Numbered from the stretch's first letter, positions 1 through 64,000 are shown. The stretch: DNA of 64,000 nucleotides from Bdellovibrio sp. ZAP7 (GCF_006874645.1 NZ_CP030082.1:3968001-4032000); one strand, 5' to 3'. Translations and numbers: made by a program. The notes: generated from the sequence alone by a model not told the origin.

Positions 1-345
1 CGTTAAGATGCCATTTTGATTTGAAATCTCGATACCCAAACCACCGAACTCACCGCTCGTTTCGGTTTCGAAGTCTTTGAAAATATCCGGTGGCATAAAG
101 TTCGTATGCGGATCCAACTCACGAAGCATCCCTTTGATCGCTCCGTACACCAACTTTTTCGTATCAGTTTCTTCGACATAGTATTGCTGAATCAAATTCA
201 AAACTTTACTGAAGTTTTGTAGATCAGCGTAACGCTCTTGAGCGAATGCACGGACTTGAAAACCTGTTTCAGCCATTACGAAAAGGACCAGAAGCAGAAT
301 GCCTCCGAGAATATAGGTTTTCCAATAGCGTTTGATAGATTGCAT
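1..345 (-). CDS. ctpA: C-terminal processing protease (S41), N-terminal part
   Basis: This is the first 115 codons of a periplasmic carboxyl-terminal processing serine protease; the rest lies off the left edge, so the PDZ and catalytic Ser/Lys region cannot be seen. The start is the ATG at 345. Residues about 10-28 form one hydrophobic signal-anchor. They are followed by the helical segment of S41 proteases that contains the conserved words LIQQYYVEE, GAIKGMLRELDPHTNF and GEFGGLGIEI, the last marking the beginning of the PDZ domain. It lies only 4 bases downstream of the EnvC-like gene. An ftsE-ftsX-envC-ctpA order is common in Gram-negative bacteria, so it is probably the last gene of a cell-separation operon. 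Assignment to the family is firm; the substrate is unknown. Confidence 0.85.
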   Translation of the reverse strand, partial: MQSIKRYWKTYILGGILLLVLFVMAETGFQVRAFAQERYADLQNFSKVLNLIQQYYVEETDTKKLVYGAIKGMLRELDPHTNFMPPDIFKDFETETSGEFGGLGIEISNQNGILT

Positions 346-349
346 GTGG

Positions 350-1522
350 TTAGAGTCCTTTCATCCACTGTTGCGGGTCGTAGGGTTCAGAAAAATGTCT
401 GATTTCAAAATACAATCCCGAAGGATTATCTGCGGAGGCATCACCGGTTGTCGCTACAACCTGTGCTTGTGTGATTTCTTCGCCTGTCGTCACCTTAATT
501 TCTTCAGCATGGGAATAGACAGAATAGTAGTGATCGCCATGATCCACAATAACTGTATTTCCAAATCCAGGAAGTTCGCCCACGTATGAAACTTTACCTT
601 CAAACACGGATTTAACCGGACTTCCTTTAGCTGCCGATATGAAAATGCCTTTGCTCGTTAAAGTGTAAGGGTGATCCTTACCTTTCATAAGTCCAAATTT
701 TTGCGTTACGACTCCAGCAAGAGGTCTTGGAAGCTCACCTTTTGAATCCAGAAAGGAGGCTTTGAATAACGTATCAAAAACCCCGGTGTCATCGATGTTG
801 TATTGCGCTGATTTGGATTTGAGGTCGTTGATTTTGTTTTCAGCGAACATTTTGCTCTTACGAATGCCGCTTAAGAGTTTGTTTTTCAAGGATTGCTCAG
901 CAACGAGCTTTTGTTCTTGGGTTGAGATACCGGCCTCAACAGCTTTCAGATTTTCCAAACGCTGAGAGATAGCTTTTCTTTTACTTTGCAGGTCCTGGAC
1001 GTCGTGCCTGTATCCTTTGATTAATTCTAAATCTCGTTGAGCAACAATTCCTAGAATTTTTAGATTTCTGTCCAATGAAACGGAACTGTCAGCGTTCAGA
1101 ATGAATCGTGCTAGGGGCTGGCCACCCAATTTGTAGATTGCTTTTAAACGCTCGGCCAATTGAGCCCGTTGAACTTTAGCTTTGGCTTCTAGCTCGTCCA
1201 CTTTTTCCGTCAAATTTTTAATATTAACTTCCAAAAGTTCACGTTGTTGCGAAAGCGAGCTACGTTCCGTGACGGTCTTTTTGATCTTTTTATTGATTTC
1301 ATAAAGTCCCGAAAGGACCTGACGTTGTTTAACTTCGACATCGGCGAGCTTTTGCTTTGTCGCTTCCATATCTTTGGTCAATGCATCGACCTTTTCTGCA
1401 GGCGTTGATTCAGGCGTCGCCGCCTGTGCCGCAGAAAATGCCATCGATATTGAAAGTGCCCCGAGGGCCAATGACCATTTCAAGTTTTTAGGCCCTTTGA
1501 CTTGCGGCCGCGTAGCCGTCAT
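350..1522 (-). CDS. envC: EnvC-like murein hydrolase activator (degenerate M23/LytM)
   Basis: A predicted periplasmic protein of 390 aa that probably couples FtsEX to cell-wall amidases at the septum. It has a signal peptide ending near residue 34 (AQA), a long coiled coil of roughly residues 40-230, and a C-terminal LytM fold of roughly residues 270-390. The metal ligands of active M23 peptidases are missing. The HxxxD site reads SKGIFI and the HxH site reads LYFEIRH, the same substitution pattern as in E. coli EnvC, which is a non-catalytic amidase activator. I chose the ATG at 1522 (MTATRP). An upstream ATG at 1537 would add five residues. Either start lies inside the end of ftsX, so translation is probably coupled. 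The activator role is inferred from the family and the ftsEX context. Confidence 0.85.
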   Translation of the reverse strand: MTATRPQVKGPKNLKWSLALGALSISMAFSAAQAATPESTPAEKVDALTKDMEATKQKLADVEVKQRQVLSGLYEINKKIKKTVTERSSLSQQRELLEVNIKNLTEKVDELEAKAKVQRAQLAERLKAIYKLGGQPLARFILNADSSVSLDRNLKILGIVAQRDLELIKGYRHDVQDLQSKRKAISQRLENLKAVEAGISTQEQKLVAEQSLKNKLLSGIRKSKMFAENKINDLKSKSAQYNIDDTGVFDTLFKASFLDSKGELPRPLAGVVTQKFGLMKGKDHPYTLTSKGIFISAAKGSPVKSVFEGKVSYVGELPGFGNTVIVDHGDHYYSVYSHAEEIKVTTGEEITQAQVVATTGDASADNPSGLYFEIRHFSEPYDPQQWMKGL

Positions 1523-2387
1523 TGATTCTTCTAACACAAAGGTAAGATGCCAACGCTCCCATCACTGTTCCACCGATGATTACCAGTGCAATAATCCATG
1601 GAGAGATAAAGCTGACTTGTTCACCAATTCTTAAGAAACTTAGGCGGGTATTCACAATGCTTTTTCCGACGGTGTACATTCCAAAGGCTATTCCCATGGA
1701 AAGTGTCGAGGCGATGAATCCTAGCAATGCACCTTCTTTTAAGAAAGGCTTGCGAATCATCGATGCCGTGGCACCGATCATCTCAAATACCACGATTTCA
1801 TCTCGATGAACTTGAACGGAAGCGCGAATTGCATTCGACATCACGAAAATCGAGGCACACAGTACGACCACACCAACTAAATTCAGTGCAAGATTAATCG
1901 CTGAAACAAAAGCGCTGTATTTTTCAACCCAATCCTGACCATAACTAACATCATCAATGCCGGAGCGACCTTTTAAATCTGTCGCAATCGCCTGCAAGAT
2001 ACTGCTTTGAGCATCAGTTGCAATTTCCGTTTTCAGTTTCACTTGATAGCTAGAAGGAATCATTTTTAAAAGTTCATCATCTTTACTGATATCCGGTGCG
2101 TAACTTGCCAGTTGTGCGCGGAAATCAGAAAGAGCCTGATCTTGAGTCACCAACTTGAAGTTGCCGATGTCTTTGTGATTTTTAAAATACTTTTCCAGCT
2201 CATCGCGGCCTTGAGCTGAAATATCCGAGGATAAATAGACTGTCAGCTGAACATCTTCACCCCAATGGGTCAGAATGTTTCTGAAGTTTTTTGAAATCAG
2301 CAGAGACGTTGCCATGACAACGAAACAAGCCGTAACCACAATTAGCGTAGAAAATTTAAGAGCGAGGTTCTTTTGGGTAGGATTCAC
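1488..2387 (-). CDS. ftsX: Cell division ABC transporter permease FtsX
   Basis: A 299-aa membrane subunit of the FtsEX complex, which transmits ATPase cycles in the cytoplasm to periplasmic peptidoglycan hydrolase activators. It shows the FtsX topology: a short cytoplasmic N-terminus, one membrane segment near residues 12-33, a periplasmic domain of roughly residues 40-160, then three further membrane segments with the conserved stretch HRDEIVVFEMIGAT in between. The start ATG overlaps the ftsE stop by 4 bases. The 3' end overlaps the EnvC-like gene, its expected periplasmic partner. Length is normal for the family. Confidence 0.92.
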   Translation of the reverse strand: MNPTQKNLALKFSTLIVVTACFVVMATSLLISKNFRNILTHWGEDVQLTVYLSSDISAQGRDELEKYFKNHKDIGNFKLVTQDQALSDFRAQLASYAPDISKDDELLKMIPSSYQVKLKTEIATDAQSSILQAIATDLKGRSGIDDVSYGQDWVEKYSAFVSAINLALNLVGVVVLCASIFVMSNAIRASVQVHRDEIVVFEMIGATASMIRKPFLKEGALLGFIASTLSMGIAFGMYTVGKSIVNTRLSFLRIGEQVSFISPWIIALVIIGGTVMGALASYLCVRRINDGYAAASQRA

Positions 2388-3046
2388 TTGGTGTCTCCCA
2401 CGATAATTCCGTCTTTAAGTTCCAAAGTTCTTTTGTGGCGACGCTTAACCATTTCATGATCATGGGTGGCGACAAAGACAGTTGTCCCTTGAGAGCAAAC
2501 TCTCTCCAGTAAATCCATGATCTCTTCGCTAAGCCTTGGATCCAAATTTCCGGTCGGCTCGTCGGCAATCAAAACACCTGGCTGATGAACGATGGCTCTG
2601 GCAATTGCGGTTCTTTGCTGCTCACCGCCGGAAACAAAATCAGGATACTGATCATGTTTGTGAGCCAGTCCCACTTGCTCCAAAACTTCATAGACCTTGC
2701 GTTGAATTGCTGGAGTTTTGTCGCCACGAATTTGCAATGGCAAAGCGACATTTTCGAATAACGTGCGATCTTTCAGAAGCTTGAAATCCTGAAAGATAAC
2801 ACCGATTTTTCTGCGAAAGAATGGAACTTGTCCATTGCGAATTTCACCCAGATCATATCCCGCGACTTTTACTTCACCAGATGTGGCTAAATCATAAGCA
2901 GAAATCATTTTGAAGAGCGTAGTTTTACCTGCACCACTGGGTCCCGTTAAAAATACAAATTCACCTTTGTCGATTTTCAAATCGATATTTTTTAAAGCGT
3001 GAACGGGCCCTGGATAGGTCTTATATACGTGGGAGAATTCAATCAT
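2384..3046 (-). CDS. ftsE: Cell division ATP-binding protein FtsE
   Basis: A 220-aa ABC ATPase that energises FtsX. It carries a Walker A motif (GPSGAGKTTLFK, near residues 35-46), an ABC signature (SGGEQQRTAIARA, near residue 140) and a Walker B motif (VLIADEPTGNLD, near residue 160). The Tyr-rich N-terminus (FSHVYKTYPG) is typical of FtsE. It is the first gene of the leftward operon ftsE-ftsX-envC-ctpA. The ribosome-binding site is weak (AGAGAA just before the ATG at 3046). Confidence 0.93.
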   Translation of the reverse strand: MIEFSHVYKTYPGPVHALKNIDLKIDKGEFVFLTGPSGAGKTTLFKMISAYDLATSGEVKVAGYDLGEIRNGQVPFFRRKIGVIFQDFKLLKDRTLFENVALPLQIRGDKTPAIQRKVYEVLEQVGLAHKHDQYPDFVSGGEQQRTAIARAIVHQPGVLIADEPTGNLDPRLSEEIMDLLERVCSQGTTVFVATHDHEMVKRRHKRTLELKDGIIVGDTK

Positions 3047-3107
3047 TTCTCTATCTTATGAAAGATAAAGACTTATTCATACTCGCCCGAAGTCGAGGTT
3101 TTCAGGA

Positions 3108-3362
3108 TTAAGGCATACCACCTGACATCAACGTATCAATGATTGTTGAATGCTGGCGATGAAGGGCTTGTTTTATTGCTTCAGCCGGTTGATTGGAGCC
3201 GACTTGCAGAACTCTTTCGTGAGGAGTTTTAATCGTTTTCAAAACCGCACCGTTGCAAAAAATACGACTGACCAAGAATGGATTCGCCATTCCCCAATCC
3301 TCTGTTTGAATGTGGTATTTCTGTCCGCGTACTGTGATATCCGAATTGAAACCTTTTTGCAT
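3108..3362 (-). CDS. Small conserved protein, function unknown
   Basis: An 84-aa soluble protein without signal peptide or membrane segment. Its N-terminus (GFNSDITVRGQKYHIQTEDWG) resembles a small conserved family I have seen in other delta-type bacteria; I cannot attach a function. It runs leftward in front of ftsE with a 60-base gap, so it may or may not be in the same transcript. The start codon is ATG at 3362, with an overlapping in-frame-shifted reading frame on the same strand that I reject. Confidence 0.7.
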   Translation of the reverse strand: MQKGFNSDITVRGQKYHIQTEDWGMANPFLVSRIFCNGAVLKTIKTPHERVLQVGSNQPAEAIKQALHRQHSTIIDTLMSGGMP

Positions 3363-3434
3363 TTCTACAAACCTCGAACTTCAATTTAGCAAAAAAACGT
3401 CGCGATCTCATCAAATTTTTATATGCGCGGTGTT

Positions 3435-3462
3435 TTGACTCTTCAGGCAAGACACATACTAA
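3435..3462 (+). promoter_or_regulatory. Sigma-70-like promoter of the DUF481 gene
   Basis: A TTGACT -35 box at 3435-3440 and a TACTAA -10 box at 3457-3462 are separated by 16 bases. Transcription would start near 3469, giving a leader of about 15 bases before the ATG at 3484, with GGAGG in that leader. The spacing and the match of both boxes make this the clearest housekeeping promoter on the plus strand of the window. Confidence 0.6.
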
Positions 3463-3483
3463 ATGTCTATGGAGGTAACTATT

Positions 3484-4218
3484 ATGAAGTTCGTTTCTGT
3501 TCTATTTATTCCTATTGTTGTAGCTCTATCTTTGGTCGCAAAAGCACAAACACCTGCGCCAACTGAGCCTCCACCATTTTCTGGCGAAGCTGAAGCCGGA
3601 GCCATCATGGTAACTGGCAATTCTGATTCAGAGAACTATGCGGCCAAAGGAAAAGCGGCTTATAAAGCCGGCAAAAACATCTACACTTTAAGTGGTCAAT
3701 ATATTCGCACTGAAGCCAACTCTGTTGAAAGCGTACGCAATTGGAATGCAGGGGCTCGTTATGATCACGAGTGGACTGATTATCTTGGCTTCTTTGGTAG
3801 TCAAAAAGTCGAGAGTGATATCTATTCTGGTTACTTGCAACGTGATTCGACAGATATCGGTTTGAAGTACTGGCTGACAAAAACAGACAGCTTCGACTGG
3901 ACTCTTGAAGCCGGTTATCGTTATTCAAAAACTCAAAATGTTTTGGTTGGCACTACATACGACCAATTGATCCGTATTTACACCGAGATCAACGCGAAAA
4001 TCGACAAAGAATTTTCGTTCAAGTACTGGATCGAATACTTGCCAAACATGACTCGTGCAGACGCCTATCAGGTAAATACCGAAGCTTCGATCAATGTTAT
4101 GTTAAATTCCATCTTCTCATTGAAGCTAGCTTACTTGCTACAATATCAAAACGAACCTGCTCCTCCGGGAGAATACAGCACAACCACGACAACTTTGAAT
4201 CTTGTCGCGAAATTCTAG
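3484..4218 (+). CDS. DUF481 outer-membrane beta-barrel protein
   Basis: A predicted 244-aa outer-membrane protein of the DUF481 (YdiY-like) family. It has a signal peptide ending at about residue 23 (AKA), a short Pro-rich linker, then alternating amphipathic strands. The N-terminal word GEAEAGAIMVTGNSDSENY and the ending LNLVAKF, with a terminal Phe as in barrel substrates of the BAM machinery, fit the family. I chose the ATG at 3484 because it sits 8 bases after a GGAGG; an ATG at 3463 lies within the proposed promoter/leader. It is followed 13 bases later by mscL and is probably co-transcribed with it. The transported substrate, if any, is unknown. Confidence 0.8.
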   Translation: MKFVSVLFIPIVVALSLVAKAQTPAPTEPPPFSGEAEAGAIMVTGNSDSENYAAKGKAAYKAGKNIYTLSGQYIRTEANSVESVRNWNAGARYDHEWTDYLGFFGSQKVESDIYSGYLQRDSTDIGLKYWLTKTDSFDWTLEAGYRYSKTQNVLVGTTYDQLIRIYTEINAKIDKEFSFKYWIEYLPNMTRADAYQVNTEASINVMLNSIFSLKLAYLLQYQNEPAPPGEYSTTTTTLNLVAKF

Positions 4219-4231
4219 AAAGGATTTTGTC

Positions 4232-4699
4232 ATGATGAAGGAATTTAAGACCTTTTTAATGAGAGGGAACGTTTTAGACTTGGCAGTCGGTATCATCATC
4301 GGTGCCGCCTTCACTAAAATCGTAGGCTCATTTGTCAGCGATATGTTGATGCCAGTTTTAAGTTTGGGCATGGGCAAAATCGATTTCTCGAATCTGTTTG
4401 TCGCACTGAATGGTGAATCTTATGCAACTTTAGCAGCAGCTAAAGCTGCTGGGGCGGCCACTCTTAATTATGGCGTCTTTCTGAATGCAGTTATTGATTT
4501 CGTGATTGTTGCTTTTGCAATTTTCATGATCGTAAAAGCGGCAAATCGCTTCAAAAAAACAGAGGAAGCAACTACCTCAACGAAGCCCTGTCCTGAATGT
4601 TTGACGACGATTCCCCTTGCGGCACGCAAATGTTCTGCTTGCGGAAGTTTGCAAACAAGTGGCTCGATAACTGGAAAAACGTCCTCGATGAACGTCTAG
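4232..4699 (+). CDS. mscL: Large-conductance mechanosensitive channel MscL
   Basis: A 155-aa inner-membrane channel that opens under extreme membrane tension to release solutes during osmotic downshock. The N-terminal helix and first membrane segment contain MRGNVLDLAVGIIIGAAFTKIV, the MscL hallmark; the second segment is VIDFVIVAFAIFMIVKAAN. The C-terminus carries a four-Cys zinc-ribbon-like tail (CPEC...CSAC), which is seen in some other MscL proteins but is absent from the E. coli protein. The start is one of two adjacent ATGs (4232 or 4235). For a predator that meets abrupt osmotic changes when it enters and leaves prey, such a valve makes sense, but that is inference. Confidence 0.93.
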   Translation: MMKEFKTFLMRGNVLDLAVGIIIGAAFTKIVGSFVSDMLMPVLSLGMGKIDFSNLFVALNGESYATLAAAKAAGAATLNYGVFLNAVIDFVIVAFAIFMIVKAANRFKKTEEATTSTKPCPECLTTIPLAARKCSACGSLQTSGSITGKTSSMNV

Positions 4700-4720
4700 T
4701 GTTTCATATTGAGACGTAAA

Positions 4721-4787
4721 CTTTCCCCCGAAAAGTGACGATAATAGGCACTGCAATTGCATCCATATATAGTCATCAGGGGGAAAG
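4721..4787 (+). promoter_or_regulatory. Leader with inverted repeat covering the ribosome-binding site
   Basis: CTTTCCCCC at 4721-4729 is exactly complementary to GGGGGAAAG at 4779-4787, which is the ribosome-binding site of the gene starting at 4791. A TATAGT -10-like box lies between the arms at 4768-4773. If transcription starts there, only the right arm would be in the RNA. The fold would matter only for a longer transcript reading in from mscL. Confidence 0.3.
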
Positions 4788-4790
4788 ACA

Positions 4791-6245
4791 ATGTATTCCA
4801 AATCACAGACGACGAAGAAGACATCTGTTAATCTTTTTATCAGCATCATATCTTCTTTAGTTATGATGGGTTACACAGCCAGTGCGCAAACTTCCGGGAC
4901 CTCATCGGGTTCTTCAAGCTCTACTTCTTCAAACAATCAAAACTCACAGCAGCAATATCCTTACCCAGTGATGACTTCTTATTCCGAAGGGCAAACGTGT
5001 AATGACCTACGCTCCAGATACAGCTCTGCCCGTAGAGATATGTTGAGACTTTGCAAAGATGCAGGCGCCGGTGCCAGTTGTGTGGATAAAATTGACTCCT
5101 GTAATACTGAAGCCAGTGATACTGGCGGCATCAATCTTTATCAAACTTTAGGTACGGCTGTGGGCGCTGATAATGCGTTGGGAACGGCACTTGGGGTTAT
5201 GGGTCAAAGCAGTAATGTGGGCGGTGGCTGCCCTCAATTCTCGTTTCAAGATTACTTCAGCAAGAAAAAAGAATATCAAGAAGACCTTGATAAAACTGAA
5301 GAAGACTTAGCAAAACTATCTGATGAAAAAGCGGATATTCAAGCCGACTTTAATAAAAAGATTTCTGACCTTCAAGAGGATCTGAACAAAGCTCAAGAAG
5401 ATCTGGAGAAAACCAAAGATCAAATCTCTAAGGACAAATTGGAGAACACACAGAAGCTTCAAGAAGCACAAAATGCTGCTAAAGATTCAATGCGCTCTCA
5501 AGCTACAACTTTGCTTGATCTGCACGGTAAGCTGATCACTTCGCAGCGTGATAAATCGCTCAATATGATTGCACTGACAGAGGCATCCGCAAAAAGAGCC
5601 TGTATGAAAACTGTGAATGAAATGAAATCGCAGTGGCAAAAAGATGGCGCATTGAGCGGATTCAGCTCTGGGACTATGATCGCCAAAGCTAAGCGCTTAA
5701 AGCAAGATTTGATCGATACATGGAACGATTGCATGACAGTTTACGATCAGAAAAAGCAAGCTTTACTTGAATCCAAAAAACAAGAAGAAGACATGCTTAG
5801 AAAGCAAATTCAAGACACCACTGAGTCTATGGCTCAAACAAAAGATTCTATGGATTCTGCAGAAGCGAATATGGCGCAAATGAATGCCTTGGCAGACAAG
5901 CAACAAACTCAGGCTGAAACTAATATGAAGAACACCCAAACTGCGATCCAAACTAAAATGACCGCAGCGAAACAAGAGTTGGAACAAAAACTTCAGACAT
6001 TGGCGACCAAGACTACGAACTACAGTCAAAAGATCAATCGCTTGAACACTCAATTATCAAGTCTAGGTGCTGTTCCTCCTTCCGGAGCGACAACGACTGC
6101 TCCGCAAGTAGCGGATGAAGTGTCGGGTCTTCAAGAAGAGATGAATGAAATCATCGCACAGGCGAAAGATTTGACCCAAGTGAACTGTTCAATTGGGAAA
6201 AGTGCCTCCAGTTCCTCAAGGTCCTCGTCTGGACTTAAGGAATAG
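4791..6245 (+). CDS. Secreted coiled-coil protein, function unknown
   Basis: I do not recognise this 484-aa protein. It has a signal peptide (cleavage near SAQ, about residue 33), a Ser/Thr/Gln-rich stretch, then a Cys-containing region (residues about 65-145) and a long heptad-rich coiled coil (about 155-235). A second helical region at about 320-410 contains repeated Gln/Thr/Lys. The C-terminus is Ser-rich. It has no membrane segment after the signal, so it is probably periplasmic or surface-associated. A strong GGGGGAAAG ribosome-binding site precedes the ATG at 4791, and a TATAGT box lies at 4768-4773. It appears monocistronic. Confidence 0.75.
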   Translation: MYSKSQTTKKTSVNLFISIISSLVMMGYTASAQTSGTSSGSSSSTSSNNQNSQQQYPYPVMTSYSEGQTCNDLRSRYSSARRDMLRLCKDAGAGASCVDKIDSCNTEASDTGGINLYQTLGTAVGADNALGTALGVMGQSSNVGGGCPQFSFQDYFSKKKEYQEDLDKTEEDLAKLSDEKADIQADFNKKISDLQEDLNKAQEDLEKTKDQISKDKLENTQKLQEAQNAAKDSMRSQATTLLDLHGKLITSQRDKSLNMIALTEASAKRACMKTVNEMKSQWQKDGALSGFSSGTMIAKAKRLKQDLIDTWNDCMTVYDQKKQALLESKKQEEDMLRKQIQDTTESMAQTKDSMDSAEANMAQMNALADKQQTQAETNMKNTQTAIQTKMTAAKQELEQKLQTLATKTTNYSQKINRLNTQLSSLGAVPPSGATTTAPQVADEVSGLQEEMNEIIAQAKDLTQVNCSIGKSASSSSRSSSGLKE

Positions 6246-6323
6246 GTGACCAAAGACCAGTATCCCTAGACCCTCACCTTTTCGACTGATAGAATGGGGC
6301 TTCGTTTAAAGGAGCCCCAAACA

Positions 6324-9002
6324 GTGTTAAAAAAAATCATCCTGGCATTCGTCGCTCTCTGTGTTCTTGGTGTTGTCGGCGCCGTTCTTGCCTATCAATC
6401 TGTTAAAGCAAGTCTTCCGCAAATCATCACTGTTCAAGATTATAAGCCACAACTGGTAAGTCAGGTTTATGATCGCAATGGCAAAAAAATTGGTGAGTTC
6501 CTTAATCAGAAACGCACACTGGTAACTTACGATAAAATTCCCAAAGATCTGGTGCATGCATTCTTAGCGGCCGAGGACGATCAGTTCTTCCAGCATAAAG
6601 GGATTAATCCCCAGGCGATTTTCCGTGCGGCTCTTGCCAACCTTCGCGCAGGTCGTTCGGTGCAAGGTGGTTCTACGATCACACAGCAGGTTGCTAAAAC
6701 CCTGATGCTGACTTCGGAAAAAACCCTGACCCGTAAACTTCGCGACATCATGCTTGCGATGGAAATGGAAAAAAACCTTAAGAAAGAAGACATCCTGTTT
6801 CTTTACCTGAATCAGATTTATTTCGGTGAGGGCGCTTACGGTGTTGAACAAGCGGCACAAACTTATTATCGCAAACCCGTTTCAAAATTAACTTTGCCAG
6901 AGATGGCCATCCTTGCGGGTCTGCCTCAAGCTCCGAGCGCTTACAGTCCGGTTCGTAATCCACTGCGCGCCAAAGAAAGACAAACTTACGTGCTTCGCCG
7001 TATGGCTGAAGTTGGCTTCATCACTAAAGAGCAATCGGATAAAGCCATCAAAGAACCCGTTAAAGTTTTTGTTCGCGAGAACTACGAAGAGTACGCTCCG
7101 TTTTACCTAGAAACTGTTCGCCAAATGTTGGTTGCACAAATTGGCGCAGACATGGTTTTAAATAAGGGTCTTCGCATCTACACCAGCCTTGATCTTCAAA
7201 AACAGTTAGCAGCCCAAGAGTCTGTGATGGCCGGACTTAAGAGTTTGGATAAACGTCAGGGCTTTCGCGGACCGATCAAGAATCTTTCTTCTGAAGACGA
7301 CATAGAAAAATTCCTGACGGATGAGCGTAAAAAACTTATCGGGGAATCAACTCCTGAACGTACGATTCTTCCCGATGGTAAATTTGCGGACCTCGTTCCT
7401 AAAGTGGATGAAAAAGCCGCGAAGGAACACCCGCTTCTGCCTTCATACATCAAACTTAAGGACTCTGTTCAAGGGGTTGTTCAAGCTGTAGATGACGCTG
7501 CGGGCTTGGTTTACGTTAAAATTGCTGATACTCAAGGGTTGATTGATTTCGATTCGATGACTTGGGCACGTAAACCCGATTCCGATAAGCGCTATGATTT
7601 AAGTACCATTAAGAAACCGTCTGATGCTTTAAAGAAAGGCGATGTGATCTTAGTGAAGGTGACTGCTGATAAGTTCTCTCCTTCTAAAAACGTAACTCCG
7701 AAAAAAGGCGCTGCTGAAGTAAAACTTCCAGATTTCAACAAGTATGTGGATTTGGAGTTGGATCAGGAGCCGTTGGTAGAAGGAGCACTTCTTTCCTTCG
7801 ATCAGGATTCTCAAGACGTATTAGCGATGGTGGGTGGAACAAGCTTTGCGAAAAGTGAATTCAACCGTGCGATTCAAGCTCCCCGTCAAACCGGTTCTTC
7901 ATTTAAGTCTATCGTCTATGCTTCCGCACTGGATAAGGGCTACAACCCAGCGACTCCGATCATGGATGCTCCTCTAGTGTTTGAAGGCTCTGCTGGTGAT
8001 GAAGAAGGTCAAGGTGATGCCAAGGAATCCAAAGCCTGGAAGCCAGCGAATCACTCGAAAAGTTTCGGTGGTGATATCATCGTTCGAAATGCACTTTCTC
8101 AATCTTTGAATATCCCGGCTGTTAAAGTAATCGAAGATGTTGGTGTCCCTTGGGCCATCGAATATTCTCATCGTTTGGGATTATTCAGTCCGCTAAATCC
8201 TGACTTTACATTGGTTCTGGGTTCATCAAGTGTGACCTTATACGAAATGACAAAGGCCTTTTCAGAATTGGGTCGCTTGGGTAAACGCACTCGCCCAATG
8301 CTGATTCACAAAGTGACTGATGCTGATGGCAAAACGATTTTAGAAAACGTGTCTTTGGACGCGCGCTTTGAAAAAGAGATGAAACCATACGAGGAAGATT
8401 TTGAAAACCGTCGCAAAGAATATTTGCAACTTGTTTCTGAGCCCGCAAAATTGGAAGAGTTTAAAAAGAAAGATCCTAAGAAAGCGGCTTTGGCTGAAAA
8501 CTTGTTCTTCCAGGATCCTGATCAATTGATCAAGCCGACAACCGCATTTGTCATGACATCCCTTCTTCGTGGAGTGGTTGAAGACAAGAACGGTACGGGC
8601 GCAAGAGCTCGTGCTTTGGGTCGCGAAGTTGCTGGTAAAACCGGAACGACGAACAATTACTATGACGCGTGGTTCATTGGATATACTCCACAAATCGCAA
8701 CTGGTGTGTGGGTGGGCTTTGACAAAGAGAAAAGTCTAGGTAAAGGCGAGGTGGGTGGCCGCTCCGCATTGCCAATTTGGGTAGATTACATGAAAGCAGC
8801 CCATGAAGGACTTCCCCAAGTGACTTTCCCAGTACCAGATGGTATCGTGTTTGCGAATATTGACAGTGAAACTGGCAAACTTGCAAATGCATCAACAAAA
8901 AATATTCTGCGCCAGGCCTTCGTTGAAGGAACAGAACCGACTGCTGCTTCCAGTAAGCAAGAAGAAGCAACAGACTTTTACAAACAGGATTTGTCTGAGT
9001 GA
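6324..9002 (+). CDS. mrcA: Penicillin-binding protein 1A (bifunctional)
   Basis: An 892-aa class A penicillin-binding protein that polymerises lipid II into glycan strands and crosslinks them. After one membrane anchor (residues about 5-25) comes a GT51 glycosyltransferase domain with the catalytic Glu near residue 84 (AAEDDQFFQHKG), the QGGSTITQQ motif and the LNQIYFGEGAYGVE motif. The transpeptidase domain shows SxxK at 525-528 (GSSFK), SLN in the SQSLNIPAV stretch, and KTG near 772 (GKTGTT). An inserted OB-like segment lies between them, as in PBP1A. I chose the GTG at 6324 because AAAGGAG ends 8 bases upstream; an ATG at 6294 has no good ribosome-binding site. The stop overlaps the uvrA start (GTGA). 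Confidence 0.93.
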   Translation: MLKKIILAFVALCVLGVVGAVLAYQSVKASLPQIITVQDYKPQLVSQVYDRNGKKIGEFLNQKRTLVTYDKIPKDLVHAFLAAEDDQFFQHKGINPQAIFRAALANLRAGRSVQGGSTITQQVAKTLMLTSEKTLTRKLRDIMLAMEMEKNLKKEDILFLYLNQIYFGEGAYGVEQAAQTYYRKPVSKLTLPEMAILAGLPQAPSAYSPVRNPLRAKERQTYVLRRMAEVGFITKEQSDKAIKEPVKVFVRENYEEYAPFYLETVRQMLVAQIGADMVLNKGLRIYTSLDLQKQLAAQESVMAGLKSLDKRQGFRGPIKNLSSEDDIEKFLTDERKKLIGESTPERTILPDGKFADLVPKVDEKAAKEHPLLPSYIKLKDSVQGVVQAVDDAAGLVYVKIADTQGLIDFDSMTWARKPDSDKRYDLSTIKKPSDALKKGDVILVKVTADKFSPSKNVTPKKGAAEVKLPDFNKYVDLELDQEPLVEGALLSFDQDSQDVLAMVGGTSFAKSEFNRAIQAPRQTGSSFKSIVYASALDKGYNPATPIMDAPLVFEGSAGDEEGQGDAKESKAWKPANHSKSFGGDIIVRNALSQSLNIPAVKVIEDVGVPWAIEYSHRLGLFSPLNPDFTLVLGSSSVTLYEMTKAFSELGRLGKRTRPMLIHKVTDADGKTILENVSLDARFEKEMKPYEEDFENRRKEYLQLVSEPAKLEEFKKKDPKKAALAENLFFQDPDQLIKPTTAFVMTSLLRGVVEDKNGTGARARALGREVAGKTGTTNNYYDAWFIGYTPQIATGVWVGFDKEKSLGKGEVGGRSALPIWVDYMKAAHEGLPQVTFPVPDGIVFANIDSETGKLANASTKNILRQAFVEGTEPTAASSKQEEATDFYKQDLSE

Positions 9003-11944
9003 AGGATATCCACCTCTGGGGTGTGAAACAGAACAATCTTAAGAACATCGAGGTCAAGGTCCCAGTTGGTAAAATGACTGTGATCTGTGGCCCGAGTGGT
9101 TCAGGGAAATCCTCTCTGGCGTTTGAAACTTTATTCGCCGAAGGTCAACGCCGCTTTATCGAGAGCATGTCAAACTATGCTCGTCAGTTTCTAAATAAAG
9201 CACCTAAGCCTGATATCGAAGGCATTAGCAATATTCCGCCAGCAATTTCGATTGAACAAAAAAACACGGTGAAAAGTTCCCGCTCTACTGTTGGAACAAC
9301 AACTGAGATCATCGATTACTTGCGCCTGCTTTACGAAAAAATCGGTAAGTCCTATTGCCCGACACATGGGTGCCCTACTGAAAAAGAAAGTGTCACTGAA
9401 GCCACTTCCAAGGTGATTAATGAGTTCAGTGGTAAACGTGGCTACATTCTGGTTGAGATCTCTGAAAACGGTCGTGTAGCACAAGCCAAGAAACTGCACT
9501 CCTTGCTTTTGCAGGACGGTTACTTGCGTATCTATATTCCTAAAGTTCAACCCTCGGTAAAACCCGTTGCCATTAAAAAAGCCACTCTTAAAAAAACCAA
9601 AACCAAGGGTGCTGTTAAAAAGACTGTCGAAGAAGTTATTAGCATTCCCATCGCTCCCTCTGGTTTAACCAATGAGGAAATGGGAACTGTTGTTGAGATC
9701 GGCGATCCCGCTGCTATTAAGAAAGGACTTCCTAAAGAGACGTTCTATCTGATCATCGATCGCATGAGTTTCAATGAAGACGAACGGGGTCGCATTGCAG
9801 ACTCGATGACTCAAGCTTATGAGGCGAGCATCAAATACAATTCAAATTTGATTTCTCGAAAAGCCACGGTTCTTACGACTGAGGGCCAACGCCTGCAGGT
9901 CAGCGAAGAGTCCTCGTGCCCGATTTGTGGTTACACTCCTCCGCCATTGACTTCACGTTTATTCAGCTTCAATTCACCGATTGGTGCGTGCCCAACTTGT
10001 AAAGGTTTTGGAAATATTTTGGATGTCGACGAAGCCAAAGTAGTTCCAAACCCTGCGATGAGTTTAGCCCAAGGAGCTCTTTCACCTTTCTGGATGCCAA
10101 GTGCTGCCCATGAAAAAAAGCAGCTTCTGGCTTACTGTAAAAAGGCTAAAATCGACATTCACACTCCTTGGCAGGATTTGCCGAAAGCTCACCGTGAAGT
10201 GATCTGGAATGGTGACGACGATTTCTTTGGTGTACGTGGATTATTCGAGTACTTAGATCAAATTAAATACAAAATGCATGTTCGTGTGTTCATTGCACGC
10301 TTCCGTAGTCCTTTCTTGTGTCCGACTTGCAAGGGTGCGCGACTGCGTGAAGAAGCGAATCATGTTTTGGTGGGTAGCGCGAACATCAACGAACTGTCTT
10401 CGATGATTATCGAAGATTTGAATGCGTTCTTCCAAAAAATTGAACTTCCCCCCCATCAGGTTGAGGTTGCCGGTGAAATTCTAAAGCAAATCCGTTCGCG
10501 CCTTGAATTTCTGATGCGCGTGGGCGTGCACTACTTGTCACTGAACCGTGAAACCAGAACCTTATCTGGTGGTGAATACCAACGTTTGATTTTGGCAAAT
10601 CAGCTGGGCATGGGACTATCGCAGGCACTTTACGTGTTAGATGAACCGACAGTTGGTCTACATCCACGTGACAATGATCGCCTGATTTCAATTCTTAAAG
10701 ACTTAAAAGAGCTCGGTAACACTCTGGTCATCGTTGAACATGATCATGATGTGATTAAAGCCAGCGAAAATATTATCGAGATGGGTCCTGGATCTGGATA
10801 TCTTGGTGGAGAAGTCGTTTACTCTGGCCCCACTAAGGAATTTTACAAATATGACAAATCCAACACAGTTCCATATTTATTAGACAATAAGCATTCTGCA
10901 AATTTGCGTACGATTCGTCCGGTGGATATCGATACTTACAAAGTAAAAATCGAACTTAAAGGCGCCAAGGGACATAATCTAAAAAACCTAGATGTCGTCT
11001 TTCCTTTGAATCGTCTAGTTACTGTGACGGGTGTCAGTGGTTCGGGTAAATCGACTTTAATTTCAAAAACACTGTATCCCGCTTTAGCGCGGGCTCTGGA
11101 TATTGAATATCTTCCGGCACAAGAGTACGGCGGCATCGAGGGTGTTGATCACATCAAGAATGTCTTGTTGATTGACCAATCCCCTATCGGTAAATCTGCG
11201 CGCAGTTCGCCGATCACTTACCTTAAAGCATTTGATGCGATTCGCACAATTATGGCGACGACGCCTGAATCTCAAGCGCGTGGTTACACTCCAGGAACAT
11301 TCAGTTTGAACGTGGATGGCGGTCGTTGCCCTGCTTGCAAGGGAACAGGCTTTGAAGAAATCGATATGATGTTCATGGATAACGTCGTGATCCCGTGTGA
11401 CGTTTGCGATGGAAAAAAATATCGCAATGAAATTCTGGAAATTCAGTACAAGAATAAAAATGTCTCTGAAATTCTGGCAATGACAGTTAATGAAGCGATG
11501 AATTTCTTTGTGGCTCACCCGAACATTCGTAAGCCTTTATCTGTCTTAAAAGAAGTGGGTCTTGATTACCTGCAGCTAGGTCAACCTGCGAACTCTCTGA
11601 GCGGTGGTGAATCTCAACGTCTGAAAATCGCTAAAGAGCTGTCTCAGGTCCAACAAAAGGCCACCCTGTATATTTTGGATGAACCAACCACGGGACTTCA
11701 TTTCCGCGAGGTCGACTTGCTAATGAAAGTCCTCAATAAGCTTATAGAATCAGGCGGCAGCGTCGTTGTGGTAGAGCACAACTTGGATGTGATCCGTGGC
11801 TCTGATTATGTTATTGACCTCGGCCCCGAAGCGGGTAAAAAAGGCGGTAATATTGTTGCCCAAGGGTCCCCTGATGACATCATCAAGGCCAAAAAGAGTC
11901 TGACGGGGCAATACTTAAAACGCTATATCGACGGGAATGCATAA
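8999..11944 (+). CDS. uvrA: Excinuclease ABC subunit A (UvrA)
   Basis: A 981-aa UvrA, the damage-sensing ATPase of nucleotide excision repair. Both ABC modules are intact: Walker A at GPSGSGKSSLAF and GVSGSGKSTLIS, signatures LSGGEYQRL and LSGGESQRL. Both zinc sites are present: CPIC...CPTC in the first half and CPAC...CDVC in the second. The GTG start overlaps the PBP1A stop. Compared with typical UvrA, it has a Lys-rich insertion near residues 182-205, and the motif after the first Walker B reads MGPGSGYLGG rather than the usual IGPGAG form. It may therefore be a second, more divergent UvrA; whether another copy exists cannot be seen here. Confidence 0.9.
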   Translation: MKDIHLWGVKQNNLKNIEVKVPVGKMTVICGPSGSGKSSLAFETLFAEGQRRFIESMSNYARQFLNKAPKPDIEGISNIPPAISIEQKNTVKSSRSTVGTTTEIIDYLRLLYEKIGKSYCPTHGCPTEKESVTEATSKVINEFSGKRGYILVEISENGRVAQAKKLHSLLLQDGYLRIYIPKVQPSVKPVAIKKATLKKTKTKGAVKKTVEEVISIPIAPSGLTNEEMGTVVEIGDPAAIKKGLPKETFYLIIDRMSFNEDERGRIADSMTQAYEASIKYNSNLISRKATVLTTEGQRLQVSEESSCPICGYTPPPLTSRLFSFNSPIGACPTCKGFGNILDVDEAKVVPNPAMSLAQGALSPFWMPSAAHEKKQLLAYCKKAKIDIHTPWQDLPKAHREVIWNGDDDFFGVRGLFEYLDQIKYKMHVRVFIARFRSPFLCPTCKGARLREEANHVLVGSANINELSSMIIEDLNAFFQKIELPPHQVEVAGEILKQIRSRLEFLMRVGVHYLSLNRETRTLSGGEYQRLILANQLGMGLSQALYVLDEPTVGLHPRDNDRLISILKDLKELGNTLVIVEHDHDVIKASENIIEMGPGSGYLGGEVVYSGPTKEFYKYDKSNTVPYLLDNKHSANLRTIRPVDIDTYKVKIELKGAKGHNLKNLDVVFPLNRLVTVTGVSGSGKSTLISKTLYPALARALDIEYLPAQEYGGIEGVDHIKNVLLIDQSPIGKSARSSPITYLKAFDAIRTIMATTPESQARGYTPGTFSLNVDGGRCPACKGTGFEEIDMMFMDNVVIPCDVCDGKKYRNEILEIQYKNKNVSEILAMTVNEAMNFFVAHPNIRKPLSVLKEVGLDYLQLGQPANSLSGGESQRLKIAKELSQVQQKATLYILDEPTTGLHFREVDLLMKVLNKLIESGGSVVVVEHNLDVIRGSDYVIDLGPEAGKKGGNIVAQGSPDDIIKAKKSLTGQYLKRYIDGNA

Positions 11945-11965
11945 TACCCGCGAGACGGAAGTGGA

Positions 11966-13684
11966 ATGCTACCTGAAATCAAAAAGTTAGTTGCAGAAAT
12001 TAAACCTCACAAAAGCAGAATGACTGTGGTGGCAATTACGGGAATCCTGAATGCCCTAGCAACAGCTCGCGTAGCCTTACTAACTAAAGTCCTTTTCGAC
12101 GCACTTTCTGCGAACAATCAGCAAGAATTGATGAAACAAGTACCCATCGTTATTGGTCTTGGCTTCATTCAAGCGCTCTCTCGTTACTACCATATCTACA
12201 ACATGAATTATATTTCTGAAGCCGTGGTCACCCGCATCCGCGAAAAACTTCAATACAAATTCATGACCTTAAACTTGTCGTTCCATAATAACTACGCAGC
12301 AGGTTCTGGTGGTTTGATCAGCCGGATTTTGAATGACATTAAAACAATTCAAGATGGCTTGCGTGTTATCGCCGATATTTTCCTGTATCCATTATTGCTT
12401 GTTGGCTTGCTGATCAATTTGATTATCATCGACTGGAAGCTGACTCTTTCTGTTCTTATCATCGCACCGGTGATCGGAATTATCTTGAAGTCCATCGCAC
12501 GAAGCATGCGCAAGTATATTCCCCGCGAACGTGAAGCTCTGGAATACATGACATCCACAATCAAAGAAAGCCTGGACGGCGTTCGTGTTATTCAGTCATT
12601 CAATCTTGAAAAAGACATGGCTAAGAAATTGGAAGATCAGGGCGCAAACTATCTTTCCATCCGTAAGACCGTTTACAAACGTCAAGAGGCTTCGGGCCCT
12701 GCGACTGAATTTATCGCGACAGCCCTAATTCCGATGATCTTGATCTACAACAGTTACGAAATCGCCGCTGGCCGTGGCACTGCCGGTAATATTATTGGTT
12801 TCATCGCCTCGTTGTTGATGATCAATGCTCCGATTAAAAAAATTCAGGAAGCTTACGTGCGTATCCAAGAAGTCGTCATTTCAGTTCGTCGTATTTTTGA
12901 AATCATCGACAACCCTTCCGAAGTTCCTCAAACTGCCAATCCAGTTGCCTTCCCTAAGGACTGGAAAAAAATTGTTTATAAAGACGTGAGCTTTGCGTAT
13001 GGCAAGGAAATGATTCTTAAGAATGTAAACCTTGAAATCAATCGCGGCGAAGTGGTTGCCTTAGTCGGCGCCAGCGGCAGCGGTAAATCTACGATCGTCA
13101 ATTTGCTTGAAAGATTTTTCGATGCCACATCTGGTGAAATTCTGATTGATGGCGTGAACATCAGAGACATTGGCTTGGTTGAACTTCGCCGCAATATCGC
13201 CTTGGTAACTCAAGACGTGTTCTTGTTCAGCGATACAATCGAAAAGAATATCTGGGCCGGTGATTATAACCGTGACCGTGAAGACGTTCAGAAAATGGCG
13301 AAACTTGCCAACGCCCATGACTTCATCATGAAAACTCCTCAAGGCTATCAAAGCCGCGTGGGAGATCGCGGAAACTTGCTTTCAGGTGGAGAAAAACAAC
13401 GTGTGAGTATTGCGCGCGCGATGTTCAAAGATGCACCAGTCTTGATTCTGGATGAAGCGACAAGCGCACTGGATACTGCCAGTGAAATTGAAGTTCAAAA
13501 AGGCCTTGATCACTTGATGGAAGGTCGTACGGCTTTGGTGATTGCTCACCGTCTGTCGACAATCCAAAAAGCAGATAAAATCGTCGTGATGAGAGCCGGC
13601 GAAATCGTGGAAATTGGCACTCATGCAAGCCTTCTTTCACTAAAAGGCGAGTACCATAACTTCCACAGCCTTCAGCACAACTAA
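11966..13684 (+). CDS. msbA: MsbA-like ABC lipid exporter (fused membrane and ATPase domains)
   Basis: A 572-aa half transporter: six predicted membrane helices in residues about 20-300, then an ATPase domain. The latter has Walker A (GASGSGKSTIVNL), a Q-loop, signature (LSGGEKQRVSIARA) and Walker B (APVLILDEATSALD). Its length and architecture match MsbA/ABCB-type exporters that flip lipid A or other lipids; the exact substrate cannot be decided from sequence. It follows uvrA after 21 bases with a GAAGTGGA ribosome-binding site and is likely co-transcribed. It ends 1 base from the convergent esterase gene. Confidence 0.8.
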   Translation: MLPEIKKLVAEIKPHKSRMTVVAITGILNALATARVALLTKVLFDALSANNQQELMKQVPIVIGLGFIQALSRYYHIYNMNYISEAVVTRIREKLQYKFMTLNLSFHNNYAAGSGGLISRILNDIKTIQDGLRVIADIFLYPLLLVGLLINLIIIDWKLTLSVLIIAPVIGIILKSIARSMRKYIPREREALEYMTSTIKESLDGVRVIQSFNLEKDMAKKLEDQGANYLSIRKTVYKRQEASGPATEFIATALIPMILIYNSYEIAAGRGTAGNIIGFIASLLMINAPIKKIQEAYVRIQEVVISVRRIFEIIDNPSEVPQTANPVAFPKDWKKIVYKDVSFAYGKEMILKNVNLEINRGEVVALVGASGSGKSTIVNLLERFFDATSGEILIDGVNIRDIGLVELRRNIALVTQDVFLFSDTIEKNIWAGDYNRDREDVQKMAKLANAHDFIMKTPQGYQSRVGDRGNLLSGGEKQRVSIARAMFKDAPVLILDEATSALDTASEIEVQKGLDHLMEGRTALVIAHRLSTIQKADKIVVMRAGEIVEIGTHASLLSLKGEYHNFHSLQHN

Positions 13685-13685
13685 T

Positions 13686-14618
13686 TTACTTAAACTGTTC
13701 TGAAAGCCACTTCATCACATGCGGCATACGGCAACTCCAATATGATGTCGCATGTGAGTTGTCTGTACCGCAATCCTTAATACCAATTTCAAACTCTGGA
13801 TGAGCTTTCTTAAGCTCTTCGATGAACTTCCTAGTATCCGGAGTGTCATTCAGAAATGGATCTTTTGAACCAATCTCCAGACGGAAGTTTTTAAACGGCA
13901 AACAACGGTCGCTGCCGGGTTTTTTTAATTTCTCACAAATATGACGGGCACTGCGCTCTTCAAAGTCTTTTCCCACACCATAGGAATAATAGTCTTCTTT
14001 GGGTTGCGAGCTGTTGCTATTGGGAGTCCAAATCTCTGCTGGCGTTCGAAATACGGGGCTCATTGAATAAACTGTGCACACCAGCTTGGGGTTGCTTAGC
14101 CCCAACTGCAAAGCCCCGTTGCCACCCATGGAAATTCCAAACAAAGCGCGATCACAAGGTTCATTCTTAACGACAGGATACTTTTTCTCTATGTGCTTAA
14201 TCAGATCCTTAGTCACCATGTCGGCCGTCTTCACTTTAGAAATTGCACCATTCATCCAATAGTGACTCTGTCCATTGGGAGCAAAGATCAAAAAGGGTCT
14301 GCCGCCCTCACGTACGACTTTGTCATAGGATTCAAGTCCACCCGTATAGATTAGTGAATCTTTGTCACCACCCCTGCCATGCAAAAAGATCGCATAAGGG
14401 TACGACGACCCCCCATCCGGCGAGTATCCTGGAGGCACAATAACGTTGTATTCGACTTTCTTTTTTAAACTTTGTGAATAAAAACTGTTCGAAAAACAAC
14501 GCGTGATAAATATCCGTTGGTTCAAAATCTTTTCATCGAATGGCTGACATTTTTCCGAGTTGGCGAATCCAAAAGATGAAAACAGAAAAATTGAAGTAAC
14601 AAGAATTAGACATTTCAT
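13686..14618 (-). CDS. Secreted alpha/beta-hydrolase (esterase)
   Basis: A 310-aa exported hydrolase of the putative-esterase (esterase D-like) family. It has a signal peptide (residues 1-19, ending GFA). The nucleophile elbow is GISMGGNGA (Ser at the centre), an acidic residue is in GSKDPFLND, and a His in NSHATSYW would complete the triad. The oxyanion region is FLHGRGGD. Five Cys residues suggest disulfides in an oxidising compartment. It is transcribed alone, convergent with the ABC exporter. The substrate is unknown; degradation of prey esters is possible but unproven. Confidence 0.8.
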   Translation of the reverse strand: MKCLILVTSIFLFSSFGFANSEKCQPFDEKILNQRIFITRCFSNSFYSQSLKKKVEYNVIVPPGYSPDGGSSYPYAIFLHGRGGDKDSLIYTGGLESYDKVVREGGRPFLIFAPNGQSHYWMNGAISKVKTADMVTKDLIKHIEKKYPVVKNEPCDRALFGISMGGNGALQLGLSNPKLVCTVYSMSPVFRTPAEIWTPNSNSSQPKEDYYSYGVGKDFEERSARHICEKLKKPGSDRCLPFKNFRLEIGSKDPFLNDTPDTRKFIEELKKAHPEFEIGIKDCGTDNSHATSYWSCRMPHVMKWLSEQFK

Positions 14619-14843
14619 ATTCGTCTAAGATAGCACATCACATTTTCGTTTCAATTTGAGTCAGCCATTAAACATCGGAAATTACGAAGATATTCAGTTT
14701 GTTTTCAATTTCTCGTCTCGGTTTGAACTAGACCAAAGACTGAATTGCATGATGTTTCGACACAACCCTCAAGTCCGTCTAGTTTCTTGACGATAAAAAT
14801 ATCGACAGTTTGAAAGTTACAGAAAATTGAAAGGGAGTTTGAA

Positions 14844-16403
14844 ATGATTAATTGGGATGAGTTTGAACATATACATGTTATTAAAAAACTCAAACATATC
14901 CTTAGCGCATGGTGGAACATTGACGTTGTATTCACTGATGAGCGCGGGACACTTAGAGGGTTCGACTCCGGTAAAGCGGGCTTCAACAATCCTGCTATTG
15001 CAGCTTTGATGAATAAAGAAGCTGGCCAAGCTAGCGTTGCTGAGCTTGTAACTAAATCACTTGATGATCTTCGTACTTCTCAAAACCGCTTCTCCCTGCG
15101 CAAATGGGACATGGTTGGTTTCGACGTAGGTGTCTTCCCAATCATGATCGAAAATGATTGCGTTGGTACGGTTGTGGCGATGGGCTTCTTCCGCGAAGCG
15201 AATTTCTCTTCTCGTATGACAGAAATTCGTGAGCGTCTAGCAGCTTTCGGTATGTCTGGCGAAGTGATTGAAAAATGCTTGGGTAAATTGAAATTCATGG
15301 ATGACCATGAGCGCACACACTTCACTGAGGTTTGTGAATTGGTTGCTCAAGAGATCGTGACTCTTCACCTTGAGATCTCTTCTCGTGAAGATCGCATCAA
15401 AGAATTGAATAAAGAGCTTGGTAACAGATTTAAATACGACAACATGATCGGTAAATCCAAACCAATGCAATCTCTGTACGCTTTGCTTGATAAAATCAAG
15501 GGTGCAGATTCAACAGTTCTTGTTCAAGGTGAAAACGGTACGGGTAAAGAGTTGATCGCTAAATCGATCCACTATAACTCTCACCGCAAAGACAAGCCGT
15601 TTGTTATTCAAAACTGTTCTGCATTCAATGACAACTTGTTGGAATCAGAATTGTTCGGTCACGTGAAGGGTTCATTTACCGGCGCTTTGAAGGACAAAAA
15701 AGGTCTTTTCGAAATGGCCGACAAAGGAACTTTCTTCCTGGATGAGATCGGTGATACATCTCCACAAATGCAAGTTAAGCTTCTTCGCGTATTGCAAGAA
15801 GGCACTTTCACTCCAGTTGGTGCGACTGAAATGAGAAAAGTTGACGTTCGTATCGTTGCGGCGACGAACAGAAACCTTAAAGAGATGGTCGAGCAAGGTA
15901 CATTCCGTGAAGACTTGTACTATCGTTTGAATGTTATCAACATCCGCGTTCCGCCTCTTCGCGAGCGTAAAGAAGACATCCCGTTCTTGACGGATTTTTT
16001 CTTGAACAAAATCCATGAAGCTCAAGGTGGTGTAAAACACCAATTGACGAAACGTGCTCTTGAAAAATTGTACGACTATCCATGGCCAGGTAACGTTCGT
16101 GAATTGCAAAATGAAATTGAAAGACTTTGTGTTCTTTCCGGCGAAGAATCAAAATTGATGGGTGAATTGCTTTCCCCAAAAATTTTGGAAGCTGGTGAGA
16201 AAAATAAAGTTCAAGGTTCCCGTTTGCAAGGTAAGTTGAAAGACGCTTTGGAAGATCTAGAGCGCGAAATGATCCGTGAGGGTCTTCGCCGCACAGGTTG
16301 GAACAAATCGAAACTTGCTAAAGAATTGGGTATCAGTCGTGCAGGTCTTATCATGAAAGTCGAAAAATACGGCTTGGATAAGCGTAAGATCGCTCGCGCA
16401 TAA
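14844..16403 (+). CDS. Sigma-54-dependent activator with PocR-type sensor domain
   Basis: A 519-aa enhancer-binding protein. Residues about 1-170 resemble a PocR ligand-sensing domain, followed by a short coiled coil (about 172-192). The AAA+ module has Walker A near residue 230 (GENGTGKE) and the sigma-54 contact loop at 276-281 as GSFTGA, an accepted variant of GAFTGA. It also has Walker B-like FFLDEIGD and the sensor stretch AATNRNL. A Fis-type helix-turn-helix closes the protein (LAKELGISRAGLIMKVEKYG). The ATG at 14844 follows AAAGGGAG. It has its own terminator at 16449-16486. Target promoters and ligand are unknown. Confidence 0.88.
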   Translation: MINWDEFEHIHVIKKLKHILSAWWNIDVVFTDERGTLRGFDSGKAGFNNPAIAALMNKEAGQASVAELVTKSLDDLRTSQNRFSLRKWDMVGFDVGVFPIMIENDCVGTVVAMGFFREANFSSRMTEIRERLAAFGMSGEVIEKCLGKLKFMDDHERTHFTEVCELVAQEIVTLHLEISSREDRIKELNKELGNRFKYDNMIGKSKPMQSLYALLDKIKGADSTVLVQGENGTGKELIAKSIHYNSHRKDKPFVIQNCSAFNDNLLESELFGHVKGSFTGALKDKKGLFEMADKGTFFLDEIGDTSPQMQVKLLRVLQEGTFTPVGATEMRKVDVRIVAATNRNLKEMVEQGTFREDLYYRLNVINIRVPPLRERKEDIPFLTDFFLNKIHEAQGGVKHQLTKRALEKLYDYPWPGNVRELQNEIERLCVLSGEESKLMGELLSPKILEAGEKNKVQGSRLQGKLKDALEDLEREMIREGLRRTGWNKSKLAKELGISRAGLIMKVEKYGLDKRKIARA

Positions 16404-16448
16404 TTGGGCAAGCACCCTAAATTATTTACCTATTTGAACTAAAAATAG

Positions 16449-16486
16449 AGGGCTTTGAAGGACAACTTCAAGGCCCTTTTTCTTTT
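16449..16486 (+). terminator. Rho-independent terminator after the sigma-54 activator
   Basis: An 11-bp stem (GGGCTTTGAAG paired with CTTCAAGGCCC, one G-U pair) with a 5-base loop is followed by TTTTTCTTTT. Confidence 0.85.
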
Positions 16487-16590
16487 CCCAAAAGCCACTT
16501 AAGTAGCTGATTTCACCGATAATTACCCCCTCCCCTGACAGTTGGTATTGTTCTTGTATATTAGGGTTTCTGTTAAGGGGTGTTGGTAAT

Positions 16591-17463
16591 ATGCAAACTA
16601 CAACTTTGGATTCGTCATTTGTATCTCGTCTTAAGCATCTTGTTGAGACTCGCTATGGAAAAGAGCTGCTGATCCGTCAATTGATGGATCTGTCTGCCGT
16701 GCAACCGCACGAAGATACATATTTGCGCGGGGTGGATTTTCATGTGCCTATCAAGGTGAACGGTGCTCTGTTGGGTACCGCCATCGTTCCGGGTGCTGAC
16801 GATTTAAATGCTGAAAAACGCCAGGGCGTTACGCAATTGATTCGCATGGTTTTAGAGCCAGCCCTTTATAAATGGTATCTGGAACAAAAAGAATCCAACT
16901 TAGTCGAAATCAGCAAAGCCAATTTTGAAACTGAAAACCTTCATGTCTTCGGCGATGACAAACTGCCAAGCATTGATGAGTTGCTGGAAGACTCCTCTAA
17001 AGACCTGGCCAAAGGTCTGTCGAAAGAATTATTATCCCACCTGATCCATCTGGAAGGGCAAACGCCGACAACCAATAAGAAAGTCGCTTTGCAGTTGCAT
17101 GAGCTAACAGGCCGCTGGGCATTTGTTCCATTCAACGACATCAAGGGTCAACTTCACTCCAGTTTCGATATCGCGAAAATGGGTGAAATGACAATTTTCA
17201 TCGAAAACATCGAGTCTCTAAACGCTGCTGAGCAAGAGCTTTTACTGGAGTATCTGGGTGAAGAGCATTCGCCAGATGAACCATTGATTATCACAAGCTC
17301 CGCTATGAATCTTGAAGAACTCGCAAAAACAGAAGGTCTTGCATCCAATCTGATTGATGAAGCCTCTGTGAATTGCTTTGAAGTGGACCGCGCTCCACTG
17401 ACAACTCAAGGCCTGAAAGAAGTCCTGGAGTTGTTCTTTATGAAAGACCCGGCATCGACATAA
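16591..17463 (+). CDS. Degenerate sigma-54-activator-like protein (GAF-like plus dead AAA+)
   Basis: A 290-aa protein I cannot name. Residues about 1-110 look like a small GAF/PAS-type sensor (VDFHVPIKVNGALLGTAIV). Residues about 165-285 follow the order of a sigma-54 AAA+ domain: MTIFIENIESLNAAEQELLLEYL matches the Walker B/DEIG...LLRVLQE region, PLIITSSAMNLEELAKT matches the IIAATNRDL sensor, and NCFEVDRAPLTTQ matches the IRVPPLRER stretch. There is no Walker A, no GAFTGA loop and no DNA-binding helix, so it cannot act as a normal activator. It sits 188 bases after the intact activator and 25 bases before amgK. The relationship is pattern-based inference. Confidence 0.65.
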   Translation: MQTTTLDSSFVSRLKHLVETRYGKELLIRQLMDLSAVQPHEDTYLRGVDFHVPIKVNGALLGTAIVPGADDLNAEKRQGVTQLIRMVLEPALYKWYLEQKESNLVEISKANFETENLHVFGDDKLPSIDELLEDSSKDLAKGLSKELLSHLIHLEGQTPTTNKKVALQLHELTGRWAFVPFNDIKGQLHSSFDIAKMGEMTIFIENIESLNAAEQELLLEYLGEEHSPDEPLIITSSAMNLEELAKTEGLASNLIDEASVNCFEVDRAPLTTQGLKEVLELFFMKDPAST

Positions 17464-17488
17464 GTTCTTGAATTAACTTGGAGTGTCT

Positions 17489-18526
17489 GTGAGAATTTTT
17501 CTTATGGTCACTCACGATGAATTTCTAAATTCTTTTTTAAGCCGCTCATTATCTACAGACGCATTCAAGGTATTTTCTCTTGCAGGAGATGCCTCGAATC
17601 GTCGCTATTACCGCGTGGTACATGACAATCAATCATGGGTGCTTATGCGCTGGGAGCCATTTGATCCCGCGAACTACCCGCTGATGAGCGTTCTAAATCA
17701 TTTTGCCAAAAACGGTATCCACGTTCCTAAAATCGTTGCGATGTCACCCAGCGAAGGATTGATCCTTCAAGAAGACTTGGGCGATTTGATGCTTGAAAGA
17801 AAATTCTGGGAAAGCCAAAGCCACGAGTCCTCAATGGAGTGGTACAAGCTGACAGTCGATGAGGTTGTTAAGATCCATCACAAGGCAACGCTTGATCACG
17901 ATCCGAACTGCTCTGCCTTTAAGATGAAATTTGATACTGAAAAATTTCTTTGGGAAATGAACTACGGCAAGGACAATTTATTGGCTGGCGTATTGAAGTT
18001 TCCTTTCAACGAAAAATCCAATAAAGAAATTTCTGATATCTTTTTGGATATCTGCTCACGCTTGGATGCGGAACCAAAGCGCATCGCTCACCGCGATTAT
18101 CACTCGCGCAACGTGATGATTAAACTCGATAAAGTTCATGTGATCGATTTCCAGGATGCGCGCCTGGGACCGATCCAATATGACTTGGTAAGCCTTATGC
18201 GTGACTCATACGTCGATATGAGCGACGAAATGGCCGCAAAGCTGATCAATTACTACTTGGAGCAATCTAAGCAGTACTTGCCAAAAGATTTCTCGCGCGA
18301 ACATTTTGATCGCATCTATGAACTTCAGTCTATTCAGCGCTGCTTTAAAGCTTGCGGCAGTTTCGCCAGCTTCTTCCACCAACGCGAAGATCGTCGTTAC
18401 TTGAAATATCTTTCCGGGACTCTTCGTCGCGTGATGAAAGCGATTAACGAGTTTCCAGAATACAAAGTGTTTGCTGATATCTTGATTGATTCTGGCGCTC
18501 TTGAAAGAAAGTACGATTCTTTATGA
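17489..18526 (+). CDS. amgK: Cell-wall sugar kinase (AmgK-like aminoglycoside phosphotransferase fold)
   Basis: A 345-aa kinase of the APH fold. In Pseudomonas, AmgK phosphorylates N-acetylmuramate and N-acetylglucosamine at the anomeric position to bypass de novo UDP-MurNAc synthesis. The catalytic loop reads AHRDYHSRNVMI (HRD near residue 200) and the metal-binding loop VIDFQDARLGPIQYDL. I chose the GTG at 17489, 5 bases after TTGGAG; GTG at 17483 and ATG at 17504 are alternatives. The stop overlaps the start of the nucleotidyltransferase gene (ATGA), which is the order seen for amgK-murU. Function is inferred from the family and the pairing. Confidence 0.8.
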   Translation: MRIFLMVTHDEFLNSFLSRSLSTDAFKVFSLAGDASNRRYYRVVHDNQSWVLMRWEPFDPANYPLMSVLNHFAKNGIHVPKIVAMSPSEGLILQEDLGDLMLERKFWESQSHESSMEWYKLTVDEVVKIHHKATLDHDPNCSAFKMKFDTEKFLWEMNYGKDNLLAGVLKFPFNEKSNKEISDIFLDICSRLDAEPKRIAHRDYHSRNVMIKLDKVHVIDFQDARLGPIQYDLVSLMRDSYVDMSDEMAAKLINYYLEQSKQYLPKDFSREHFDRIYELQSIQRCFKACGSFASFFHQREDRRYLKYLSGTLRRVMKAINEFPEYKVFADILIDSGALERKYDSL

Positions 18527-19515
18527 ATGTAATGGTCCTTGCAGCTGGCGAAGGCACTCGCCTTCGCCCCCATACAACTCAACTTCCCAAGCCTGCAATT
18601 CCGTTTTTGACTTTACCGTTGGCGGCGCATGCTTTGGGGTTTCTGCAAGGAATTCAGATTAACAAACTTGTGGTGAATACATATCACTTGCCAGAAAAGA
18701 TCCACACACTGTTCAACAAGATTAATCATCAAGCGAACGAGCTGGTATTTTCAGACGAAGTGGGAAAAATTCTGGACAGTGGTGGCGGCTTGAACAAGGT
18801 TCGCAGTCATTTCAGAAATGGCGGAGACTTCATCTTGATGAACGCCGACACCGTGATTCTTCCGAAAGACTCTGAAATTCTAAAGAAAGCCCTTGCCAAT
18901 CACCGCTCAACAGGAGCTGTGACGACGGTGCTCGTGATGTCACATCCCAGTGTTGGCACACAGTTCGGTGGAATCTGGGCAGACGGGAATAATGGCATAA
19001 AAGGATTTGGGAAAACCAAAGTCGAAGGCAGCGAAACAGGGTGGCATTACATCGGCGTTCAAATTTTTTCGGAAAAAATATTCAATTACCTTCCGAATCA
19101 AGAAGTATCGCATATTTTCAATGATGCTGTTATGGCGGCGGTAAATGGTGGGGAAAAAGCCCAAGTTTATCCAATAGAATGCACGTGGTTCGAAACTGGT
19201 AACCCTACTGATCTTATTGAAGCCACGAAGTACTGCATAAATGCATTGCTCGGTCCCAACGGCCATGAAAAGCAAGCGCTGGAAAAAACCTTCGCTCAAT
19301 ATTCACCATCAAAAGTCATCACGCAAAGATTCAATGAAGCAAACCTTCAGTTTTCTTCTGAAGCCATCATCGATAACGAATCTAAATTTTCTGGATTTGT
19401 AAGTGCCGGGCCAGGAACTGTGATTGGTAAGAATTGTACGTTGGAAAACGTGATCATCGGAGACGGTGTCAATGTTGCTGACGGCACGACCGTCAACAAC
19501 ACGATTCTGCTTTAA
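18523..19515 (+). CDS. murU: Nucleotidyltransferase (MurU-like), with extra C-terminal beta-helix
   Basis: A 330-aa sugar-1-phosphate nucleotidyltransferase. The N-terminus carries the nucleotide-binding signature (MVLAAGEGTRLRPHT) and the KPAIPFL motif; a metal/sugar site appears as FILMNADTVI. With AmgK it would turn MurNAc-1-phosphate into UDP-MurNAc. Pseudomonas MurU is about 220 aa. Here roughly 100 extra residues end in left-handed beta-helix-like hexapeptides (AGPGTVIGKNCTLENVIIGDG), as in bacterial GDP-mannose or glucose-1-phosphate enzymes, so a different sugar specificity is possible. Translation is coupled to amgK, and it ends 1 base from the convergent secreted-protein operon. Confidence 0.75.
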   Translation: MNVMVLAAGEGTRLRPHTTQLPKPAIPFLTLPLAAHALGFLQGIQINKLVVNTYHLPEKIHTLFNKINHQANELVFSDEVGKILDSGGGLNKVRSHFRNGGDFILMNADTVILPKDSEILKKALANHRSTGAVTTVLVMSHPSVGTQFGGIWADGNNGIKGFGKTKVEGSETGWHYIGVQIFSEKIFNYLPNQEVSHIFNDAVMAAVNGGEKAQVYPIECTWFETGNPTDLIEATKYCINALLGPNGHEKQALEKTFAQYSPSKVITQRFNEANLQFSSEAIIDNESKFSGFVSAGPGTVIGKNCTLENVIIGDGVNVADGTTVNNTILL

Positions 19516-19516
19516 A

Positions 19517-20494
19517 TTATTTTTTCAAATCAACATCAGAGACACCAAAGAAAGAATCTTGGCTCTCTTTGACTTTATAACGACGGCTCATCATCAGGAA
19601 GATACTGTCTGCGGCGACACCAATCGGCTCGCCGTGATAGTTCTTACTCATGCCTGCAGCTAGTCTTGAATTATCTTTGTCCAACAAACTTGATGACCCG
19701 CGAGCACCCGCATAACCGGGGTAGGGACCACTTCCACTGCTGCCATCACCACTTGGATAGCGACTGCCGCCGCCTCCACCAGAGCTTTCGTCATAACCCT
19801 GCGCTTTCGTCAATGCGCCGATTTTTACTTTCTCTAAGGCTTTCTTTTCGATGTCCTTCGAAGTCGCCATCGCTGCATCGATAGCACCTTGAGGAATCCC
19901 CGCAGATGCCATACCAGCCGCTGAACTAAGATCGGACACATTATAGGATTTTCCATCTGGAGAAGTAATTTTCGTCGCAGAGCTATTGACCAGTCCTTGC
20001 GCTTTTAGACTACTTAAGCCGGCTTCCGCTTTTTTCATATAGCTTGAGCCAACTGATGCATTTGACTGATAGTCAGGATCAGAACTGCTGCCGGATGCCA
20101 ATCCAGAATTATAGTTTCCGGTTCCATAGGCATCAGACAAGTCAGCGGTGTTATAAGACTCACCTGCTTTTTGTCCATTAGCTTTCGACTGCTTCATGGA
20201 CATGATACCCATCGCTGTAAACAGCGCTGCTACCGCACAAGCACTGCCATCCTCAGGACATCGGGACCAGTTCTGTGCTGCTACTGCAAACTCCGTTGCG
20301 CTCGCAACAGCATTGAAAGCTTGTGCCGAATTGTTCTTGCTACCATTGCTATTTGCAGAGCTATTCACTGCGGGAATTGTCGTGGTTTTTGTCGCACCAC
20401 TTTCCACCCCCGTTTCTGCTGCGAAAGAATACGCAGGAGACAACGCGATGCTAAGACTGCAAACCGATTTAGTAATCGTTTTAAATACTGTCAT
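19517..20494 (-). CDS. Secreted Gly/Ser-rich protein, function unknown
   Basis: An unrecognised 325-aa exported protein with a signal peptide ending near SFA (residue 25). It has a low-complexity Ser/Asn/Thr segment, one Cys pair (residues about 78-85, CPEDGSAC), helical Ala-rich middle, and a Gly/Ser/Tyr-rich linker near residues 238-270. A conserved-looking C-terminus (about 280-325) follows. It is the last gene of a three-gene leftward operon, 8 bases after the preceding gene and with an AGGAG ribosome-binding site. Presence beside a TadG-like protein suggests an envelope or pilus-related role, which is inference only. Confidence 0.75.
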   Translation of the reverse strand: MTVFKTITKSVCSLSIALSPAYSFAAETGVESGATKTTTIPAVNSSANSNGSKNNSAQAFNAVASATEFAVAAQNWSRCPEDGSACAVAALFTAMGIMSMKQSKANGQKAGESYNTADLSDAYGTGNYNSGLASGSSSDPDYQSNASVGSSYMKKAEAGLSSLKAQGLVNSSATKITSPDGKSYNVSDLSSAAGMASAGIPQGAIDAAMATSKDIEKKALEKVKIGALTKAQGYDESSGGGGGSRYPSGDGSSGSGPYPGYAGARGSSSLLDKDNSRLAAGMSKNYHGEPIGVAADSIFLMMSRRYKVKESQDSFFGVSDVDLKK

Positions 20495-20502
20495 GTCGTC
20501 TC

Positions 20503-21993
20503 CTAGTTATTTAGTAAAGAAGATTTATTATCCTGGTAGCGATCACGAACTTTTTCCCAGTTCGATTTACCACCCTGACCAGTTACTTCTTTAACCCAAT
20601 TTTGTTGCGCGCCACCCATCTTTTTTGGATCTTTTGCTCCGCCAGGCAAGTAACCACGAAGACCTGACTTATCACTGGATGAGTCACCACCACCCCAACC
20701 ACCGCCACCTCCGCCGCCGCTAGAGCCAGCTAAGATGTTGGTATCGAGAGCTTTATGACCTGATTTATCTTCACCACTGGCGCCGGAGCCACTGCCGCCT
20801 CCGCCACCACCAAGGTTTGCGCCGCCACCCCCAACGGGAGCACCAACACCACTACTGCCTGAATCATTGGATGGTGAGCGAGCTGTTGTTGAAGGAGTAT
20901 TGCCCGTCGCCAAATCAGCCGCCGTCAACCCATCTTTGCTTGATGAAGCCGGTGTCGCTGAAAGTGCAGACAAACCACTGCCAGCAGAACTCATTGTAGA
21001 TCTCGCGGCAATAGAGCCACAACCTTCAAGCATTGGATTTTTTAAACATATACACTCTGGAAGATTTGCATTCGCTTCAATCTTACAAGTTTCTGCTGTC
21101 GTCGCCACATCAGTTCCCGCAGACGAATCCGTCGCCTCCTCACAGCTCTTACCTTGTTTCAAGGCATTCACCACGCCATAAATACCGGATGCCGCTGAAG
21201 CAAGAAGTTGAGGATATTTACTTGTACATACTTGCGATTTTCCAGCGATAGATTGAATGTCACCAGTCTGAAGTTCTTTACCGATAAGATTCAAAATCGT
21301 AGCCTGCAAATCTCTGTAACGTGCGATTTGAGATACACAGTTTGGATCCTGGGGATTTTTGCAAACAGGAGAAGAAGCTTTTACTGCCTTCTGCATGTTT
21401 GCAACGGCTTCTTTAGTGTTGGAACAGTACCATCCGCAGTGACCCTTAGCTGCACCACAAGCTGCCGTATAAGCTGTCAAAGCTGCTTGAGCAACACCCA
21501 TGCCTTTACCAAAAGCACTACATGAATCACTTACTCCAGAGGCACCTGCCACTGTCCCCAAGACGTTCAGTGCCGCTACGGCATCCTGAATTTTAGGACT
21601 CAAGTTTGACAGACAGGCATACGCAGCTACTGATTGACCCTTTACGCAAGTGTCCCAGTTGCCAATATACTCGTTGTAGGCAGCCTTTTCATTTTTGATC
21701 TGGTTGTCTTCGATGAATGCGCCACTTAATCCGACCAACTCACTGAAATTTTTTTCGAATTGTTTTCTAACGGCTTCCAAACCACCAGCTGTCGCTTCAT
21801 TGGTATCAGCGGCTACGCTTGAATCAAGCGATGTTACTGGCGCAGAAGTTGAATTAGCAGCAGCAATTTGCTTCGGTTTAGCGAAACCTACATCACTTGC
21901 GGGAACTGTTTTTTCAGTTTGAGCATAAACGTTCCCACCTGCAAATGAGATCGCAAAAAGAATAGTAAACACGCGAGTTATCGCATTTCTCAT
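20503..21993 (-). CDS. Secreted Cys-containing protein with long Gly-rich tail, function unknown
   Basis: A 496-aa exported protein with signal peptide ending near YAQ (residue 25). The middle region (about 110-330) is helical and carries more than a dozen Cys, often paired (CGAAKGHCGWYC, CEC-like words such as PECICLKNP), suggesting disulfide bonds. Residues about 375-450 are almost entirely Gly/Ser. The C-terminus is charged (WEKVRDRYQDNKSSLL). The ATG at 21993 follows AGGGGAA. It lies between the TadG-like gene (78-base gap) and the other Gly/Ser-rich gene (8-base gap). No family recognised. Confidence 0.75.
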   Translation of the reverse strand: MRNAITRVFTILFAISFAGGNVYAQTEKTVPASDVGFAKPKQIAAANSTSAPVTSLDSSVAADTNEATAGGLEAVRKQFEKNFSELVGLSGAFIEDNQIKNEKAAYNEYIGNWDTCVKGQSVAAYACLSNLSPKIQDAVAALNVLGTVAGASGVSDSCSAFGKGMGVAQAALTAYTAACGAAKGHCGWYCSNTKEAVANMQKAVKASSPVCKNPQDPNCVSQIARYRDLQATILNLIGKELQTGDIQSIAGKSQVCTSKYPQLLASAASGIYGVVNALKQGKSCEEATDSSAGTDVATTAETCKIEANANLPECICLKNPMLEGCGSIAARSTMSSAGSGLSALSATPASSSKDGLTAADLATGNTPSTTARSPSNDSGSSGVGAPVGGGGANLGGGGGGSGSGASGEDKSGHKALDTNILAGSSGGGGGGGWGGGDSSSDKSGLRGYLPGGAKDPKKMGGAQQNWVKEVTGQGGKSNWEKVRDRYQDNKSSLLNN

Positions 21994-22071
21994 AGATATT
22001 CCCCTACCTGTCTCTTTTCGGACAAAAGTCAGAGAATCTTAACTGTCTCAATTTGAGAATTTACGAGTGAG

Positions 22072-24252
22072 CTAGAAGTCTGAGGGAGGCGCATTTTTGA
22101 TTTTAGCCTTGCCGGAGTTATCCCCACCCAATTGCAGTTCAGAATTCAAATAATCAGAGGAGATCATTTTGACGGAATAACCCGAGGTCCCGCCCACAAT
22201 ACAATTGCCAGAAGTTGGCGGAACAGGAGTTTCACCATCGTATTTTGGCTCTACTGTGCACTTACCCAGCTTCTCCGTATTCAGGGAGTAGTCCAACAAG
22301 CCGTTGTCAGCCCAACCCGTAAGTACGTTTTTCCAATCCTTCGAAAGATAGGTCAGTTTTTGATCAATATCTAACGCTAGTGTTTGAATCTCTTTGCTCT
22401 TTAAAACTTTATATTGGTCTTTCACGCTGAACTCTTCCAAGTTCACATCGCCCTGCTTGTAGTCCTTGTGATAGCCAATATCGGGACGAATGGATTTATC
22501 AAAACCAGGGTTCGCCTTCGGCATAAACTTTTCTTTAATGCGCTTATAATAGTTATGATAAAAATCCGGCTCGATAGAGTAGTACGCCATATCGAACTGG
22601 TCAGGAAGAATTGCTAAAAGTTCCAGGGCGCGGAATCGAGAAGGACCTTTTACTTCCTCGCTCCAAGCCAATAGATCTCCATTGCCATTACTTTTTTTAG
22701 CAAATTCAAACGGCAATTGATTCCAGTGACCAAAATTGGGAGCGGTATCTTGAAAATCAGGATTGTCCTTTGTACGTTTGTCCCAAGTCGGATCTAATTT
22801 GAAAATTGCGCGACCAAATTGATATAGAAGATTTCGACTTTTCAAACCGTACTGATCACCCACGAAACGGCTGTAATTTCCTGCACGAGTTGGATCCTTT
22901 GGATCGCCGATATTGCCAGTGTCATAAATTCTTGGGGGAAGATTTGCATCGATCTTACTACCACCTGCAGATCTTTCGGAACCGCTAGGCCATTGCGATT
23001 CATACCAAGGGCCCATTCTGCCTCCGAACGGTTTAAAAAACGCACGCGCTTTTAAATCAACGGCACCCAAAGGAGAAAAGGGAATGTTTGGACGAGTGAC
23101 AGCCGAAACACCAACATAAGCCATACACCATGGATTCTTCTCGACACCCATTGAGTAATTATAAGGATCTTCAATCTGACTGCGAAGTCCGACAAACTGA
23201 GAGAGCTCGGAAATATCTCTCCATAATGCATGCCCTTGGTTTTTTACAACTTCAGCAGGCCAGTTATTGCGATCCGATGCGAGTTCTCTTGGTACGCGTT
23301 CAATATTGTTTTGGTCGACATTACAGACCGTATCCACATAACTAAATGCTGGTGCTATACGAATGGGAACGAGCCATTTTGCAGGCAATTCATCTTTTGC
23401 AGGATTATTGCACCCATCAGCACCCAAAGAATTATAAACTTTAAATGACTGCAACCCATCCTTATTTGCAGCGGTTAGATTGTTATCCAAAGTTGCTTTG
23501 ATGCCCTTTTTAACTGATTCACCATCAAGATCAAAAAAGTCTTCTGTCTCGTTACTCATGGATCTGGAAATTGTTGAAATCAACAACATCCTATCTGCTT
23601 GGTCCATATTGTAACCCACCACCCATTGAGCCAGCAGTCGATAATTGAAGGCTCCAAAATAACGACAACGCTCAAACGCTAAGTTTCGAAATGTTTCCGA
23701 TATACTTGTCATCGCAACGTTAACACTATGAAAACCAGCAATCGTTGGGGTTGGTCCGAATACTTTAACTCCGCTCATACCTTTTAAATCTCTACAGGTA
23801 TTCTCATTCGGCATCGGTTTGAATGGAACATAGGTCGCACAAAAAGATGGTGCATCGTAAAAGTCTTTGGCTGCGGGATTGGTATCATCAGTATCCGCGC
23901 GCCCCGGCACGATCTGCAAATTATTAGCTGGGTTTTTATCGACCGGATGTTCCGACATATCCCCGGCCGTACCAACCATACGATAGCGCCAAGCCAGTAA
24001 CTTCCAGCTCTGACGGATCTGATAGTTGATATGTGCGATCGCATTCATGTTCTCCGCTTGCTTCATTGCGCCGTAATAGGCAGCAAGATCCACGGAATTC
24101 TGTAAGTTGATTTTGTGATGGACCAACAAGCCCACGTTGATGACCATAGCAAAGAAGATAAACAGAATTTGAAATATCAAGGCGACAAATAGCGCAACCT
24201 GACCGCGAGGGTTTTTGAGTCTTCGAATAAGTTGATCACGCAGTTTCATCAT
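22072..24252 (-). CDS. TadG/TadE-like membrane-anchored protein
   Basis: A 726-aa protein whose N-terminus is typical of TadG-like pilus-assembly proteins. It has a basic cytoplasmic tail, GQVALFVALIF, one hydrophobic segment (about residues 20-45), then NLQNSVDLAAYYGAMKQAENMN, which matches the pseudopilin-like TadE/G N-terminus. The remaining roughly 650 residues are large and soluble, presumably outside the inner membrane, with no von Willebrand motif that I can see. It is the first gene of the three-gene leftward operon. The start is one of two consecutive ATGs at 24252/24249. No other tad gene adjoins it; TadB/C-like genes lie 28 kb away in this window. Confidence 0.75.
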   Translation of the reverse strand: MMKLRDQLIRRLKNPRGQVALFVALIFQILFIFFAMVINVGLLVHHKINLQNSVDLAAYYGAMKQAENMNAIAHINYQIRQSWKLLAWRYRMVGTAGDMSEHPVDKNPANNLQIVPGRADTDDTNPAAKDFYDAPSFCATYVPFKPMPNENTCRDLKGMSGVKVFGPTPTIAGFHSVNVAMTSISETFRNLAFERCRYFGAFNYRLLAQWVVGYNMDQADRMLLISTISRSMSNETEDFFDLDGESVKKGIKATLDNNLTAANKDGLQSFKVYNSLGADGCNNPAKDELPAKWLVPIRIAPAFSYVDTVCNVDQNNIERVPRELASDRNNWPAEVVKNQGHALWRDISELSQFVGLRSQIEDPYNYSMGVEKNPWCMAYVGVSAVTRPNIPFSPLGAVDLKARAFFKPFGGRMGPWYESQWPSGSERSAGGSKIDANLPPRIYDTGNIGDPKDPTRAGNYSRFVGDQYGLKSRNLLYQFGRAIFKLDPTWDKRTKDNPDFQDTAPNFGHWNQLPFEFAKKSNGNGDLLAWSEEVKGPSRFRALELLAILPDQFDMAYYSIEPDFYHNYYKRIKEKFMPKANPGFDKSIRPDIGYHKDYKQGDVNLEEFSVKDQYKVLKSKEIQTLALDIDQKLTYLSKDWKNVLTGWADNGLLDYSLNTEKLGKCTVEPKYDGETPVPPTSGNCIVGGTSGYSVKMISSDYLNSELQLGGDNSGKAKIKNAPPSDF

Positions 24253-24375
24253 GTGGTTAAAAACAATTGTCTCGTATCAATTGCACGGAGGCAATAACTC
24301 GACCTTGAAAACTTTGACTTGTTCTATAGTGAGATGACAGACTTTTAGCCATGATAACTAAGGGGAATCTCGACG

Positions 24376-25251
24376 ATGGTCCGTAATTACTTCTCTGCCC
24401 TTATTGGCTTCTCAATTTTTACTGCTCCGCTGGTTTCCAACGCAGCTGTGTTGTTTGAGGGATATTCAAAAATTAACGCGAACGACGCCCATATCGGGTA
24501 CGTCGTCAGCCGTTACGAGTTTGACGACAAGAAAAAACAATTTATCTCCACGTACTTTATCAAAACCGGAAAAGGTCCCACTGAAACCACAGAAAGTTTA
24601 AAAGCTTTCGCGGACTCCGAACTTGCTCCGATCTCTTACGAATACACATCGCTGTCTGGCAAAGAATCTAAAACGATCGACGCCAAGTTCAAAGCGGGAG
24701 CGATGACGGCAATCGTTAGCAACAACGGCAAATCCTCCAAAATTGAAAAGAAAATTCCCAAAGGGACTTTCCTTTCAACATTTCTGGTTTATTTGATGCT
24801 GAAAAGTAAAGACGGACTTCGTTCTGAAACAAAATACGAATACCAAGCCATCGCCGAGGAAGATGCCAGCATCTCCAAAGGGCAAGCTCTGGTTGGCAAA
24901 GAGCAGATCTTTAATGACTTTAAAGTATTTAAAATTCTGAACACCTTTAAAGACGCTAAATTCCTCAGCTACGTAAATGATCGGGGCGAAGTCATTGCGA
25001 CGAATGCAATGGGTACGGGAATTTCCACGGAACTGGTTTCCACCGCCGCAGAAGCAACGAATGGCCAATCTTTCAGTACAACTATTTTGAAAACATTGTT
25101 TGCGGGAGTTCCGGCGGGCACTCAAAATGTTGTTGCTCAAGGCAAGAAAGCAAAACCGGCGACACTACCAACTACGACAATTAATGCACCAGTAACGGCT
25201 CCAGCTAGCGCCACTCCAGCCACTCAACCAGAAAATGAACCGGGTCAATAA
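24376..25251 (+). CDS. Secreted protein, function unknown
   Basis: A 291-aa exported protein: signal peptide ending near NAA (residue 24), then a mostly beta-strand domain (residues about 25-225) with GYSKINANDAHIGYVVSRYEFD at its start. The tail is Pro/Ala/Thr-rich (residues about 250-291). The beta pattern recalls periplasmic lipid- or ligand-binding folds, but I cannot assign it. AAGGGGAA precedes the ATG at 24376; a TATAGT box lies at 24325-24330. nagZ begins 3 bases after its stop, so the two are translated from one message. Confidence 0.75.
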   Translation: MVRNYFSALIGFSIFTAPLVSNAAVLFEGYSKINANDAHIGYVVSRYEFDDKKKQFISTYFIKTGKGPTETTESLKAFADSELAPISYEYTSLSGKESKTIDAKFKAGAMTAIVSNNGKSSKIEKKIPKGTFLSTFLVYLMLKSKDGLRSETKYEYQAIAEEDASISKGQALVGKEQIFNDFKVFKILNTFKDAKFLSYVNDRGEVIATNAMGTGISTELVSTAAEATNGQSFSTTILKTLFAGVPAGTQNVVAQGKKAKPATLPTTTINAPVTAPASATPATQPENEPGQ

Positions 25252-25253
25252 CT

Positions 25254-26366
25254 ATGGGAATCAAGCAAATCATCGGACAGCACATGTTTATCGGTATCCA
25301 AGGTCACTCTTTGACTGCCGACGAAAAGAAATTCATCGTCGATAACAACATCGGTGGTATATGCCTGTTTGGTCGTAACGTCGCTGAACCAAAACAGGTT
25401 CATGACCTGTGCGCTGAAATTCAGTCCCTACGTCATATGCAGGCTGATAAGGCTCCGCTGTTTATCGGGATAGACATGGAAGGTGGCCGAGTCCACCGCT
25501 TGAAACCGCCGTTCACAGTTTGGCCGGCACTTCGTAAATTGGGTGATCTGGATGCCCCGACAGTTTCCTTTCACTTTGCAAATCGCATGGGTCAGGAATT
25601 GAAGGCCGTTGGTATCAATTTGGATTTTGCGCCTTCGGTTGACGTCTTCACCAATGAAGCAAACAAAGTCATCGGCGATCGTTCGATCAGTTCCGATCCT
25701 GAGTCTGTCGCTAAACATGCATCTGCCCTGGTTCGCGGTTACATCAAAGCTGACGTAATCACTTGTGCAAAACATTTCCCTGGCCACGGAAATACTTTGG
25801 TTGATAGCCATGAGGATCTTCCTGTGGAAAACCTGGATAAAGAACGCCTGGAAAGTTGTGAACTGATTCCATTCAAAAAAGCGTTCAAGTCCCGCGTCGA
25901 CATGGTGATGACCTCCCATATTATGTTCCCAAAAATCGATCCTGAGTGGCCGGTTACTTTGTCAGAAATTTTCGTTAAGAAAATGATCAAAGAAGAACTT
26001 CGCTATAGAGGTTTAGTGATCACTGACGACTTGGGAATGAAGGCTATGTCGTCTCACTATGGGGTTGATGAAATTCCGGTTCGCGCTCTTCAAGCTGGCT
26101 GTGATCTGCTGTTGTATTGCAATGAATTCGACGTACCTCCGCAAGCTGTCGAAGCAATCTTAGGCGCTGTGGCTCAAGGCACTTTGGATCAAGCACAACT
26201 CGAGTCTTCTCACAGAAGAATTTTGGAACTGAAAAAAGCCAAAATCACCCACCCCGATCCACTGGATATGAGTGAGGTTGTAAAGATCGTTGGCCACGCA
26301 GAACATCTTAAAATCGCTGCTGCCATCAACAGCGGTGTCTCCCCAGACGGGTTACTGCCAGAGTAA
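25254..26366 (+). CDS. nagZ: Beta-N-acetylhexosaminidase NagZ (GH3)
   Basis: A 370-aa glycoside hydrolase family 3 enzyme. NagZ removes N-acetylglucosamine from anhydro-muropeptides during peptidoglycan recycling. The His/Asp catalytic dyad motif is present as KHFPGHGNTLVDSHEDLP (from residue 173; His178 and Asp184), and the Asp nucleophile is in VITDDLGMKAMS near residue 257. The substrate site GIDMEGGRVHRL is conserved. No signal peptide is seen, fitting a cytoplasmic location. It lies 6 kb from amgK-murU, so the window holds both ends of a recycling route. Confidence 0.9.
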   Translation: MGIKQIIGQHMFIGIQGHSLTADEKKFIVDNNIGGICLFGRNVAEPKQVHDLCAEIQSLRHMQADKAPLFIGIDMEGGRVHRLKPPFTVWPALRKLGDLDAPTVSFHFANRMGQELKAVGINLDFAPSVDVFTNEANKVIGDRSISSDPESVAKHASALVRGYIKADVITCAKHFPGHGNTLVDSHEDLPVENLDKERLESCELIPFKKAFKSRVDMVMTSHIMFPKIDPEWPVTLSEIFVKKMIKEELRYRGLVITDDLGMKAMSSHYGVDEIPVRALQAGCDLLLYCNEFDVPPQAVEAILGAVAQGTLDQAQLESSHRRILELKKAKITHPDPLDMSEVVKIVGHAEHLKIAAAINSGVSPDGLLPE

Positions 26367-26441
26367 CAGTCATGAAAAAATTACCCAGGTCACCCGTCCC
26401 AACTTAAACAGGGACCTCCACAAGCTGGCCTGGGAATTGAT

Positions 26442-26470
26442 AATACTCCCCCTATAGTCAGAGGAGTATT
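26442..26470 (+). promoter_or_regulatory. Perfect 8-bp inverted repeat at the start of the TonB-like gene
   Basis: AATACTCC (26442-26449) and GGAGTATT (26463-26470) are perfect complements separated by 13 bases. The right arm contains the ribosome-binding site of the ATG at 26472, and the loop contains TATAGT (26453-26458), a -10-like box. It could be an operator straddling a promoter or an RNA hairpin that hides the ribosome-binding site. No good -35 box is visible. Confidence 0.4.
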
Positions 26471-26471
26471 T

Positions 26472-27857
26472 ATGGGTTTCGATAAAAGTAACGAAGAACT
26501 AAGTCCCGAGAATCAGCTCGATTTGTTTTCGTATAACACCTCAAAACTCGATTTTATTCCCGACCTGAAAATCCCGACACCTCGCCCACCAGAAGCGAAT
26601 AAATCCCCGCGCTTTATGACTTTGTCAGTGGCTCTGCATATCGCTGCAGCTGTCGCAGTTGCAGTCATCAGCGTGCCTTTGGTGAACGAGATCAAAACCG
26701 ATACAATTACGATCGAGCTTGAAGAGCCAACAGTTCACGAAGTTACCAAAGGTGCTCCAGTAGAACCCACGAAAGGTGGTGCACCAGCAGCTCTTCCAGA
26801 AAAATTACCTGTAAAAGAGGTGCAAGAAGTCGCAGTCACTCCAGTTGAAACGGCTCCGGCACCTACAGAAGTTGCGGTAGTGGCGGCTCCTGAAGTCATT
26901 GCAGAACCAGTTCCTGTTATCGAAAAGTCAGCACCTAAAAAAGCTGCGCCCAAAGCAGTAGCTGCCGCAAAACCATCTAGTCATAAAGCTGCTAAATCTG
27001 CTCCTGCAAAAACAAATTTTGCCGCAGTTCCTATGTCGATTGATGATATCAACTCGCCCGAACTTGATGAGGGAGAGATCGCGAATCAAAAATCTGAAGC
27101 AAAATTAGGTGAAGACTTCAATCAGGACTTCGATGAGATCGACAGTAAGCACGCAAGCAAACTTGCCGCTGAAGAATCGCAAATGAATGCGATGGCAGAA
27201 GCTCTTTCTGCTGATCAAGAAAGGTCTCTAAAATCCGTTGAAGATCAAAATCAGGCTGATTCTGCAGCTCTTGCGGAGTCTCAAAAGAATCTTCGTCATA
27301 AAAACGCCAAAGCGGTTGCTTCGGCGCTAGCATCCGAGAAAGCCGCTGCTGAAGCTGCTGCTCGCGAAAAAGCCGCCCAACGTGCAGCTGCGATTGCCGC
27401 TGCCAATGCGGCACAAGGTGCTGACGGCGCAGGTGGCGATGGTCCTGGTAAAGGTGAAAAACAAGGTGCCGGGGCCGGCAACAATGGACTTGAAAAATCA
27501 GGTCAGGAAGTTGCGGGCGCTGCTGAAGGCGTCAGAAGTTTAGATCAATTAAAACAGATGCCTGGAAATCCACGTCCTCAATACAGTGAAGAGGAACGCC
27601 TGAAAGGCAATCAAGGTCGCGTAAGCTTTGAAGCTTACATAACTAAAGATGGTACGCCTGTAAACTTCCGTATGAAGCAATCGACAGGTTTCAGAAATCT
27701 GGATGCAAAAACATTGGCTGCTCTTAAAAAGTGGAGATTCTATCCAGGCCAAGAAGGCTGGGTCGAAATACCATTTAGCTGGGACTTGAAAGGTGGCGTT
27801 CAAGAAGTGAAGGGTCGCCTAAGGACTTCGGTAGGACAGCTACAAGGTAGCTACTAA
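26472..27857 (+). CDS. TonB-like energy-transduction protein
   Basis: A 461-aa protein with TonB architecture: about 50 cytoplasmic residues, one membrane segment (residues about 53-72), a Pro/Ala/Lys-rich spacer, a charged Ala-rich coiled coil (about 225-310), a Gly-rich hinge, and a C-terminal TonB-like domain. That domain (about 370-461) has the typical RVSFEAYITKDGTPVNFRMKQSTGFRNLDAKTLAALKKWRF pattern read in parts. TonB proteins link the proton-motive force to outer-membrane receptors, but no ExbB/ExbD genes lie nearby. The longer-than-usual N-terminal tail and coiled coil also fit AgmX/gliding-type relatives. It ends at the bidirectional terminator at 27888. Confidence 0.75.
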   Translation: MGFDKSNEELSPENQLDLFSYNTSKLDFIPDLKIPTPRPPEANKSPRFMTLSVALHIAAAVAVAVISVPLVNEIKTDTITIELEEPTVHEVTKGAPVEPTKGGAPAALPEKLPVKEVQEVAVTPVETAPAPTEVAVVAAPEVIAEPVPVIEKSAPKKAAPKAVAAAKPSSHKAAKSAPAKTNFAAVPMSIDDINSPELDEGEIANQKSEAKLGEDFNQDFDEIDSKHASKLAAEESQMNAMAEALSADQERSLKSVEDQNQADSAALAESQKNLRHKNAKAVASALASEKAAAEAAAREKAAQRAAAIAAANAAQGADGAGGDGPGKGEKQGAGAGNNGLEKSGQEVAGAAEGVRSLDQLKQMPGNPRPQYSEEERLKGNQGRVSFEAYITKDGTPVNFRMKQSTGFRNLDAKTLAALKKWRFYPGQEGWVEIPFSWDLKGGVQEVKGRLRTSVGQLQGSY

Positions 27858-27887
27858 TCTCTTGTAACAAACTGTACAAATGCAAAA

Positions 27888-27920
27888 AGCCTTTGGTGAA
27901 CCCAAAGGCTTTTTACTTTT
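27888..27920. terminator. Bidirectional terminator
   Basis: A 9-bp perfect stem (AGCCTTTGG / CCAAAGGCT, 5-base loop) has TTTTACTTTT on the right and, read on the minus strand, TTTTTGCA on the left. It separates the TonB-like gene from the convergent 42-aa gene. Confidence 0.85.
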
Positions 27921-27935
27921 AAAGACTGAGGCTAA

Positions 27936-28064
27936 TTAGTCTTTGAAAAGAACTTTAGCAGATTTAGTAGTACCGTTAGTACGTACTGCTGCTTTACGTT
28001 TTTTACCGCTAGTAGTTTTTTTCTTTTCGCGAATGTATTCAGTTTTTTTAGTTTTAGAAGCCAC
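27936..28064 (-). CDS. 42-aa basic protein
   Basis: A short gene read from the minus strand with a GTG start at 28064 preceded by a GGGGG ribosome-binding site. The product begins MASKTKKTEYIREKKKTT and ends AKVLFKD; about a third of residues are Lys or Arg. It contains the word GKKRKAAVRTNGTTKSA, which recalls small basic proteins associated with ribosomes or nucleic acids. It ends just before a bidirectional terminator, which supports it as a real transcription unit. I do not recognise a named family; nucleic-acid binding is inferred from charge only. Confidence 0.7.
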   Translation of the reverse strand: MASKTKKTEYIREKKKTTSGKKRKAAVRTNGTTKSAKVLFKD

Positions 28065-28160
28065 GGTTTACCCCCGGAATATTTATTAAAACTCCGGCCG
28101 TGCCGAAGTGCGCAATTATCCCATCAAAGCCGGGATAGGCTAGACGGAACGAGTTAACTA

Positions 28161-28991
28161 TCAAAACGGAATAATCAAGTCAATCGAATGCCTATAATCT
28201 GATGATTTTTGTGTATTTCCGAAATAGGCATAGTTTAAACGAAAGCGAGGACCGCTAAACCCCATACCGGCCGAAACCAGGGGTCTGGAGTCGTCAAAAT
28301 CGTCAGAATAGCCGAATCTGAACACTATAAAGCGATTTATGAAGGTTTCAAGGCCCAAACCAGCGTATCCCTCGGAATCTCCATCGACGCGAACACGGAA
28401 CATTCCCTTATAAATATAGTTAAATCCGCCGCCCACCTTGGTTTTATAGCGGAGCTCCTCAGGAGCCGTATTATTGTTTTCACCGAAAACATTATAGACC
28501 ACCAGGCCCAAACCCATGTCTGACATCGGCGTGTAAAGAAGGCCCAAATCCCCGTTGACTGAGTGATAGCTACCCTGAGCAAGAGTCTGCTCAAGGTAAT
28601 GTCCCGTCAAACCCACGGACCATTTATCTTTAAAGAACTCTGCCAATGTAATGCCGATATCGTGTTCATTCAACTCACCAAGAGTTTTAGTCATCTTGGA
28701 TTTTTGCACATACGCAGCCGCCGCAGGAAGCGTACTTTCTTTTGTGTTATCACTCAAAAAAGCTGCGAACTCTTTATCTGCGAAAGATGTAAAAAGAAAA
28801 CGTCCCCCTAAATGAGCCATGGATGCAGGATTCAGGAAACTAGCATCACCGGGCTCCACAGCCGCACGTCCAGTTCCACCCGCTGCTACTGACGCCGAAG
28901 AATTATAAACTTGGGCCACTGCTTGGTTCGAGCTAACATATATGAGGAGAAAAACAGAAAGTTTTTTTACAAAGCTCAAAGGATGGAGCAT
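28161..28991 (-). CDS. Outer-membrane beta-barrel protein (PorV/UPF0164-like)
   Basis: A 276-aa exported protein: signal peptide ending VAQ (residue 27), then GGTGRAAVEPGDASFLNPASMAHLGG, the start typical of FadL/PorV-type barrels in which many N-terminal Ala, Asn and Pro residues recur. Alternating amphipathic strands follow, and the protein ends in Phe (SIDLIIPF). It is probably an outer-membrane protein of unknown cargo. Its ATG overlaps, on the opposite strand, the ATG of the M23 peptidase gene: the tetranucleotide CATG at 28989-28992 holds both starts. Confidence 0.8.
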   Translation of the reverse strand: MLHPLSFVKKLSVFLLIYVSSNQAVAQVYNSSASVAAGGTGRAAVEPGDASFLNPASMAHLGGRFLFTSFADKEFAAFLSDNTKESTLPAAAAYVQKSKMTKTLGELNEHDIGITLAEFFKDKWSVGLTGHYLEQTLAQGSYHSVNGDLGLLYTPMSDMGLGLVVYNVFGENNNTAPEELRYKTKVGGGFNYIYKGMFRVRVDGDSEGYAGLGLETFINRFIVFRFGYSDDFDDSRPLVSAGMGFSGPRFRLNYAYFGNTQKSSDYRHSIDLIIPF

Positions 28992-30096
28992 GAATCAATA
29001 CCTCGCACGCATCGTGTGCACATTCATTTTAGTGCTCACATACTATCAATCAGTTCATGCTGGCGCCAACAACTTTACGGCCAAACAAATTCGTTCCGGT
29101 GATAATCTTTTAAATATTTTGCGCCAACAGGGTTTTTCCATACGTGAACGCGAAAAAGTTCTGGCATCTGATCTTGGACTGCGTCGTTTGTTTCTGACTT
29201 TAGATACACGTTATCTGGTTCGTCGCGATAAGAACGAAGTAGAACTTCGAGTTTTCGACTCTCAAACTTCTGATGCCTTTCGCATTTTAAAAAAGAATGG
29301 TGTGATTCAGGCCGCTCCTTACAAGCCGCAATTTAAGACTACAGTTCTTAGAGTGGACGGCAAAGTTCACGGATCTATTCTGGGTTCTATCCTTCCCAAA
29401 GTTAACAGCAACTGGGTGGCAACCCGCTTCACTGATGCTTATGTATTCGATATAAAATCCGCAAAAGAACTGCGCCGAGGCGCACCTTTCTGGTTCACAG
29501 TTGAAAAGAAGTATGAGAGCGGTTTGTTCGTAAAATACGGAGAGATTCTGCAAACTTCGCTTGAGATCGATGGCGACATAGTTCGCAAAAAATTCGTTCG
29601 CTCTAAAGATGGCGGCGTGTTCTTTAATGATCAGGATCTGCAGGAAAAGCGTGCCTTCTACTCCCCCGTTAATTACATCAAAATCGCCAGCACCTTTCAG
29701 CCGAACCGATTGCACCCCATCACTCGTAAAAGAGTTCCGCATTTGGGCGTTGATTTTGAATTGCCGATTGGAGACCCGGTCTTAGCCGCACGCAAGGGCC
29801 AAGTGGTTCGCTATGGAAATAATCATGCGGCGGGGAATTTCATCGTACTTCGCCATTCAAACGGCATCGAGTCCTCGTACAACCATCTGTATAAAATCGA
29901 TCGCAGAATTCGCGAGGGCTTGATGGTAAATGCCGGAGATAAAATCGCCGAGGTGGGTTGTACAGGTTACTGCACTCGGGCTCACTTGCACTTCGCCCTA
30001 AAAATAAAGGGCCGAATGGTCGACCCTTTGAAATATATTAAACCTTATCCACAAAACATGCATCAGCTCTTAGCTTCGCAAGTGGCGTCTAATTAG
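28990..30096 (+). CDS. M23 (LytM) metallopeptidase with LysM/OapA-like N-terminus
   Basis: A 368-aa exported peptidoglycan endopeptidase. After a signal peptide (ending HAG, about residue 25) comes a LysM/OapA-like segment (about 30-80, QIRSGDNLLNILRQQGFS), a linker domain and a C-terminal peptidase. All zinc ligands are present: His251 and Asp255 in HLGVD and the HLH pair at 332/334 (RAHLHFAL). Unlike the EnvC-like protein at the left of the window, it should be enzymatically active. I chose the ATG at 28990, 1 base after a GGATGGAG ribosome-binding region; an ATG at 28942 lies in the neighbour's coding sequence. Its stop overlaps a convergent stop by 4 bases. Confidence 0.88.
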   Translation: MNQYLARIVCTFILVLTYYQSVHAGANNFTAKQIRSGDNLLNILRQQGFSIREREKVLASDLGLRRLFLTLDTRYLVRRDKNEVELRVFDSQTSDAFRILKKNGVIQAAPYKPQFKTTVLRVDGKVHGSILGSILPKVNSNWVATRFTDAYVFDIKSAKELRRGAPFWFTVEKKYESGLFVKYGEILQTSLEIDGDIVRKKFVRSKDGGVFFNDQDLQEKRAFYSPVNYIKIASTFQPNRLHPITRKRVPHLGVDFELPIGDPVLAARKGQVVRYGNNHAAGNFIVLRHSNGIESSYNHLYKIDRRIREGLMVNAGDKIAEVGCTGYCTRAHLHFALKIKGRMVDPLKYIKPYPQNMHQLLASQVASN

Positions 30097-31364
30097 AATT
30101 TTGTACAGATCGTTGCATAGTTTGCGCAACGTTTTGTCGGAATAACACTGTTCGGATATGAAGCTGCGGAAGTACCAATCAATGGGTTGTAACAAGCAGC
30201 ACCCGCACTGTATTCCACACCCTGGGCCACGCCATTCACCAAATTTTCAGTATAGCATGATGGCACAGTTGCTTTAGGAACCAAGCAGCCTTGAGTCACG
30301 TTAACATCCCATTGGTGAGCTGGGAACTGGCGGCGAACAATGTCGATTTCCGCACGCAAAGCCGCGCTGGCAGTAATTTGTGCCTCCGTATGAGGAGCAC
30401 AAGAAGCCAAGTCGCGATTCAAATAAACTTTATAAACACGGTTACAATTCCAGTTCGCAATCACATTACCGGAACTCAGATCAACTTCTTGCAGAGTTTG
30501 CAACACATTCAGTGGAGAGAAACCGTTGGAAACACCCGCGGCCTGACCGAAGGAGAAACGGTAACCGCGACCGTAAGCCAAAGCTTTGTTTGTTGTGCTT
30601 GCAGAAACTACGCTGCCGATATTTGTGGAATCATTTAAATAGGTCATCGTCATCTGACCTTGCACTTGCAAGATATCACGCAAGCTTTGGGAGATGCTTT
30701 GATCCGAGTTAAATTTCATGTTGGCTTCAAGAGTGCGAGTGTTCGTAGAGAACGGAAAATAGCGAACCGAAGCCCCACGATTATTCAACAACGTATCCAT
30801 GATATACGTTGAAGACAAAACGTCAGCCATTGGAATCACATCTGTATTCAAAGCCAAAGAACCCGTTGCAGAATAAACGCTGTTCAAATTTGAACGGTCA
30901 CGGATTGCCATTGTCGGCATCACATTGATGTTCGTTGGCGAGTCACCCAAGTACTCTGCGTATTGGGCTTTAGAAACGGCGTTGGCTGGATAAATCGGGC
31001 TAAAATTAGCATCAACATAGGAATAGAAACTTGCAGGAATCGTAATACCCGCAGTCTGGTAAGCACCTGCACGAATTGAATAGTAAGCGCTACTGCTTGG
31101 CAGAGTTCCTGGCTCAGCGCAGGAGTTATAGGCAATTTGGTCAAATCCACCATCGAATGCAAATGGGATCCCAGAAATTTTTCCGGCCATTTGTGAACCG
31201 TACTTAGAAACGAGCGCCGCGTCCAAGCTGGAGTAGTCAGCTACGTCGTCAAGGGATGAGTCAAAACCTGCTTTGCCGCAGTTTTGAAAAGAAACAACAA
31301 GAGCCAATGAGGCAGCTATGACCCCAGCAACCTTCAACGTTGTTGGCTTGTTTGGCATTTTCAT
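30093..31364 (-). CDS. Secreted protein with atypical lipobox, function unknown
   Basis: A 423-aa unrecognised exported protein. The signal segment (residues about 8-30) runs into VVSFQNCGKAGFD. The Cys could be a lipid-attachment site, but FQNC is not a canonical lipobox. The rest is a soluble domain rich in Ser, Tyr and Asn, with about eight Cys that may form disulfides. I chose the ATG at 31364, 6 bases after GGGGGAA, over the upstream ATG at 31394. The gene stands alone, with divergent galU on its right and the convergent M23 gene on its left. Confidence 0.75.
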   Translation of the reverse strand: MKMPNKPTTLKVAGVIAASLALVVSFQNCGKAGFDSSLDDVADYSSLDAALVSKYGSQMAGKISGIPFAFDGGFDQIAYNSCAEPGTLPSSSAYYSIRAGAYQTAGITIPASFYSYVDANFSPIYPANAVSKAQYAEYLGDSPTNINVMPTMAIRDRSNLNSVYSATGSLALNTDVIPMADVLSSTYIMDTLLNNRGASVRYFPFSTNTRTLEANMKFNSDQSISQSLRDILQVQGQMTMTYLNDSTNIGSVVSASTTNKALAYGRGYRFSFGQAAGVSNGFSPLNVLQTLQEVDLSSGNVIANWNCNRVYKVYLNRDLASCAPHTEAQITASAALRAEIDIVRRQFPAHQWDVNVTQGCLVPKATVPSCYTENLVNGVAQGVEYSAGAACYNPLIGTSAASYPNSVIPTKRCANYATICTKF

Positions 31365-31426
31365 GGAAATTCCCCCGTTGTTAAACCTTACCACGACGTA
31401 GGGAACTTCTCTGGTAAAAAACAGAT

Positions 31427-31456
31427 TTGGACCCCATTTTCAGCACGGTTTATTAT
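31427..31456 (+). promoter_or_regulatory. Likely galU promoter
   Basis: TTGGAC at 31427-31432 and TATTAT at 31451-31456 are separated by 18 bases. The start of transcription would be near 31463, leaving a leader of about 30 bases before the ATG at 31495. Confidence 0.45.
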
Positions 31457-31494
31457 AGCTTGTCTTAGAATGAAACGTTTGCGATTTTAAGAGG

Positions 31495-32379
31495 ATGTCT
31501 AAAGTAAAAAAAGCAATAATTCCAGCCGCAGGTCTAGGTACCAGATTTCTTCCCGCAACGAAGACAGTTCCGAAAGAAATGCTAACCATCGTGGATGCAC
31601 CCATCATTCTTTATGTGGTGGAAGAAGCGATCAAAGCCGGTATTGAAGATATCGTGCTTATCGCCGGCCGCAACAAGCACGCTATCGAAGACTTTTTTGA
31701 TATGTCTTACGAACTAGAAGACAAACTTCATAAAGACGGAAAAGAGAAGCTTTTAGAACGCGTAACTAAGGCTCGCGATGCCGCGAACATCATCAGCATT
31801 CGTCAGAAACAAGCCCTGGGCCTGGGGCATGCAGTCCTTTGCGGCCTGCCGATCGTCGGCAAAGATCCATTTGCGGTCCTATTGGGTGACGAAATTACGA
31901 TGGAAGCGAATGGCCAGGACAACGTGACGTCTCAGTTGGTAAAATCTTTTCAAGAAACTCAAACTTCCACGATTTCGATCATGAAGGTCTCTGAAAAAGA
32001 CGTTTCCAAATACGGAATCGCTGAAGTTGAAGAAAAATCTCCAGGTTTTTTCAAAGTAACTTCACTTGTGGAAAAGCCTAAGCCAACGGAAACAAAAAGC
32101 CGCTGGGCTCTGCCGGGTCGCTATGTTTTTGACAACGCCATCATGGATCTGTTGGCAAATGCAAAACCATCTTTGAACGGTGAAATCCAATTAACCGATA
32201 GTATGAAGATTTTGTGCGAACAAAAAGGTCTTAATGCGATGACTTTTACTGCCGATCGCTACGATGCTGGTGATAAACTGGGCTATCTGCAGGCGAACAT
32301 TGAACTGGCTTTGAAAAATCCAGAACTCAGCACGGATCTAAAAGCGTACATCGTTGAGCTGGCAAAAACTCTTAAGTAA
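31495..32379 (+). CDS. galU: UTP-glucose-1-phosphate uridylyltransferase
   Basis: A 294-aa enzyme that forms UDP-glucose from UTP and glucose-1-phosphate, feeding lipopolysaccharide and glycan synthesis in the cytoplasm. It carries the nucleotide-binding signature AAGLGTRFLPATKTVPKEML at the N-terminus and the VEKPKP motif near residue 195, both diagnostic for GalU. Length is normal. AAGAGG precedes the ATG. A secreted-protein gene follows after 45 bases. Confidence 0.93.
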   Translation: MSKVKKAIIPAAGLGTRFLPATKTVPKEMLTIVDAPIILYVVEEAIKAGIEDIVLIAGRNKHAIEDFFDMSYELEDKLHKDGKEKLLERVTKARDAANIISIRQKQALGLGHAVLCGLPIVGKDPFAVLLGDEITMEANGQDNVTSQLVKSFQETQTSTISIMKVSEKDVSKYGIAEVEEKSPGFFKVTSLVEKPKPTETKSRWALPGRYVFDNAIMDLLANAKPSLNGEIQLTDSMKILCEQKGLNAMTFTADRYDAGDKLGYLQANIELALKNPELSTDLKAYIVELAKTLK

Positions 32380-32424
32380 AATCTGCGTTCCGATCAAATC
32401 GGAATCGCGTGAACCGAGGACTGT

Positions 32425-33279
32425 ATGAGAAAAATATTAATCGCATCACTTGTTGGAATTTTAAGTCCGGTGCTGGCTTCAGCTTTCATTTTGCCAACAA
32501 GAACCATTTTGCAAAAAACTTCTGACAACGCTGGCAGTGGTATCTACGCCATCGAACAAGAAGTTCAATTTGCGAATGGAGATGACACAATTCACGTGCG
32601 TGAAACTTGGTTGATCGACAACGATCGCACCATGCGTCTGACAGTCACTGGTACCAAAGAGCTTCAAGGCAACTTCCGCATGCAATTCCTGTATGCAGGT
32701 GGACAACGCTACACGGTTATCAACGGCGCTAAGAAAAGCGAAAAAACTCCAGACGACTTTTTGGAAAAGTATTTAAATTTCCGCAGCCCGGAAGTTTTCG
32801 CAAACAACCTGGCGCAACTAAAAATTATTCCTCATGGTGGTTACTCAAAACGCATTCTTGCTAAAAAGGGCGAAGATGTGAAATATGAACCAGAGTCTTG
32901 GGTTCGTTATTCTCGCACTGGCGGCGTCGTGAATTATGCCTTTGGAACGCCAACTCCTGAAGACGATAAAAACGGCAATCCGGGTCTGTGGATCGAACAA
33001 GATCAATTCGTCATTCGTAAAATTCGCCTGCCAAGCCAGGTTGAAATGACGGCTGATAACTACAACCAATTCGCTAAGGGTCTATACTACCCTCGCACAC
33101 GCACGGTTCGTTGGGGCAACAACACGGCGACCATTCGCCTGATCAGTGCTTCTGCCCGCCCCGCAACGGCTGTCGCGCAATTCCAGCCCAGCTCCTTGGA
33201 TATCAACACCAAGCTTGATGGTTTGGAAAAATTGTCAGCTAGGGACGCGATCATTGAGTTCTATTCGAGGTTTAGATGA
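32425..33279 (+). CDS. Exported protein, function unknown
   Basis: A 284-aa protein with signal peptide ending ASA (residue 21). The first half consists of short beta strands (DTIHVRETWLIDNDRTMRLTVTG) that recall LolA-type lipoprotein-carrier folds; the second half has WVRYSRTGGVVNYAFGTP and a Trp/Arg-rich region. I cannot assign a family firmly. It lies between galU and priA, and its stop overlaps the priA start (ATGA). Confidence 0.75.
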   Translation: MRKILIASLVGILSPVLASAFILPTRTILQKTSDNAGSGIYAIEQEVQFANGDDTIHVRETWLIDNDRTMRLTVTGTKELQGNFRMQFLYAGGQRYTVINGAKKSEKTPDDFLEKYLNFRSPEVFANNLAQLKIIPHGGYSKRILAKKGEDVKYEPESWVRYSRTGGVVNYAFGTPTPEDDKNGNPGLWIEQDQFVIRKIRLPSQVEMTADNYNQFAKGLYYPRTRTVRWGNNTATIRLISASARPATAVAQFQPSSLDINTKLDGLEKLSARDAIIEFYSRFR

Positions 33280-35315
33280 GCGAAGCTTCTCTCTGGAAGG
33301 TTGCAGTTGATGCTCCCCTTCCAGAGGCTTTGACATACAGCTACGCTGAGCCTCTGATTCGCGGCCAATTGGTTAACGTTCCTCTCGGAAAAAGAAAAAC
33401 GAAGGGTCTTGTTCTTGGGCCCACGACAGAAGTTCCCGAATTTAAAGTTAAAGCCATTGATTCCATCGACGAGGAGTACGCTCCCCTTCCTGACGCTTTC
33501 GTAAAGTGGCTGGAGTGGCTGGGTAATTACTATCTGCACCCGGTGGGTCAGGTGGTTCAATCTGCTTTTCCTCCGCTTAAGAAAACGGAAAAACAACGGG
33601 CAAGCAAACGTGCTCCGGTCATTCCGCAACTTGAAAGCGATAAACTTCCTGAATTAACTCCGGAACAAAAAACCAGCATTGACGGCATCGCTGCTCATCA
33701 GGGTTTTTCCACGCACTTGTTATTTGGTGTGACAGGCTCCGGAAAAACTGAAGTTTACCTGCGCCTTTTAGATAAGGCGTTAAAAGAAGGAAAACGCGGT
33801 CTGGTGCTGGTTCCAGAGATTTCTCTGACGCCACAATTGATACAACGATTCGCGCGTCGCTTTGGTGATAAAATCGCAGCTCTGCACTCGCAATTGACCG
33901 ATCGCGAACGTACCAATCAGTGGTGGGATGTTGTAGAAGGACGCAAATCTATTTTGATTGGTGCGAGATCTGCATTGTTCTGCCCGGTTCCTGATTTAGG
34001 AATCATTATTGTCGACGAAGAGCATGAGCCGTCTTACAAACAAGACGAGAAACTAAAATACAATGGTCGCGATGCTGCCGTCATGATGGGAAAAATCATG
34101 AACTGCCCTGTCGTGCTTGGTTCGGCCACTCCAAGTTTGGAGACCTGGAAAAATGCACAAGAGGGCAGATACTTTCTGCATCCACTGAAAAATCGTGTCG
34201 CCGGAAGAGCACTGCCCGATGTGGAAGTGATCGACCTAAGAAAACTAAAAGCTGATGACGATCATCAGAAACTTTTGATCGAGAAATACTCGCACCTTCC
34301 TTACTGGATGAGTCCACAGCTATTTGAGCGGATGCGCGAAACCCTAGAGCGCGGTGATCAAAGCGCTCTTTTTTTAAATCGTCGTGGTATTGCCCAAATG
34401 GTGGTGTGCCCGGCCTGCGGCCATACTCGCGAATGCCCCAATTGTGATATTTCGTTAACTCTGCACGCGGGTTCGCATCTGGTGTGTCACTACTGCGACT
34501 ATCACGAACAGATGAAAAAGAAATGCCCTGACTGCAAAGAGGGCGAGCTGGAAGCCATTGGACTGGGAACAGAACTTTTAGAAACTGATCTTGCACGACT
34601 TTTCCCAGGAAAAGTTATCGCTCGCGCTGATCGTGATGAAATTCAAAATCGCGCCGATCTTGAAGATCTGATCGCTCGCATGGAAAGTGGTGAGATCGAT
34701 ATTCTGGTCGGCACACAAATGATCGCTAAGGGTTTAGATTTTCCAAAATTGAAACTTGTGGGACTTGTTCTTGCCGATGTGGGTTTCAATCTTCCTGATT
34801 TCCGCGCCACCGAACGAAGTTTTCAGCTGATCACTCAAATGAGTGGTCGCAGTGGACGCCATGTGAAAGAGGGCGAGAGCCCGGGCCTTGTAATTATTCA
34901 GACTTTCAACACTGAGCACGACAGTCTGACTTTCGCTCAACATCATGACTTCGAAGGTTTCGCTGCGAATGAATTGAATGTGCGTTCGGCTTTGAATTAT
35001 CCACCTGTGGGCCGATTGGTCAGTTTCCGTATTCAAGGAACTCATCTAGGGAAAGTTGAAGAGACAGCTCGACTTTTAGCGAGACGTGCTCACAGCCTAA
35101 AGGCTCAAATTGAGAAGTACAAATCTATCGAAATTTTAGGTCCAGCGGAGGCCGCACTGGCGAAGTTGCGAGGACAATTCCGATATCATCTCCTCGTAAA
35201 ATCGTCACAGGGGTCTGTCACGAATCCGTTTTCCCGCCAACTCCTTGGGGACCAGGAGTGGGTCCCCTCGGGAGTAAAAATTGTCGTCGATATTGATCCA
35301 ATGAATTTGCTTTAA
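33276..35315 (+). CDS. priA: Primosomal protein N' (replication restart helicase PriA)
   Basis: A 679-aa superfamily 2 helicase that reloads the replisome at stalled forks. It shows Walker A near residue 152 (GVTGSGKTE), the DEEH box (IIVDEEHEPSYKQ), GSATPSLETW, and eight Cys of two zinc sites from about residue 376 (CPAC...CPNC...CHYC...CPDC). An N-terminal DNA-binding region (residues 1-100) is present. It is somewhat shorter than the E. coli protein (about 730 aa). The start overlaps the preceding stop. Confidence 0.93.
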   Translation: MSEASLWKVAVDAPLPEALTYSYAEPLIRGQLVNVPLGKRKTKGLVLGPTTEVPEFKVKAIDSIDEEYAPLPDAFVKWLEWLGNYYLHPVGQVVQSAFPPLKKTEKQRASKRAPVIPQLESDKLPELTPEQKTSIDGIAAHQGFSTHLLFGVTGSGKTEVYLRLLDKALKEGKRGLVLVPEISLTPQLIQRFARRFGDKIAALHSQLTDRERTNQWWDVVEGRKSILIGARSALFCPVPDLGIIIVDEEHEPSYKQDEKLKYNGRDAAVMMGKIMNCPVVLGSATPSLETWKNAQEGRYFLHPLKNRVAGRALPDVEVIDLRKLKADDDHQKLLIEKYSHLPYWMSPQLFERMRETLERGDQSALFLNRRGIAQMVVCPACGHTRECPNCDISLTLHAGSHLVCHYCDYHEQMKKKCPDCKEGELEAIGLGTELLETDLARLFPGKVIARADRDEIQNRADLEDLIARMESGEIDILVGTQMIAKGLDFPKLKLVGLVLADVGFNLPDFRATERSFQLITQMSGRSGRHVKEGESPGLVIIQTFNTEHDSLTFAQHHDFEGFAANELNVRSALNYPPVGRLVSFRIQGTHLGKVEETARLLARRAHSLKAQIEKYKSIEILGPAEAALAKLRGQFRYHLLVKSSQGSVTNPFSRQLLGDQEWVPSGVKIVVDIDPMNLL

Positions 35316-35369
35316 ATCAGTTCTGAGACGTAAAATACTTAGGTATGCCCTCAATGGGCAAGGATGCCT

Positions 35370-36203
35370 ATGATTCAATGCCCGCGTTGCGGAATTCAAG
35401 TAACAGAATTACACCCGATAGAAGCAGATCTATCGGCGAAGCTTGCACAAGCTGGCGAAGCTAATTTGCCATCCGAGGTGTGTGCGGGCTGTATTTCTGA
35501 TTTACGTAGAACCGCCGCAACCAGCAGTGGTGGCGTGTTGATGGCGCAGGAACGCGCCCGCGAACAACATCGCCTGGCACTTTGGAAAAGTCGCGTGATG
35601 TTGATCAAGCAAGCACGCAACTCTATGGGACAAAAGCTTTATGCGGAAGCCGCGATTGCTTATGAAAAATATCTGAAAATTTTAGATATCGTTTTTGAGG
35701 TTAAAAAAGGCGAAAAACTTCGCCCCGAAGCCTTCAAAGAAAGCGCCCGTCATACCGAACTTACGGTTGTGGCATCAGTGTATTGGGATTTAATGCGCAT
35801 CTATGACACTCATGACAAGTATCACGAACGCATGCAGAATTCGGCCAAGCAACTAGCCATCTTTGTTCAGTTCACACCGATTTATCCGGATATTATTAAA
35901 AAGGCCGAATCTTTTGTTCGCTCTGCCAAAAATCCAAATATCGTTAAGAACTTTTTAAAGCTGGCTGACAAAGAAAGACCACGCTGTTTTATTGCAACTT
36001 CTGCGTTCGGTCCTCAGGCTCTCGAAGTTCAAACATTGCGAATGTTCCGTGACCAGGTTTTAAAAGAAACGTTTTTAGGTCGTAAATTCGTTTACTTCTA
36101 TTATAAAACCTCCCCGTCAATTGCTTGCTTACTCGATAAGCACTCCTGGCTCAAACCCGCTGTGAGAGCCGTCCTGCGCACATTGATTAAATGCGTTAGC
36201 TAA
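35370..36203 (+). CDS. CFI-box-CTERM protein with N-terminal zinc ribbon
   Basis: A 277-aa cytoplasmic protein. The N-terminus has a four-Cys zinc ribbon (CPRC...CAGC, residues about 4-45). The middle is helical with a TPR-like repeat (AEAAIAYEKYLKILD). The C-terminus (from about residue 208) is the CFI-box: CFIATSAFG, then VQTLRMFRDQVL, GRKFVYFYYKTSPSIA, a motif known from a family of otherwise dissimilar proteins. Its function is unknown. I chose ATG 35370 over 35364 for the better spacing to AAGG. It has a 54-base gap to priA and may be read with it. Confidence 0.8.
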   Translation: MIQCPRCGIQVTELHPIEADLSAKLAQAGEANLPSEVCAGCISDLRRTAATSSGGVLMAQERAREQHRLALWKSRVMLIKQARNSMGQKLYAEAAIAYEKYLKILDIVFEVKKGEKLRPEAFKESARHTELTVVASVYWDLMRIYDTHDKYHERMQNSAKQLAIFVQFTPIYPDIIKKAESFVRSAKNPNIVKNFLKLADKERPRCFIATSAFGPQALEVQTLRMFRDQVLKETFLGRKFVYFYYKTSPSIACLLDKHSWLKPAVRAVLRTLIKCVS

Positions 36204-36258
36204 AATTTCATGCCCTTCCTTCTTGCAAAGTCCCGGTCTTCTAGGGGATTGTATTTGC

Positions 36259-37398
36259 ATGGCTCATATTTATGATTACGCAATTATCGGTAGTGGTTTA
36301 ACAGGTCTTAGCATCGCTGCAGCTCTTAGCCGCGAAACTAAGAACGTCGTTTTGTTGGAAGGATCGGATATTTCCGCTGGCGCCAACAAACAAATTAATT
36401 TCCCCACTGGCCCGATCAACAATGGCATCCGTTTTGTTCCTGATTCAGTTCTGTCTGAAAAAGCTTTGGGCTTCCTGGAAAATCTTCTGGGTCAAAAAGT
36501 GATCGCTGATGTTTCTGACGAAGCACCAATCACTTACGACTCTGGAAACTTTAAAACTTTCCTGGGCTTCGGCGAAAATCCACCGGCATTCTGGGAAGAA
36601 TTGTCTTACTTCACTTCCAGCAAACGCATTGATTTGCACTTGCAGCCTTTTCAATGGGCACAAATGTTGATGGAAAAATTCACAGGCGATTTCATGCCTC
36701 GCTCTTATGTGACTAAGTTTCACCACGAAGGCGACCGTGTAAATTCTGTGACGGTGAATGGTTCTAAAACTATTCACGCTCAGAACTTTATCTTTGCAGG
36801 TACTGTTCGTGATCTTGCACTGTTGTTGCCAGAAGATACGATCTCTGCGCGCGCTCGTGCAAAACTTAGCAAAAATTCTTATTGGACGGCTTTGTGTATT
36901 GATATTTGCCACGGCAAAGCCGTGACTGATTCAACAGCTATGCACATCCTAAACGGCACAACTCAAGACGAAATCGGTCCTTGTGCGGGTCGCTTTCTTC
37001 CAGCAGTGGAAGTTGACGGCAATATGATTCAAGCTTCTCAATGGATCACATTCATTGAATCAGAATCCACAGAAGACAGCGAAGTGGTCGGCATGGCTTT
37101 GAAAAAAATCAAACGCCAGGTGAAACGCGCTTACCCTGAAGCTTTGGATAATTTGAAAAGCGAAAGAATCTTCGTCTCCCCTTATATCGCTGGAAATGGT
37201 GATTTGAAGTTGAGCGCGAATCAGACAATCCCAAGCTTGGAAAACCTATGGGTTTCTTCTTCGACTTTGAACGAGCAAAAGAACCTTGTAGGCGCACTTT
37301 TACAGGCAGAAATGATCGTGGCTTCCCTGGGTTTCAAAGTTGAGGCAGCTGTCGCTTCTGAAGCTCCCGTCGAGGAATTCTCCGAGGCATCACTGTAA
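36259..37398 (+). CDS. FAD-dependent oxidoreductase (amine-oxidase-like)
   Basis: A 379-aa protein with an N-terminal dinucleotide-binding Rossmann fold (DYAIIGSGLTGLSIAAALS, GxGxxG; then the acid residue in VVLLEGSDISAGA). The rest is typical of NAD(P)/FAD-binding protoporphyrinogen-oxidase or monoamine-oxidase-like proteins, with the second FAD contact near LENLWVSSSTLNEQKNLVGALL. There is no signal peptide. Substrate unknown. The start is the ATG at 36259; an upstream in-frame ATG at 36223 lacks a ribosome-binding site. It ends at a strong terminator (37430-37459). Confidence 0.75.
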   Translation: MAHIYDYAIIGSGLTGLSIAAALSRETKNVVLLEGSDISAGANKQINFPTGPINNGIRFVPDSVLSEKALGFLENLLGQKVIADVSDEAPITYDSGNFKTFLGFGENPPAFWEELSYFTSSKRIDLHLQPFQWAQMLMEKFTGDFMPRSYVTKFHHEGDRVNSVTVNGSKTIHAQNFIFAGTVRDLALLLPEDTISARARAKLSKNSYWTALCIDICHGKAVTDSTAMHILNGTTQDEIGPCAGRFLPAVEVDGNMIQASQWITFIESESTEDSEVVGMALKKIKRQVKRAYPEALDNLKSERIFVSPYIAGNGDLKLSANQTIPSLENLWVSSSTLNEQKNLVGALLQAEMIVASLGFKVEAAVASEAPVEEFSEASL

Positions 37399-37429
37399 GC
37401 TATTGAAATAATTGGATCTTTGTTAACGC

Positions 37430-37459
37430 CGCCGCAGAAATGCTGCGGCGTTTCTTTTT
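37430..37459 (+). terminator. Rho-independent terminator after the FAD oxidoreductase
   Basis: An 8-bp perfect stem CGCCGCAG / CTGCGGCG with a 5-base loop is followed by TTTCTTTTT. Confidence 0.85.
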
Positions 37460-37664
37460 GGCGATTTTCATTCTTAAAAACATGCTACCAGACTGAGCAA
37501 AAGATCCTTGCTCTTCTGTGCCACGCTATGATATCCCGTGAGTCCAACAATAACACACTCTAGAGCACTAACTGGTCCCCGAGTACTGAAAAAGGGGTCT
37601 TCCGGCGAATCAAAAAAAGCTGGCTCTGCACTAGAGGAGGATTAACCAGAAAGGACGTACTACC
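37460..37664 (+). promoter_or_regulatory. rpsB upstream leader
   Basis: About 200 bases between the terminator and rpsB. A TATGAT -10-like box lies at 37528-37533 with no good -35 box. A GGAGG at 37636-37640 is too far (about 25 bases) from the ATG to be the functional site; AAAGGA at 37650 is better placed. The leader would suit ribosomal-protein S2 autoregulation, but I cannot demonstrate the fold. Confidence 0.4.
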
Positions 37665-38591
37665 ATGGCACAAGTTACCATGAAAGAAATGCTAGACGCT
37701 GGAGTTCACTTCGGACACCAAACACAGCGTTGGAACCCAAAAATGAAACCTTACGTATACACAGCTAGAGGCGGTATTCACATTATCGACCTTCAAAAGA
37801 CTGTTGTTCGCGCTAATAAAGCTGCTGAATACGTAAAAGAAATCGCTGCTAACGGTGGTCGCATGATCTTCGTTGGTACTAAAAAACAAGCTATCGAGCC
37901 TGTTCAAGAAGCAGCAGCAAAATGCGGTCAATACTACGTTACTAAACGTTGGTTGGGCGGCATGATGACTAACTTCGAAACGATCAAATCTTCTATCGAT
38001 CGTCTTCGCAAAGTTGATGCTATGAAAGAAAAAGGCGAATTCAACTACCTTACTAAAAAAGAACGCGCAAAAATCGAAAAAGAATACCTTCGTTTGTCTG
38101 AGTTCTTGAACGGTATCCGCGACATGAAAGAAATGCCTTCTGTAATGTTCGTAGTAGACCTTCCTAAAGAACACATCGCAGTTGCTGAAGCTAAACGCTT
38201 GGGTATGACTGTTGTTGGTATCGCTGATACAAACTCTGATCCAGAGTCTATCGATTTCCCAATTCCAGGGAACGACGATGCTATCCGTTCTATCAAATTG
38301 TTCGCTAACCTAGTTGCAGACGCTTACCTTGAAGGTTCTAAAACTTGGGAGCAAAAACTTCGCACAATGACAGACAAACAATCTGACGTTGCTAAAGAAG
38401 CCAAAGGCGAAGAAGCAGCTCCTAAACGTCGTGCCCCTGCTGCAAAAGCTGGCGCGAAAGAAGCTCCTAAAAAAGCTGCTGGCCCTGCGGTTGTTAAAGC
38501 CAACAAAGGTCGTAAACTTGTTGCTGCTGGTACAGCAGAAGAAGTTGAGATCCAAGCTGAGCTTGAAAACAAAGACGAATCTGCAGAGTAA
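37665..38591 (+). CDS. rpsB: 30S ribosomal protein S2
   Basis: A 308-aa ribosomal protein S2. The core (residues 1-240) is conserved, beginning MKEMLDAGVHFGHQTQRWNPKM and including the LPKEHIAVAEAKRLGM motif. It then carries an unusually long tail of about 65 residues rich in Lys and Ala (KRRAPAAKAGAKEAPKKAAG) and ending acidic. E. coli S2 is 241 aa. It heads the rpsB-tsf-pyrH-frr block, with a hairpin between rpsB and tsf. Confidence 0.95.
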   Translation: MAQVTMKEMLDAGVHFGHQTQRWNPKMKPYVYTARGGIHIIDLQKTVVRANKAAEYVKEIAANGGRMIFVGTKKQAIEPVQEAAAKCGQYYVTKRWLGGMMTNFETIKSSIDRLRKVDAMKEKGEFNYLTKKERAKIEKEYLRLSEFLNGIRDMKEMPSVMFVVDLPKEHIAVAEAKRLGMTVVGIADTNSDPESIDFPIPGNDDAIRSIKLFANLVADAYLEGSKTWEQKLRTMTDKQSDVAKEAKGEEAAPKRRAPAAKAGAKEAPKKAAGPAVVKANKGRKLVAAGTAEEVEIQAELENKDESAE

Positions 38592-38610
38592 TTTCTGTCA
38601 GGTCTCTGAA

Positions 38611-38640
38611 GAAAGGGTGGCTTGACCACCCTTTCCTTTG
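38611..38640 (+). terminator. Hairpin between rpsB and tsf
   Basis: A 10-bp perfect stem GAAAGGGTGG / CCACCCTTTC with a 5-base loop, followed only by CTTTG. It lacks a proper T-run, so it is more likely an attenuator or an RNA-stability element than a full terminator. Confidence 0.5.
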
Positions 38641-38670
38641 TCTCGCCTCCGCAAAAGCTACGGCGTGACA

Positions 38671-38703
38671 AGTCCTCCCTCGGTATCGCTGAGGGACTTT
38701 TAT
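38671..38703 (+). terminator. Second hairpin between rpsB and tsf
   Basis: A TCCCTC / GAGGGA stem with a 9-base loop is followed by CTTTTATATA. It could lower tsf expression relative to rpsB. The flanking AGTCC/GGACT words extend the symmetry imperfectly. Confidence 0.4.
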
Positions 38704-38772
38704 ATAAGTCTTATTTGATTGCCCTACTTCGACGACGTCGAAGTGTAAATTAGAATTGAAGGAGTCTTCCTA

Positions 38773-40414
<1,642 letters not shown>

Positions 40415-40435
40415 GGCGCCACAAGGAGATTCAAC

Positions 40436-41002
40436 ATGGCAATTGCTGAGATTAAAAAGAACGCTCAAGCTCAAATGGATAAATCTGTTCTTGCTTTGGG
40501 TGAAGAGCTTAAAAAAATCCGTACTGGCCGCGCACAAGTTTCTATGCTTGATGGCGTTCGTGTAAACTACTACGGAAATCCATCTCCACTTTCACAAGTC
40601 GCTTCCATCTCTACACCAGATGCGAAATCTTTCCTTATCGCGCCTTGGGAAGTATCCATTCTTAAAGACATCGAACAAGCGATCATCAAATCTGAATTGG
40701 GCATGGCTCCAATGAACGATGGCAAAGTGATTCGCTTGAAAGTTCCTGACGTAACTGAAGAACGTCGTAAAGACCTTGCTAAACAAGTTAAGAAAATCGC
40801 TGAGGAAGCACGCGTCGCTGTTCGTATGGCTCGTCGTGATGCCAATGAAGCTATCAAAAAAATGAAAGCTGACAAAAAAGCGCCTCTTAGTGAAGACGAA
40901 GCTAAAAAAGGTGAAGCAGACATTCAAAAAGTGACAGACGATATGATCAAAAAAGTAGATCAAATCGCTGAAGAAAAAGAAAAGTCAATTTTGACAATCT
41001 AG
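40436..41002 (+). CDS. frr: Ribosome recycling factor
   Basis: A 188-aa factor that splits the post-termination ribosome with EF-G. The family words RTGRAQVSMLDGVRVNYYG and LKVPDVTEERRKDL are present. An AAGGAG site precedes the ATG. It follows pyrH by 21 bases and is followed 14 bases later by uppS. Confidence 0.95.
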   Translation: MAIAEIKKNAQAQMDKSVLALGEELKKIRTGRAQVSMLDGVRVNYYGNPSPLSQVASISTPDAKSFLIAPWEVSILKDIEQAIIKSELGMAPMNDGKVIRLKVPDVTEERRKDLAKQVKKIAEEARVAVRMARRDANEAIKKMKADKKAPLSEDEAKKGEADIQKVTDDMIKKVDQIAEEKEKSILTI

Positions 41003-41016
41003 GTTTTGGGAGCCCG

Positions 41017-41748
41017 GTGACTCTACCTAAGCATATTGCAATCATTATGGATGGTAACGGTCGTTGGGCTCAGCTCAAGCGAAAGCCACGTACTTTTGGT
41101 CACATCAAAGGTACTCGGGTCGCAAAAAAAATCATTACTGTATGTTCTCGTAAGGGAATCAAAAACCTTACGCTTTACGCTTTCTCCACTGAAAATTGGT
41201 TCCGTCCTCAGGCAGAAGTTTCCTTCCTGATGAAAATTCTGCGTCGTTATTTAAGCAAGGAAACCAGCAATCTGGTGAAAGAAAACATCCGCTTTTCCGT
41301 GATCGGGGATCTTTCCAAAGTTCCTGCTGACGTATTCAGCGCTATTCAACAAGCTCGCGAAGCTACATCTAAATGCACAGGCTTGAACTTGGTCTTTGCA
41401 TTGAGCTATGGCTCTCGCCAGGAAATCACTTTGGCCGTGCGTGATATCGCGCAGATGGTTGCCAAGGGTGCTATTAAACCTGACGAAATCGATGAGGCTT
41501 TGATTAGCACTTCGTTAAGCACGTATCCGACTCCAGATCCTGATTTGATTGTTAGAACAAGCGGCGAACAACGACTTTCTAATTTCTTGTTATGGCAGGC
41601 CGCTTATTCGGAATTCTACTTCACGGAAACTCTGTGGCCTAATTTCACAGAAGCTCATCTTGAGGAAGCCCTTACTGCTTTTTCCGTGAGACAACGCCGT
41701 TACGGCAAGGTCTCTACAAATGACAACTTGGAAAAGCTTTCTAACTAG
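41017..41748 (+). CDS. uppS: Undecaprenyl diphosphate synthase
   Basis: A 243-aa cis-prenyltransferase that makes the C55 lipid carrier for peptidoglycan and other glycans. Diagnostic motifs are HIAIIMDGNGRWA at the N-terminus, TLYAFSTENWFRP and DLIVRTSGEQRLSNFLLWQAAYSEFYF read in parts near the C-terminus. GTG start at 41017 after TTGGGAG. The end overlaps cdsA by 29 bases. Confidence 0.94.
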   Translation: MTLPKHIAIIMDGNGRWAQLKRKPRTFGHIKGTRVAKKIITVCSRKGIKNLTLYAFSTENWFRPQAEVSFLMKILRRYLSKETSNLVKENIRFSVIGDLSKVPADVFSAIQQAREATSKCTGLNLVFALSYGSRQEITLAVRDIAQMVAKGAIKPDEIDEALISTSLSTYPTPDPDLIVRTSGEQRLSNFLLWQAAYSEFYFTETLWPNFTEAHLEEALTAFSVRQRRYGKVSTNDNLEKLSN

Positions 41749-42553
41749 AGCCGCTTCAGCCCTGGTGGCATTGGCTATCATCTTTGCGCTTTACTACTTC
41801 CTGAAAATTCCAGGTTTGAAAATCATTATCGCAGTTGCTGTTGCACTGAGCGCTTGGGAGCTTCTGGGAATTTTATTTAAAACTGAAACTTCAAAAACCC
41901 TTAGAGCGGCATTTTTAATTCTGTCGTTTTTCGTCTTTGCGGTTTCGACAATGGCTTTGAATTTGGGCGCCATCGTCTATGCCATCTCATTGATTTTGCT
42001 AACGATCATCAGTTTGCTAAAACTTCACAACACGGGCGATTTGCAGCGCATGGGGAAGTTCCAAGCGAATGCTGCTTTGGGATTGATGTACGTGGGATTA
42101 TTGCCCTCGTTCGCTTTCCGTTTGCTTGATCAAGAGCAAGGTATTTTCTGGTTCATTTATTTACTGGCTGTTGTATTCGCTGGCGACACAATGGCTTATT
42201 GCTTTGGTGTTCTGTTTGGAAAACACAAAGTGATGCCTTCGGTTTCTCCTAAGAAAACTTGGGAAGGTTCCCTAGGGGGAATTTTGGGCTCCGTAGTTGC
42301 GGGAACAATTTGCTGGAAGTATTTACTACCAGAGTTCTCGGGGTATTTCATTGTGGGACTGGCAGCTGTCTCAGGATATGTCGGTCAGTTCGGAGATTTC
42401 TTCGAATCACTTCTTAAGCGTGTCGCTGAGGTCAAAGACTCAGGAAAGATCATGCCGGGGCACGGCGGCGTCCTAGATCGAATTGACGGTGTCCTATTCG
42501 CAAGTCCGGTAGTTTTGCTTGGCGTTGTGATCCTATCTCATCTTTTGTCGTAA
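41720..42553 (+). CDS. cdsA: Phosphatidate cytidylyltransferase
   Basis: A 277-aa polytopic membrane enzyme that forms CDP-diacylglycerol, the precursor of membrane phospholipids. About eight hydrophobic segments are visible. The CDP-diglyceride synthase signature is near the C-terminus: SPKKTWEGSLGG, then GDFFESLLKRVAEVKDSGKIMPGHGGVLDRIDG read in parts. Translation is likely coupled to uppS. Confidence 0.92.
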   Translation: MTTWKSFLTRAASALVALAIIFALYYFLKIPGLKIIIAVAVALSAWELLGILFKTETSKTLRAAFLILSFFVFAVSTMALNLGAIVYAISLILLTIISLLKLHNTGDLQRMGKFQANAALGLMYVGLLPSFAFRLLDQEQGIFWFIYLLAVVFAGDTMAYCFGVLFGKHKVMPSVSPKKTWEGSLGGILGSVVAGTICWKYLLPEFSGYFIVGLAAVSGYVGQFGDFFESLLKRVAEVKDSGKIMPGHGGVLDRIDGVLFASPVVLLGVVILSHLLS

Positions 42554-42629
42554 GAATAAAGTCGAGCACCTCGACATAAAGTTTGTAATTTAGTAGCTCG
42601 GAATAGCTCGATCCAATTAGAATAACCGG

Positions 42630-44306
42630 ATGGAAATGCTTCTAAATTACATCAATAGTGGTTTGTCAGTCGTTATTCCTTTCGTTGTATTGCTCGGAAT
42701 TTTGATTTTCGTGCATGAGCTTGGTCACTTCCTTGTGGCTCGCTGGTGTGGCGTTAGAGTCGAAGTATTCAGCTTGGGCTTTGGCAAAAAAATCCTGAAA
42801 TATAAAAAAGGCGATACAACCTATGCGCTTTCCATCGTGCCACTGGGTGGTTACGTAAAAATGTTTGGTGAACAACCAGGCGAAAATATTTCTGAAGAAG
42901 ACAAAAAAGTTTCATTCACCCACAAAACAGTGTGGCAACGTATCGCCGTGGTTCTTGCGGGTCCGTTGATGAATTTCTTTTTTGCGATTTTGGTTTTAGG
43001 TATCGTTGCCTTGGTTGGCGAAGATGCAAAAATGCCAGTGCTTGGTGATATCAATCCAAAATCTGCCGCGTATGAAGCTGGTTTCCGCTCGGGCGACAAA
43101 GTCATTTCCATTAACGACAAACAGATCGCTACTTGGGAAGAAATCCAAAAAACGCTTAGCCTAAAACATGAACAAGATCTGCATCTTGATGTCGTGGTTC
43201 AACACCAAGGCAGCCAAGAGCAATCTAAGATCTCTGTTGTTGCGAAGGCTGAACCGAATCCAAACATCTTAAGCTCATTCAACTACGTTGCTAATGTTGA
43301 CGGTCTGACAGCAATGTCTGCCGGAACAACTGTGGGCGTAATTGCAAACTCACCGCTTTATGCGTTGGGCTTGCGCACGGGCGATTCCATCGTTGGCATC
43401 AACGGAACAAAAATCGCTTACTGGAGAGATCTGGAATCAACGCTTGCTAAAATGAACTCCAAGGACACTTTAACTTTGGAAGTCATGGGTAAACGCGAAG
43501 GCGACAAAACTGACAAGCCAATTACTGTGACGATGGCGCCGCTTGAAAGCATGAAATCTTTCAGCTTGTCAGCATTGGGCCTTGAGTCTTCCGAGCTTTA
43601 CCTTTCTAAAGTAATGGATAATTCACCAGCGAAAGCTGCGGGCATTAAAGAGGGCGACCGCCTGGTTGCAATCAATAGCGTAACTTTGAATAAATGGGAC
43701 GATGTTATTGCTAACATCAAATCCTTCGATGGTAAAAATCCTGTCGACATCAAAGTTTTGCGTGAAGGTCAGAATGTTGATTTGAAAATCACGCCTAAAA
43801 TGACAACGCAAATGACAGCAGCTGGTAGCGAAGAAAAACGCTATACGATTGGTATCGCTCCTGTTGTTAACTTGGCATTGCCAGACACTTTGGTGGTTCG
43901 TACAAACAATCCACTTGAGGCCGTGGTGCGTGGGACAGAAAAAACTTGGGACTTCACTGTAATGACAGTGATGAGCTTTGTTCGTCTGTTTGAAGCAAAG
44001 ATCTCTCCGAAAAATATCGGGGGCGTTCTGTCTATTGGTCAGGCGGCAGGTGAAACTTATAAAATGGGTATTACGCCATTCTTGCAAATGATGGCGATCA
44101 TCTCTGTGAACTTGTTCATCCTGAACTTGCTACCGATTCCAGTTTTGGACGGTGGTCACTTGGTGTTCTATGTGATCGAAGTTGTTAAAGGTGCGCCTTT
44201 AAGTCTTCGTAAAATGGAAATTGCCCAACAAGTAGGTATGGCGCTCTTAATGAGTTTGATGGTCTTTGCCCTGTTCAATGACTTTACTCGCCTATTCGGT
44301 CTATGA
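42630..44306 (+). CDS. rseP: RIP site-2 metalloprotease RseP with three PDZ domains
   Basis: A 558-aa intramembrane zinc protease. The active site HELGH is at residues 29-33, and the second site (NLLPIPVLDGGH) lies near residue 505. Between the first and last membrane segments are three PDZ-like repeats, beginning near residues 128, 222 and 318. Each shows the pattern NSP/KSA...AAGF...GD..V.IN. E. coli RseP has two PDZ domains and about 450 residues. It cleaves anti-sigma factors or signal peptides in other bacteria; the target here is unknown. The start is ATG 42630 or 42636; the tsaB start overlaps its stop (ATGA). Confidence 0.93.
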   Translation: MEMLLNYINSGLSVVIPFVVLLGILIFVHELGHFLVARWCGVRVEVFSLGFGKKILKYKKGDTTYALSIVPLGGYVKMFGEQPGENISEEDKKVSFTHKTVWQRIAVVLAGPLMNFFFAILVLGIVALVGEDAKMPVLGDINPKSAAYEAGFRSGDKVISINDKQIATWEEIQKTLSLKHEQDLHLDVVVQHQGSQEQSKISVVAKAEPNPNILSSFNYVANVDGLTAMSAGTTVGVIANSPLYALGLRTGDSIVGINGTKIAYWRDLESTLAKMNSKDTLTLEVMGKREGDKTDKPITVTMAPLESMKSFSLSALGLESSELYLSKVMDNSPAKAAGIKEGDRLVAINSVTLNKWDDVIANIKSFDGKNPVDIKVLREGQNVDLKITPKMTTQMTAAGSEEKRYTIGIAPVVNLALPDTLVVRTNNPLEAVVRGTEKTWDFTVMTVMSFVRLFEAKISPKNIGGVLSIGQAAGETYKMGITPFLQMMAIISVNLFILNLLPIPVLDGGHLVFYVIEVVKGAPLSLRKMEIAQQVGMALLMSLMVFALFNDFTRLFGL

Positions 44307-45007
44307 AAATTCTAGCCATGGAAACCAGCACTCTGCTTGGTGGAGTGGCTGTCATTCAAGACGGAAAAGTTGTCGCTGAGGAATCCTCTCAGCGACAAAA
44401 GTCCCATACAGAAATTATCTCCCCCTTCGTGGAAAACTGTTTGAAAACTGCGGGTTTGAAACTCGAGGAAATCGACGTGTTTGCTGTCGGTCAGGGACCA
44501 GGGAGTTTTACAGGTATTCGTGTAGCAGCCAACGCTGGCAAGACTTACGCGTATAGCTTTAATAAGCCCATGGTGACCATTGATTCACTGATGTTGTTAG
44601 CCGAACAAGCTCGTCCATCAACACTGCCAGTTCTGGCAATCATGAATGCTTACAAGAACATGGTATACCTGGGACTTTTTGATTGTTCAGGTGAAGAACC
44701 TGTTTATCTAAAAGGTCCAGCGGCAATTCCCGTTCGCGAATTATCCCAACATATTGACATGGAAGTGATGGTTGTGGGCGACGGTTGGGAAACTTATCAC
44801 GAGTATTTTCCGGAAAACATGAAAAGCAAAATGCATCGGGATTCGAAATTTCCGGATGAGCCGCAAGCGCGCACTCTGGGTTTGATGGCGGAAAAACGTG
44901 CTCAACGTGGACAAACTTTAGACTGGAAATCGTTTATTCCCCTTTATATTCGCGCATCTGAAGCCGAAGAGACAAAAAAAGGAATTTTAATTTCCCCGTT
45001 GAAATAG
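44303..45007 (+). CDS. tsaB: tRNA threonylcarbamoyladenosine protein TsaB
   Basis: A 234-aa partner of TsaD in making t6A37 in ANN-reading tRNAs. The N-terminal METSTLLGGVAVIQDG and the ASKHA-fold word VGQGPGSFTGIRVAANAGK are diagnostic for TsaB. The start overlaps the rseP stop by 4 bases. A MinD-like ATPase gene follows 8 bases later. Confidence 0.92.
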   Translation: MKILAMETSTLLGGVAVIQDGKVVAEESSQRQKSHTEIISPFVENCLKTAGLKLEEIDVFAVGQGPGSFTGIRVAANAGKTYAYSFNKPMVTIDSLMLLAEQARPSTLPVLAIMNAYKNMVYLGLFDCSGEEPVYLKGPAAIPVRELSQHIDMEVMVVGDGWETYHEYFPENMKSKMHRDSKFPDEPQARTLGLMAEKRAQRGQTLDWKSFIPLYIRASEAEETKKGILISPLK

Positions 45008-45015
45008 GACAGTCC

Positions 45016-45987
45016 ATGGAACGAGACTTCGAAAACGACAATGTTGAACCTTTGAACTTCAAAACTTCTTCCAATGAAAAATTCCCTGCGAAACTTTGGG
45101 TGACGGCATCTGGAAAAGGCGGCGTGGGAAAAACCTTTGTCTCTTCGAGCTTGGGCATCACGCTCTCCAAACTTGGTCACACAGTAGTGATTGTTGATTT
45201 GGATTTAAGTGGCGCAAACATTCACACAGTTCTTGGCGTAAATCCTTCTCACATGAATATCCGTCACTACTTTGAAGGCGTTAAAACTCTTCAAGACCTG
45301 GTGATTCCGACTCAGTACTCGAATCTTTCCTATGTTCAAGGCTTCTGGGATTCCTGGTCGCCAATCGATTTCACCATGGATCAAATCGCAAACTTGATTC
45401 CGCAAATCCACGCCCTTCGCGCAGATTACGTGATTGTTGATTTGGGAGCTGGTGCTTTGGAAGCACACTTGGAGCTGTTCAAAGCGGCTGATGAAAAATT
45501 TCTGGTGACGTCACCAGAACCAACCAGCATCGAAAAAACTTATCGCTTCATTGAAGCTTTCGTTTGCCATTCTCTAAAGCAAGATTCCACTCCCGATGCT
45601 TACGGCAACATGCTGACTACTTTGCGCAGCCATCGCCAAAGAACTTTGGGTAAACCGTTTTCATTCCGTTCATATCTTAAAGAGCAAACGGGTTTGAATT
45701 ACGACTTCTTTGAAAGTTTAACGGCTAAGCCGGTTCGTTTGATCGTTAACAGTTGCCGCTATCAAAATCATTCTGAGCTGGGTTATGGAATGAAGAGTGT
45801 CTGCAATAAGTACTACGACCTTAGTATTGATTTCGCTGCTTCAATCGACTTTGACAATGCAGTGTGGCAGTCGGTAAAGGGGCGTGAACACGTACTATTT
45901 GCACAACCCTTCACGGGGCTAGCAGGACAATTTTTGACCACGTGCAAACAACTTATTGATCCCGAGGAACTTCGCGCCGTAGTATAA
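45016..45987 (+). CDS. MinD/ParA-family P-loop ATPase (FlhG-like)
   Basis: A 323-aa protein with a deviant Walker A (GKGGVGKT, residues about 34-41), the DLDLSGANIHTVLGV switch region and VIVDLGAGALEAHLELF. This is the MinD/MRP/FlhG type, which positions flagella, septa or secretion machines, or acts on polar structures. The C-terminus lacks a clear membrane-targeting helix. The context (tsaB, then a J-like/HTH protein) does not fix the role. Confidence 0.85.
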   Translation: MERDFENDNVEPLNFKTSSNEKFPAKLWVTASGKGGVGKTFVSSSLGITLSKLGHTVVIVDLDLSGANIHTVLGVNPSHMNIRHYFEGVKTLQDLVIPTQYSNLSYVQGFWDSWSPIDFTMDQIANLIPQIHALRADYVIVDLGAGALEAHLELFKAADEKFLVTSPEPTSIEKTYRFIEAFVCHSLKQDSTPDAYGNMLTTLRSHRQRTLGKPFSFRSYLKEQTGLNYDFFESLTAKPVRLIVNSCRYQNHSELGYGMKSVCNKYYDLSIDFAASIDFDNAVWQSVKGREHVLFAQPFTGLAGQFLTTCKQLIDPEELRAVV

Positions 45988-45994
45988 TAGGTGC

Positions 45995-46630
45995 ATGGAA
46001 GCGACAACACGTTCTAATTACTATGAAATTCTTGAATTACCTGCAAACTCACCTCAGCACGAAGTGACTGCGGCGTATGAACGTGCTCGCAATACCTATT
46101 CTGGTGAAAATCCAGCTATCTATACTATTTTTTCTGAACATGAAGCTCGTGAGTTTCTGGTCCTGATCGAGGAAGCGTATCAAGTTCTTGGTAACAAGAT
46201 CCTGAGAAACATCTACGACCAAAGACTGTTAAGCGGAATGGCATCTCTAAATGATCTGACTTACGCTTCTATCGTTGAAGCGAGCAAAAAGGTTGCCCCA
46301 GTTGAAGTTAAAGCGACTGAAAAAAAACCTGCTGCTGCTTACACTAAAGACGAAAAGTTCGAAGCAGAGATCAAAGCCCAAGAAAATTGGACTGGCGACT
46401 TCCTTAAAAAAGTTCGCGAATACAAAGGCATTACTGTTGAACGTATGAGCGAGATCACTAAGATCAACGCGTGGTACGTGAAAGCCATAGAAAAAACTGA
46501 ACCTGATAATCTTCCAGCTGTTGTATTTGTACGCGGTTACGTGGTGCAAATCGCAAGAGCTTTGGGTGTTGACGACAAAAAAGCCGCTGACTCCTACATG
46601 AAGACATTCAAACAAGCTCTTGGAAAATAA
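45995..46630 (+). CDS. J-like domain fused to RodZ-type helix-turn-helix
   Basis: A 211-aa cytoplasmic protein. Residues about 7-70 have the layout of a DnaJ domain (NYYEILELPANSPQHEVTAAYERAR, then YQVLGNKILRNIYDQRL), but the HPD tripeptide that activates Hsp70 is absent. Residues about 130-205 form a RodZ/HTH_25-type helix-turn-helix (FLKKVREYKGITVERMSEIT, VFVRGYVVQIARALGV). No membrane segment follows, so it is not a full RodZ. It lies 7 bases after the MinD-like gene and overlaps the rluD start. Confidence 0.8.
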   Translation: MEATTRSNYYEILELPANSPQHEVTAAYERARNTYSGENPAIYTIFSEHEAREFLVLIEEAYQVLGNKILRNIYDQRLLSGMASLNDLTYASIVEASKKVAPVEVKATEKKPAAAYTKDEKFEAEIKAQENWTGDFLKKVREYKGITVERMSEITKINAWYVKAIEKTEPDNLPAVVFVRGYVVQIARALGVDDKKAADSYMKTFKQALGK

Positions 46631-47642
46631 ATCCAACTCCGAAAATTCTGAACAGACAATTCAGATCACCGCTCTGCCCGAGATGGTTGGCTTGCGTCTA
46701 GATAAAGCTCTGACTTTGTTACCGGAAGTAGAGACTCGTTCGCGTGCTTCGCACCTGATTGAAAACTCCCTGGTGAAAGTAAATGGCAAGGTGGCCAAGG
46801 CCTCCTTGGCTTTGAAGGCAACAGATCAGCTGGAAATAACTCTGCCAGCACCGGTTCCAACAGAACTTCAGTCCTACGATTTAAAGTTAGATGTTTTATT
46901 TGAAGATTCAGATGTAATCGTGATCAACAAGCCAGCGGGATTGGTGGTCCATCCAGCTGCAGGCCATGCACACGATACTTTAGTGAATGCGTTGATCTCG
47001 CACACGGATGATCTTTCCATGAAATTTGGAGAAGAGCGACCTGGTATCGTTCACCGTCTGGATAAAGAAACCAGTGGAATCATCGTCGTTGCTAAAAACG
47101 ATAAAGCCCACGAGTCTTTAACTTCGCAATTCAAAGAGCGCAGCACTCATCGCATTTACTATGCGGTGACCATTGGGACCGCTCGCAATTTAAGCGGAAC
47201 TATCAAAAGCTTTTTGGCTCGTCATCCTGTTGATCGTAAAAAATATGCCTCAGTCGTGGGCGATGATCGTCGTCCTTTGCAAGATCAAGAGGATCCACCA
47301 ATGGTTGGGAAGTGGGCCGTTACTCACTACGAAACTGTGAATCGTAAAAGCGGTCTTAGCTATATGAAGCTTAAGCTAGAAACCGGACGGACTCATCAGA
47401 TTCGCGTTCACCTTTCTGAAAATGGTTTGCCGATTGCGGGTGACACACTTTACGGAGCTGATCGAAAAATCAAATCCGTTGAACAACGCCAAATCCAAGA
47501 AGACCTTCGCGCCCTTCCAAGATTCTTGCTCCACGCGGCTGAGCTGGGCTTCACTCACCCACGCACTCAAGAGCGCATGTTCTTTAAACAAGATTGGCCG
47601 GAAGATATTCTTTCACTGATTAAAAAATGGGGTTTGGTATGA
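46620..47642 (+). CDS. rluD: 23S rRNA pseudouridine synthase (RluD family)
   Basis: A 340-aa enzyme. An S4 RNA-binding domain (about residues 22-80) is followed by the synthase domain with the catalytic Asp in GIVHRLDKETSGIIVVAK near residue 147. The RluA/RluD-family words INKPAGLVVHPAAGH and ETGRTHQIRVHL are present. The only usable start is TTG at 46620, inside the end of the preceding gene; the next ATG at 46683 would remove the start of the S4 domain. The target position in rRNA is inferred from closest family resemblance. Confidence 0.9.
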   Translation: MENKSNSENSEQTIQITALPEMVGLRLDKALTLLPEVETRSRASHLIENSLVKVNGKVAKASLALKATDQLEITLPAPVPTELQSYDLKLDVLFEDSDVIVINKPAGLVVHPAAGHAHDTLVNALISHTDDLSMKFGEERPGIVHRLDKETSGIIVVAKNDKAHESLTSQFKERSTHRIYYAVTIGTARNLSGTIKSFLARHPVDRKKYASVVGDDRRPLQDQEDPPMVGKWAVTHYETVNRKSGLSYMKLKLETGRTHQIRVHLSENGLPIAGDTLYGADRKIKSVEQRQIQEDLRALPRFLLHAAELGFTHPRTQERMFFKQDWPEDILSLIKKWGLV

Positions 47643-48337
47643 ATATAGAAAGAACTCCTTTGGGATATGAGATTAAAAACTCTCATGTAACTTACTTTTT
47701 CGGTGGCAAAGAGTCACAAATTCAAAATCTGAAAGCTGCTTATCCTCACTTTGATTTCGTTCGCGTTAAGCAAACTCACAGCGATATCGTGGTGGAATCG
47801 AAAGATGCGTCGCTTGATTACCAAGTGAACGCCGACGGACATATTTCCTCGGCTCGCTATCTAGCTTTGTGCGTGGTCACGGCTGACTGCGTTCCTGCTT
47901 TGTTCTATCACGCTAAAAGCGGCACCATTGCTGGTGTTCACGCCGGCTGGCGCGGAGTTGCGAACCGTATTTTAATCAATACGATTCGCGATATGGTTAA
48001 ACGCGGAATTCCTCCTCAGGAAATTGAAGTTGCCATCGGTCCCCACATTCAAAAAGACAGCTTTGAAGTGGGTCATGATGTGCGCGATCAGATCCTGGCT
48101 AGTCTTCTAGAAACGTCTCGCGAGGAAAAAGAGATGTTTTACACAGACCTATCCACAGAGAAGAGTCTGGTGGATATTAATTTGATCGTGAAAGCTCAAT
48201 TGGAATCCCAGGGAATTTCCTTAGAGAATGTCTCAACCTTGCACATCGATACTGTGAAAGATCAATTCTTTCACTCCCACCGTCGCGATAAGGAACAAGC
48301 CGGTCGTCAGATCAGCTTTGTCGTAAGAACGCCATGA
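47639..48337 (+). CDS. pgeF: Laccase-domain protein PgeF (YfiH family)
   Basis: A 232-aa member of the multicopper-oxidase-like YfiH/PgeF family, which in E. coli removes wrongly incorporated L-Ser from peptidoglycan precursors. The conserved metal-site words are KQTHSDIV, TADCVPALFYH and GVHAGWRGVANRI. The start ATG overlaps the rluD stop; a further in-frame ATG lies at 47627. Its 3' end overlaps the next gene by 4 bases (ATGA). Confidence 0.9.
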   Translation: MNIERTPLGYEIKNSHVTYFFGGKESQIQNLKAAYPHFDFVRVKQTHSDIVVESKDASLDYQVNADGHISSARYLALCVVTADCVPALFYHAKSGTIAGVHAGWRGVANRILINTIRDMVKRGIPPQEIEVAIGPHIQKDSFEVGHDVRDQILASLLETSREEKEMFYTDLSTEKSLVDINLIVKAQLESQGISLENVSTLHIDTVKDQFFHSHRRDKEQAGRQISFVVRTP

Positions 48338-48915
48338 GTATCATTCCTCAAGATTTCTATTTTGAGGATACAACGTCAGTGGCAAAATCCCTGCTGGGAA
48401 AAACTCTGCACATAAAAACCACTGGCCAAGAGCAACTGGCACGCATTGTTGAAGTGGAAGCATATCTGGGCATCCAAGATCCTGCCTGTCATACTTTCGG
48501 CGGTCGTCAAACTCCCCGCGTGAAATCAATGTATCTGTCCGGGGGCCATAGTTACGTCTATATGATCTATGGAATGTATAATTGTCTGAATATTGTGACT
48601 CGAACTGAAGAGCACCCCGAAGCTATTTTGATTCGTGCCGTGGAACCGCTTCCATTGAGTGCGACGTTTAATAAATCGATGCTGGTGTCGAATGGTCCTG
48701 GAAAATTATGCCGTCATTATGAAATCACTAAAGAACACGATGGAGTCGCTTTATGGAGGAAAAACTCCCCACTTTATCTTTCGGATGATGGGCTCAATAT
48801 TCCAAAAAGTCAGATTGTTTCTAAACCACGGATCGGCGTAGATTATGCAGGCGAAGCCGCTGAATGGCCATTACGCTTTTATATCGCCAATAGTAAATTC
48901 GTTTCCAAGAAATAA
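48334..48915 (+). CDS. 3-methyladenine DNA glycosylase (AAG/MPG family)
   Basis: A 193-aa monofunctional glycosylase that removes alkylated purines. The family pattern EVEAYLGIQDPACHTFGG, SYVYMIYGMYNCLNIVT (with Tyr that intercalates), and SNGPGKLCRHYEI are present. Length is normal for bacterial MPG-type enzymes. It is probably the last gene of the long housekeeping run, with dps transcribed separately. Confidence 0.9.
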   Translation: MSIIPQDFYFEDTTSVAKSLLGKTLHIKTTGQEQLARIVEVEAYLGIQDPACHTFGGRQTPRVKSMYLSGGHSYVYMIYGMYNCLNIVTRTEEHPEAILIRAVEPLPLSATFNKSMLVSNGPGKLCRHYEITKEHDGVALWRKNSPLYLSDDGLNIPKSQIVSKPRIGVDYAGEAAEWPLRFYIANSKFVSKK

Positions 48916-48998
48916 TATTTCCGGTCGAGTCGCATTTCATTTTCATTTCAAACATTGATCTATTTGGTCTAAGATAAGTGGCGCTATAGGAGGCCACG

Positions 48999-49475
48999 AT
49001 GAAAATCAATATTGGTATTAACGACAAAGACAGAAAAGAAATCGCAAAAGGTCTTTCGACTCTTTTGGCCGACACTTACACTCTTTATCTTCAAACTCAC
49101 AACTTTCATTGGAATGTCGAAGGACCCATGTTCCAAACTTTGCATTTGATGTTTGAAACTCAATATAATGAATTGGCGTTGGCCGTTGATTTGATCGCAG
49201 AACGTATTCGTGCATTGGGACACTACGCTCCAGGTACGTATGCTGAGTTCTCTAAACTTTCTTCTATCAAAGAAGTTCCAGGAGAAAAATTGAGCGCGAC
49301 AAAAATGATCGAGACGCTTGTTCTTGGTCAGGAAACTGTTGCTCGCACTGCTCGTGGCCTGTTCGCTGTTGTTGAAAAAGCAAGTGACGAACCAACAGCA
49401 GATCTTTTGACTCAAAGACTTCAAGTTCACGAGAAAACAGCTTGGATGTTAAGAAGCTTGCTTGAAAAGAAGTAA
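48999..49475 (+). CDS. dps: Dps-family ferritin-like protein
   Basis: A 158-aa Dps protein that forms 12-mers, stores iron and shields DNA from peroxide. The inter-subunit ferroxidase residues are visible in [18 protein letters not shown] and [19 protein letters not shown]. It has a short N-terminal tail. A GGAGG site precedes the ATG, and a strong terminator follows at 49485-49517. Confidence 0.93.
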
Positions 49476-49484
49476 GCCTTAAAA

Positions 49485-49517
49485 AAAGGGTCTCGAAAGA
49501 GGCCCTTTTTTCGTTTT
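49485..49517 (+). terminator. Rho-independent terminator of dps
   Basis: A 9-bp stem AAGGGTCTC / GAGGCCCTT (one G-U pair, GAAA loop) is followed by TTTTCGTTTTT. Confidence 0.85.
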
Positions 49518-49521
49518 TGGG

Positions 49522-49551
49522 CAAAAAAAATCCCGCTTTGTGAGCGGGATA
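49522..49551 (-). terminator. Terminator of tRNA-Phe
   Basis: Read on the minus strand: ATCCCGCT and AGCGGGAT form an 8-bp stem with a 5-base loop, followed by eight T. It ends the tRNA transcript 15 bases after the CCA. Confidence 0.85.
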
Positions 49552-49565
49552 TAAATCTTAAAAAA

Positions 49566-49641
<76 letters not shown>

Positions 49642-49679
49642 ATTCGGAAATCTCTAGACTGTCGTTAAGAGAGACATTG

Positions 49680-49708
49680 GTTTAACTTTTGCCCCCCTTG
49701 CCTGTCAA
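49680..49708 (-). promoter_or_regulatory. Promoter of tRNA-Phe
   Basis: On the minus strand a perfect TTGACA (49703-49708) is followed after 17 bases by TTAAAC (49680-49685). Transcription would begin about 30 bases before the tRNA 5' end. The -35 box lies immediately after the stop of the upstream gene. Confidence 0.55.
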
Positions 49709-49711
49709 CAA

Positions 49712-50875
49712 TTAGACTTTGTCGAATGCAGATTTTAGGTCTGAAAGCAGGTCAGTAAGGTCTTCAATACCCACAGACAGTCTGATTAGCGTGTCGTCGA
49801 TACCTAGAGCCTTGCGGTTTTCAGCTGGCACGGAGGCATGCGTCATAATCGCTGGGTGTTCGATCAAGCTCTCTACACCACCCAAACTCTCTGCCAAAGC
49901 AAAGATTTCTACGCTTTCCAAGAACTTACGGGCCGCTTCGATTCCACCTTTGATATAGAAAGTGATCATGCCGCCATATCCATGCATTTGCTCTTTCGCC
50001 AAGGCATGCTGCGGATGACTTTCCAAACCTGGGTAAATCACTTTTTCAACTTTCGAATGACCTTCCAAGAAACGTGCGATCGCCATCGCGTTTTCCTGGT
50101 GAGCCTTCATACGCAAAGGTAAAGTTTTCAAACTTCTTAAGCACATGAATGAATCAAATGGTCCTTGGATCGGTCCCATCGAGTTACTTAAGAAAGCCAT
50201 GCGCTCAGCGATGTCTTCACGCGAAGTCACTGCCACACCGCCAACCACGTCACTGTGACCACCGATATATTTAGTCGCCGAGTGCACTACGATATCCGCA
50301 CCCAATTCCAATGGACGCTGGAAGTAAGGACTCATGAACGTGTTATCAACGGCTACGATGATGCCTTTCGCTTTCGCGATCGCGCAGATTTTTTTGATGT
50401 CGACCAACTTCAATGTCGGATTTGTCGGAGTTTCCAACCACACCATTTTCGTATTTGGCTTGATCGCCTTTTCGAAGTTTTCAACTTTCGTCAAATCAAT
50501 GAAAGAAAACTCCATACCATCGTGTCTTAGAACTTTATCAAACAAGCGAAAAGTGCCGCCGTACATATCGTCCATCGCGATAACATGATCACCACCTTTA
50601 ATAAGGTGCAAAATCACAGTCGTTGCGGCGCAACCTGAGGCAAATGCGAAGCCATATTTACCGCTTTCAAGACTTGCCATGCAATTTTCATAAGCGCGAC
50701 GAGTTGGATTGTGAGTACGAGAATACTCCCAACCTTTATGAACGCCCGGAGAAGATTGTACATAAGTCGAGGTCATGTAAACCGGAGTCATGATCGCTCC
50801 AGTTGTAGGATCTGGAGCTTGTCCAGCATGAATCGCACGAGTCGCAAAACCAAGTTTAGAATCTGTTGTTTTCAT
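49712..50875 (-). CDS. Cystathionine gamma-synthase/lyase (PLP enzyme)
   Basis: A 387-aa Cys/Met-metabolism PLP enzyme. It shows YSRTHNPTRRAYE, the DDMYGG loop and the PLP Lys at 202 (VVHSATKYIGGHSDVVGG). Sequence alone does not separate gamma-synthase (MetB) from gamma-lyase (MccB). The upstream neighbour is a cystathionine beta-synthase, which makes a lyase finishing Met-to-Cys transsulfuration the better guess. The genes are 11 bases apart. Confidence 0.88.
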   Translation of the reverse strand: MKTTDSKLGFATRAIHAGQAPDPTTGAIMTPVYMTSTYVQSSPGVHKGWEYSRTHNPTRRAYENCMASLESGKYGFAFASGCAATTVILHLIKGGDHVIAMDDMYGGTFRLFDKVLRHDGMEFSFIDLTKVENFEKAIKPNTKMVWLETPTNPTLKLVDIKKICAIAKAKGIIVAVDNTFMSPYFQRPLELGADIVVHSATKYIGGHSDVVGGVAVTSREDIAERMAFLSNSMGPIQGPFDSFMCLRSLKTLPLRMKAHQENAMAIARFLEGHSKVEKVIYPGLESHPQHALAKEQMHGYGGMITFYIKGGIEAARKFLESVEIFALAESLGGVESLIEHPAIMTHASVPAENRKALGIDDTLIRLSVGIEDLTDLLSDLKSAFDKV

Positions 50876-50886
50876 ATCTGCACCTA

Positions 50887-51933
50887 TTATTTAGAAAGAT
50901 TTTTTAGGGCTTCTTCAGCGGAAACAACGCGATTGAAGACATTTTTCGTATCTTCAGCCTTCAAGAAACTGTTTTCCACCATCCATTGATCGTTAAATGC
51001 CTTGCTCAGATATTGGCGGCCGCTATCTGGGAAAATCACGACGATATTTGATGGTTTTTCCAACGTTTCAGCATACTTCATTGCGGCCACCATAGCTGTT
51101 CCACTTGAAGGACCAACCAACAAGCCTTCTTCCGCGACCAAGCGTCTTGTCATCGCGAAAGCCTCGGGATCACTGACTCGAACAAAGCCGTCATAAATAT
51201 CCAAATGAACATTGTCTGGAAGCATGTCTTCGCCAATACCCTCGACCTTGTAAGAACCTGGGGGATCGACAATTTTCTTATGATAGAACAAATCATACAA
51301 AATCGATCCGATAGGATCGGCGCAAATGACTTTTACGGAAGCTTTTTGCTCTTTAAGATATTTAGCGCAACCAGAAAGAGTCCCACCAGTACCCGCACCA
51401 CCCACGATGACATCGACTTTGCCATCCGTTTGTTTCCAAATTTCTGGACCAGTCGTCTTATAGTGACGAGCTGGGTTGTCTTTGTTGTGGTACTGATTCA
51501 CTAAAAAACCACCTGGAACACCGTCTGCGATTTTTTTCGAGACATTGTAGTGGCTCAAAGGATGATCCGGCTCCACCATAGGCGTGATGACCACTTGGGC
51601 GCCATATGCTTTTAAAATGGCTCTCTTTTCTTCAGACATTTTCTCCGGCATCACAAAGATACACTTGTAACCCTTAATCACGGCAGCGAGTGCCAAGCCT
51701 ACGCCCGTATTTCCAGAAGTAGCCTCTACGATCGTACCTCCGGGTTTTAAATCACCGCGTTTTTCGGCTTCTTCAATCATCGCAACAGCGACGCGATCCT
51801 TAATGCTCCCGCCCGGATTGAAATACTCCACTTTCGCGAAGAATTTGTGTTTAGAACCTTTGGCTACATTGTGAAGTTCCACAATCGGTGTGTTACCGAT
51901 GGTTTCCAGGATCGAATTATAGATTTGTGACAT
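50887..51933 (-). CDS. Cystathionine beta-synthase / cysteine synthase-like PLP enzyme
   Basis: A 348-aa fold-type II PLP enzyme. The cofactor Lys45 is in NPGGSIKDRVAVAM, the phosphate/substrate loop in EATSGNTGVGLA near residue 70, and the nucleotide-like PSSGTAMVAAMK near residue 280. The motif VEGIGEDMLPDNV is typical of cystathionine beta-synthase rather than CysK. No C-terminal CBS (AdoMet-binding) domains are present, so allosteric control is probably lacking. It starts 6 bases after the 71-aa gene. Confidence 0.85.
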   Translation of the reverse strand: MSQIYNSILETIGNTPIVELHNVAKGSKHKFFAKVEYFNPGGSIKDRVAVAMIEEAEKRGDLKPGGTIVEATSGNTGVGLALAAVIKGYKCIFVMPEKMSEEKRAILKAYGAQVVITPMVEPDHPLSHYNVSKKIADGVPGGFLVNQYHNKDNPARHYKTTGPEIWKQTDGKVDVIVGGAGTGGTLSGCAKYLKEQKASVKVICADPIGSILYDLFYHKKIVDPPGSYKVEGIGEDMLPDNVHLDIYDGFVRVSDPEAFAMTRRLVAEEGLLVGPSSGTAMVAAMKYAETLEKPSNIVVIFPDSGRQYLSKAFNDQWMVENSFLKAEDTKNVFNRVVSAEEALKNLSK

Positions 51934-51939
51934 GATCGA

Positions 51940-52155
51940 CTAGCTTTCTAAGTCTCTTCTTCTGTTGGGTTGAAGTAAGACTGTGTTCATGGACTGCAAT
52001 ACTGTATTCATTTGAGTCATTGGATCTACGGAATAATCCATTCCCAGCTCTGAAGTCAGCTGTTTCACAAGATTGCCGTTCGGTTGATCTTTCATCAACT
52101 CGCTTACCAGCTTTTCCAGCGTCACAGTTTTCTTTTTAGTTTCAAGCTCTGCCAT
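51940..52155 (-). CDS. 71-aa protein, function unknown
   Basis: A small soluble protein beginning MAELETKKKTVTLEKLVSEL with a C-terminal Gln/Asn/Met-rich helix. I chose the ATG at 52155, which follows GGGGGAA; an ATG at 52185 overlaps the tadC-like stop and has no such site. It lies between TadC-like and the beta-synthase genes with gaps of 26 and 6 bases, so it is probably in the same transcript. No family recognised. Confidence 0.65.
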   Translation of the reverse strand: MAELETKKKTVTLEKLVSELMKDQPNGNLVKQLTSELGMDYSVDPMTQMNTVLQSMNTVLLQPNRRRDLES

Positions 52156-52181
52156 GGATTTCCCCCAACTGGGCCACTCTA

Positions 52182-52619
52182 TCACCCCCCTCCCAAAGAG
52201 TGAAAAAAATTTTGCAGCAAGGGACCAAAAAGAAGCAGCAGGAACGCAGGAAACTGAAATAAAAGCAGTGGAATTAGCAATAAGAAAGGAAGTCTCGCGA
52301 GCTTAGTACTGATCTCTTCCTGGCAGGCCTCAATCAGTTCGTCTTCAAGGCTTACGATTACATTATATATGGCCTCACCGCGCAGACCGCGCTCCAACAG
52401 CTGCAAAACAACCTGCCGATGAGGCGATGAAATCTCTTTAATGAGGCCATGAGTGTCCTTTCCTTGCTGCAGGAGCGCCAACCAACGACTCACCTGTTCC
52501 GGAAATTCTCCCTGATATCGTTTTAAATAATGAAGCACACCCGATTTGGTAGGTTGACCCTTCTCCAAACCGCGTTTCACGCAAAGTAATAACGATAACG
52601 GCGGTGCTACACCTTCCAT
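52182..52619 (-). CDS. TadC-like pilus/secretion membrane protein (short)
   Basis: A 145-aa protein that looks like the C-terminal half of a type II secretion F/TadC protein. It has one cytoplasmic helical domain (residues about 5-105) and a hydrophobic hairpin at the end (LPFLLLIPLLLFQFPAFLLLLFGPLL, read as two segments). Full TadC proteins are about 300 aa, so it is reduced. Its start overlaps the TadB-like gene by 13 bases. No TadA ATPase gene lies in the window. Confidence 0.6.
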   Translation of the reverse strand: MEGVAPPLSLLLCVKRGLEKGQPTKSGVLHYLKRYQGEFPEQVSRWLALLQQGKDTHGLIKEISSPHRQVVLQLLERGLRGEAIYNVIVSLEDELIEACQEEISTKLARLPFLLLIPLLLFQFPAFLLLLFGPLLQNFFHSLGGG

Positions 52620-53386
52620 TTCATCCTCCGACCCACGCTAAAAATAATAAAGAGACCCAAAACGAACATAAAAAGGGAGCCAAGAATTAAAAATCGGTGG
52701 TTCATAAAGCCAAATTGCGCAAATACAAATGCTAAAAGCGCGCCATAAAGGGCGGTGACAATTATCGCCTGCATCTTAATTTGTTGGGTCACTTGTCCGG
52801 ACCTACGTCGAAAATTTTCTTCCACTTTATACTGCCGACGAAGTGCTTTTGCCTGATCAAGAGCGCGTGTTTGCGAGCGATCTATTTCCAAGAGATCTGA
52901 CTGCAAATCCTTTATCACAGCGGATTTCGCGGCGATCTTATTTTCGGAAGTGACGATGGAATTGTAAATTTCGCGCAGCTGATTGCGCTGCCAACCGCTT
53001 TGACTTTCGATTGCCATATGCAAGCTCTGCCGAAATGATTTTCCTGCCTGAATTCCTAAAACCAGGTTATCAAGCACGGGGATCACTGCTCTTGAAAGTC
53101 TTTGGATAAGAAAAATGCGGAAAAAATCAGGAAAAAACTTTAAACTTATTAAAAGAATGCCGAAGAAAAGCCAGAGCGATACTGTTGAGTCAGAAATCGC
53201 GGCGATTAAAACGATCGCAAAGAAGTTCAAGATCATCAAAGATCTCAAACTTCGTTGAGAGATCGCAAATTCCCGCGCGATGTTGGCAAGAGAACGCTGA
53301 ACAAGTGCTTGTCCGATCATCGAAAGCATAAAAAAGGTGATCAAGAGGTGCCTCCACGGATCTTGTTGATCGCAAAAAATATGCAA
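52607..53386 (-). CDS. TadB-like pilus/secretion membrane protein
   Basis: A 259-aa protein of the type II secretion F-domain family. It has two N-terminal membrane segments (residues about 15-75), the F-domain stretch LDNLVLGIQAGKSFRQSLHMAIESQSG, a charged helix, and two C-terminal membrane segments. TadB works with TadC as the inner-membrane platform for Flp pilus assembly. The upstream region carries no further tad genes, only the divergent small Lys/Ala-rich gene. Assignment is based on topology and the F-domain motif. Confidence 0.7.
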   Translation of the reverse strand: MHIFCDQQDPWRHLLITFFMLSMIGQALVQRSLANIAREFAISQRSLRSLMILNFFAIVLIAAISDSTVSLWLFFGILLISLKFFPDFFRIFLIQRLSRAVIPVLDNLVLGIQAGKSFRQSLHMAIESQSGWQRNQLREIYNSIVTSENKIAAKSAVIKDLQSDLLEIDRSQTRALDQAKALRRQYKVEENFRRRSGQVTQQIKMQAIIVTALYGALLAFVFAQFGFMNHRFLILGSLFMFVLGLFIIFSVGRRMKWKV

Positions 53387-53491
53387 GCAATTTTTTTGTT
53401 GACGGCGCAGGTCGATTTGGGAAGACTTAGGTTAAGTAAGGTTTTTTACAAGTAAGTAACAACAACAACGTTTGCATCCTAGGAGGAGCAC

Positions 53492-53611
53492 ATGGCAAAG
53501 AAAGCAGCAAAAAAAGCTACTAAAAAAGCAGCAAAGAAAACTACAAAAAAAGTAGCTAAAAAAGCTACTAAAAAAGTTGCTAAAAAAGCGACTAAAAAAG
53601 CTTCTAAGTAG
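53492..53611 (+). CDS. 39-aa histone-H1-like Lys/Ala repeat protein
   Basis: A very short gene with an excellent AGGAGG-like site (AGGAGGAGCAC) before the ATG. The product is built from repeats of AKKATKK and KKVAKKATKK; nearly half of it is Lys and the rest is mostly Ala and Thr. This is the composition of bacterial H1-like DNA-compacting proteins (Hc1/HctB type). It is followed by a strong terminator, so it is a complete transcription unit. DNA binding is inferred from composition. Confidence 0.75.
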   Translation: MAKKAAKKATKKAAKKTTKKVAKKATKKVAKKATKKASK

Positions 53612-53640
53612 TTAGACGCTGTACTAATTTAGTACATTGA

Positions 53641-53669
53641 ACCCCAGAGGCAACTCTGGGGTTTTTTTA
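53641..53669 (+). terminator. Terminator of the H1-like gene
   Basis: A 9-bp stem ACCCCAGAG / CTCTGGGGT with a GCAA loop is followed by TTTTTT. Confidence 0.88.
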
Positions 53670-53702
53670 TGCCTGAAATCAGCCACCAGAGCGGGTTTCA
53701 AA

Positions 53703-53736
53703 AGAAAAAGGCCCGCATGACTGCGAGCCTTTTTTA
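53703..53736. terminator. Bidirectional terminator
   Basis: AGGCCCGCA / TGCGAGCCT with a TGAC loop (one mismatch). The right side has TTTTTATTT and the left side, on the minus strand, TTTTTCTTT. It closes the leftward Mla operon (last gene ends at 53757) and backs up the terminator of the H1-like gene. Confidence 0.75.
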
Positions 53737-53756
53737 TTTAAATTGGTTTGCAAAAA

Positions 53757-54410
53757 TTAGAAATAATAAAGAGCACCAAATGTACCTGAAGGAATAAGTT
53801 GAGAGCGTTTAACTTCATACATCGCAACCACTTCCGCAAAGCATGAAATGCCGGCAAAATCTCCGGACAATTGATTGTATTGAAGACCCAAGGAAGCATT
53901 CAAAAAGTCGGTTCCGAAGCGGCCCGATTTCTTTTCTTCAGCGGTCAAAACGCGGTCCAGAATCCCCGATTCTTTCCAAGATCCAGAGTTCCCCATCGAA
54001 TTATACCAGCGAGAATATCCCGCCGTGTAATAAGGCGCGATATAATCGCCATCAAAAGCATGCTTCCATGCGAATTGGATCGAGTTATAACCTGGACCGG
54101 TGCCAAATCCGGCAACAACGCCGTTTTCATCTTCAAAATTGAACTCGGTCGCGATTCCAACAAGCCCTAATTGACCACCAACGGACATTCCGACGCCCAC
54201 TTTGCGGGCTTCACGCATATTTAATGTTGAAGCATACGTCATGCCAAGGCGTTCAGCGCGCATGGATTGGCTATAATCCTGCTCGATACTGATCGCCTTG
54301 CTAGATATTGATGAAGAGTCTGCGCTGAGATTGGACGTCGAGATTTCTGCCAGAGAAGTTGATGATGCCAACAAGATTATGGCTGCAACACCTGTGAAAC
54401 GGGAAAACAT
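53757..54410 (-). CDS. Outer-membrane beta-barrel protein, last gene of the Mla operon
   Basis: A 217-aa exported protein. It has a signal peptide (residues 1-21, ending SLA), then a Ser-rich segment of about 30 residues. Amphipathic strands with aromatic ends follow, and the last residues are GALYYF. The terminal Phe and strand pattern fit a small outer-membrane barrel. It starts 24 bases after the MCE-protein gene and precedes the operon terminator. It does not resemble MlaA. I infer that it could be an outer-membrane partner of the lipid transporter, but no motif proves this. Confidence 0.75.
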   Translation of the reverse strand: MFSRFTGVAAIILLASSTSLAEISTSNLSADSSSISSKAISIEQDYSQSMRAERLGMTYASTLNMREARKVGVGMSVGGQLGLVGIATEFNFEDENGVVAGFGTGPGYNSIQFAWKHAFDGDYIAPYYTAGYSRWYNSMGNSGSWKESGILDRVLTAEEKKSGRFGTDFLNASLGLQYNQLSGDFAGISCFAEVVAMYEVKRSQLIPSGTFGALYYF

Positions 54411-54434
54411 AAGGGCCTCCTTTTAGCTCAGGAT

Positions 54435-55211
54435 CTAAAAGATACGGGCTCTGACACCTTCTTCTTGAAGAAACTTTTTGATTGCCGGGGCATCCATAGG
54501 TTCCAAGCGGAAAAGAAGTTTATGAACCAAATCATACGTGTCTTCAGCCTTTTTAGATCGAAGATTCGTCGTAAAATATGCCATGTCATCGCTGATTTTG
54601 ACTGCATTATCAAGCAATCTGGATACTTCGCGGTTTTTTGTCGTTTTATCCAATAATACCAGAGTGCGATTAAAGTTTGTCGTCAAAGCATCCAGCTGTT
54701 TGATCGTATTTGTTACCGATCCTTCATTTTTTTCCAGGATTTCGATAACTTTTCCAGCCAATCCATATCCTTGAGACAGGAGTTGATCGATGCGCGGAGG
54801 ATCTTCACCGCGAACATAGTCCCCATTTGCAAACTCACCGGCCGCTGCATTTCCAGGAGAGATCTCCAAGAACTTTTCCCCGATCACACCTGCAAGATTG
54901 ATATAAAATTTCGAATCTTTACGGACACTCGTCCAGGCTTTTTTATCAATGGTGATTGTCAAACGCAACTTAACCTCTTCACCATCAGCCATTTTATGTT
55001 CAGGATCAAAAGTAATGGATTTAACTTTGCCCACTTTGATACCCATTACACGAACGGGAGAACCTTCTTCAATTCCCCCAGCGAAGTTAAACATCACATT
55101 TAGTTCTTTAGTATTTGAGAATGGAGCAATGAAGCCCATGGCATAAGCAAATGCTGCGACCATGATTAGACTTACTAGAGCTAACAAACCGACCTTGGTT
55201 TCCACTTTCAT
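54435..55211 (-). CDS. mlaD: MCE/MlaD-family lipid-transport protein
   Basis: A 258-aa membrane-anchored substrate-binding protein. A single membrane segment (about residues 7-28) is followed by one MCE domain (about 35-115) with NVMFNFAGGIEEGSPVRVMGIKVGKV, the hallmark of MlaD/Mce proteins. A helical tail of about 100 residues continues to the C-terminus, longer than in E. coli MlaD (183 aa). It is predicted to form a ring that carries phospholipids between the permease and the outer membrane. It is the only MCE gene in this operon. Confidence 0.88.
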   Translation of the reverse strand: MKVETKVGLLALVSLIMVAAFAYAMGFIAPFSNTKELNVMFNFAGGIEEGSPVRVMGIKVGKVKSITFDPEHKMADGEEVKLRLTITIDKKAWTSVRKDSKFYINLAGVIGEKFLEISPGNAAAGEFANGDYVRGEDPPRIDQLLSQGYGLAGKVIEILEKNEGSVTNTIKQLDALTTNFNRTLVLLDKTTKNREVSRLLDNAVKISDDMAYFTTNLRSKKAEDTYDLVHKLLFRLEPMDAPAIKKFLQEEGVRARIF

Positions 55212-55229
55212 AAACGCTCCCGAAAAGGC

Positions 55230-55949
55230 TCAATAAAGATAACTAAAAGTATAAGACAAAATAAAATCGATAACAATAATTGCAATCGAGGCCACGACCA
55301 CCGTATTTGTAGTCGCCTTACCTACACCCTCAGCACCCTGCTGACAGTTGAATCCGAAATAGCAGGCAACCAATGGAATCACTCCGCCAAAACAAGCGCC
55401 TTTGATTACGGCAAATAAAACGTCTTTAAATTGCACGAATCTGTGCATAGAGCTGATGAACATACCGGGCGTGTAGCCCAAGTACGCCTGACTGATCATC
55501 ATCGCTGCGAACAAACAGGTCATATTGGAAACAACCGTCAACAAGATACCACCTAAAACACAGGCGAAAAAGCGCGGAATCACCAGGTAATTGATGGGAT
55601 CAATTCCAAGCATTTTTAAGGCATCAATTTGTTCTGTGATTTGCATCGTTCCCACTTCAGATGCATAGCCCGCACCCACTCGAGAACACAGTAATAGCGC
55701 CGTTACAATGGCTGCTAACTCACGCAAAATCAAAACAGCAGCAAATCCGGGAACCATCGCATCGTTTTGAATCACCATTTTCATGTGAAAAGAGGATTCA
55801 AGAATGGTCACAACCGCCGCAAAACAAACACAGAAAACAATGATGAAAAGACTGCGATTGGCGACAAAGTAAAGCTGTTGAAAGAACTCTTTACGGCGGA
55901 AAGGTCCAGTGAATGTTCCCCAGAAAGTATCAGCAAGAAGTGTCATCAT
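55230..55949 (-). CDS. MlaE-family permease (second)
   Basis: A 239-aa inner-membrane protein of the MlaE/YrbE family, with five hydrophobic segments and the EQIDALKMLGIDPINYLVIPRF motif. That motif, with its Glu, is conserved throughout MlaE proteins. The start overlaps the first permease by 4 bases. It is paralogous to that gene (same TEQIDA...LG.DP...PRF word) but the sequences have diverged strongly, as expected for a heterodimer. Confidence 0.88.
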   Translation of the reverse strand: MMTLLADTFWGTFTGPFRRKEFFQQLYFVANRSLFIIVFCVCFAAVVTILESSFHMKMVIQNDAMVPGFAAVLILRELAAIVTALLLCSRVGAGYASEVGTMQITEQIDALKMLGIDPINYLVIPRFFACVLGGILLTVVSNMTCLFAAMMISQAYLGYTPGMFISSMHRFVQFKDVLFAVIKGACFGGVIPLVACYFGFNCQQGAEGVGKATTNTVVVASIAIIVIDFILSYTFSYLY

Positions 55950-56728
55950 GAGCGGTATCCTCTGACCATTTGAAGAATCACATCACCCAAAAAGCTTGTG
56001 AACCAATCCATCACTACGATACAAATCATTGTAGTGACAGCCGTTGCCACCACCGCGCGACCGACACCTTTAGCTCCGCCAGTGGTCGTGTAGCCTTTAT
56101 AAGTACAAATAGTTGCTAAGACGATGGCGAAAACCAGGCTTTTTAGCATCCCACTAAGAATTGAAAGAGGATGAACGATCGTAGGAATGTGGCGCGTGTA
56201 TTCTTCTGGTGTTACGCCCGCAAACGCTTGCGACAAGGCCATTCCGCCGAATACCGACATCATCAATCCTGCTGCCAGAAGGAAAAAACTGGATATAACG
56301 ATGCCGATAAAGCGCGGAACGATAATTTCCTGCATGGGATCCGCGCCCAGGCAGCGAACAGCATCAATTTGTTCCGTTACGCGCATCGTTCCCAACTCTG
56401 CCGACGTAAATGCGCCTACTTTTCCGCTTAACATGAAGGCGATCAGCATCGGACCCACTTCACGGAACGTGGCACTGGTCGCGAGTCCGCCCAAGAATCC
56501 CAAGGCGCCAAACTCGCGAATAGGCATTGCAAATTGTACCGCCATGATCGCGCCCACAAAAAATCCCGCCATGGCTGTTGTTGGGAAAGACTCAGTTGAA
56601 ACTTTCCAGATTTGAACGAATATCTCGTGGGTTTTTAGCTTTTTGACAAAAATAGTGGATAAAATCTTCTGTAAAAACAAAAGTGTGCCGCCGATTTCAT
56701 CCAGTATATGAACCGTTAAAGCAATCAT
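55946..56728 (-). CDS. mlaE: MlaE-family permease (first)
   Basis: A 260-aa inner-membrane permease of the MlaE/YrbE family. The conserved word TEQIDAVRCLGADPMQEIIVPRF is present, along with GLATSATFREVGPMLIAFMLSGKVG. It has a longer N-terminal amphipathic helix than the second permease. The start overlaps the second ATPase gene by 4 bases. In E. coli two identical MlaE subunits form the pore; here two different ones are encoded. Confidence 0.9.
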   Translation of the reverse strand: MIALTVHILDEIGGTLLFLQKILSTIFVKKLKTHEIFVQIWKVSTESFPTTAMAGFFVGAIMAVQFAMPIREFGALGFLGGLATSATFREVGPMLIAFMLSGKVGAFTSAELGTMRVTEQIDAVRCLGADPMQEIIVPRFIGIVISSFFLLAAGLMMSVFGGMALSQAFAGVTPEEYTRHIPTIVHPLSILSGMLKSLVFAIVLATICTYKGYTTTGGAKGVGRAVVATAVTTMICIVVMDWFTSFLGDVILQMVRGYRS

Positions 56729-57453
56729 GCCAGCACCTCGGCCAAAAAGTCTTGTACCAGTGGAACTTCTGATTTTTTTAATTCAGCAGGTGTTCCCATG
56801 GCGACTATCTGTCCTTTATCTAAAACGATAATTCGATCCGCGACGGACAGCGCACAATTCATGTCATGACTGACCACAATCGAAGTTGTTTTCAAAGAAC
56901 GGGATAAATCTAAAATCAACTGATTCACCGCTGTCGTCGTCACCGGATCAAGTCCCGTGGTGGGTTCATCAAAAAGCAGAATTTTAGGATCAAGTGCGAT
57001 GGTCCGGGCTAGGCTTACACGCTTTTGCATTCCATAGGAAACTTGCGCTGGAAGTTTGTCTTCCACGTCCCTCAAATGCACCAGGCGTAAGGCTTTCAGA
57101 ACTTTTTCTTTAATCACTTCTTCGGGAAATTGATATTGACGGCGTAAACCAAAAGCGACGTTTTCAAAAATCGTCAGTGAATCAAAAAGAGCGGGATGTT
57201 GAAATACCATGCCGCATTTTTTACGAATCGGAAGATATTGTTCCTCGGAGAATTTTGAAACTTCTTCGCCGTCGATCCAGATCTCCCCTTCGTCGGGAGT
57301 TAAAAGACCCACAAGATTTTTCAGTAAAACGGACTTACCCGTTCCGGAAGTCCCCAGAATAAAAACGATTTCGCCTTCGCGAATAACTGCAGAGAGTCCA
57401 TTAAGAACTGTGCGGTCACCAAATCTTTTGACGATCTTTTTGAACTCTATCAC
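56725..57453 (-). CDS. mlaF: MlaF-family ABC ATPase (second)
   Basis: A 242-aa ATPase. Walker A is GTSGTGKSVLLK (the GTGKSVL form typical of MlaF), the signature-region reads VSYGMQKRVSLARTIALDPK, and Walker B is ILLFDEPTTGLDP. The SYGMQ variant of the usual SGGMQ signature is notable. It lies 19 bases after the first ATPase gene and overlaps the permease gene by 4 bases. Confidence 0.9.
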   Translation of the reverse strand: MIEFKKIVKRFGDRTVLNGLSAVIREGEIVFILGTSGTGKSVLLKNLVGLLTPDEGEIWIDGEEVSKFSEEQYLPIRKKCGMVFQHPALFDSLTIFENVAFGLRRQYQFPEEVIKEKVLKALRLVHLRDVEDKLPAQVSYGMQKRVSLARTIALDPKILLFDEPTTGLDPVTTTAVNQLILDLSRSLKTTSIVVSHDMNCALSVADRIIVLDKGQIVAMGTPAELKKSEVPLVQDFLAEVLA

Positions 57454-57472
57454 TCAGAAATTTTACGGGTTC

Positions 57473-58240
57473 TTATAAGACAGGGTCAAGCGCCGTCAGT
57501 GGACCTTGCAGAAGACCGCGTACAAACTGACGCACTCTTGGATCACTGTGGTTCTCGGTCTCTTTGGGAGTTCCTGTGACAATAACTTCTTGATCAACCA
57601 CCATCGCAATTCGATCTGCCATCTGATAAGCGCGATTCATATCGTTCGTGATTGCCACAACTGTCGAGTTATTTTGCTGCTGCAAAGTCTTAATCAGTGA
57701 AATAATTTTTTTAGAAGTGATAGGATCCAGACCAGCCGTGGGATCATCGTAGAAAATAATTTTAGGATCCAGAGCCAACGCCCGCGCTATTCCCAGGCGT
57801 TTTTGCATCCCCCCGCTGATCTCGTCGGGATACAAATCTCGTGCGTGAGGAATCCCCACGGCATCCAAGAAGCTCTCAGCTTTTTTTGTAATTTCCCACT
57901 CTGTCAGTTGAGTGGTTTCACGCAGAGGAAAACAGATATTTTCAAGACAGGTCAGAGAATCAAACAGGGCATTTTTTTGAAACAGAATTCCCATCTTTTT
58001 AAGCAGCGGCAAACGCTCTTTGTTGCTTAGCGTTAACCAGTCGTTTTGTTCAACAAAAACTCTGCCATCTTGAGGGGTTACAAGCCCTGATAAAGTTTTA
58101 AGTAGAGTTGTTTTGCCCTGACCGCTAGGACCCACAATCACAAAAGCTTCGCCGGACTTTATATCCAGATTTACGGAGCGCAAAACCACCTGTGAGTCAA
58201 AAGTCACAGTCACGTTTTCAAGACGTAGTGCACTCGTCAT
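57473..58240 (-). CDS. MlaF-family ABC ATPase (first)
   Basis: A 255-aa ATPase, first gene of the leftward lipid-transport operon. Walker A is GPSGQGKTTLLK, the signature is ISGGMQKRLGIARALALDPK, and Walker B is IIFYDDPTAGLDP, in which the usual catalytic Glu position reads DDP rather than DEP. That substitution suggests this subunit may have reduced ATPase activity and a regulatory or asymmetric role. It is paralogous to the following gene. Confidence 0.88.
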   Translation of the reverse strand: MTSALRLENVTVTFDSQVVLRSVNLDIKSGEAFVIVGPSGQGKTTLLKTLSGLVTPQDGRVFVEQNDWLTLSNKERLPLLKKMGILFQKNALFDSLTCLENICFPLRETTQLTEWEITKKAESFLDAVGIPHARDLYPDEISGGMQKRLGIARALALDPKIIFYDDPTAGLDPITSKKIISLIKTLQQQNNSTVVAITNDMNRAYQMADRIAMVVDQEVIVTGTPKETENHSDPRVRQFVRGLLQGPLTALDPVL

Positions 58241-58349
58241 TCTGGCCCACCTTCCATCAGTCCTGCGCCCAGCGGTAATCCTTGTTTCTGTCTATGATTT
58301 GATATTGAATGGGTCATCAAACGCAAGTCTAAATTTCGGGAGTTAATAA

Positions 58350-59513
58350 ATGAATATTCATGAGTATCAGGCTAAAGAAGTCTTGAGAAAGTTCGGAGTA
58401 GCAACGCTTAAAGGTAAGCTTGCTCACTCTCCAGAAGAAGCAGTTGCTGCTGCTAAAGAAATCGGTGGATCAGTTTGGGTTGTAAAAGCTCAAATTCACG
58501 CTGGTGGCCGTGGTAAAGGTGGCGGTGTTAAAGTTGCTAAGTCTTTGGACGAAGTTGCGGACTACACTAAAAAAATGATCGGCATGACTTTGGTGACTCA
58601 CCAAACAGGCCCTGAGGGTAAAGTTGTTCAAAAAGTTTTCATCGAACAAGGTTGCAACATCGCTAAAGAATACTACGTTGCTTGCTTGATCGACCGTGCA
58701 ACTGGAAGAGCTGCAATGATGGCTTCTTCTGAAGGCGGCATGGACATCGAAGAAGTTGCTGAACACAATCCAAACGCGATCAAAAAAGTAGACATCGACC
58801 CAACTGTTGGTTTGATGCCTTTCCAAGCTCGTGAATTGGCTTTCCAAATCGGCATGGCTCCTGAAATTGTAAATAAAGCTGTGAAATTCTTCTCAGGTCT
58901 TTACAACGCGTTCATCGCAACTGATTGCTCTATCGCGGAAATCAATCCTCTAGTTGTAACTAAAGAGGGCGACGTTCTTTGCCTGGACGCTAAAATGAAC
59001 TTCGATTCAAACTCATTGTTCAGACATCCAGATATCGTTGAAATGCGCGACTTGAACGAAGAAGAACCTTCTGAAATTGAAGCTTCTAAGTTCGATCTAG
59101 CGTTCATCAAACTTGATGGTAACATCGGTTGCTTGGTAAATGGTGCGGGTCTTGCGATGGCGACTTTGGACATCATCAAATTGCACGGTGCTGAGCCTGC
59201 AAACTTCTTGGACGTTGGCGGCGGCGCTAACAAAGAGAAAGTAACTGAAGCTTTCAAAATCATCCTGAAAGACAAAAACGTTAAAGGCATCTTGGTTAAC
59301 ATCTTCGGTGGTATCATGAAATGTGACATCATCGCTGAGGGTGTAATCGCTGCTTCTAAAGAGTTGGGTCTTAAAGTTCCATTGGTTGTACGTCTTGAAG
59401 GTACAAACGTAGAACTTGGTAAAAAAATGTTGAAAGAGTCTGGCTTGAACATCACTCCAGCAGACAACTTGACTGACGCAGCTAAAAAGATCGTTGCTGC
59501 GATTAAAGGATAA
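58350..59513 (+). CDS. sucC: Succinyl-CoA synthetase beta subunit
   Basis: A 387-aa ADP- or GDP-forming subunit that makes ATP/GTP from succinyl-CoA in the citric-acid cycle. The ATP-grasp words [18 protein letters not shown] and [11 protein letters not shown], and the C-terminal [16 protein letters not shown], are conserved. Length matches the E. coli protein (388 aa). It is coupled to sucD, 6 bases downstream. A GGGAG site precedes the ATG. Confidence 0.95.
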
Positions 59514-59519
59514 GCGAAC

Positions 59520-60392
59520 ATGGCAATTCTTATTAACAAAAACACAAAAGTAATCTGCCAAGGTTTCACTGGTGCTCAAGGGACATTCCACTCTGAGCAA
59601 GCATTGGCATACGGAACTAAAATGGTTGGTGGCGTAACTCCGGGTAAAGGCGGCACGACTCATATCGGTCTTCCAGTTTTTAACACTGTGAAAGAAGCTA
59701 AAGCAGCTACAGGTTGTAACGCTTCTGTGATCTTCGTTCCACCTCCATTCGCTGCTGACTCTATCATGGAAGCTGTTGATGCTGATTTGGATCTTGTGAT
59801 CTGTATCACTGAAGGCATCCCAGTTCTGGATATGGTTAAAGTAAAAGAATACATGAAGGGTAAGCGCACACGTTTGGTTGGACCAAACTGCCCAGGCGTT
59901 ATCACTCCAGGCGAATGCAAAATCGGCATCATGCCGGGCCACATCCACAAACCAGGTCGTATCGGCGTTCTTTCACGTTCTGGTACATTGACTTACGAAG
60001 CTGTTGGTCAGTTGACTGCACTTGGTATCGGTCAATCTACTTGCGTAGGTATCGGTGGTGACCCAGTGAACGGCACAAACTTCATCGACGTTTTGAAATT
60101 GTTCAATGAAGATCCAGACACTGACGGTGTAATCATGATCGGTGAAATCGGTGGTACCGCTGAAGAAGAAGCTGCTGAATACATCAAAGCTCACTTCAAA
60201 AAACCTGTAACTGCGTTCATCGCTGGTGCTGCGGCTCCTGCTGGTAAACGTATGGGCCATGCTGGTGCGATCATCAGCGGTGGTAAAGGAACAGCTGAAG
60301 CTAAGTTTAAAGCGCTTGAAGCTGCTGGTTGCAAAATTTCTCGCTCCCCTGCTGACATGGGAACAACGATGCAATCAATGCTTAAGAAGTAG
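59520..60392 (+). CDS. sucD: Succinyl-CoA synthetase alpha subunit
   Basis: A 290-aa partner of SucC that carries the phospho-histidine intermediate. The catalytic His is near residue 247 in [20 protein letters not shown] read in parts, and the CoA-binding N-terminus has [21 protein letters not shown] terminator follows at 60418. Confidence 0.95.
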
Positions 60393-60417
60393 TTTTCTAC
60401 GTTAGATTAGAACTAAA

Positions 60418-60448
60418 AACCCACGGTGATGAATCGTGGGTTTTTTTA
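60418..60448 (+). terminator. Terminator of sucCD
   Basis: An 8-bp stem AACCCACG / CGTGGGTT with a 9-base loop is followed by TTTTT. Confidence 0.85.
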
Positions 60449-60476
60449 TTCTGGTATCGACTGTTTGTTTTGCTTT

Positions 60477-61352
60477 TTAGAGCTTGTACAAAGGGTCCGA
60501 CTTATACGTCGAAAACGGATCGAACTCCTGCTCGCGAAGCTTTTTGCGCTTATTGTATTTCTGCCAACGCTCAGCTGCGGCAAATAGATCGTAATCTATT
60601 CCCCCAGTTAAAAGCTGATCTTGTAAGTTCGTCGGGATAGGACTTTCACCGGTGGTACGAGTAAACTTCAAAACGGGCTTTGCAAAGGCTGTTTGCTTAC
60701 TGGAGTTATTCCCGTACTTTTCATATATAAAACTAAAGTGTGCCTGAAATATCTGACTTTTACCTGTCGGGTTCCATTTGGTTTTATCAAATGATTCCCG
60801 CAAACCCTTAATCAGAGCCCTTAAGGCGTGAACTTTCAAAATTGCATCGTCTGCTGTAACTTTTAAACCGCTCTGGACGAAATGCCCTTTATCATCTACT
60901 TCAAACTCAACATAGACATTTCCGAAATGCCCGTACTGCGCCAAAAGTGAATCGAACAATAACTGCTCATCGATTTTTTTAAAGACCTGCTGAAAGTAAG
61001 ACCATTGATTGCCGTCTGAAATAAATCCTTCAGCATCACCAATGTAATTCGCGTGATCTTTGTAGTCAGCAACCGGTCTGTCGATATCGCTCAAAGGTTT
61101 TACGTTTGAATCAGTCACATAACCAGAACCAAAAAGATTTAAATTCGAACCTTTGGTTTTTGGTGTATTACCGGATTTCTTTCCGGCGTTGGGCGCTGAA
61201 CCTGCGAAGTCCAGTTTCGGTTTTGCTGAAGGAGTTTGGATCTCAAACTGAATCACTTCCTTCTTGGGAAGCTCGTGATTGAATGAAACAAAGAAAAATG
61301 CCGCACCCAAAAGAGCATGTAAACCCAATGAAAGTAGAAAATTTAGCTTCAT
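60477..61352 (-). CDS. TonB-like periplasmic protein, function unknown
   Basis: A 291-aa protein with a short cytoplasmic start and one membrane segment (residues about 5-22, FLLSLGLHALLGAAFFFVSF), then Lys/Asn-rich linker, then a domain of about 110-215. That domain resembles TonB C-terminal folds in pattern (VYVEFEVDDKGHFVQSGLKVTADD...). The rest is positively charged and ends LYKL. It differs from the other TonB-like protein in the window in lacking the Pro/Ala-rich spacer. It is monocistronic. Confidence 0.65.
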   Translation of the reverse strand: MKLNFLLSLGLHALLGAAFFFVSFNHELPKKEVIQFEIQTPSAKPKLDFAGSAPNAGKKSGNTPKTKGSNLNLFGSGYVTDSNVKPLSDIDRPVADYKDHANYIGDAEGFISDGNQWSYFQQVFKKIDEQLLFDSLLAQYGHFGNVYVEFEVDDKGHFVQSGLKVTADDAILKVHALRALIKGLRESFDKTKWNPTGKSQIFQAHFSFIYEKYGNNSSKQTAFAKPVLKFTRTTGESPIPTNLQDQLLTGGIDYDLFAAAERWQKYNKRKKLREQEFDPFSTYKSDPLYKL

Positions 61353-61452
61353 GCGCCTAGATTATGGTCGAGATTTATTCTTGTAAACAACAATCACCCA
61401 AAGACAACCTCTAAGTGTTTAATTTTGTTATTTATTATTCCGATACAATGGC

Positions 61453-62730
61453 ATGCGGACACTTATTGTTTTATTGATATTCGTTTTAAATTCTACAGCC
61501 TTAGCTGCATCAACTGCATGTGTGAATGCCGAAAAGACTTTGCGCGAAATGAACGCCGAAATTTTTGGCGAAAAATCGTCGCACATCGACATGACCGAGA
61601 AGGTGAAACAGGCCATGGAACTGGTGAAGGGCTGCAAAGTCAGCTTAAGAAAACTTGGTGTTCCCGATACGATTTACACGGACGCTCTTGAGAGCAATCG
61701 TCGTGACGAAATCACCCGAAGAAAATTCATTCTCGCGCTTTATGCCACGAGTGGAAAAATCGACAGCCAACTTGAATCCTTCAAGCAATACATGATCAGA
61801 ACTAAGGATATCAATCCCGAAAAAACTGAAAAGTTTCTGACCGAGATGAAATCCAAATCTGATCAATCCTTCGCTACTGAATCCAAGTCATGCACAGCGA
61901 TTGATTTGCGAGACAAAACCGGACCGGTTCGCAATCAAGGCACCGATGGCTGGTGCTATGCTTTTACGGTTGCGAATATGGTCTCGTGGAAATCCGGAAA
62001 AGAAATCTCTGCTGCTGGTGTGGCATTCGGCTATACCGATAATGGTTACCATGATCTTTATCGCATGATCGGCATGACTCAAGATCAAATCACCAACCAG
62101 GGATTCACGACTGCAGCCTTCCGCGCTTCGAAACCCGGTGGATTCTGCCTAGAAAGTGAATTACCCAGTGAAGGCTTTAATGGCATCAACACCAACGTGC
62201 CACTGGCCTTCTTAGATAAACTTGGCAAAAAGGCCGTTGGCGGAAAAATTTCTGAAGAAGAGTTTATCAAAGTTGCTAAGACGATGTTTCCGAATCTAAG
62301 CAAAGAGCAATTTTCTGAGATTATTAAGAAATCCAGTAAATCGACGTACTTCAACACACTGGTAAGAAAAAGCTGCGAACACCGTGTAAGTGCTGACGGA
62401 ATGGAAATGTCATTCTTTACCAATTTTAACTCTGAAAAATTTGGCAAACAGATCGAAAAACATCTAGAGCAGGGCACACCAGTTGAAATTGGCTATAATG
62501 CCGATTTCTTTGCTCACCCCTACAGCCCATCCGGCAACGCTTATCATTCAAGTTTGCTGGTCGGCCGTAGAATGAATACGAAAACAGGTCAGTGTGAATA
62601 TCTACTAAAAAATACCTACGGCACCACTTGGAAACCAGCGGCTGCAGAGTTTGATTCAGCAGATGGATATGCCTGGGTTCCAAAATCCCGAATGATTGAA
62701 GCAACAAGGAACGCAAGCTATGTTAAATAA
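61453..62730 (+). CDS. Exported papain-like cysteine protease (C1 family)
   Basis: A 425-aa exported protease: signal peptide ending ALA (about residue 18), a helical pro-like region of about 120 residues, then a papain fold. Gln162 and Cys168 lie in GPVRNQGTDGWCYAFTVAN, the His is in NAYHSSLLVGRR, and the Asn is in LLKNTYGTTWKP, so oxyanion Gln, Cys, His and Asn are all present. Such proteases are uncommon in bacteria; a role in digestion of prey protein would fit a predator, but that is inference. The next gene starts inside its end (11-base overlap). Confidence 0.85.
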   Translation: MRTLIVLLIFVLNSTALAASTACVNAEKTLREMNAEIFGEKSSHIDMTEKVKQAMELVKGCKVSLRKLGVPDTIYTDALESNRRDEITRRKFILALYATSGKIDSQLESFKQYMIRTKDINPEKTEKFLTEMKSKSDQSFATESKSCTAIDLRDKTGPVRNQGTDGWCYAFTVANMVSWKSGKEISAAGVAFGYTDNGYHDLYRMIGMTQDQITNQGFTTAAFRASKPGGFCLESELPSEGFNGINTNVPLAFLDKLGKKAVGGKISEEEFIKVAKTMFPNLSKEQFSEIIKKSSKSTYFNTLVRKSCEHRVSADGMEMSFFTNFNSEKFGKQIEKHLEQGTPVEIGYNADFFAHPYSPSGNAYHSSLLVGRRMNTKTGQCEYLLKNTYGTTWKPAAAEFDSADGYAWVPKSRMIEATRNASYVK

Positions 62731-63382
62731 GTTCATTCTTATAACTTTATTATCTTTTTCTACTGCTCATGCTGTTGATCAGGTTAAAACTTATGGCTTT
62801 GGTGAAACGTCTTCCGAGCTGATCGCTGATGGCTACAAGTCCGTTATAAAATCAAATGGAAATGAAATTTATGAAAAACGTGGCAATGGAACTTGGTATA
62901 AAATAGTTTCCATGAAAAATGAAAACGTCACCAGACTTTACAGTGACAGCACTGGTAAATACCTTCAGTACACTAAACTTGATGACAAAGGAAAAGTACT
63001 TGGCCAGGCCCAGTGCAAGTTTAGAAGAGCTGTAATGACGACTTCCTGTGATGTTCAGACGGCTCCTATCTGCAAAGAGCTTATCAACAAAGTCGAATCC
63101 GGCGGATTTGATATCGATCTCAAAAAGATCAAAGAGTGCGCGGAAATTTCTGGAAAAGTAAATTACAGTCGTGCGGGAATAGATGAGTTTTTTGTGGAAG
63201 CAAAAAAACAGCTGGAATTGACAAACATGGGTGCACTTCCAAACGTTGTGAAAAGCACACCCAGTTCCCTGCAGACTCTTTTAAAAGATTACAATGCTTG
63301 TAAAGCCGTAGAGTCTGAACTTTCTGAACAAACAGAGTATTCAGCCGCCGCAAAAGTGACAGCTGAAAAAGGTGCGCACTAG
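62720..63382 (+). CDS. Exported protein coupled to the cysteine protease
   Basis: A 220-aa unrecognised protein with a signal peptide ending AHA (about residue 16). It has a beta-rich domain (residues about 20-90), a Cys-containing middle (CKFRRAVMTTSCDVQTAPIC, four Cys within 25 residues) and a helical C-terminus. I chose the ATG at 62720 after AAGGAA; it overlaps the protease stop by 11 bases, so the two are translationally coupled. The partner could be an inhibitor, chaperone or substrate of the protease, which the sequence does not decide. Confidence 0.75.
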   Translation: MLNKFILITLLSFSTAHAVDQVKTYGFGETSSELIADGYKSVIKSNGNEIYEKRGNGTWYKIVSMKNENVTRLYSDSTGKYLQYTKLDDKGKVLGQAQCKFRRAVMTTSCDVQTAPICKELINKVESGGFDIDLKKIKECAEISGKVNYSRAGIDEFFVEAKKQLELTNMGALPNVVKSTPSSLQTLLKDYNACKAVESELSEQTEYSAAAKVTAEKGAH

Positions 63383-63384
63383 GA

Positions 63385-63807
63385 CTACTGACAAACCAAA
63401 CCTGGCTCATTGCCTTCGCTGCGGAAGTCAAAGTAGCGGCGTTGATCCAGGTCATTCACGAACAATTGACCGGTGTATTTTCCTGTCGCCTTACCATTAG
63501 CAATCTGTGGATAAAGTTGTAGATAAACCCCGCCTTGGGAAGCGTCACCACGCATATTCAAATCACCACTCCCCTGAATCGGAGAAAGAACGATATCTGT
63601 TTTATAAAGATTGTTAGAACGATCTTCTTTAACAGTAAGGTGCGCATTGATCGTACTGAAACCAACCCATGGGCTTTGTGGATCAACGGAACGGTCCGTT
63701 TGAATGCGAACTAGATCGCCTGTGATAGTTGAGCAATTCAATTGAGTAAAAGACGCCATTGCGAATAGTGGGAACTGAATCAAAACGGCTAGGATCAATG
63801 TTTTCAT
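63385..63807 (-). CDS. Small exported protein, function unknown
   Basis: A 140-aa protein with a signal peptide (ending AMA, about residue 15) and a compact beta-rich domain with Cys near each end (QLNCSTITG; EPGLVCQ) that may form a disulfide. I chose the ATG at 63807, 5 bases after AGGGG; the upstream ATG at 63831 has no such site. It ends 2 bases from the convergent protease-partner gene. Confidence 0.7.
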   Translation of the reverse strand: MKTLILAVLIQFPLFAMASFTQLNCSTITGDLVRIQTDRSVDPQSPWVGFSTINAHLTVKEDRSNNLYKTDIVLSPIQGSGDLNMRGDASQGGVYLQLYPQIANGKATGKYTGQLFVNDLDQRRYFDFRSEGNEPGLVCQ

Positions 63808-63976
63808 GGATAACCCCTTAATTAATGGCACCGTTTAACCCCTCCTTTGCCATCAGGCAAGTGGGTATTTCCAATTAATAACTGATTGAAAACAGAGGCC
63901 GAAACAGCTTTGGACGAGGACTCCAGTACTGATATATTCTTTATAAGAAAGAAAACTCCCCATCCGAGGAAATCTT

Positions 63977-64000
63977 GTGCTTAAGGATGTTAAACAGACC
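63977..64000 (+). CDS. Start of a gene running off the right edge
   Basis: A GTG at 63977 follows GAGGA at 63966-63970 with 6 bases of spacing and opens a frame reading MLKDVKQT to the end of the window. Nothing about the product can be said. The region 63832-63976 to its left holds no other gene that I can see. Confidence 0.4.

What the first reader, a model, noticed from the sequence alone, without database searches (positions are those of the whole stretch)
53757..58240. Mla-type lipid transporter with two different ATPases and two different permeases
The operon encodes two MlaF-type ATPases, two MlaE-type permeases and a single MCE protein. Canonical MlaFEDB uses one ATPase and one permease gene (homodimers) plus MlaB. 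Here no MlaB, MlaC or second MCE gene lies nearby. Paired divergent permeases recall YrbEA/YrbEB of mycobacterial Mce systems, but those share one ATPase. The first ATPase also has DDP at the position of the usual Walker B Glu, and the second has SYGMQ in place of SGGMQ, so the two may be functionally asymmetric. The transport direction and cargo could differ from Mla.
Basis: partly seen in the sequence, partly recalled or inferred. Interest (0 to 1): 0.72.

Follow-up and report, generated by a model that had tools for sequence, protein, structure and literature searches.

The report
Lipid pump with lopsided ATP motor
A predatory bacterium and much of its phylum carry a membrane-lipid transporter of the Mla/Mce type whose two ATP-burning subunits and two membrane subunits are all different, and whose motor appears to have been kept, across the phylum, with one working and one crippled ATP site, a design known from CFTR/MRP-type pumps but apparently not reported for this transporter class.

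Summary
On the minus strand lie MlaF-type ATPase A1, MlaF-type ATPase A2, MlaE-type permeases P1 and P2, one MCE protein and a predicted 8-stranded outer-membrane barrel. These are not recent tandem duplicates. A1-A2-P1-P2-MCE recurs throughout Bdellovibrionota (71 of 144 genomes sampled). P1, P2 and A2 each form one supported clade, and one clade for A1 is not excluded.

A1 has also lost the switch histidine, and the three changes are complementary. A1 has Walker-B Asp, no switch His and a perfect SGGMQ signature. A2 has Glu and His but S-[Y/F]-G. So only an A1:A2 heterodimer builds one complete ATP site; its other site is triply degenerate. None of 105 A1 sequences has both Glu and His, and none of 112 readable A2 signatures has the Gly. 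All 41 canonical single-ATPase MCE paralogues used as controls have all three.

Best explanation: a heterodimeric MCE lipid transporter with one consensus and one degenerate ATP site, coupled to a homohexameric MCE needle and, in many lineages, an outer-membrane barrel. Heteromer, cargo and direction are inferred. The genome has no MlaA or MlaC. Occurrence outside the phylum could not be tested. New variant of a known kind.

The parts
57473..58240 (-). A1: MlaF-type ATPase with degenerate core (Walker-B D166, switch position N199) and canonical signature S142-G143-G (SGGMQ)
   Evidence: ABC_tran 3.9e-33; best NCBIfam MlaF 1.6e-55, below equivalog cut-off; motif numbering; 105 homologues
56725..57453 (-). 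A2: MlaF-type ATPase with canonical core (E163, H196) and degenerate signature S139-Y140-G (SYGMQ)
   Evidence: ABC_tran 3.7e-35; best NCBIfam MlaF 3.2e-61; motif numbering; 113 homologues
55946..56728 (-). P1: MlaE-type permease 1
   Evidence: MlaE 7.6e-59; phylum-wide one-clade subfamily
55230..55949 (-). P2: MlaE-type permease 2
   Evidence: MlaE 2.4e-63; one clade, support 100*; His at the position of E. coli MlaE Val77 in 40 of 40
54435..55211 (-). Single-domain MCE protein: TM helix 3-24, MCE domain about 34-134, helices 141-257, conserved C-terminus KFLQEEGVRARIF
   Evidence: MlaD 1.2e-19; alignment; model, needle part low confidence; best full-length fold matches are Mce1 subunits
53757..54410 (-). 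Sixth gene: secreted 8-stranded outer-membrane beta-barrel of OmpA/OprF/OmpX-like fold, C-terminal ...YYF
   Evidence: AlphaFold2 pLDDT 90; Foldseek OprF 1.4e-5, OmpA 5.7e-5; directly follows MCE in many homologous loci

Best explanation
The operon encodes an MCE-type (type VIII) lipid ABC transporter whose inner-membrane core is a heterotetramer, one A1, one A2, one P1 and one P2, instead of the MlaF2E2 homodimers. In the head-to-tail NBD dimer, ATP site 2 (A2 Walker A/B and switch His with A1 signature) is complete and hydrolyses ATP. Site 1 (A1 Walker A/B and switch position with A2 signature) is degenerate in the Walker-B Glu and/or the switch His and in the signature Gly; it probably holds ATP for long periods as a hinge, as proposed for other degenerate-site transporters. 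The core feeds or drains a homohexamer of the single MCE protein, whose helical C-terminal half probably forms a needle towards the outer membrane. In many lineages this ends near the co-encoded 8-stranded barrel. Cargo is most likely a glycerophospholipid or fatty-acid-like lipid moved between outer and inner membrane, probably inwards as favoured for other MCE systems. Shown from sequence: gene content, conserved order, complementary motifs, depth of the paralogues, and (predicted) barrel fold of gene six. Inferred: heteromer, single hydrolytic site, needle, barrel contact, cargo, direction.
For: Complementary motifs: A1 n=105: SGG 105/105, Walker-B D81/E23/S1, switch N86/S14/H2/T2/G1. A2 n=113: Glu 113/113, His 112/112 readable, signature first Gly replaced by Y97/F14/H1 (first set of 58/59). 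No A1 has both Glu and His, and no A2 has the Gly. Control: 41 of 41 canonical single MCE ATPases (E. coli MlaF included) have E/H/SGG. Order A1-A2-P1-P2-MCE conserved apart from contig ends and one or two missed ORFs. P1, P2 and A2 are each one clade, 99*-100*. A1 diverges faster than A2 in 55 of 57 operons. The same substitutions define known degenerate sites: in MRPs Glu to Asp and the first signature Gly to Val (PMC9898250); in MsRv1273c Glu to Asp and switch His to Gln (PMC12038006). MCE full-length fold matches are Mce1 subunits, 1.9e-10; about 110 helical residues would give about 165 A if laid end to end. Barrel.
Against: No structure, ATPase assay or complex prediction was possible. 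A1 keeps Walker-B Glu in 23 of 105 sequences, so there degeneracy rests on the switch residue and the partner signature. Covariation between A1 switch and A2 signature is significant only without correction for phylogeny; with it there are too few independent pairs. MCE needle helices have pLDDT about 47-77. The barrel gene is absent or replaced downstream of MCE in several families, so it is not obligatory. One other single-ATPase MCE operon of the genome has an ATPase with all motifs degenerate, so motif decay alone also occurs in this family.
Confidence: 0.72

Rival explanations
1. Two homodimeric transporters (A1 with one permease, A2 with the other) share one MCE ring or act in alternative complexes.
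For: Known MCE ATPases in MlaFEDB and Mce1 are homodimers (Mce1). Each permease alone keeps the MlaE charged cluster (R97/E98/K205/D250) in most members.
Against: An A1 homodimer would lack Glu and/or His in both sites; an A2 homodimer would lack the signature Gly in both. Only the heterodimer makes a complete site, and this holds in every operon examined. All five genes stay together, and only one MCE gene is present.
Confidence: 0.13
2. A2 homodimers, or A2 with another cellular MlaF, drive transport, and A1 is a non-catalytic regulator taking the place of MlaB.
For: A1 evolves faster than A2 and lacks catalytic residues. No MlaB gene is nearby, and the only STAS hit in the genome is below cut-off.
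Against: A1 keeps Walker A Lys in 105/105 and SGG in 105/105. A perfect signature is useful only if it completes the partner's ATP site. A2 homodimers would have a Tyr/Phe signature in both sites.
Confidence: 0.08
3. An ordinary Mla-type transporter with neutrally drifting duplicate subunits; the motif differences have no functional meaning.
For: Gene duplication with mild relaxation is common; A1 has long branches.
Against: The differences are confined to one composite site, with zero exceptions in A2 and no fully canonical A1 among about 100 operons in at least 16 family groups. 41 of 41 canonical paralogues have not drifted.
Confidence: 0.05

Closest known systems
MlaFEDB (E. coli, Pseudomonas, Acinetobacter)
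   Same: MlaF-, MlaE- and MlaD-family subunits; solved MlaE/MlaF/MlaD are the best or among the best structural-database matches.
   Different: Two different ATPases and two different permeases; no MlaB gene nearby; no MlaC or MlaA in the genome; MCE protein longer (258 vs 183 aa) with a long helical C-terminal half.
Mce1 of mycobacteria (YrbE1A/YrbE1B, MceG2, Mce1A-F)
   Same: Two different MlaE-family permeases encoded side by side; MCE protein with MCE domain plus long helical part, best full-length fold match.
   Different: Mce1 has a homodimer of one ATPase and six different MCE proteins (PMC9882608). Here two ATPases and one MCE gene; P1/P2 do not group with YrbEA/YrbEB.
Veillonella-type MlaEFD with barrel-bearing long MlaD (PMC10665443)
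   Same: No MlaABC; MCE protein proposed to bridge the envelope; a beta-barrel at the outer membrane.
   Different: Barrel is a separate 8-stranded protein, not a 10-stranded C-terminal domain; ATPase and permease are doubled.
Heterodimeric ABC transporters with one degenerate site (MRP/ABCC, CFTR, TAP, TM287/288, BmrCD, MsRv1273c/72c)
   Same: Walker-B Glu to Asp, switch His lost and first signature Gly lost, all in one composite site, the other site intact.
   Different: Those are type IV exporters; this is an MlaE-fold (type VIII) system with a periplasmic MCE protein, and the pattern apparently evolved separately.

Membership tests
MCE-type (type VIII, MlaE-fold) lipid ABC transporters | MlaE/YrbE permease, MlaF/Mkl-type ATPase and MCE-domain protein encoded together | tested here: met
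   Pfam MlaE twice, ABC_tran twice with MlaF best NCBIfam hit, MlaD once; one operon
MCE-type (type VIII, MlaE-fold) lipid ABC transporters | Transport of lipid | not testable with these tools
   Inferred from family only
Mla pathway (MlaABCDEF) proper | MlaC shuttle and MlaA outer-membrane lipoprotein | tested here: not met
   No PF05494 and no PF04333 match in the complete genome, controls positive in E. coli and Caulobacter
Mla pathway (MlaABCDEF) proper | One permease and one ATPase gene forming homodimers, with MlaB | tested here: not met
   Two of each; no MlaB gene nearby, only a sub-threshold STAS hit elsewhere
Actinobacterial Mce systems | Two YrbE permeases followed by six MCE genes, shared MceG ATPase | tested here: not met
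   Two permeases but one MCE gene and two own ATPases; permeases outside the YrbEA/YrbEB groups
ABC transporters with one degenerate and one consensus ATP site | Complementary loss of catalytic Glu/His in one NBD and of signature in the other | tested here: met
   105 A1 and 113 A2 sequences; 41 canonical single-ATPase controls
ABC transporters with one degenerate and one consensus ATP site | Physical heterodimer with a single hydrolytic site | not testable with these tools
   No complex prediction or biochemistry was available

The most novel reading that the evidence does not exclude
A phylum-wide MCE lipid transporter that is an obligate heteromer of A1, A2, P1 and P2 with one consensus and one degenerate ATP site, an MRP/CFTR-like motor evolved separately in the MlaE-fold class, coupled to a homohexameric needle and a separate small outer-membrane barrel.
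Probability: 0.6. Interest if true: 0.76.

Novelty: new variant of a known kind. Interest (0 to 1): 0.64.

Why it matters
Degenerate-site motors are known mainly from exporters and channels such as MRP and CFTR, where the role of the dead site is debated. A conserved, apparently independent case in an MCE lipid transporter gives a comparison free of shared ancestry in the membrane domain. An asymmetric core would also help the open question of transport direction and step size in MCE systems, because each ATP site and each permease could be mutated on its own. It occurs in B. bacteriovorus (locus L170), where gene deletion is routine.

Tried and rejected
Recent tandem duplication: rejected by deep one-clade groups and conserved order. 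Common origin with YrbEA/YrbEB: not supported, but deep branches weak and long branches meet. Covariation of A1 switch and A2 signature as proof of contact: Fisher p 2e-5 on 98 operons, but only 3 independent pairs on the tree, so inconclusive. Search of other phyla: the single genome-contig scan returned 80 loci, all apparently Bdellovibrionota or unresolved/mislabelled MAGs from their titles; the genome search does not accept a centre in another phylum; plasmid records gave paired permeases only in the two Actinobacteria opened. Literature searches found no report of two ATPases or degenerate sites in MCE transporters, but the library is open-access only. Link with predation mode: present in all sampled members of the window's genus and absent from g2 (whose one-contig genome G005 matches epibiotic P. 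exovorus JSS in size), but also absent from f14 (which includes a genome matching periplasmic predator H. marinus in size) and present in many families of unknown lifestyle, so no simple link.

Full report
What is there. Window 53757-58240 (- strand) holds six tightly spaced genes: A1 (58240-57473) and A2 (57453-56725), MlaF-type ATPases; P1 (56728-55946) and P2 (55949-55230), MlaE-type permeases; one MCE protein (55211-54435); and a 217-aa secreted protein (54410-53757). A2/P1 and P1/P2 overlap by 4 bp. sucCD lies divergently upstream. The genome is one 4,123,562-bp contig, the size given for Bdellovibrio sp. ZAP7 (4.124 Mb, PMC11656739); that identity is an inference from size.

Not a lone curiosity. 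The P1 subfamily is sharply separated from other MlaE permeases: in the phylum search E-values run to 2e-46 and then jump to 7e-39, leaving 72 loci in 71 of 144 genomes by my count; in profile searches bits fall from 281 to 204. All 60 loci fetched have the order A1-A2-P1-P2-MCE except where the contig stops or a gene was missed by ORF picking, and 80 loci from named GTDB genomes show the same. It is in all 14 sampled members of the window's genus and in B. bacteriovorus kdesi (L170).

Not recent duplicates. P1 (99*), P2 (100*) and A2 (99*) are each one side of a supported branch; A1 needs two changes on the best tree but one origin is not excluded. P2 falls nearer to a single-permease paralogue than to P1, with weak support. 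Mycobacterial and Rhodococcus YrbEA/YrbEB stand apart. The two-permease arrangement is therefore old here and probably arose separately from that of Actinobacteria, with the caution that deep branches are weak.

The key result. In ABC ATPases each ATP site is built from the Walker A/B and switch His of one subunit and the signature of the other. Over 105 A1 and 113 A2 sequences, A1 has a perfect SGG signature (105/105) but Walker-B Asp 81, Glu 23, Ser 1, and switch Asn 86, Ser 14, Thr 2, Gly 1, His 2. The two A1 with His have Asp or Ser at the Glu position. A2 has Glu 113/113 and His 112/112 readable but Tyr 97, Phe 14 or His 1 in place of the first signature Gly. No operon has a fully canonical A1 or a canonical A2 signature. 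As a control, 41 single-ATPase MCE systems (nearly all from the same phylum, E. coli MlaF included; the divergent xF1979 type counted apart) are all Glu, His, SGG. The defects thus all fall in one composite site, and only an A1:A2 heterodimer makes one intact site. In A1 the Walker-B and switch residues each changed at least six to eight times on the tree without giving a complete core. A1 is the faster-evolving partner in 55 of 57 operons. Sequences are related, so these counts are not independent trials; the breadth over at least 16 family groups is the better measure.

Likeness to known degenerate sites. In MRP transporters the degenerate site has Asp for Glu and Val for the first signature Gly (PMC9898250); in MsRv1273c/72c it has Asp for Glu and Gln for His (PMC12038006). 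CFTR has Ser for Glu, Ser for His and His for the same Gly (own knowledge). The Bdellovibrionota variants hit the same positions.

Periplasmic and outer-membrane parts. The MCE protein has a TM helix, one MCE domain and about 110 helical residues (helical part low confidence), which laid end to end would give about 165 A. Its best full-length fold matches are Mce1 subunits. Its C-terminus, KFLQEEGIRARIF or close, is conserved across the phylum. Gene six is predicted as an 8-stranded barrel (pLDDT 90) of OprF/OmpA fold, with a signal peptide and a C-terminal aromatic; it directly follows MCE in many loci but is missing or replaced, for example by a signal-peptidase-like gene (my reading of the sequence), in others. 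It may be an outer-membrane partner; that is inference. The genome has no MlaA or MlaC, so a bridging mode is more plausible than a shuttle.

Function and direction. The family moves lipids; retrograde transport is the favoured view for Mla (PMC10212509) and import for Mce. Nothing here decides direction or cargo. P2 has an invariant His at the position of MlaE Val77 (40 of 40), and P1 varies at Glu98 and Asp250, so the lipid pocket may be asymmetric as well.

Limits. No complex was modelled; no wet data; no search of other phyla beyond one pattern scan whose best 80 loci were, as far as titles show, from this phylum. 'Not reported before' rests on an open-access library and on memory.

Noticed in passing
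L013 (own genome C1:1975500-1985500), ORF 4411-5121: A single-copy MCE ATPase with every catalytic motif degenerate (LLLDDP, VPGRLRK for SGGMQKR, SSYDE for SHD, Asp for Q-loop Gln), in an operon with its own MlaE and MCE genes; a homodimer of it should be inactive, so it may be a pseudo-ATPase or borrow a partner. Also in G118 (L218).
   Followed up: partly
L012 (own genome C1:701500-710500), ORF 4542-5909: MCE protein of 455 aa with a strand-rich C-terminal part, resembling the barrel-bearing long MlaD of Veillonella: a fused MCE-barrel in the same genome as the apparent split MCE plus barrel of the window operon. Not modelled.
   Followed up: no
G005 and other g2 genomes; f14 genomes: P1 subfamily absent from g2 (G005, 2,657,893 bp, matches the 2.658 Mb of epibiotic Pseudobdellovibrio exovorus JSS) and from all sampled f14 genomes (G008, whose main contig is 3,435,933 bp, matches 3.436 Mb of Halobacteriovorax marinus SJ); best A2 hits there are the single-ATPase paralogues.
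   Followed up: partly
window 54435-55211, C-terminus: The last 13 or so residues of the MCE protein (KFLQEEGIRARIF) are nearly invariant across the phylum, also where the barrel gene is absent; a likely docking end with unknown partner.
   Followed up: no
window 53493-53612 (+): Very short Lys/Ala-rich ORF (MAKKAAKKATKKAAKKTTKK...), histone-H1-like tail, just downstream of the operon.
   Followed up: no
window 52182-53386 (-): Two overlapping membrane-protein ORFs without Pfam hits; similar-length pairs (about 250 and 145 aa) follow the operon in many relatives.
   Followed up: no
L122: A GTDB genome titled Streptomyces griseus carries the operon at 67% identity to Bdellovibrio P1; almost certainly a mislabelled Bdellovibrionota MAG.
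   Followed up: no
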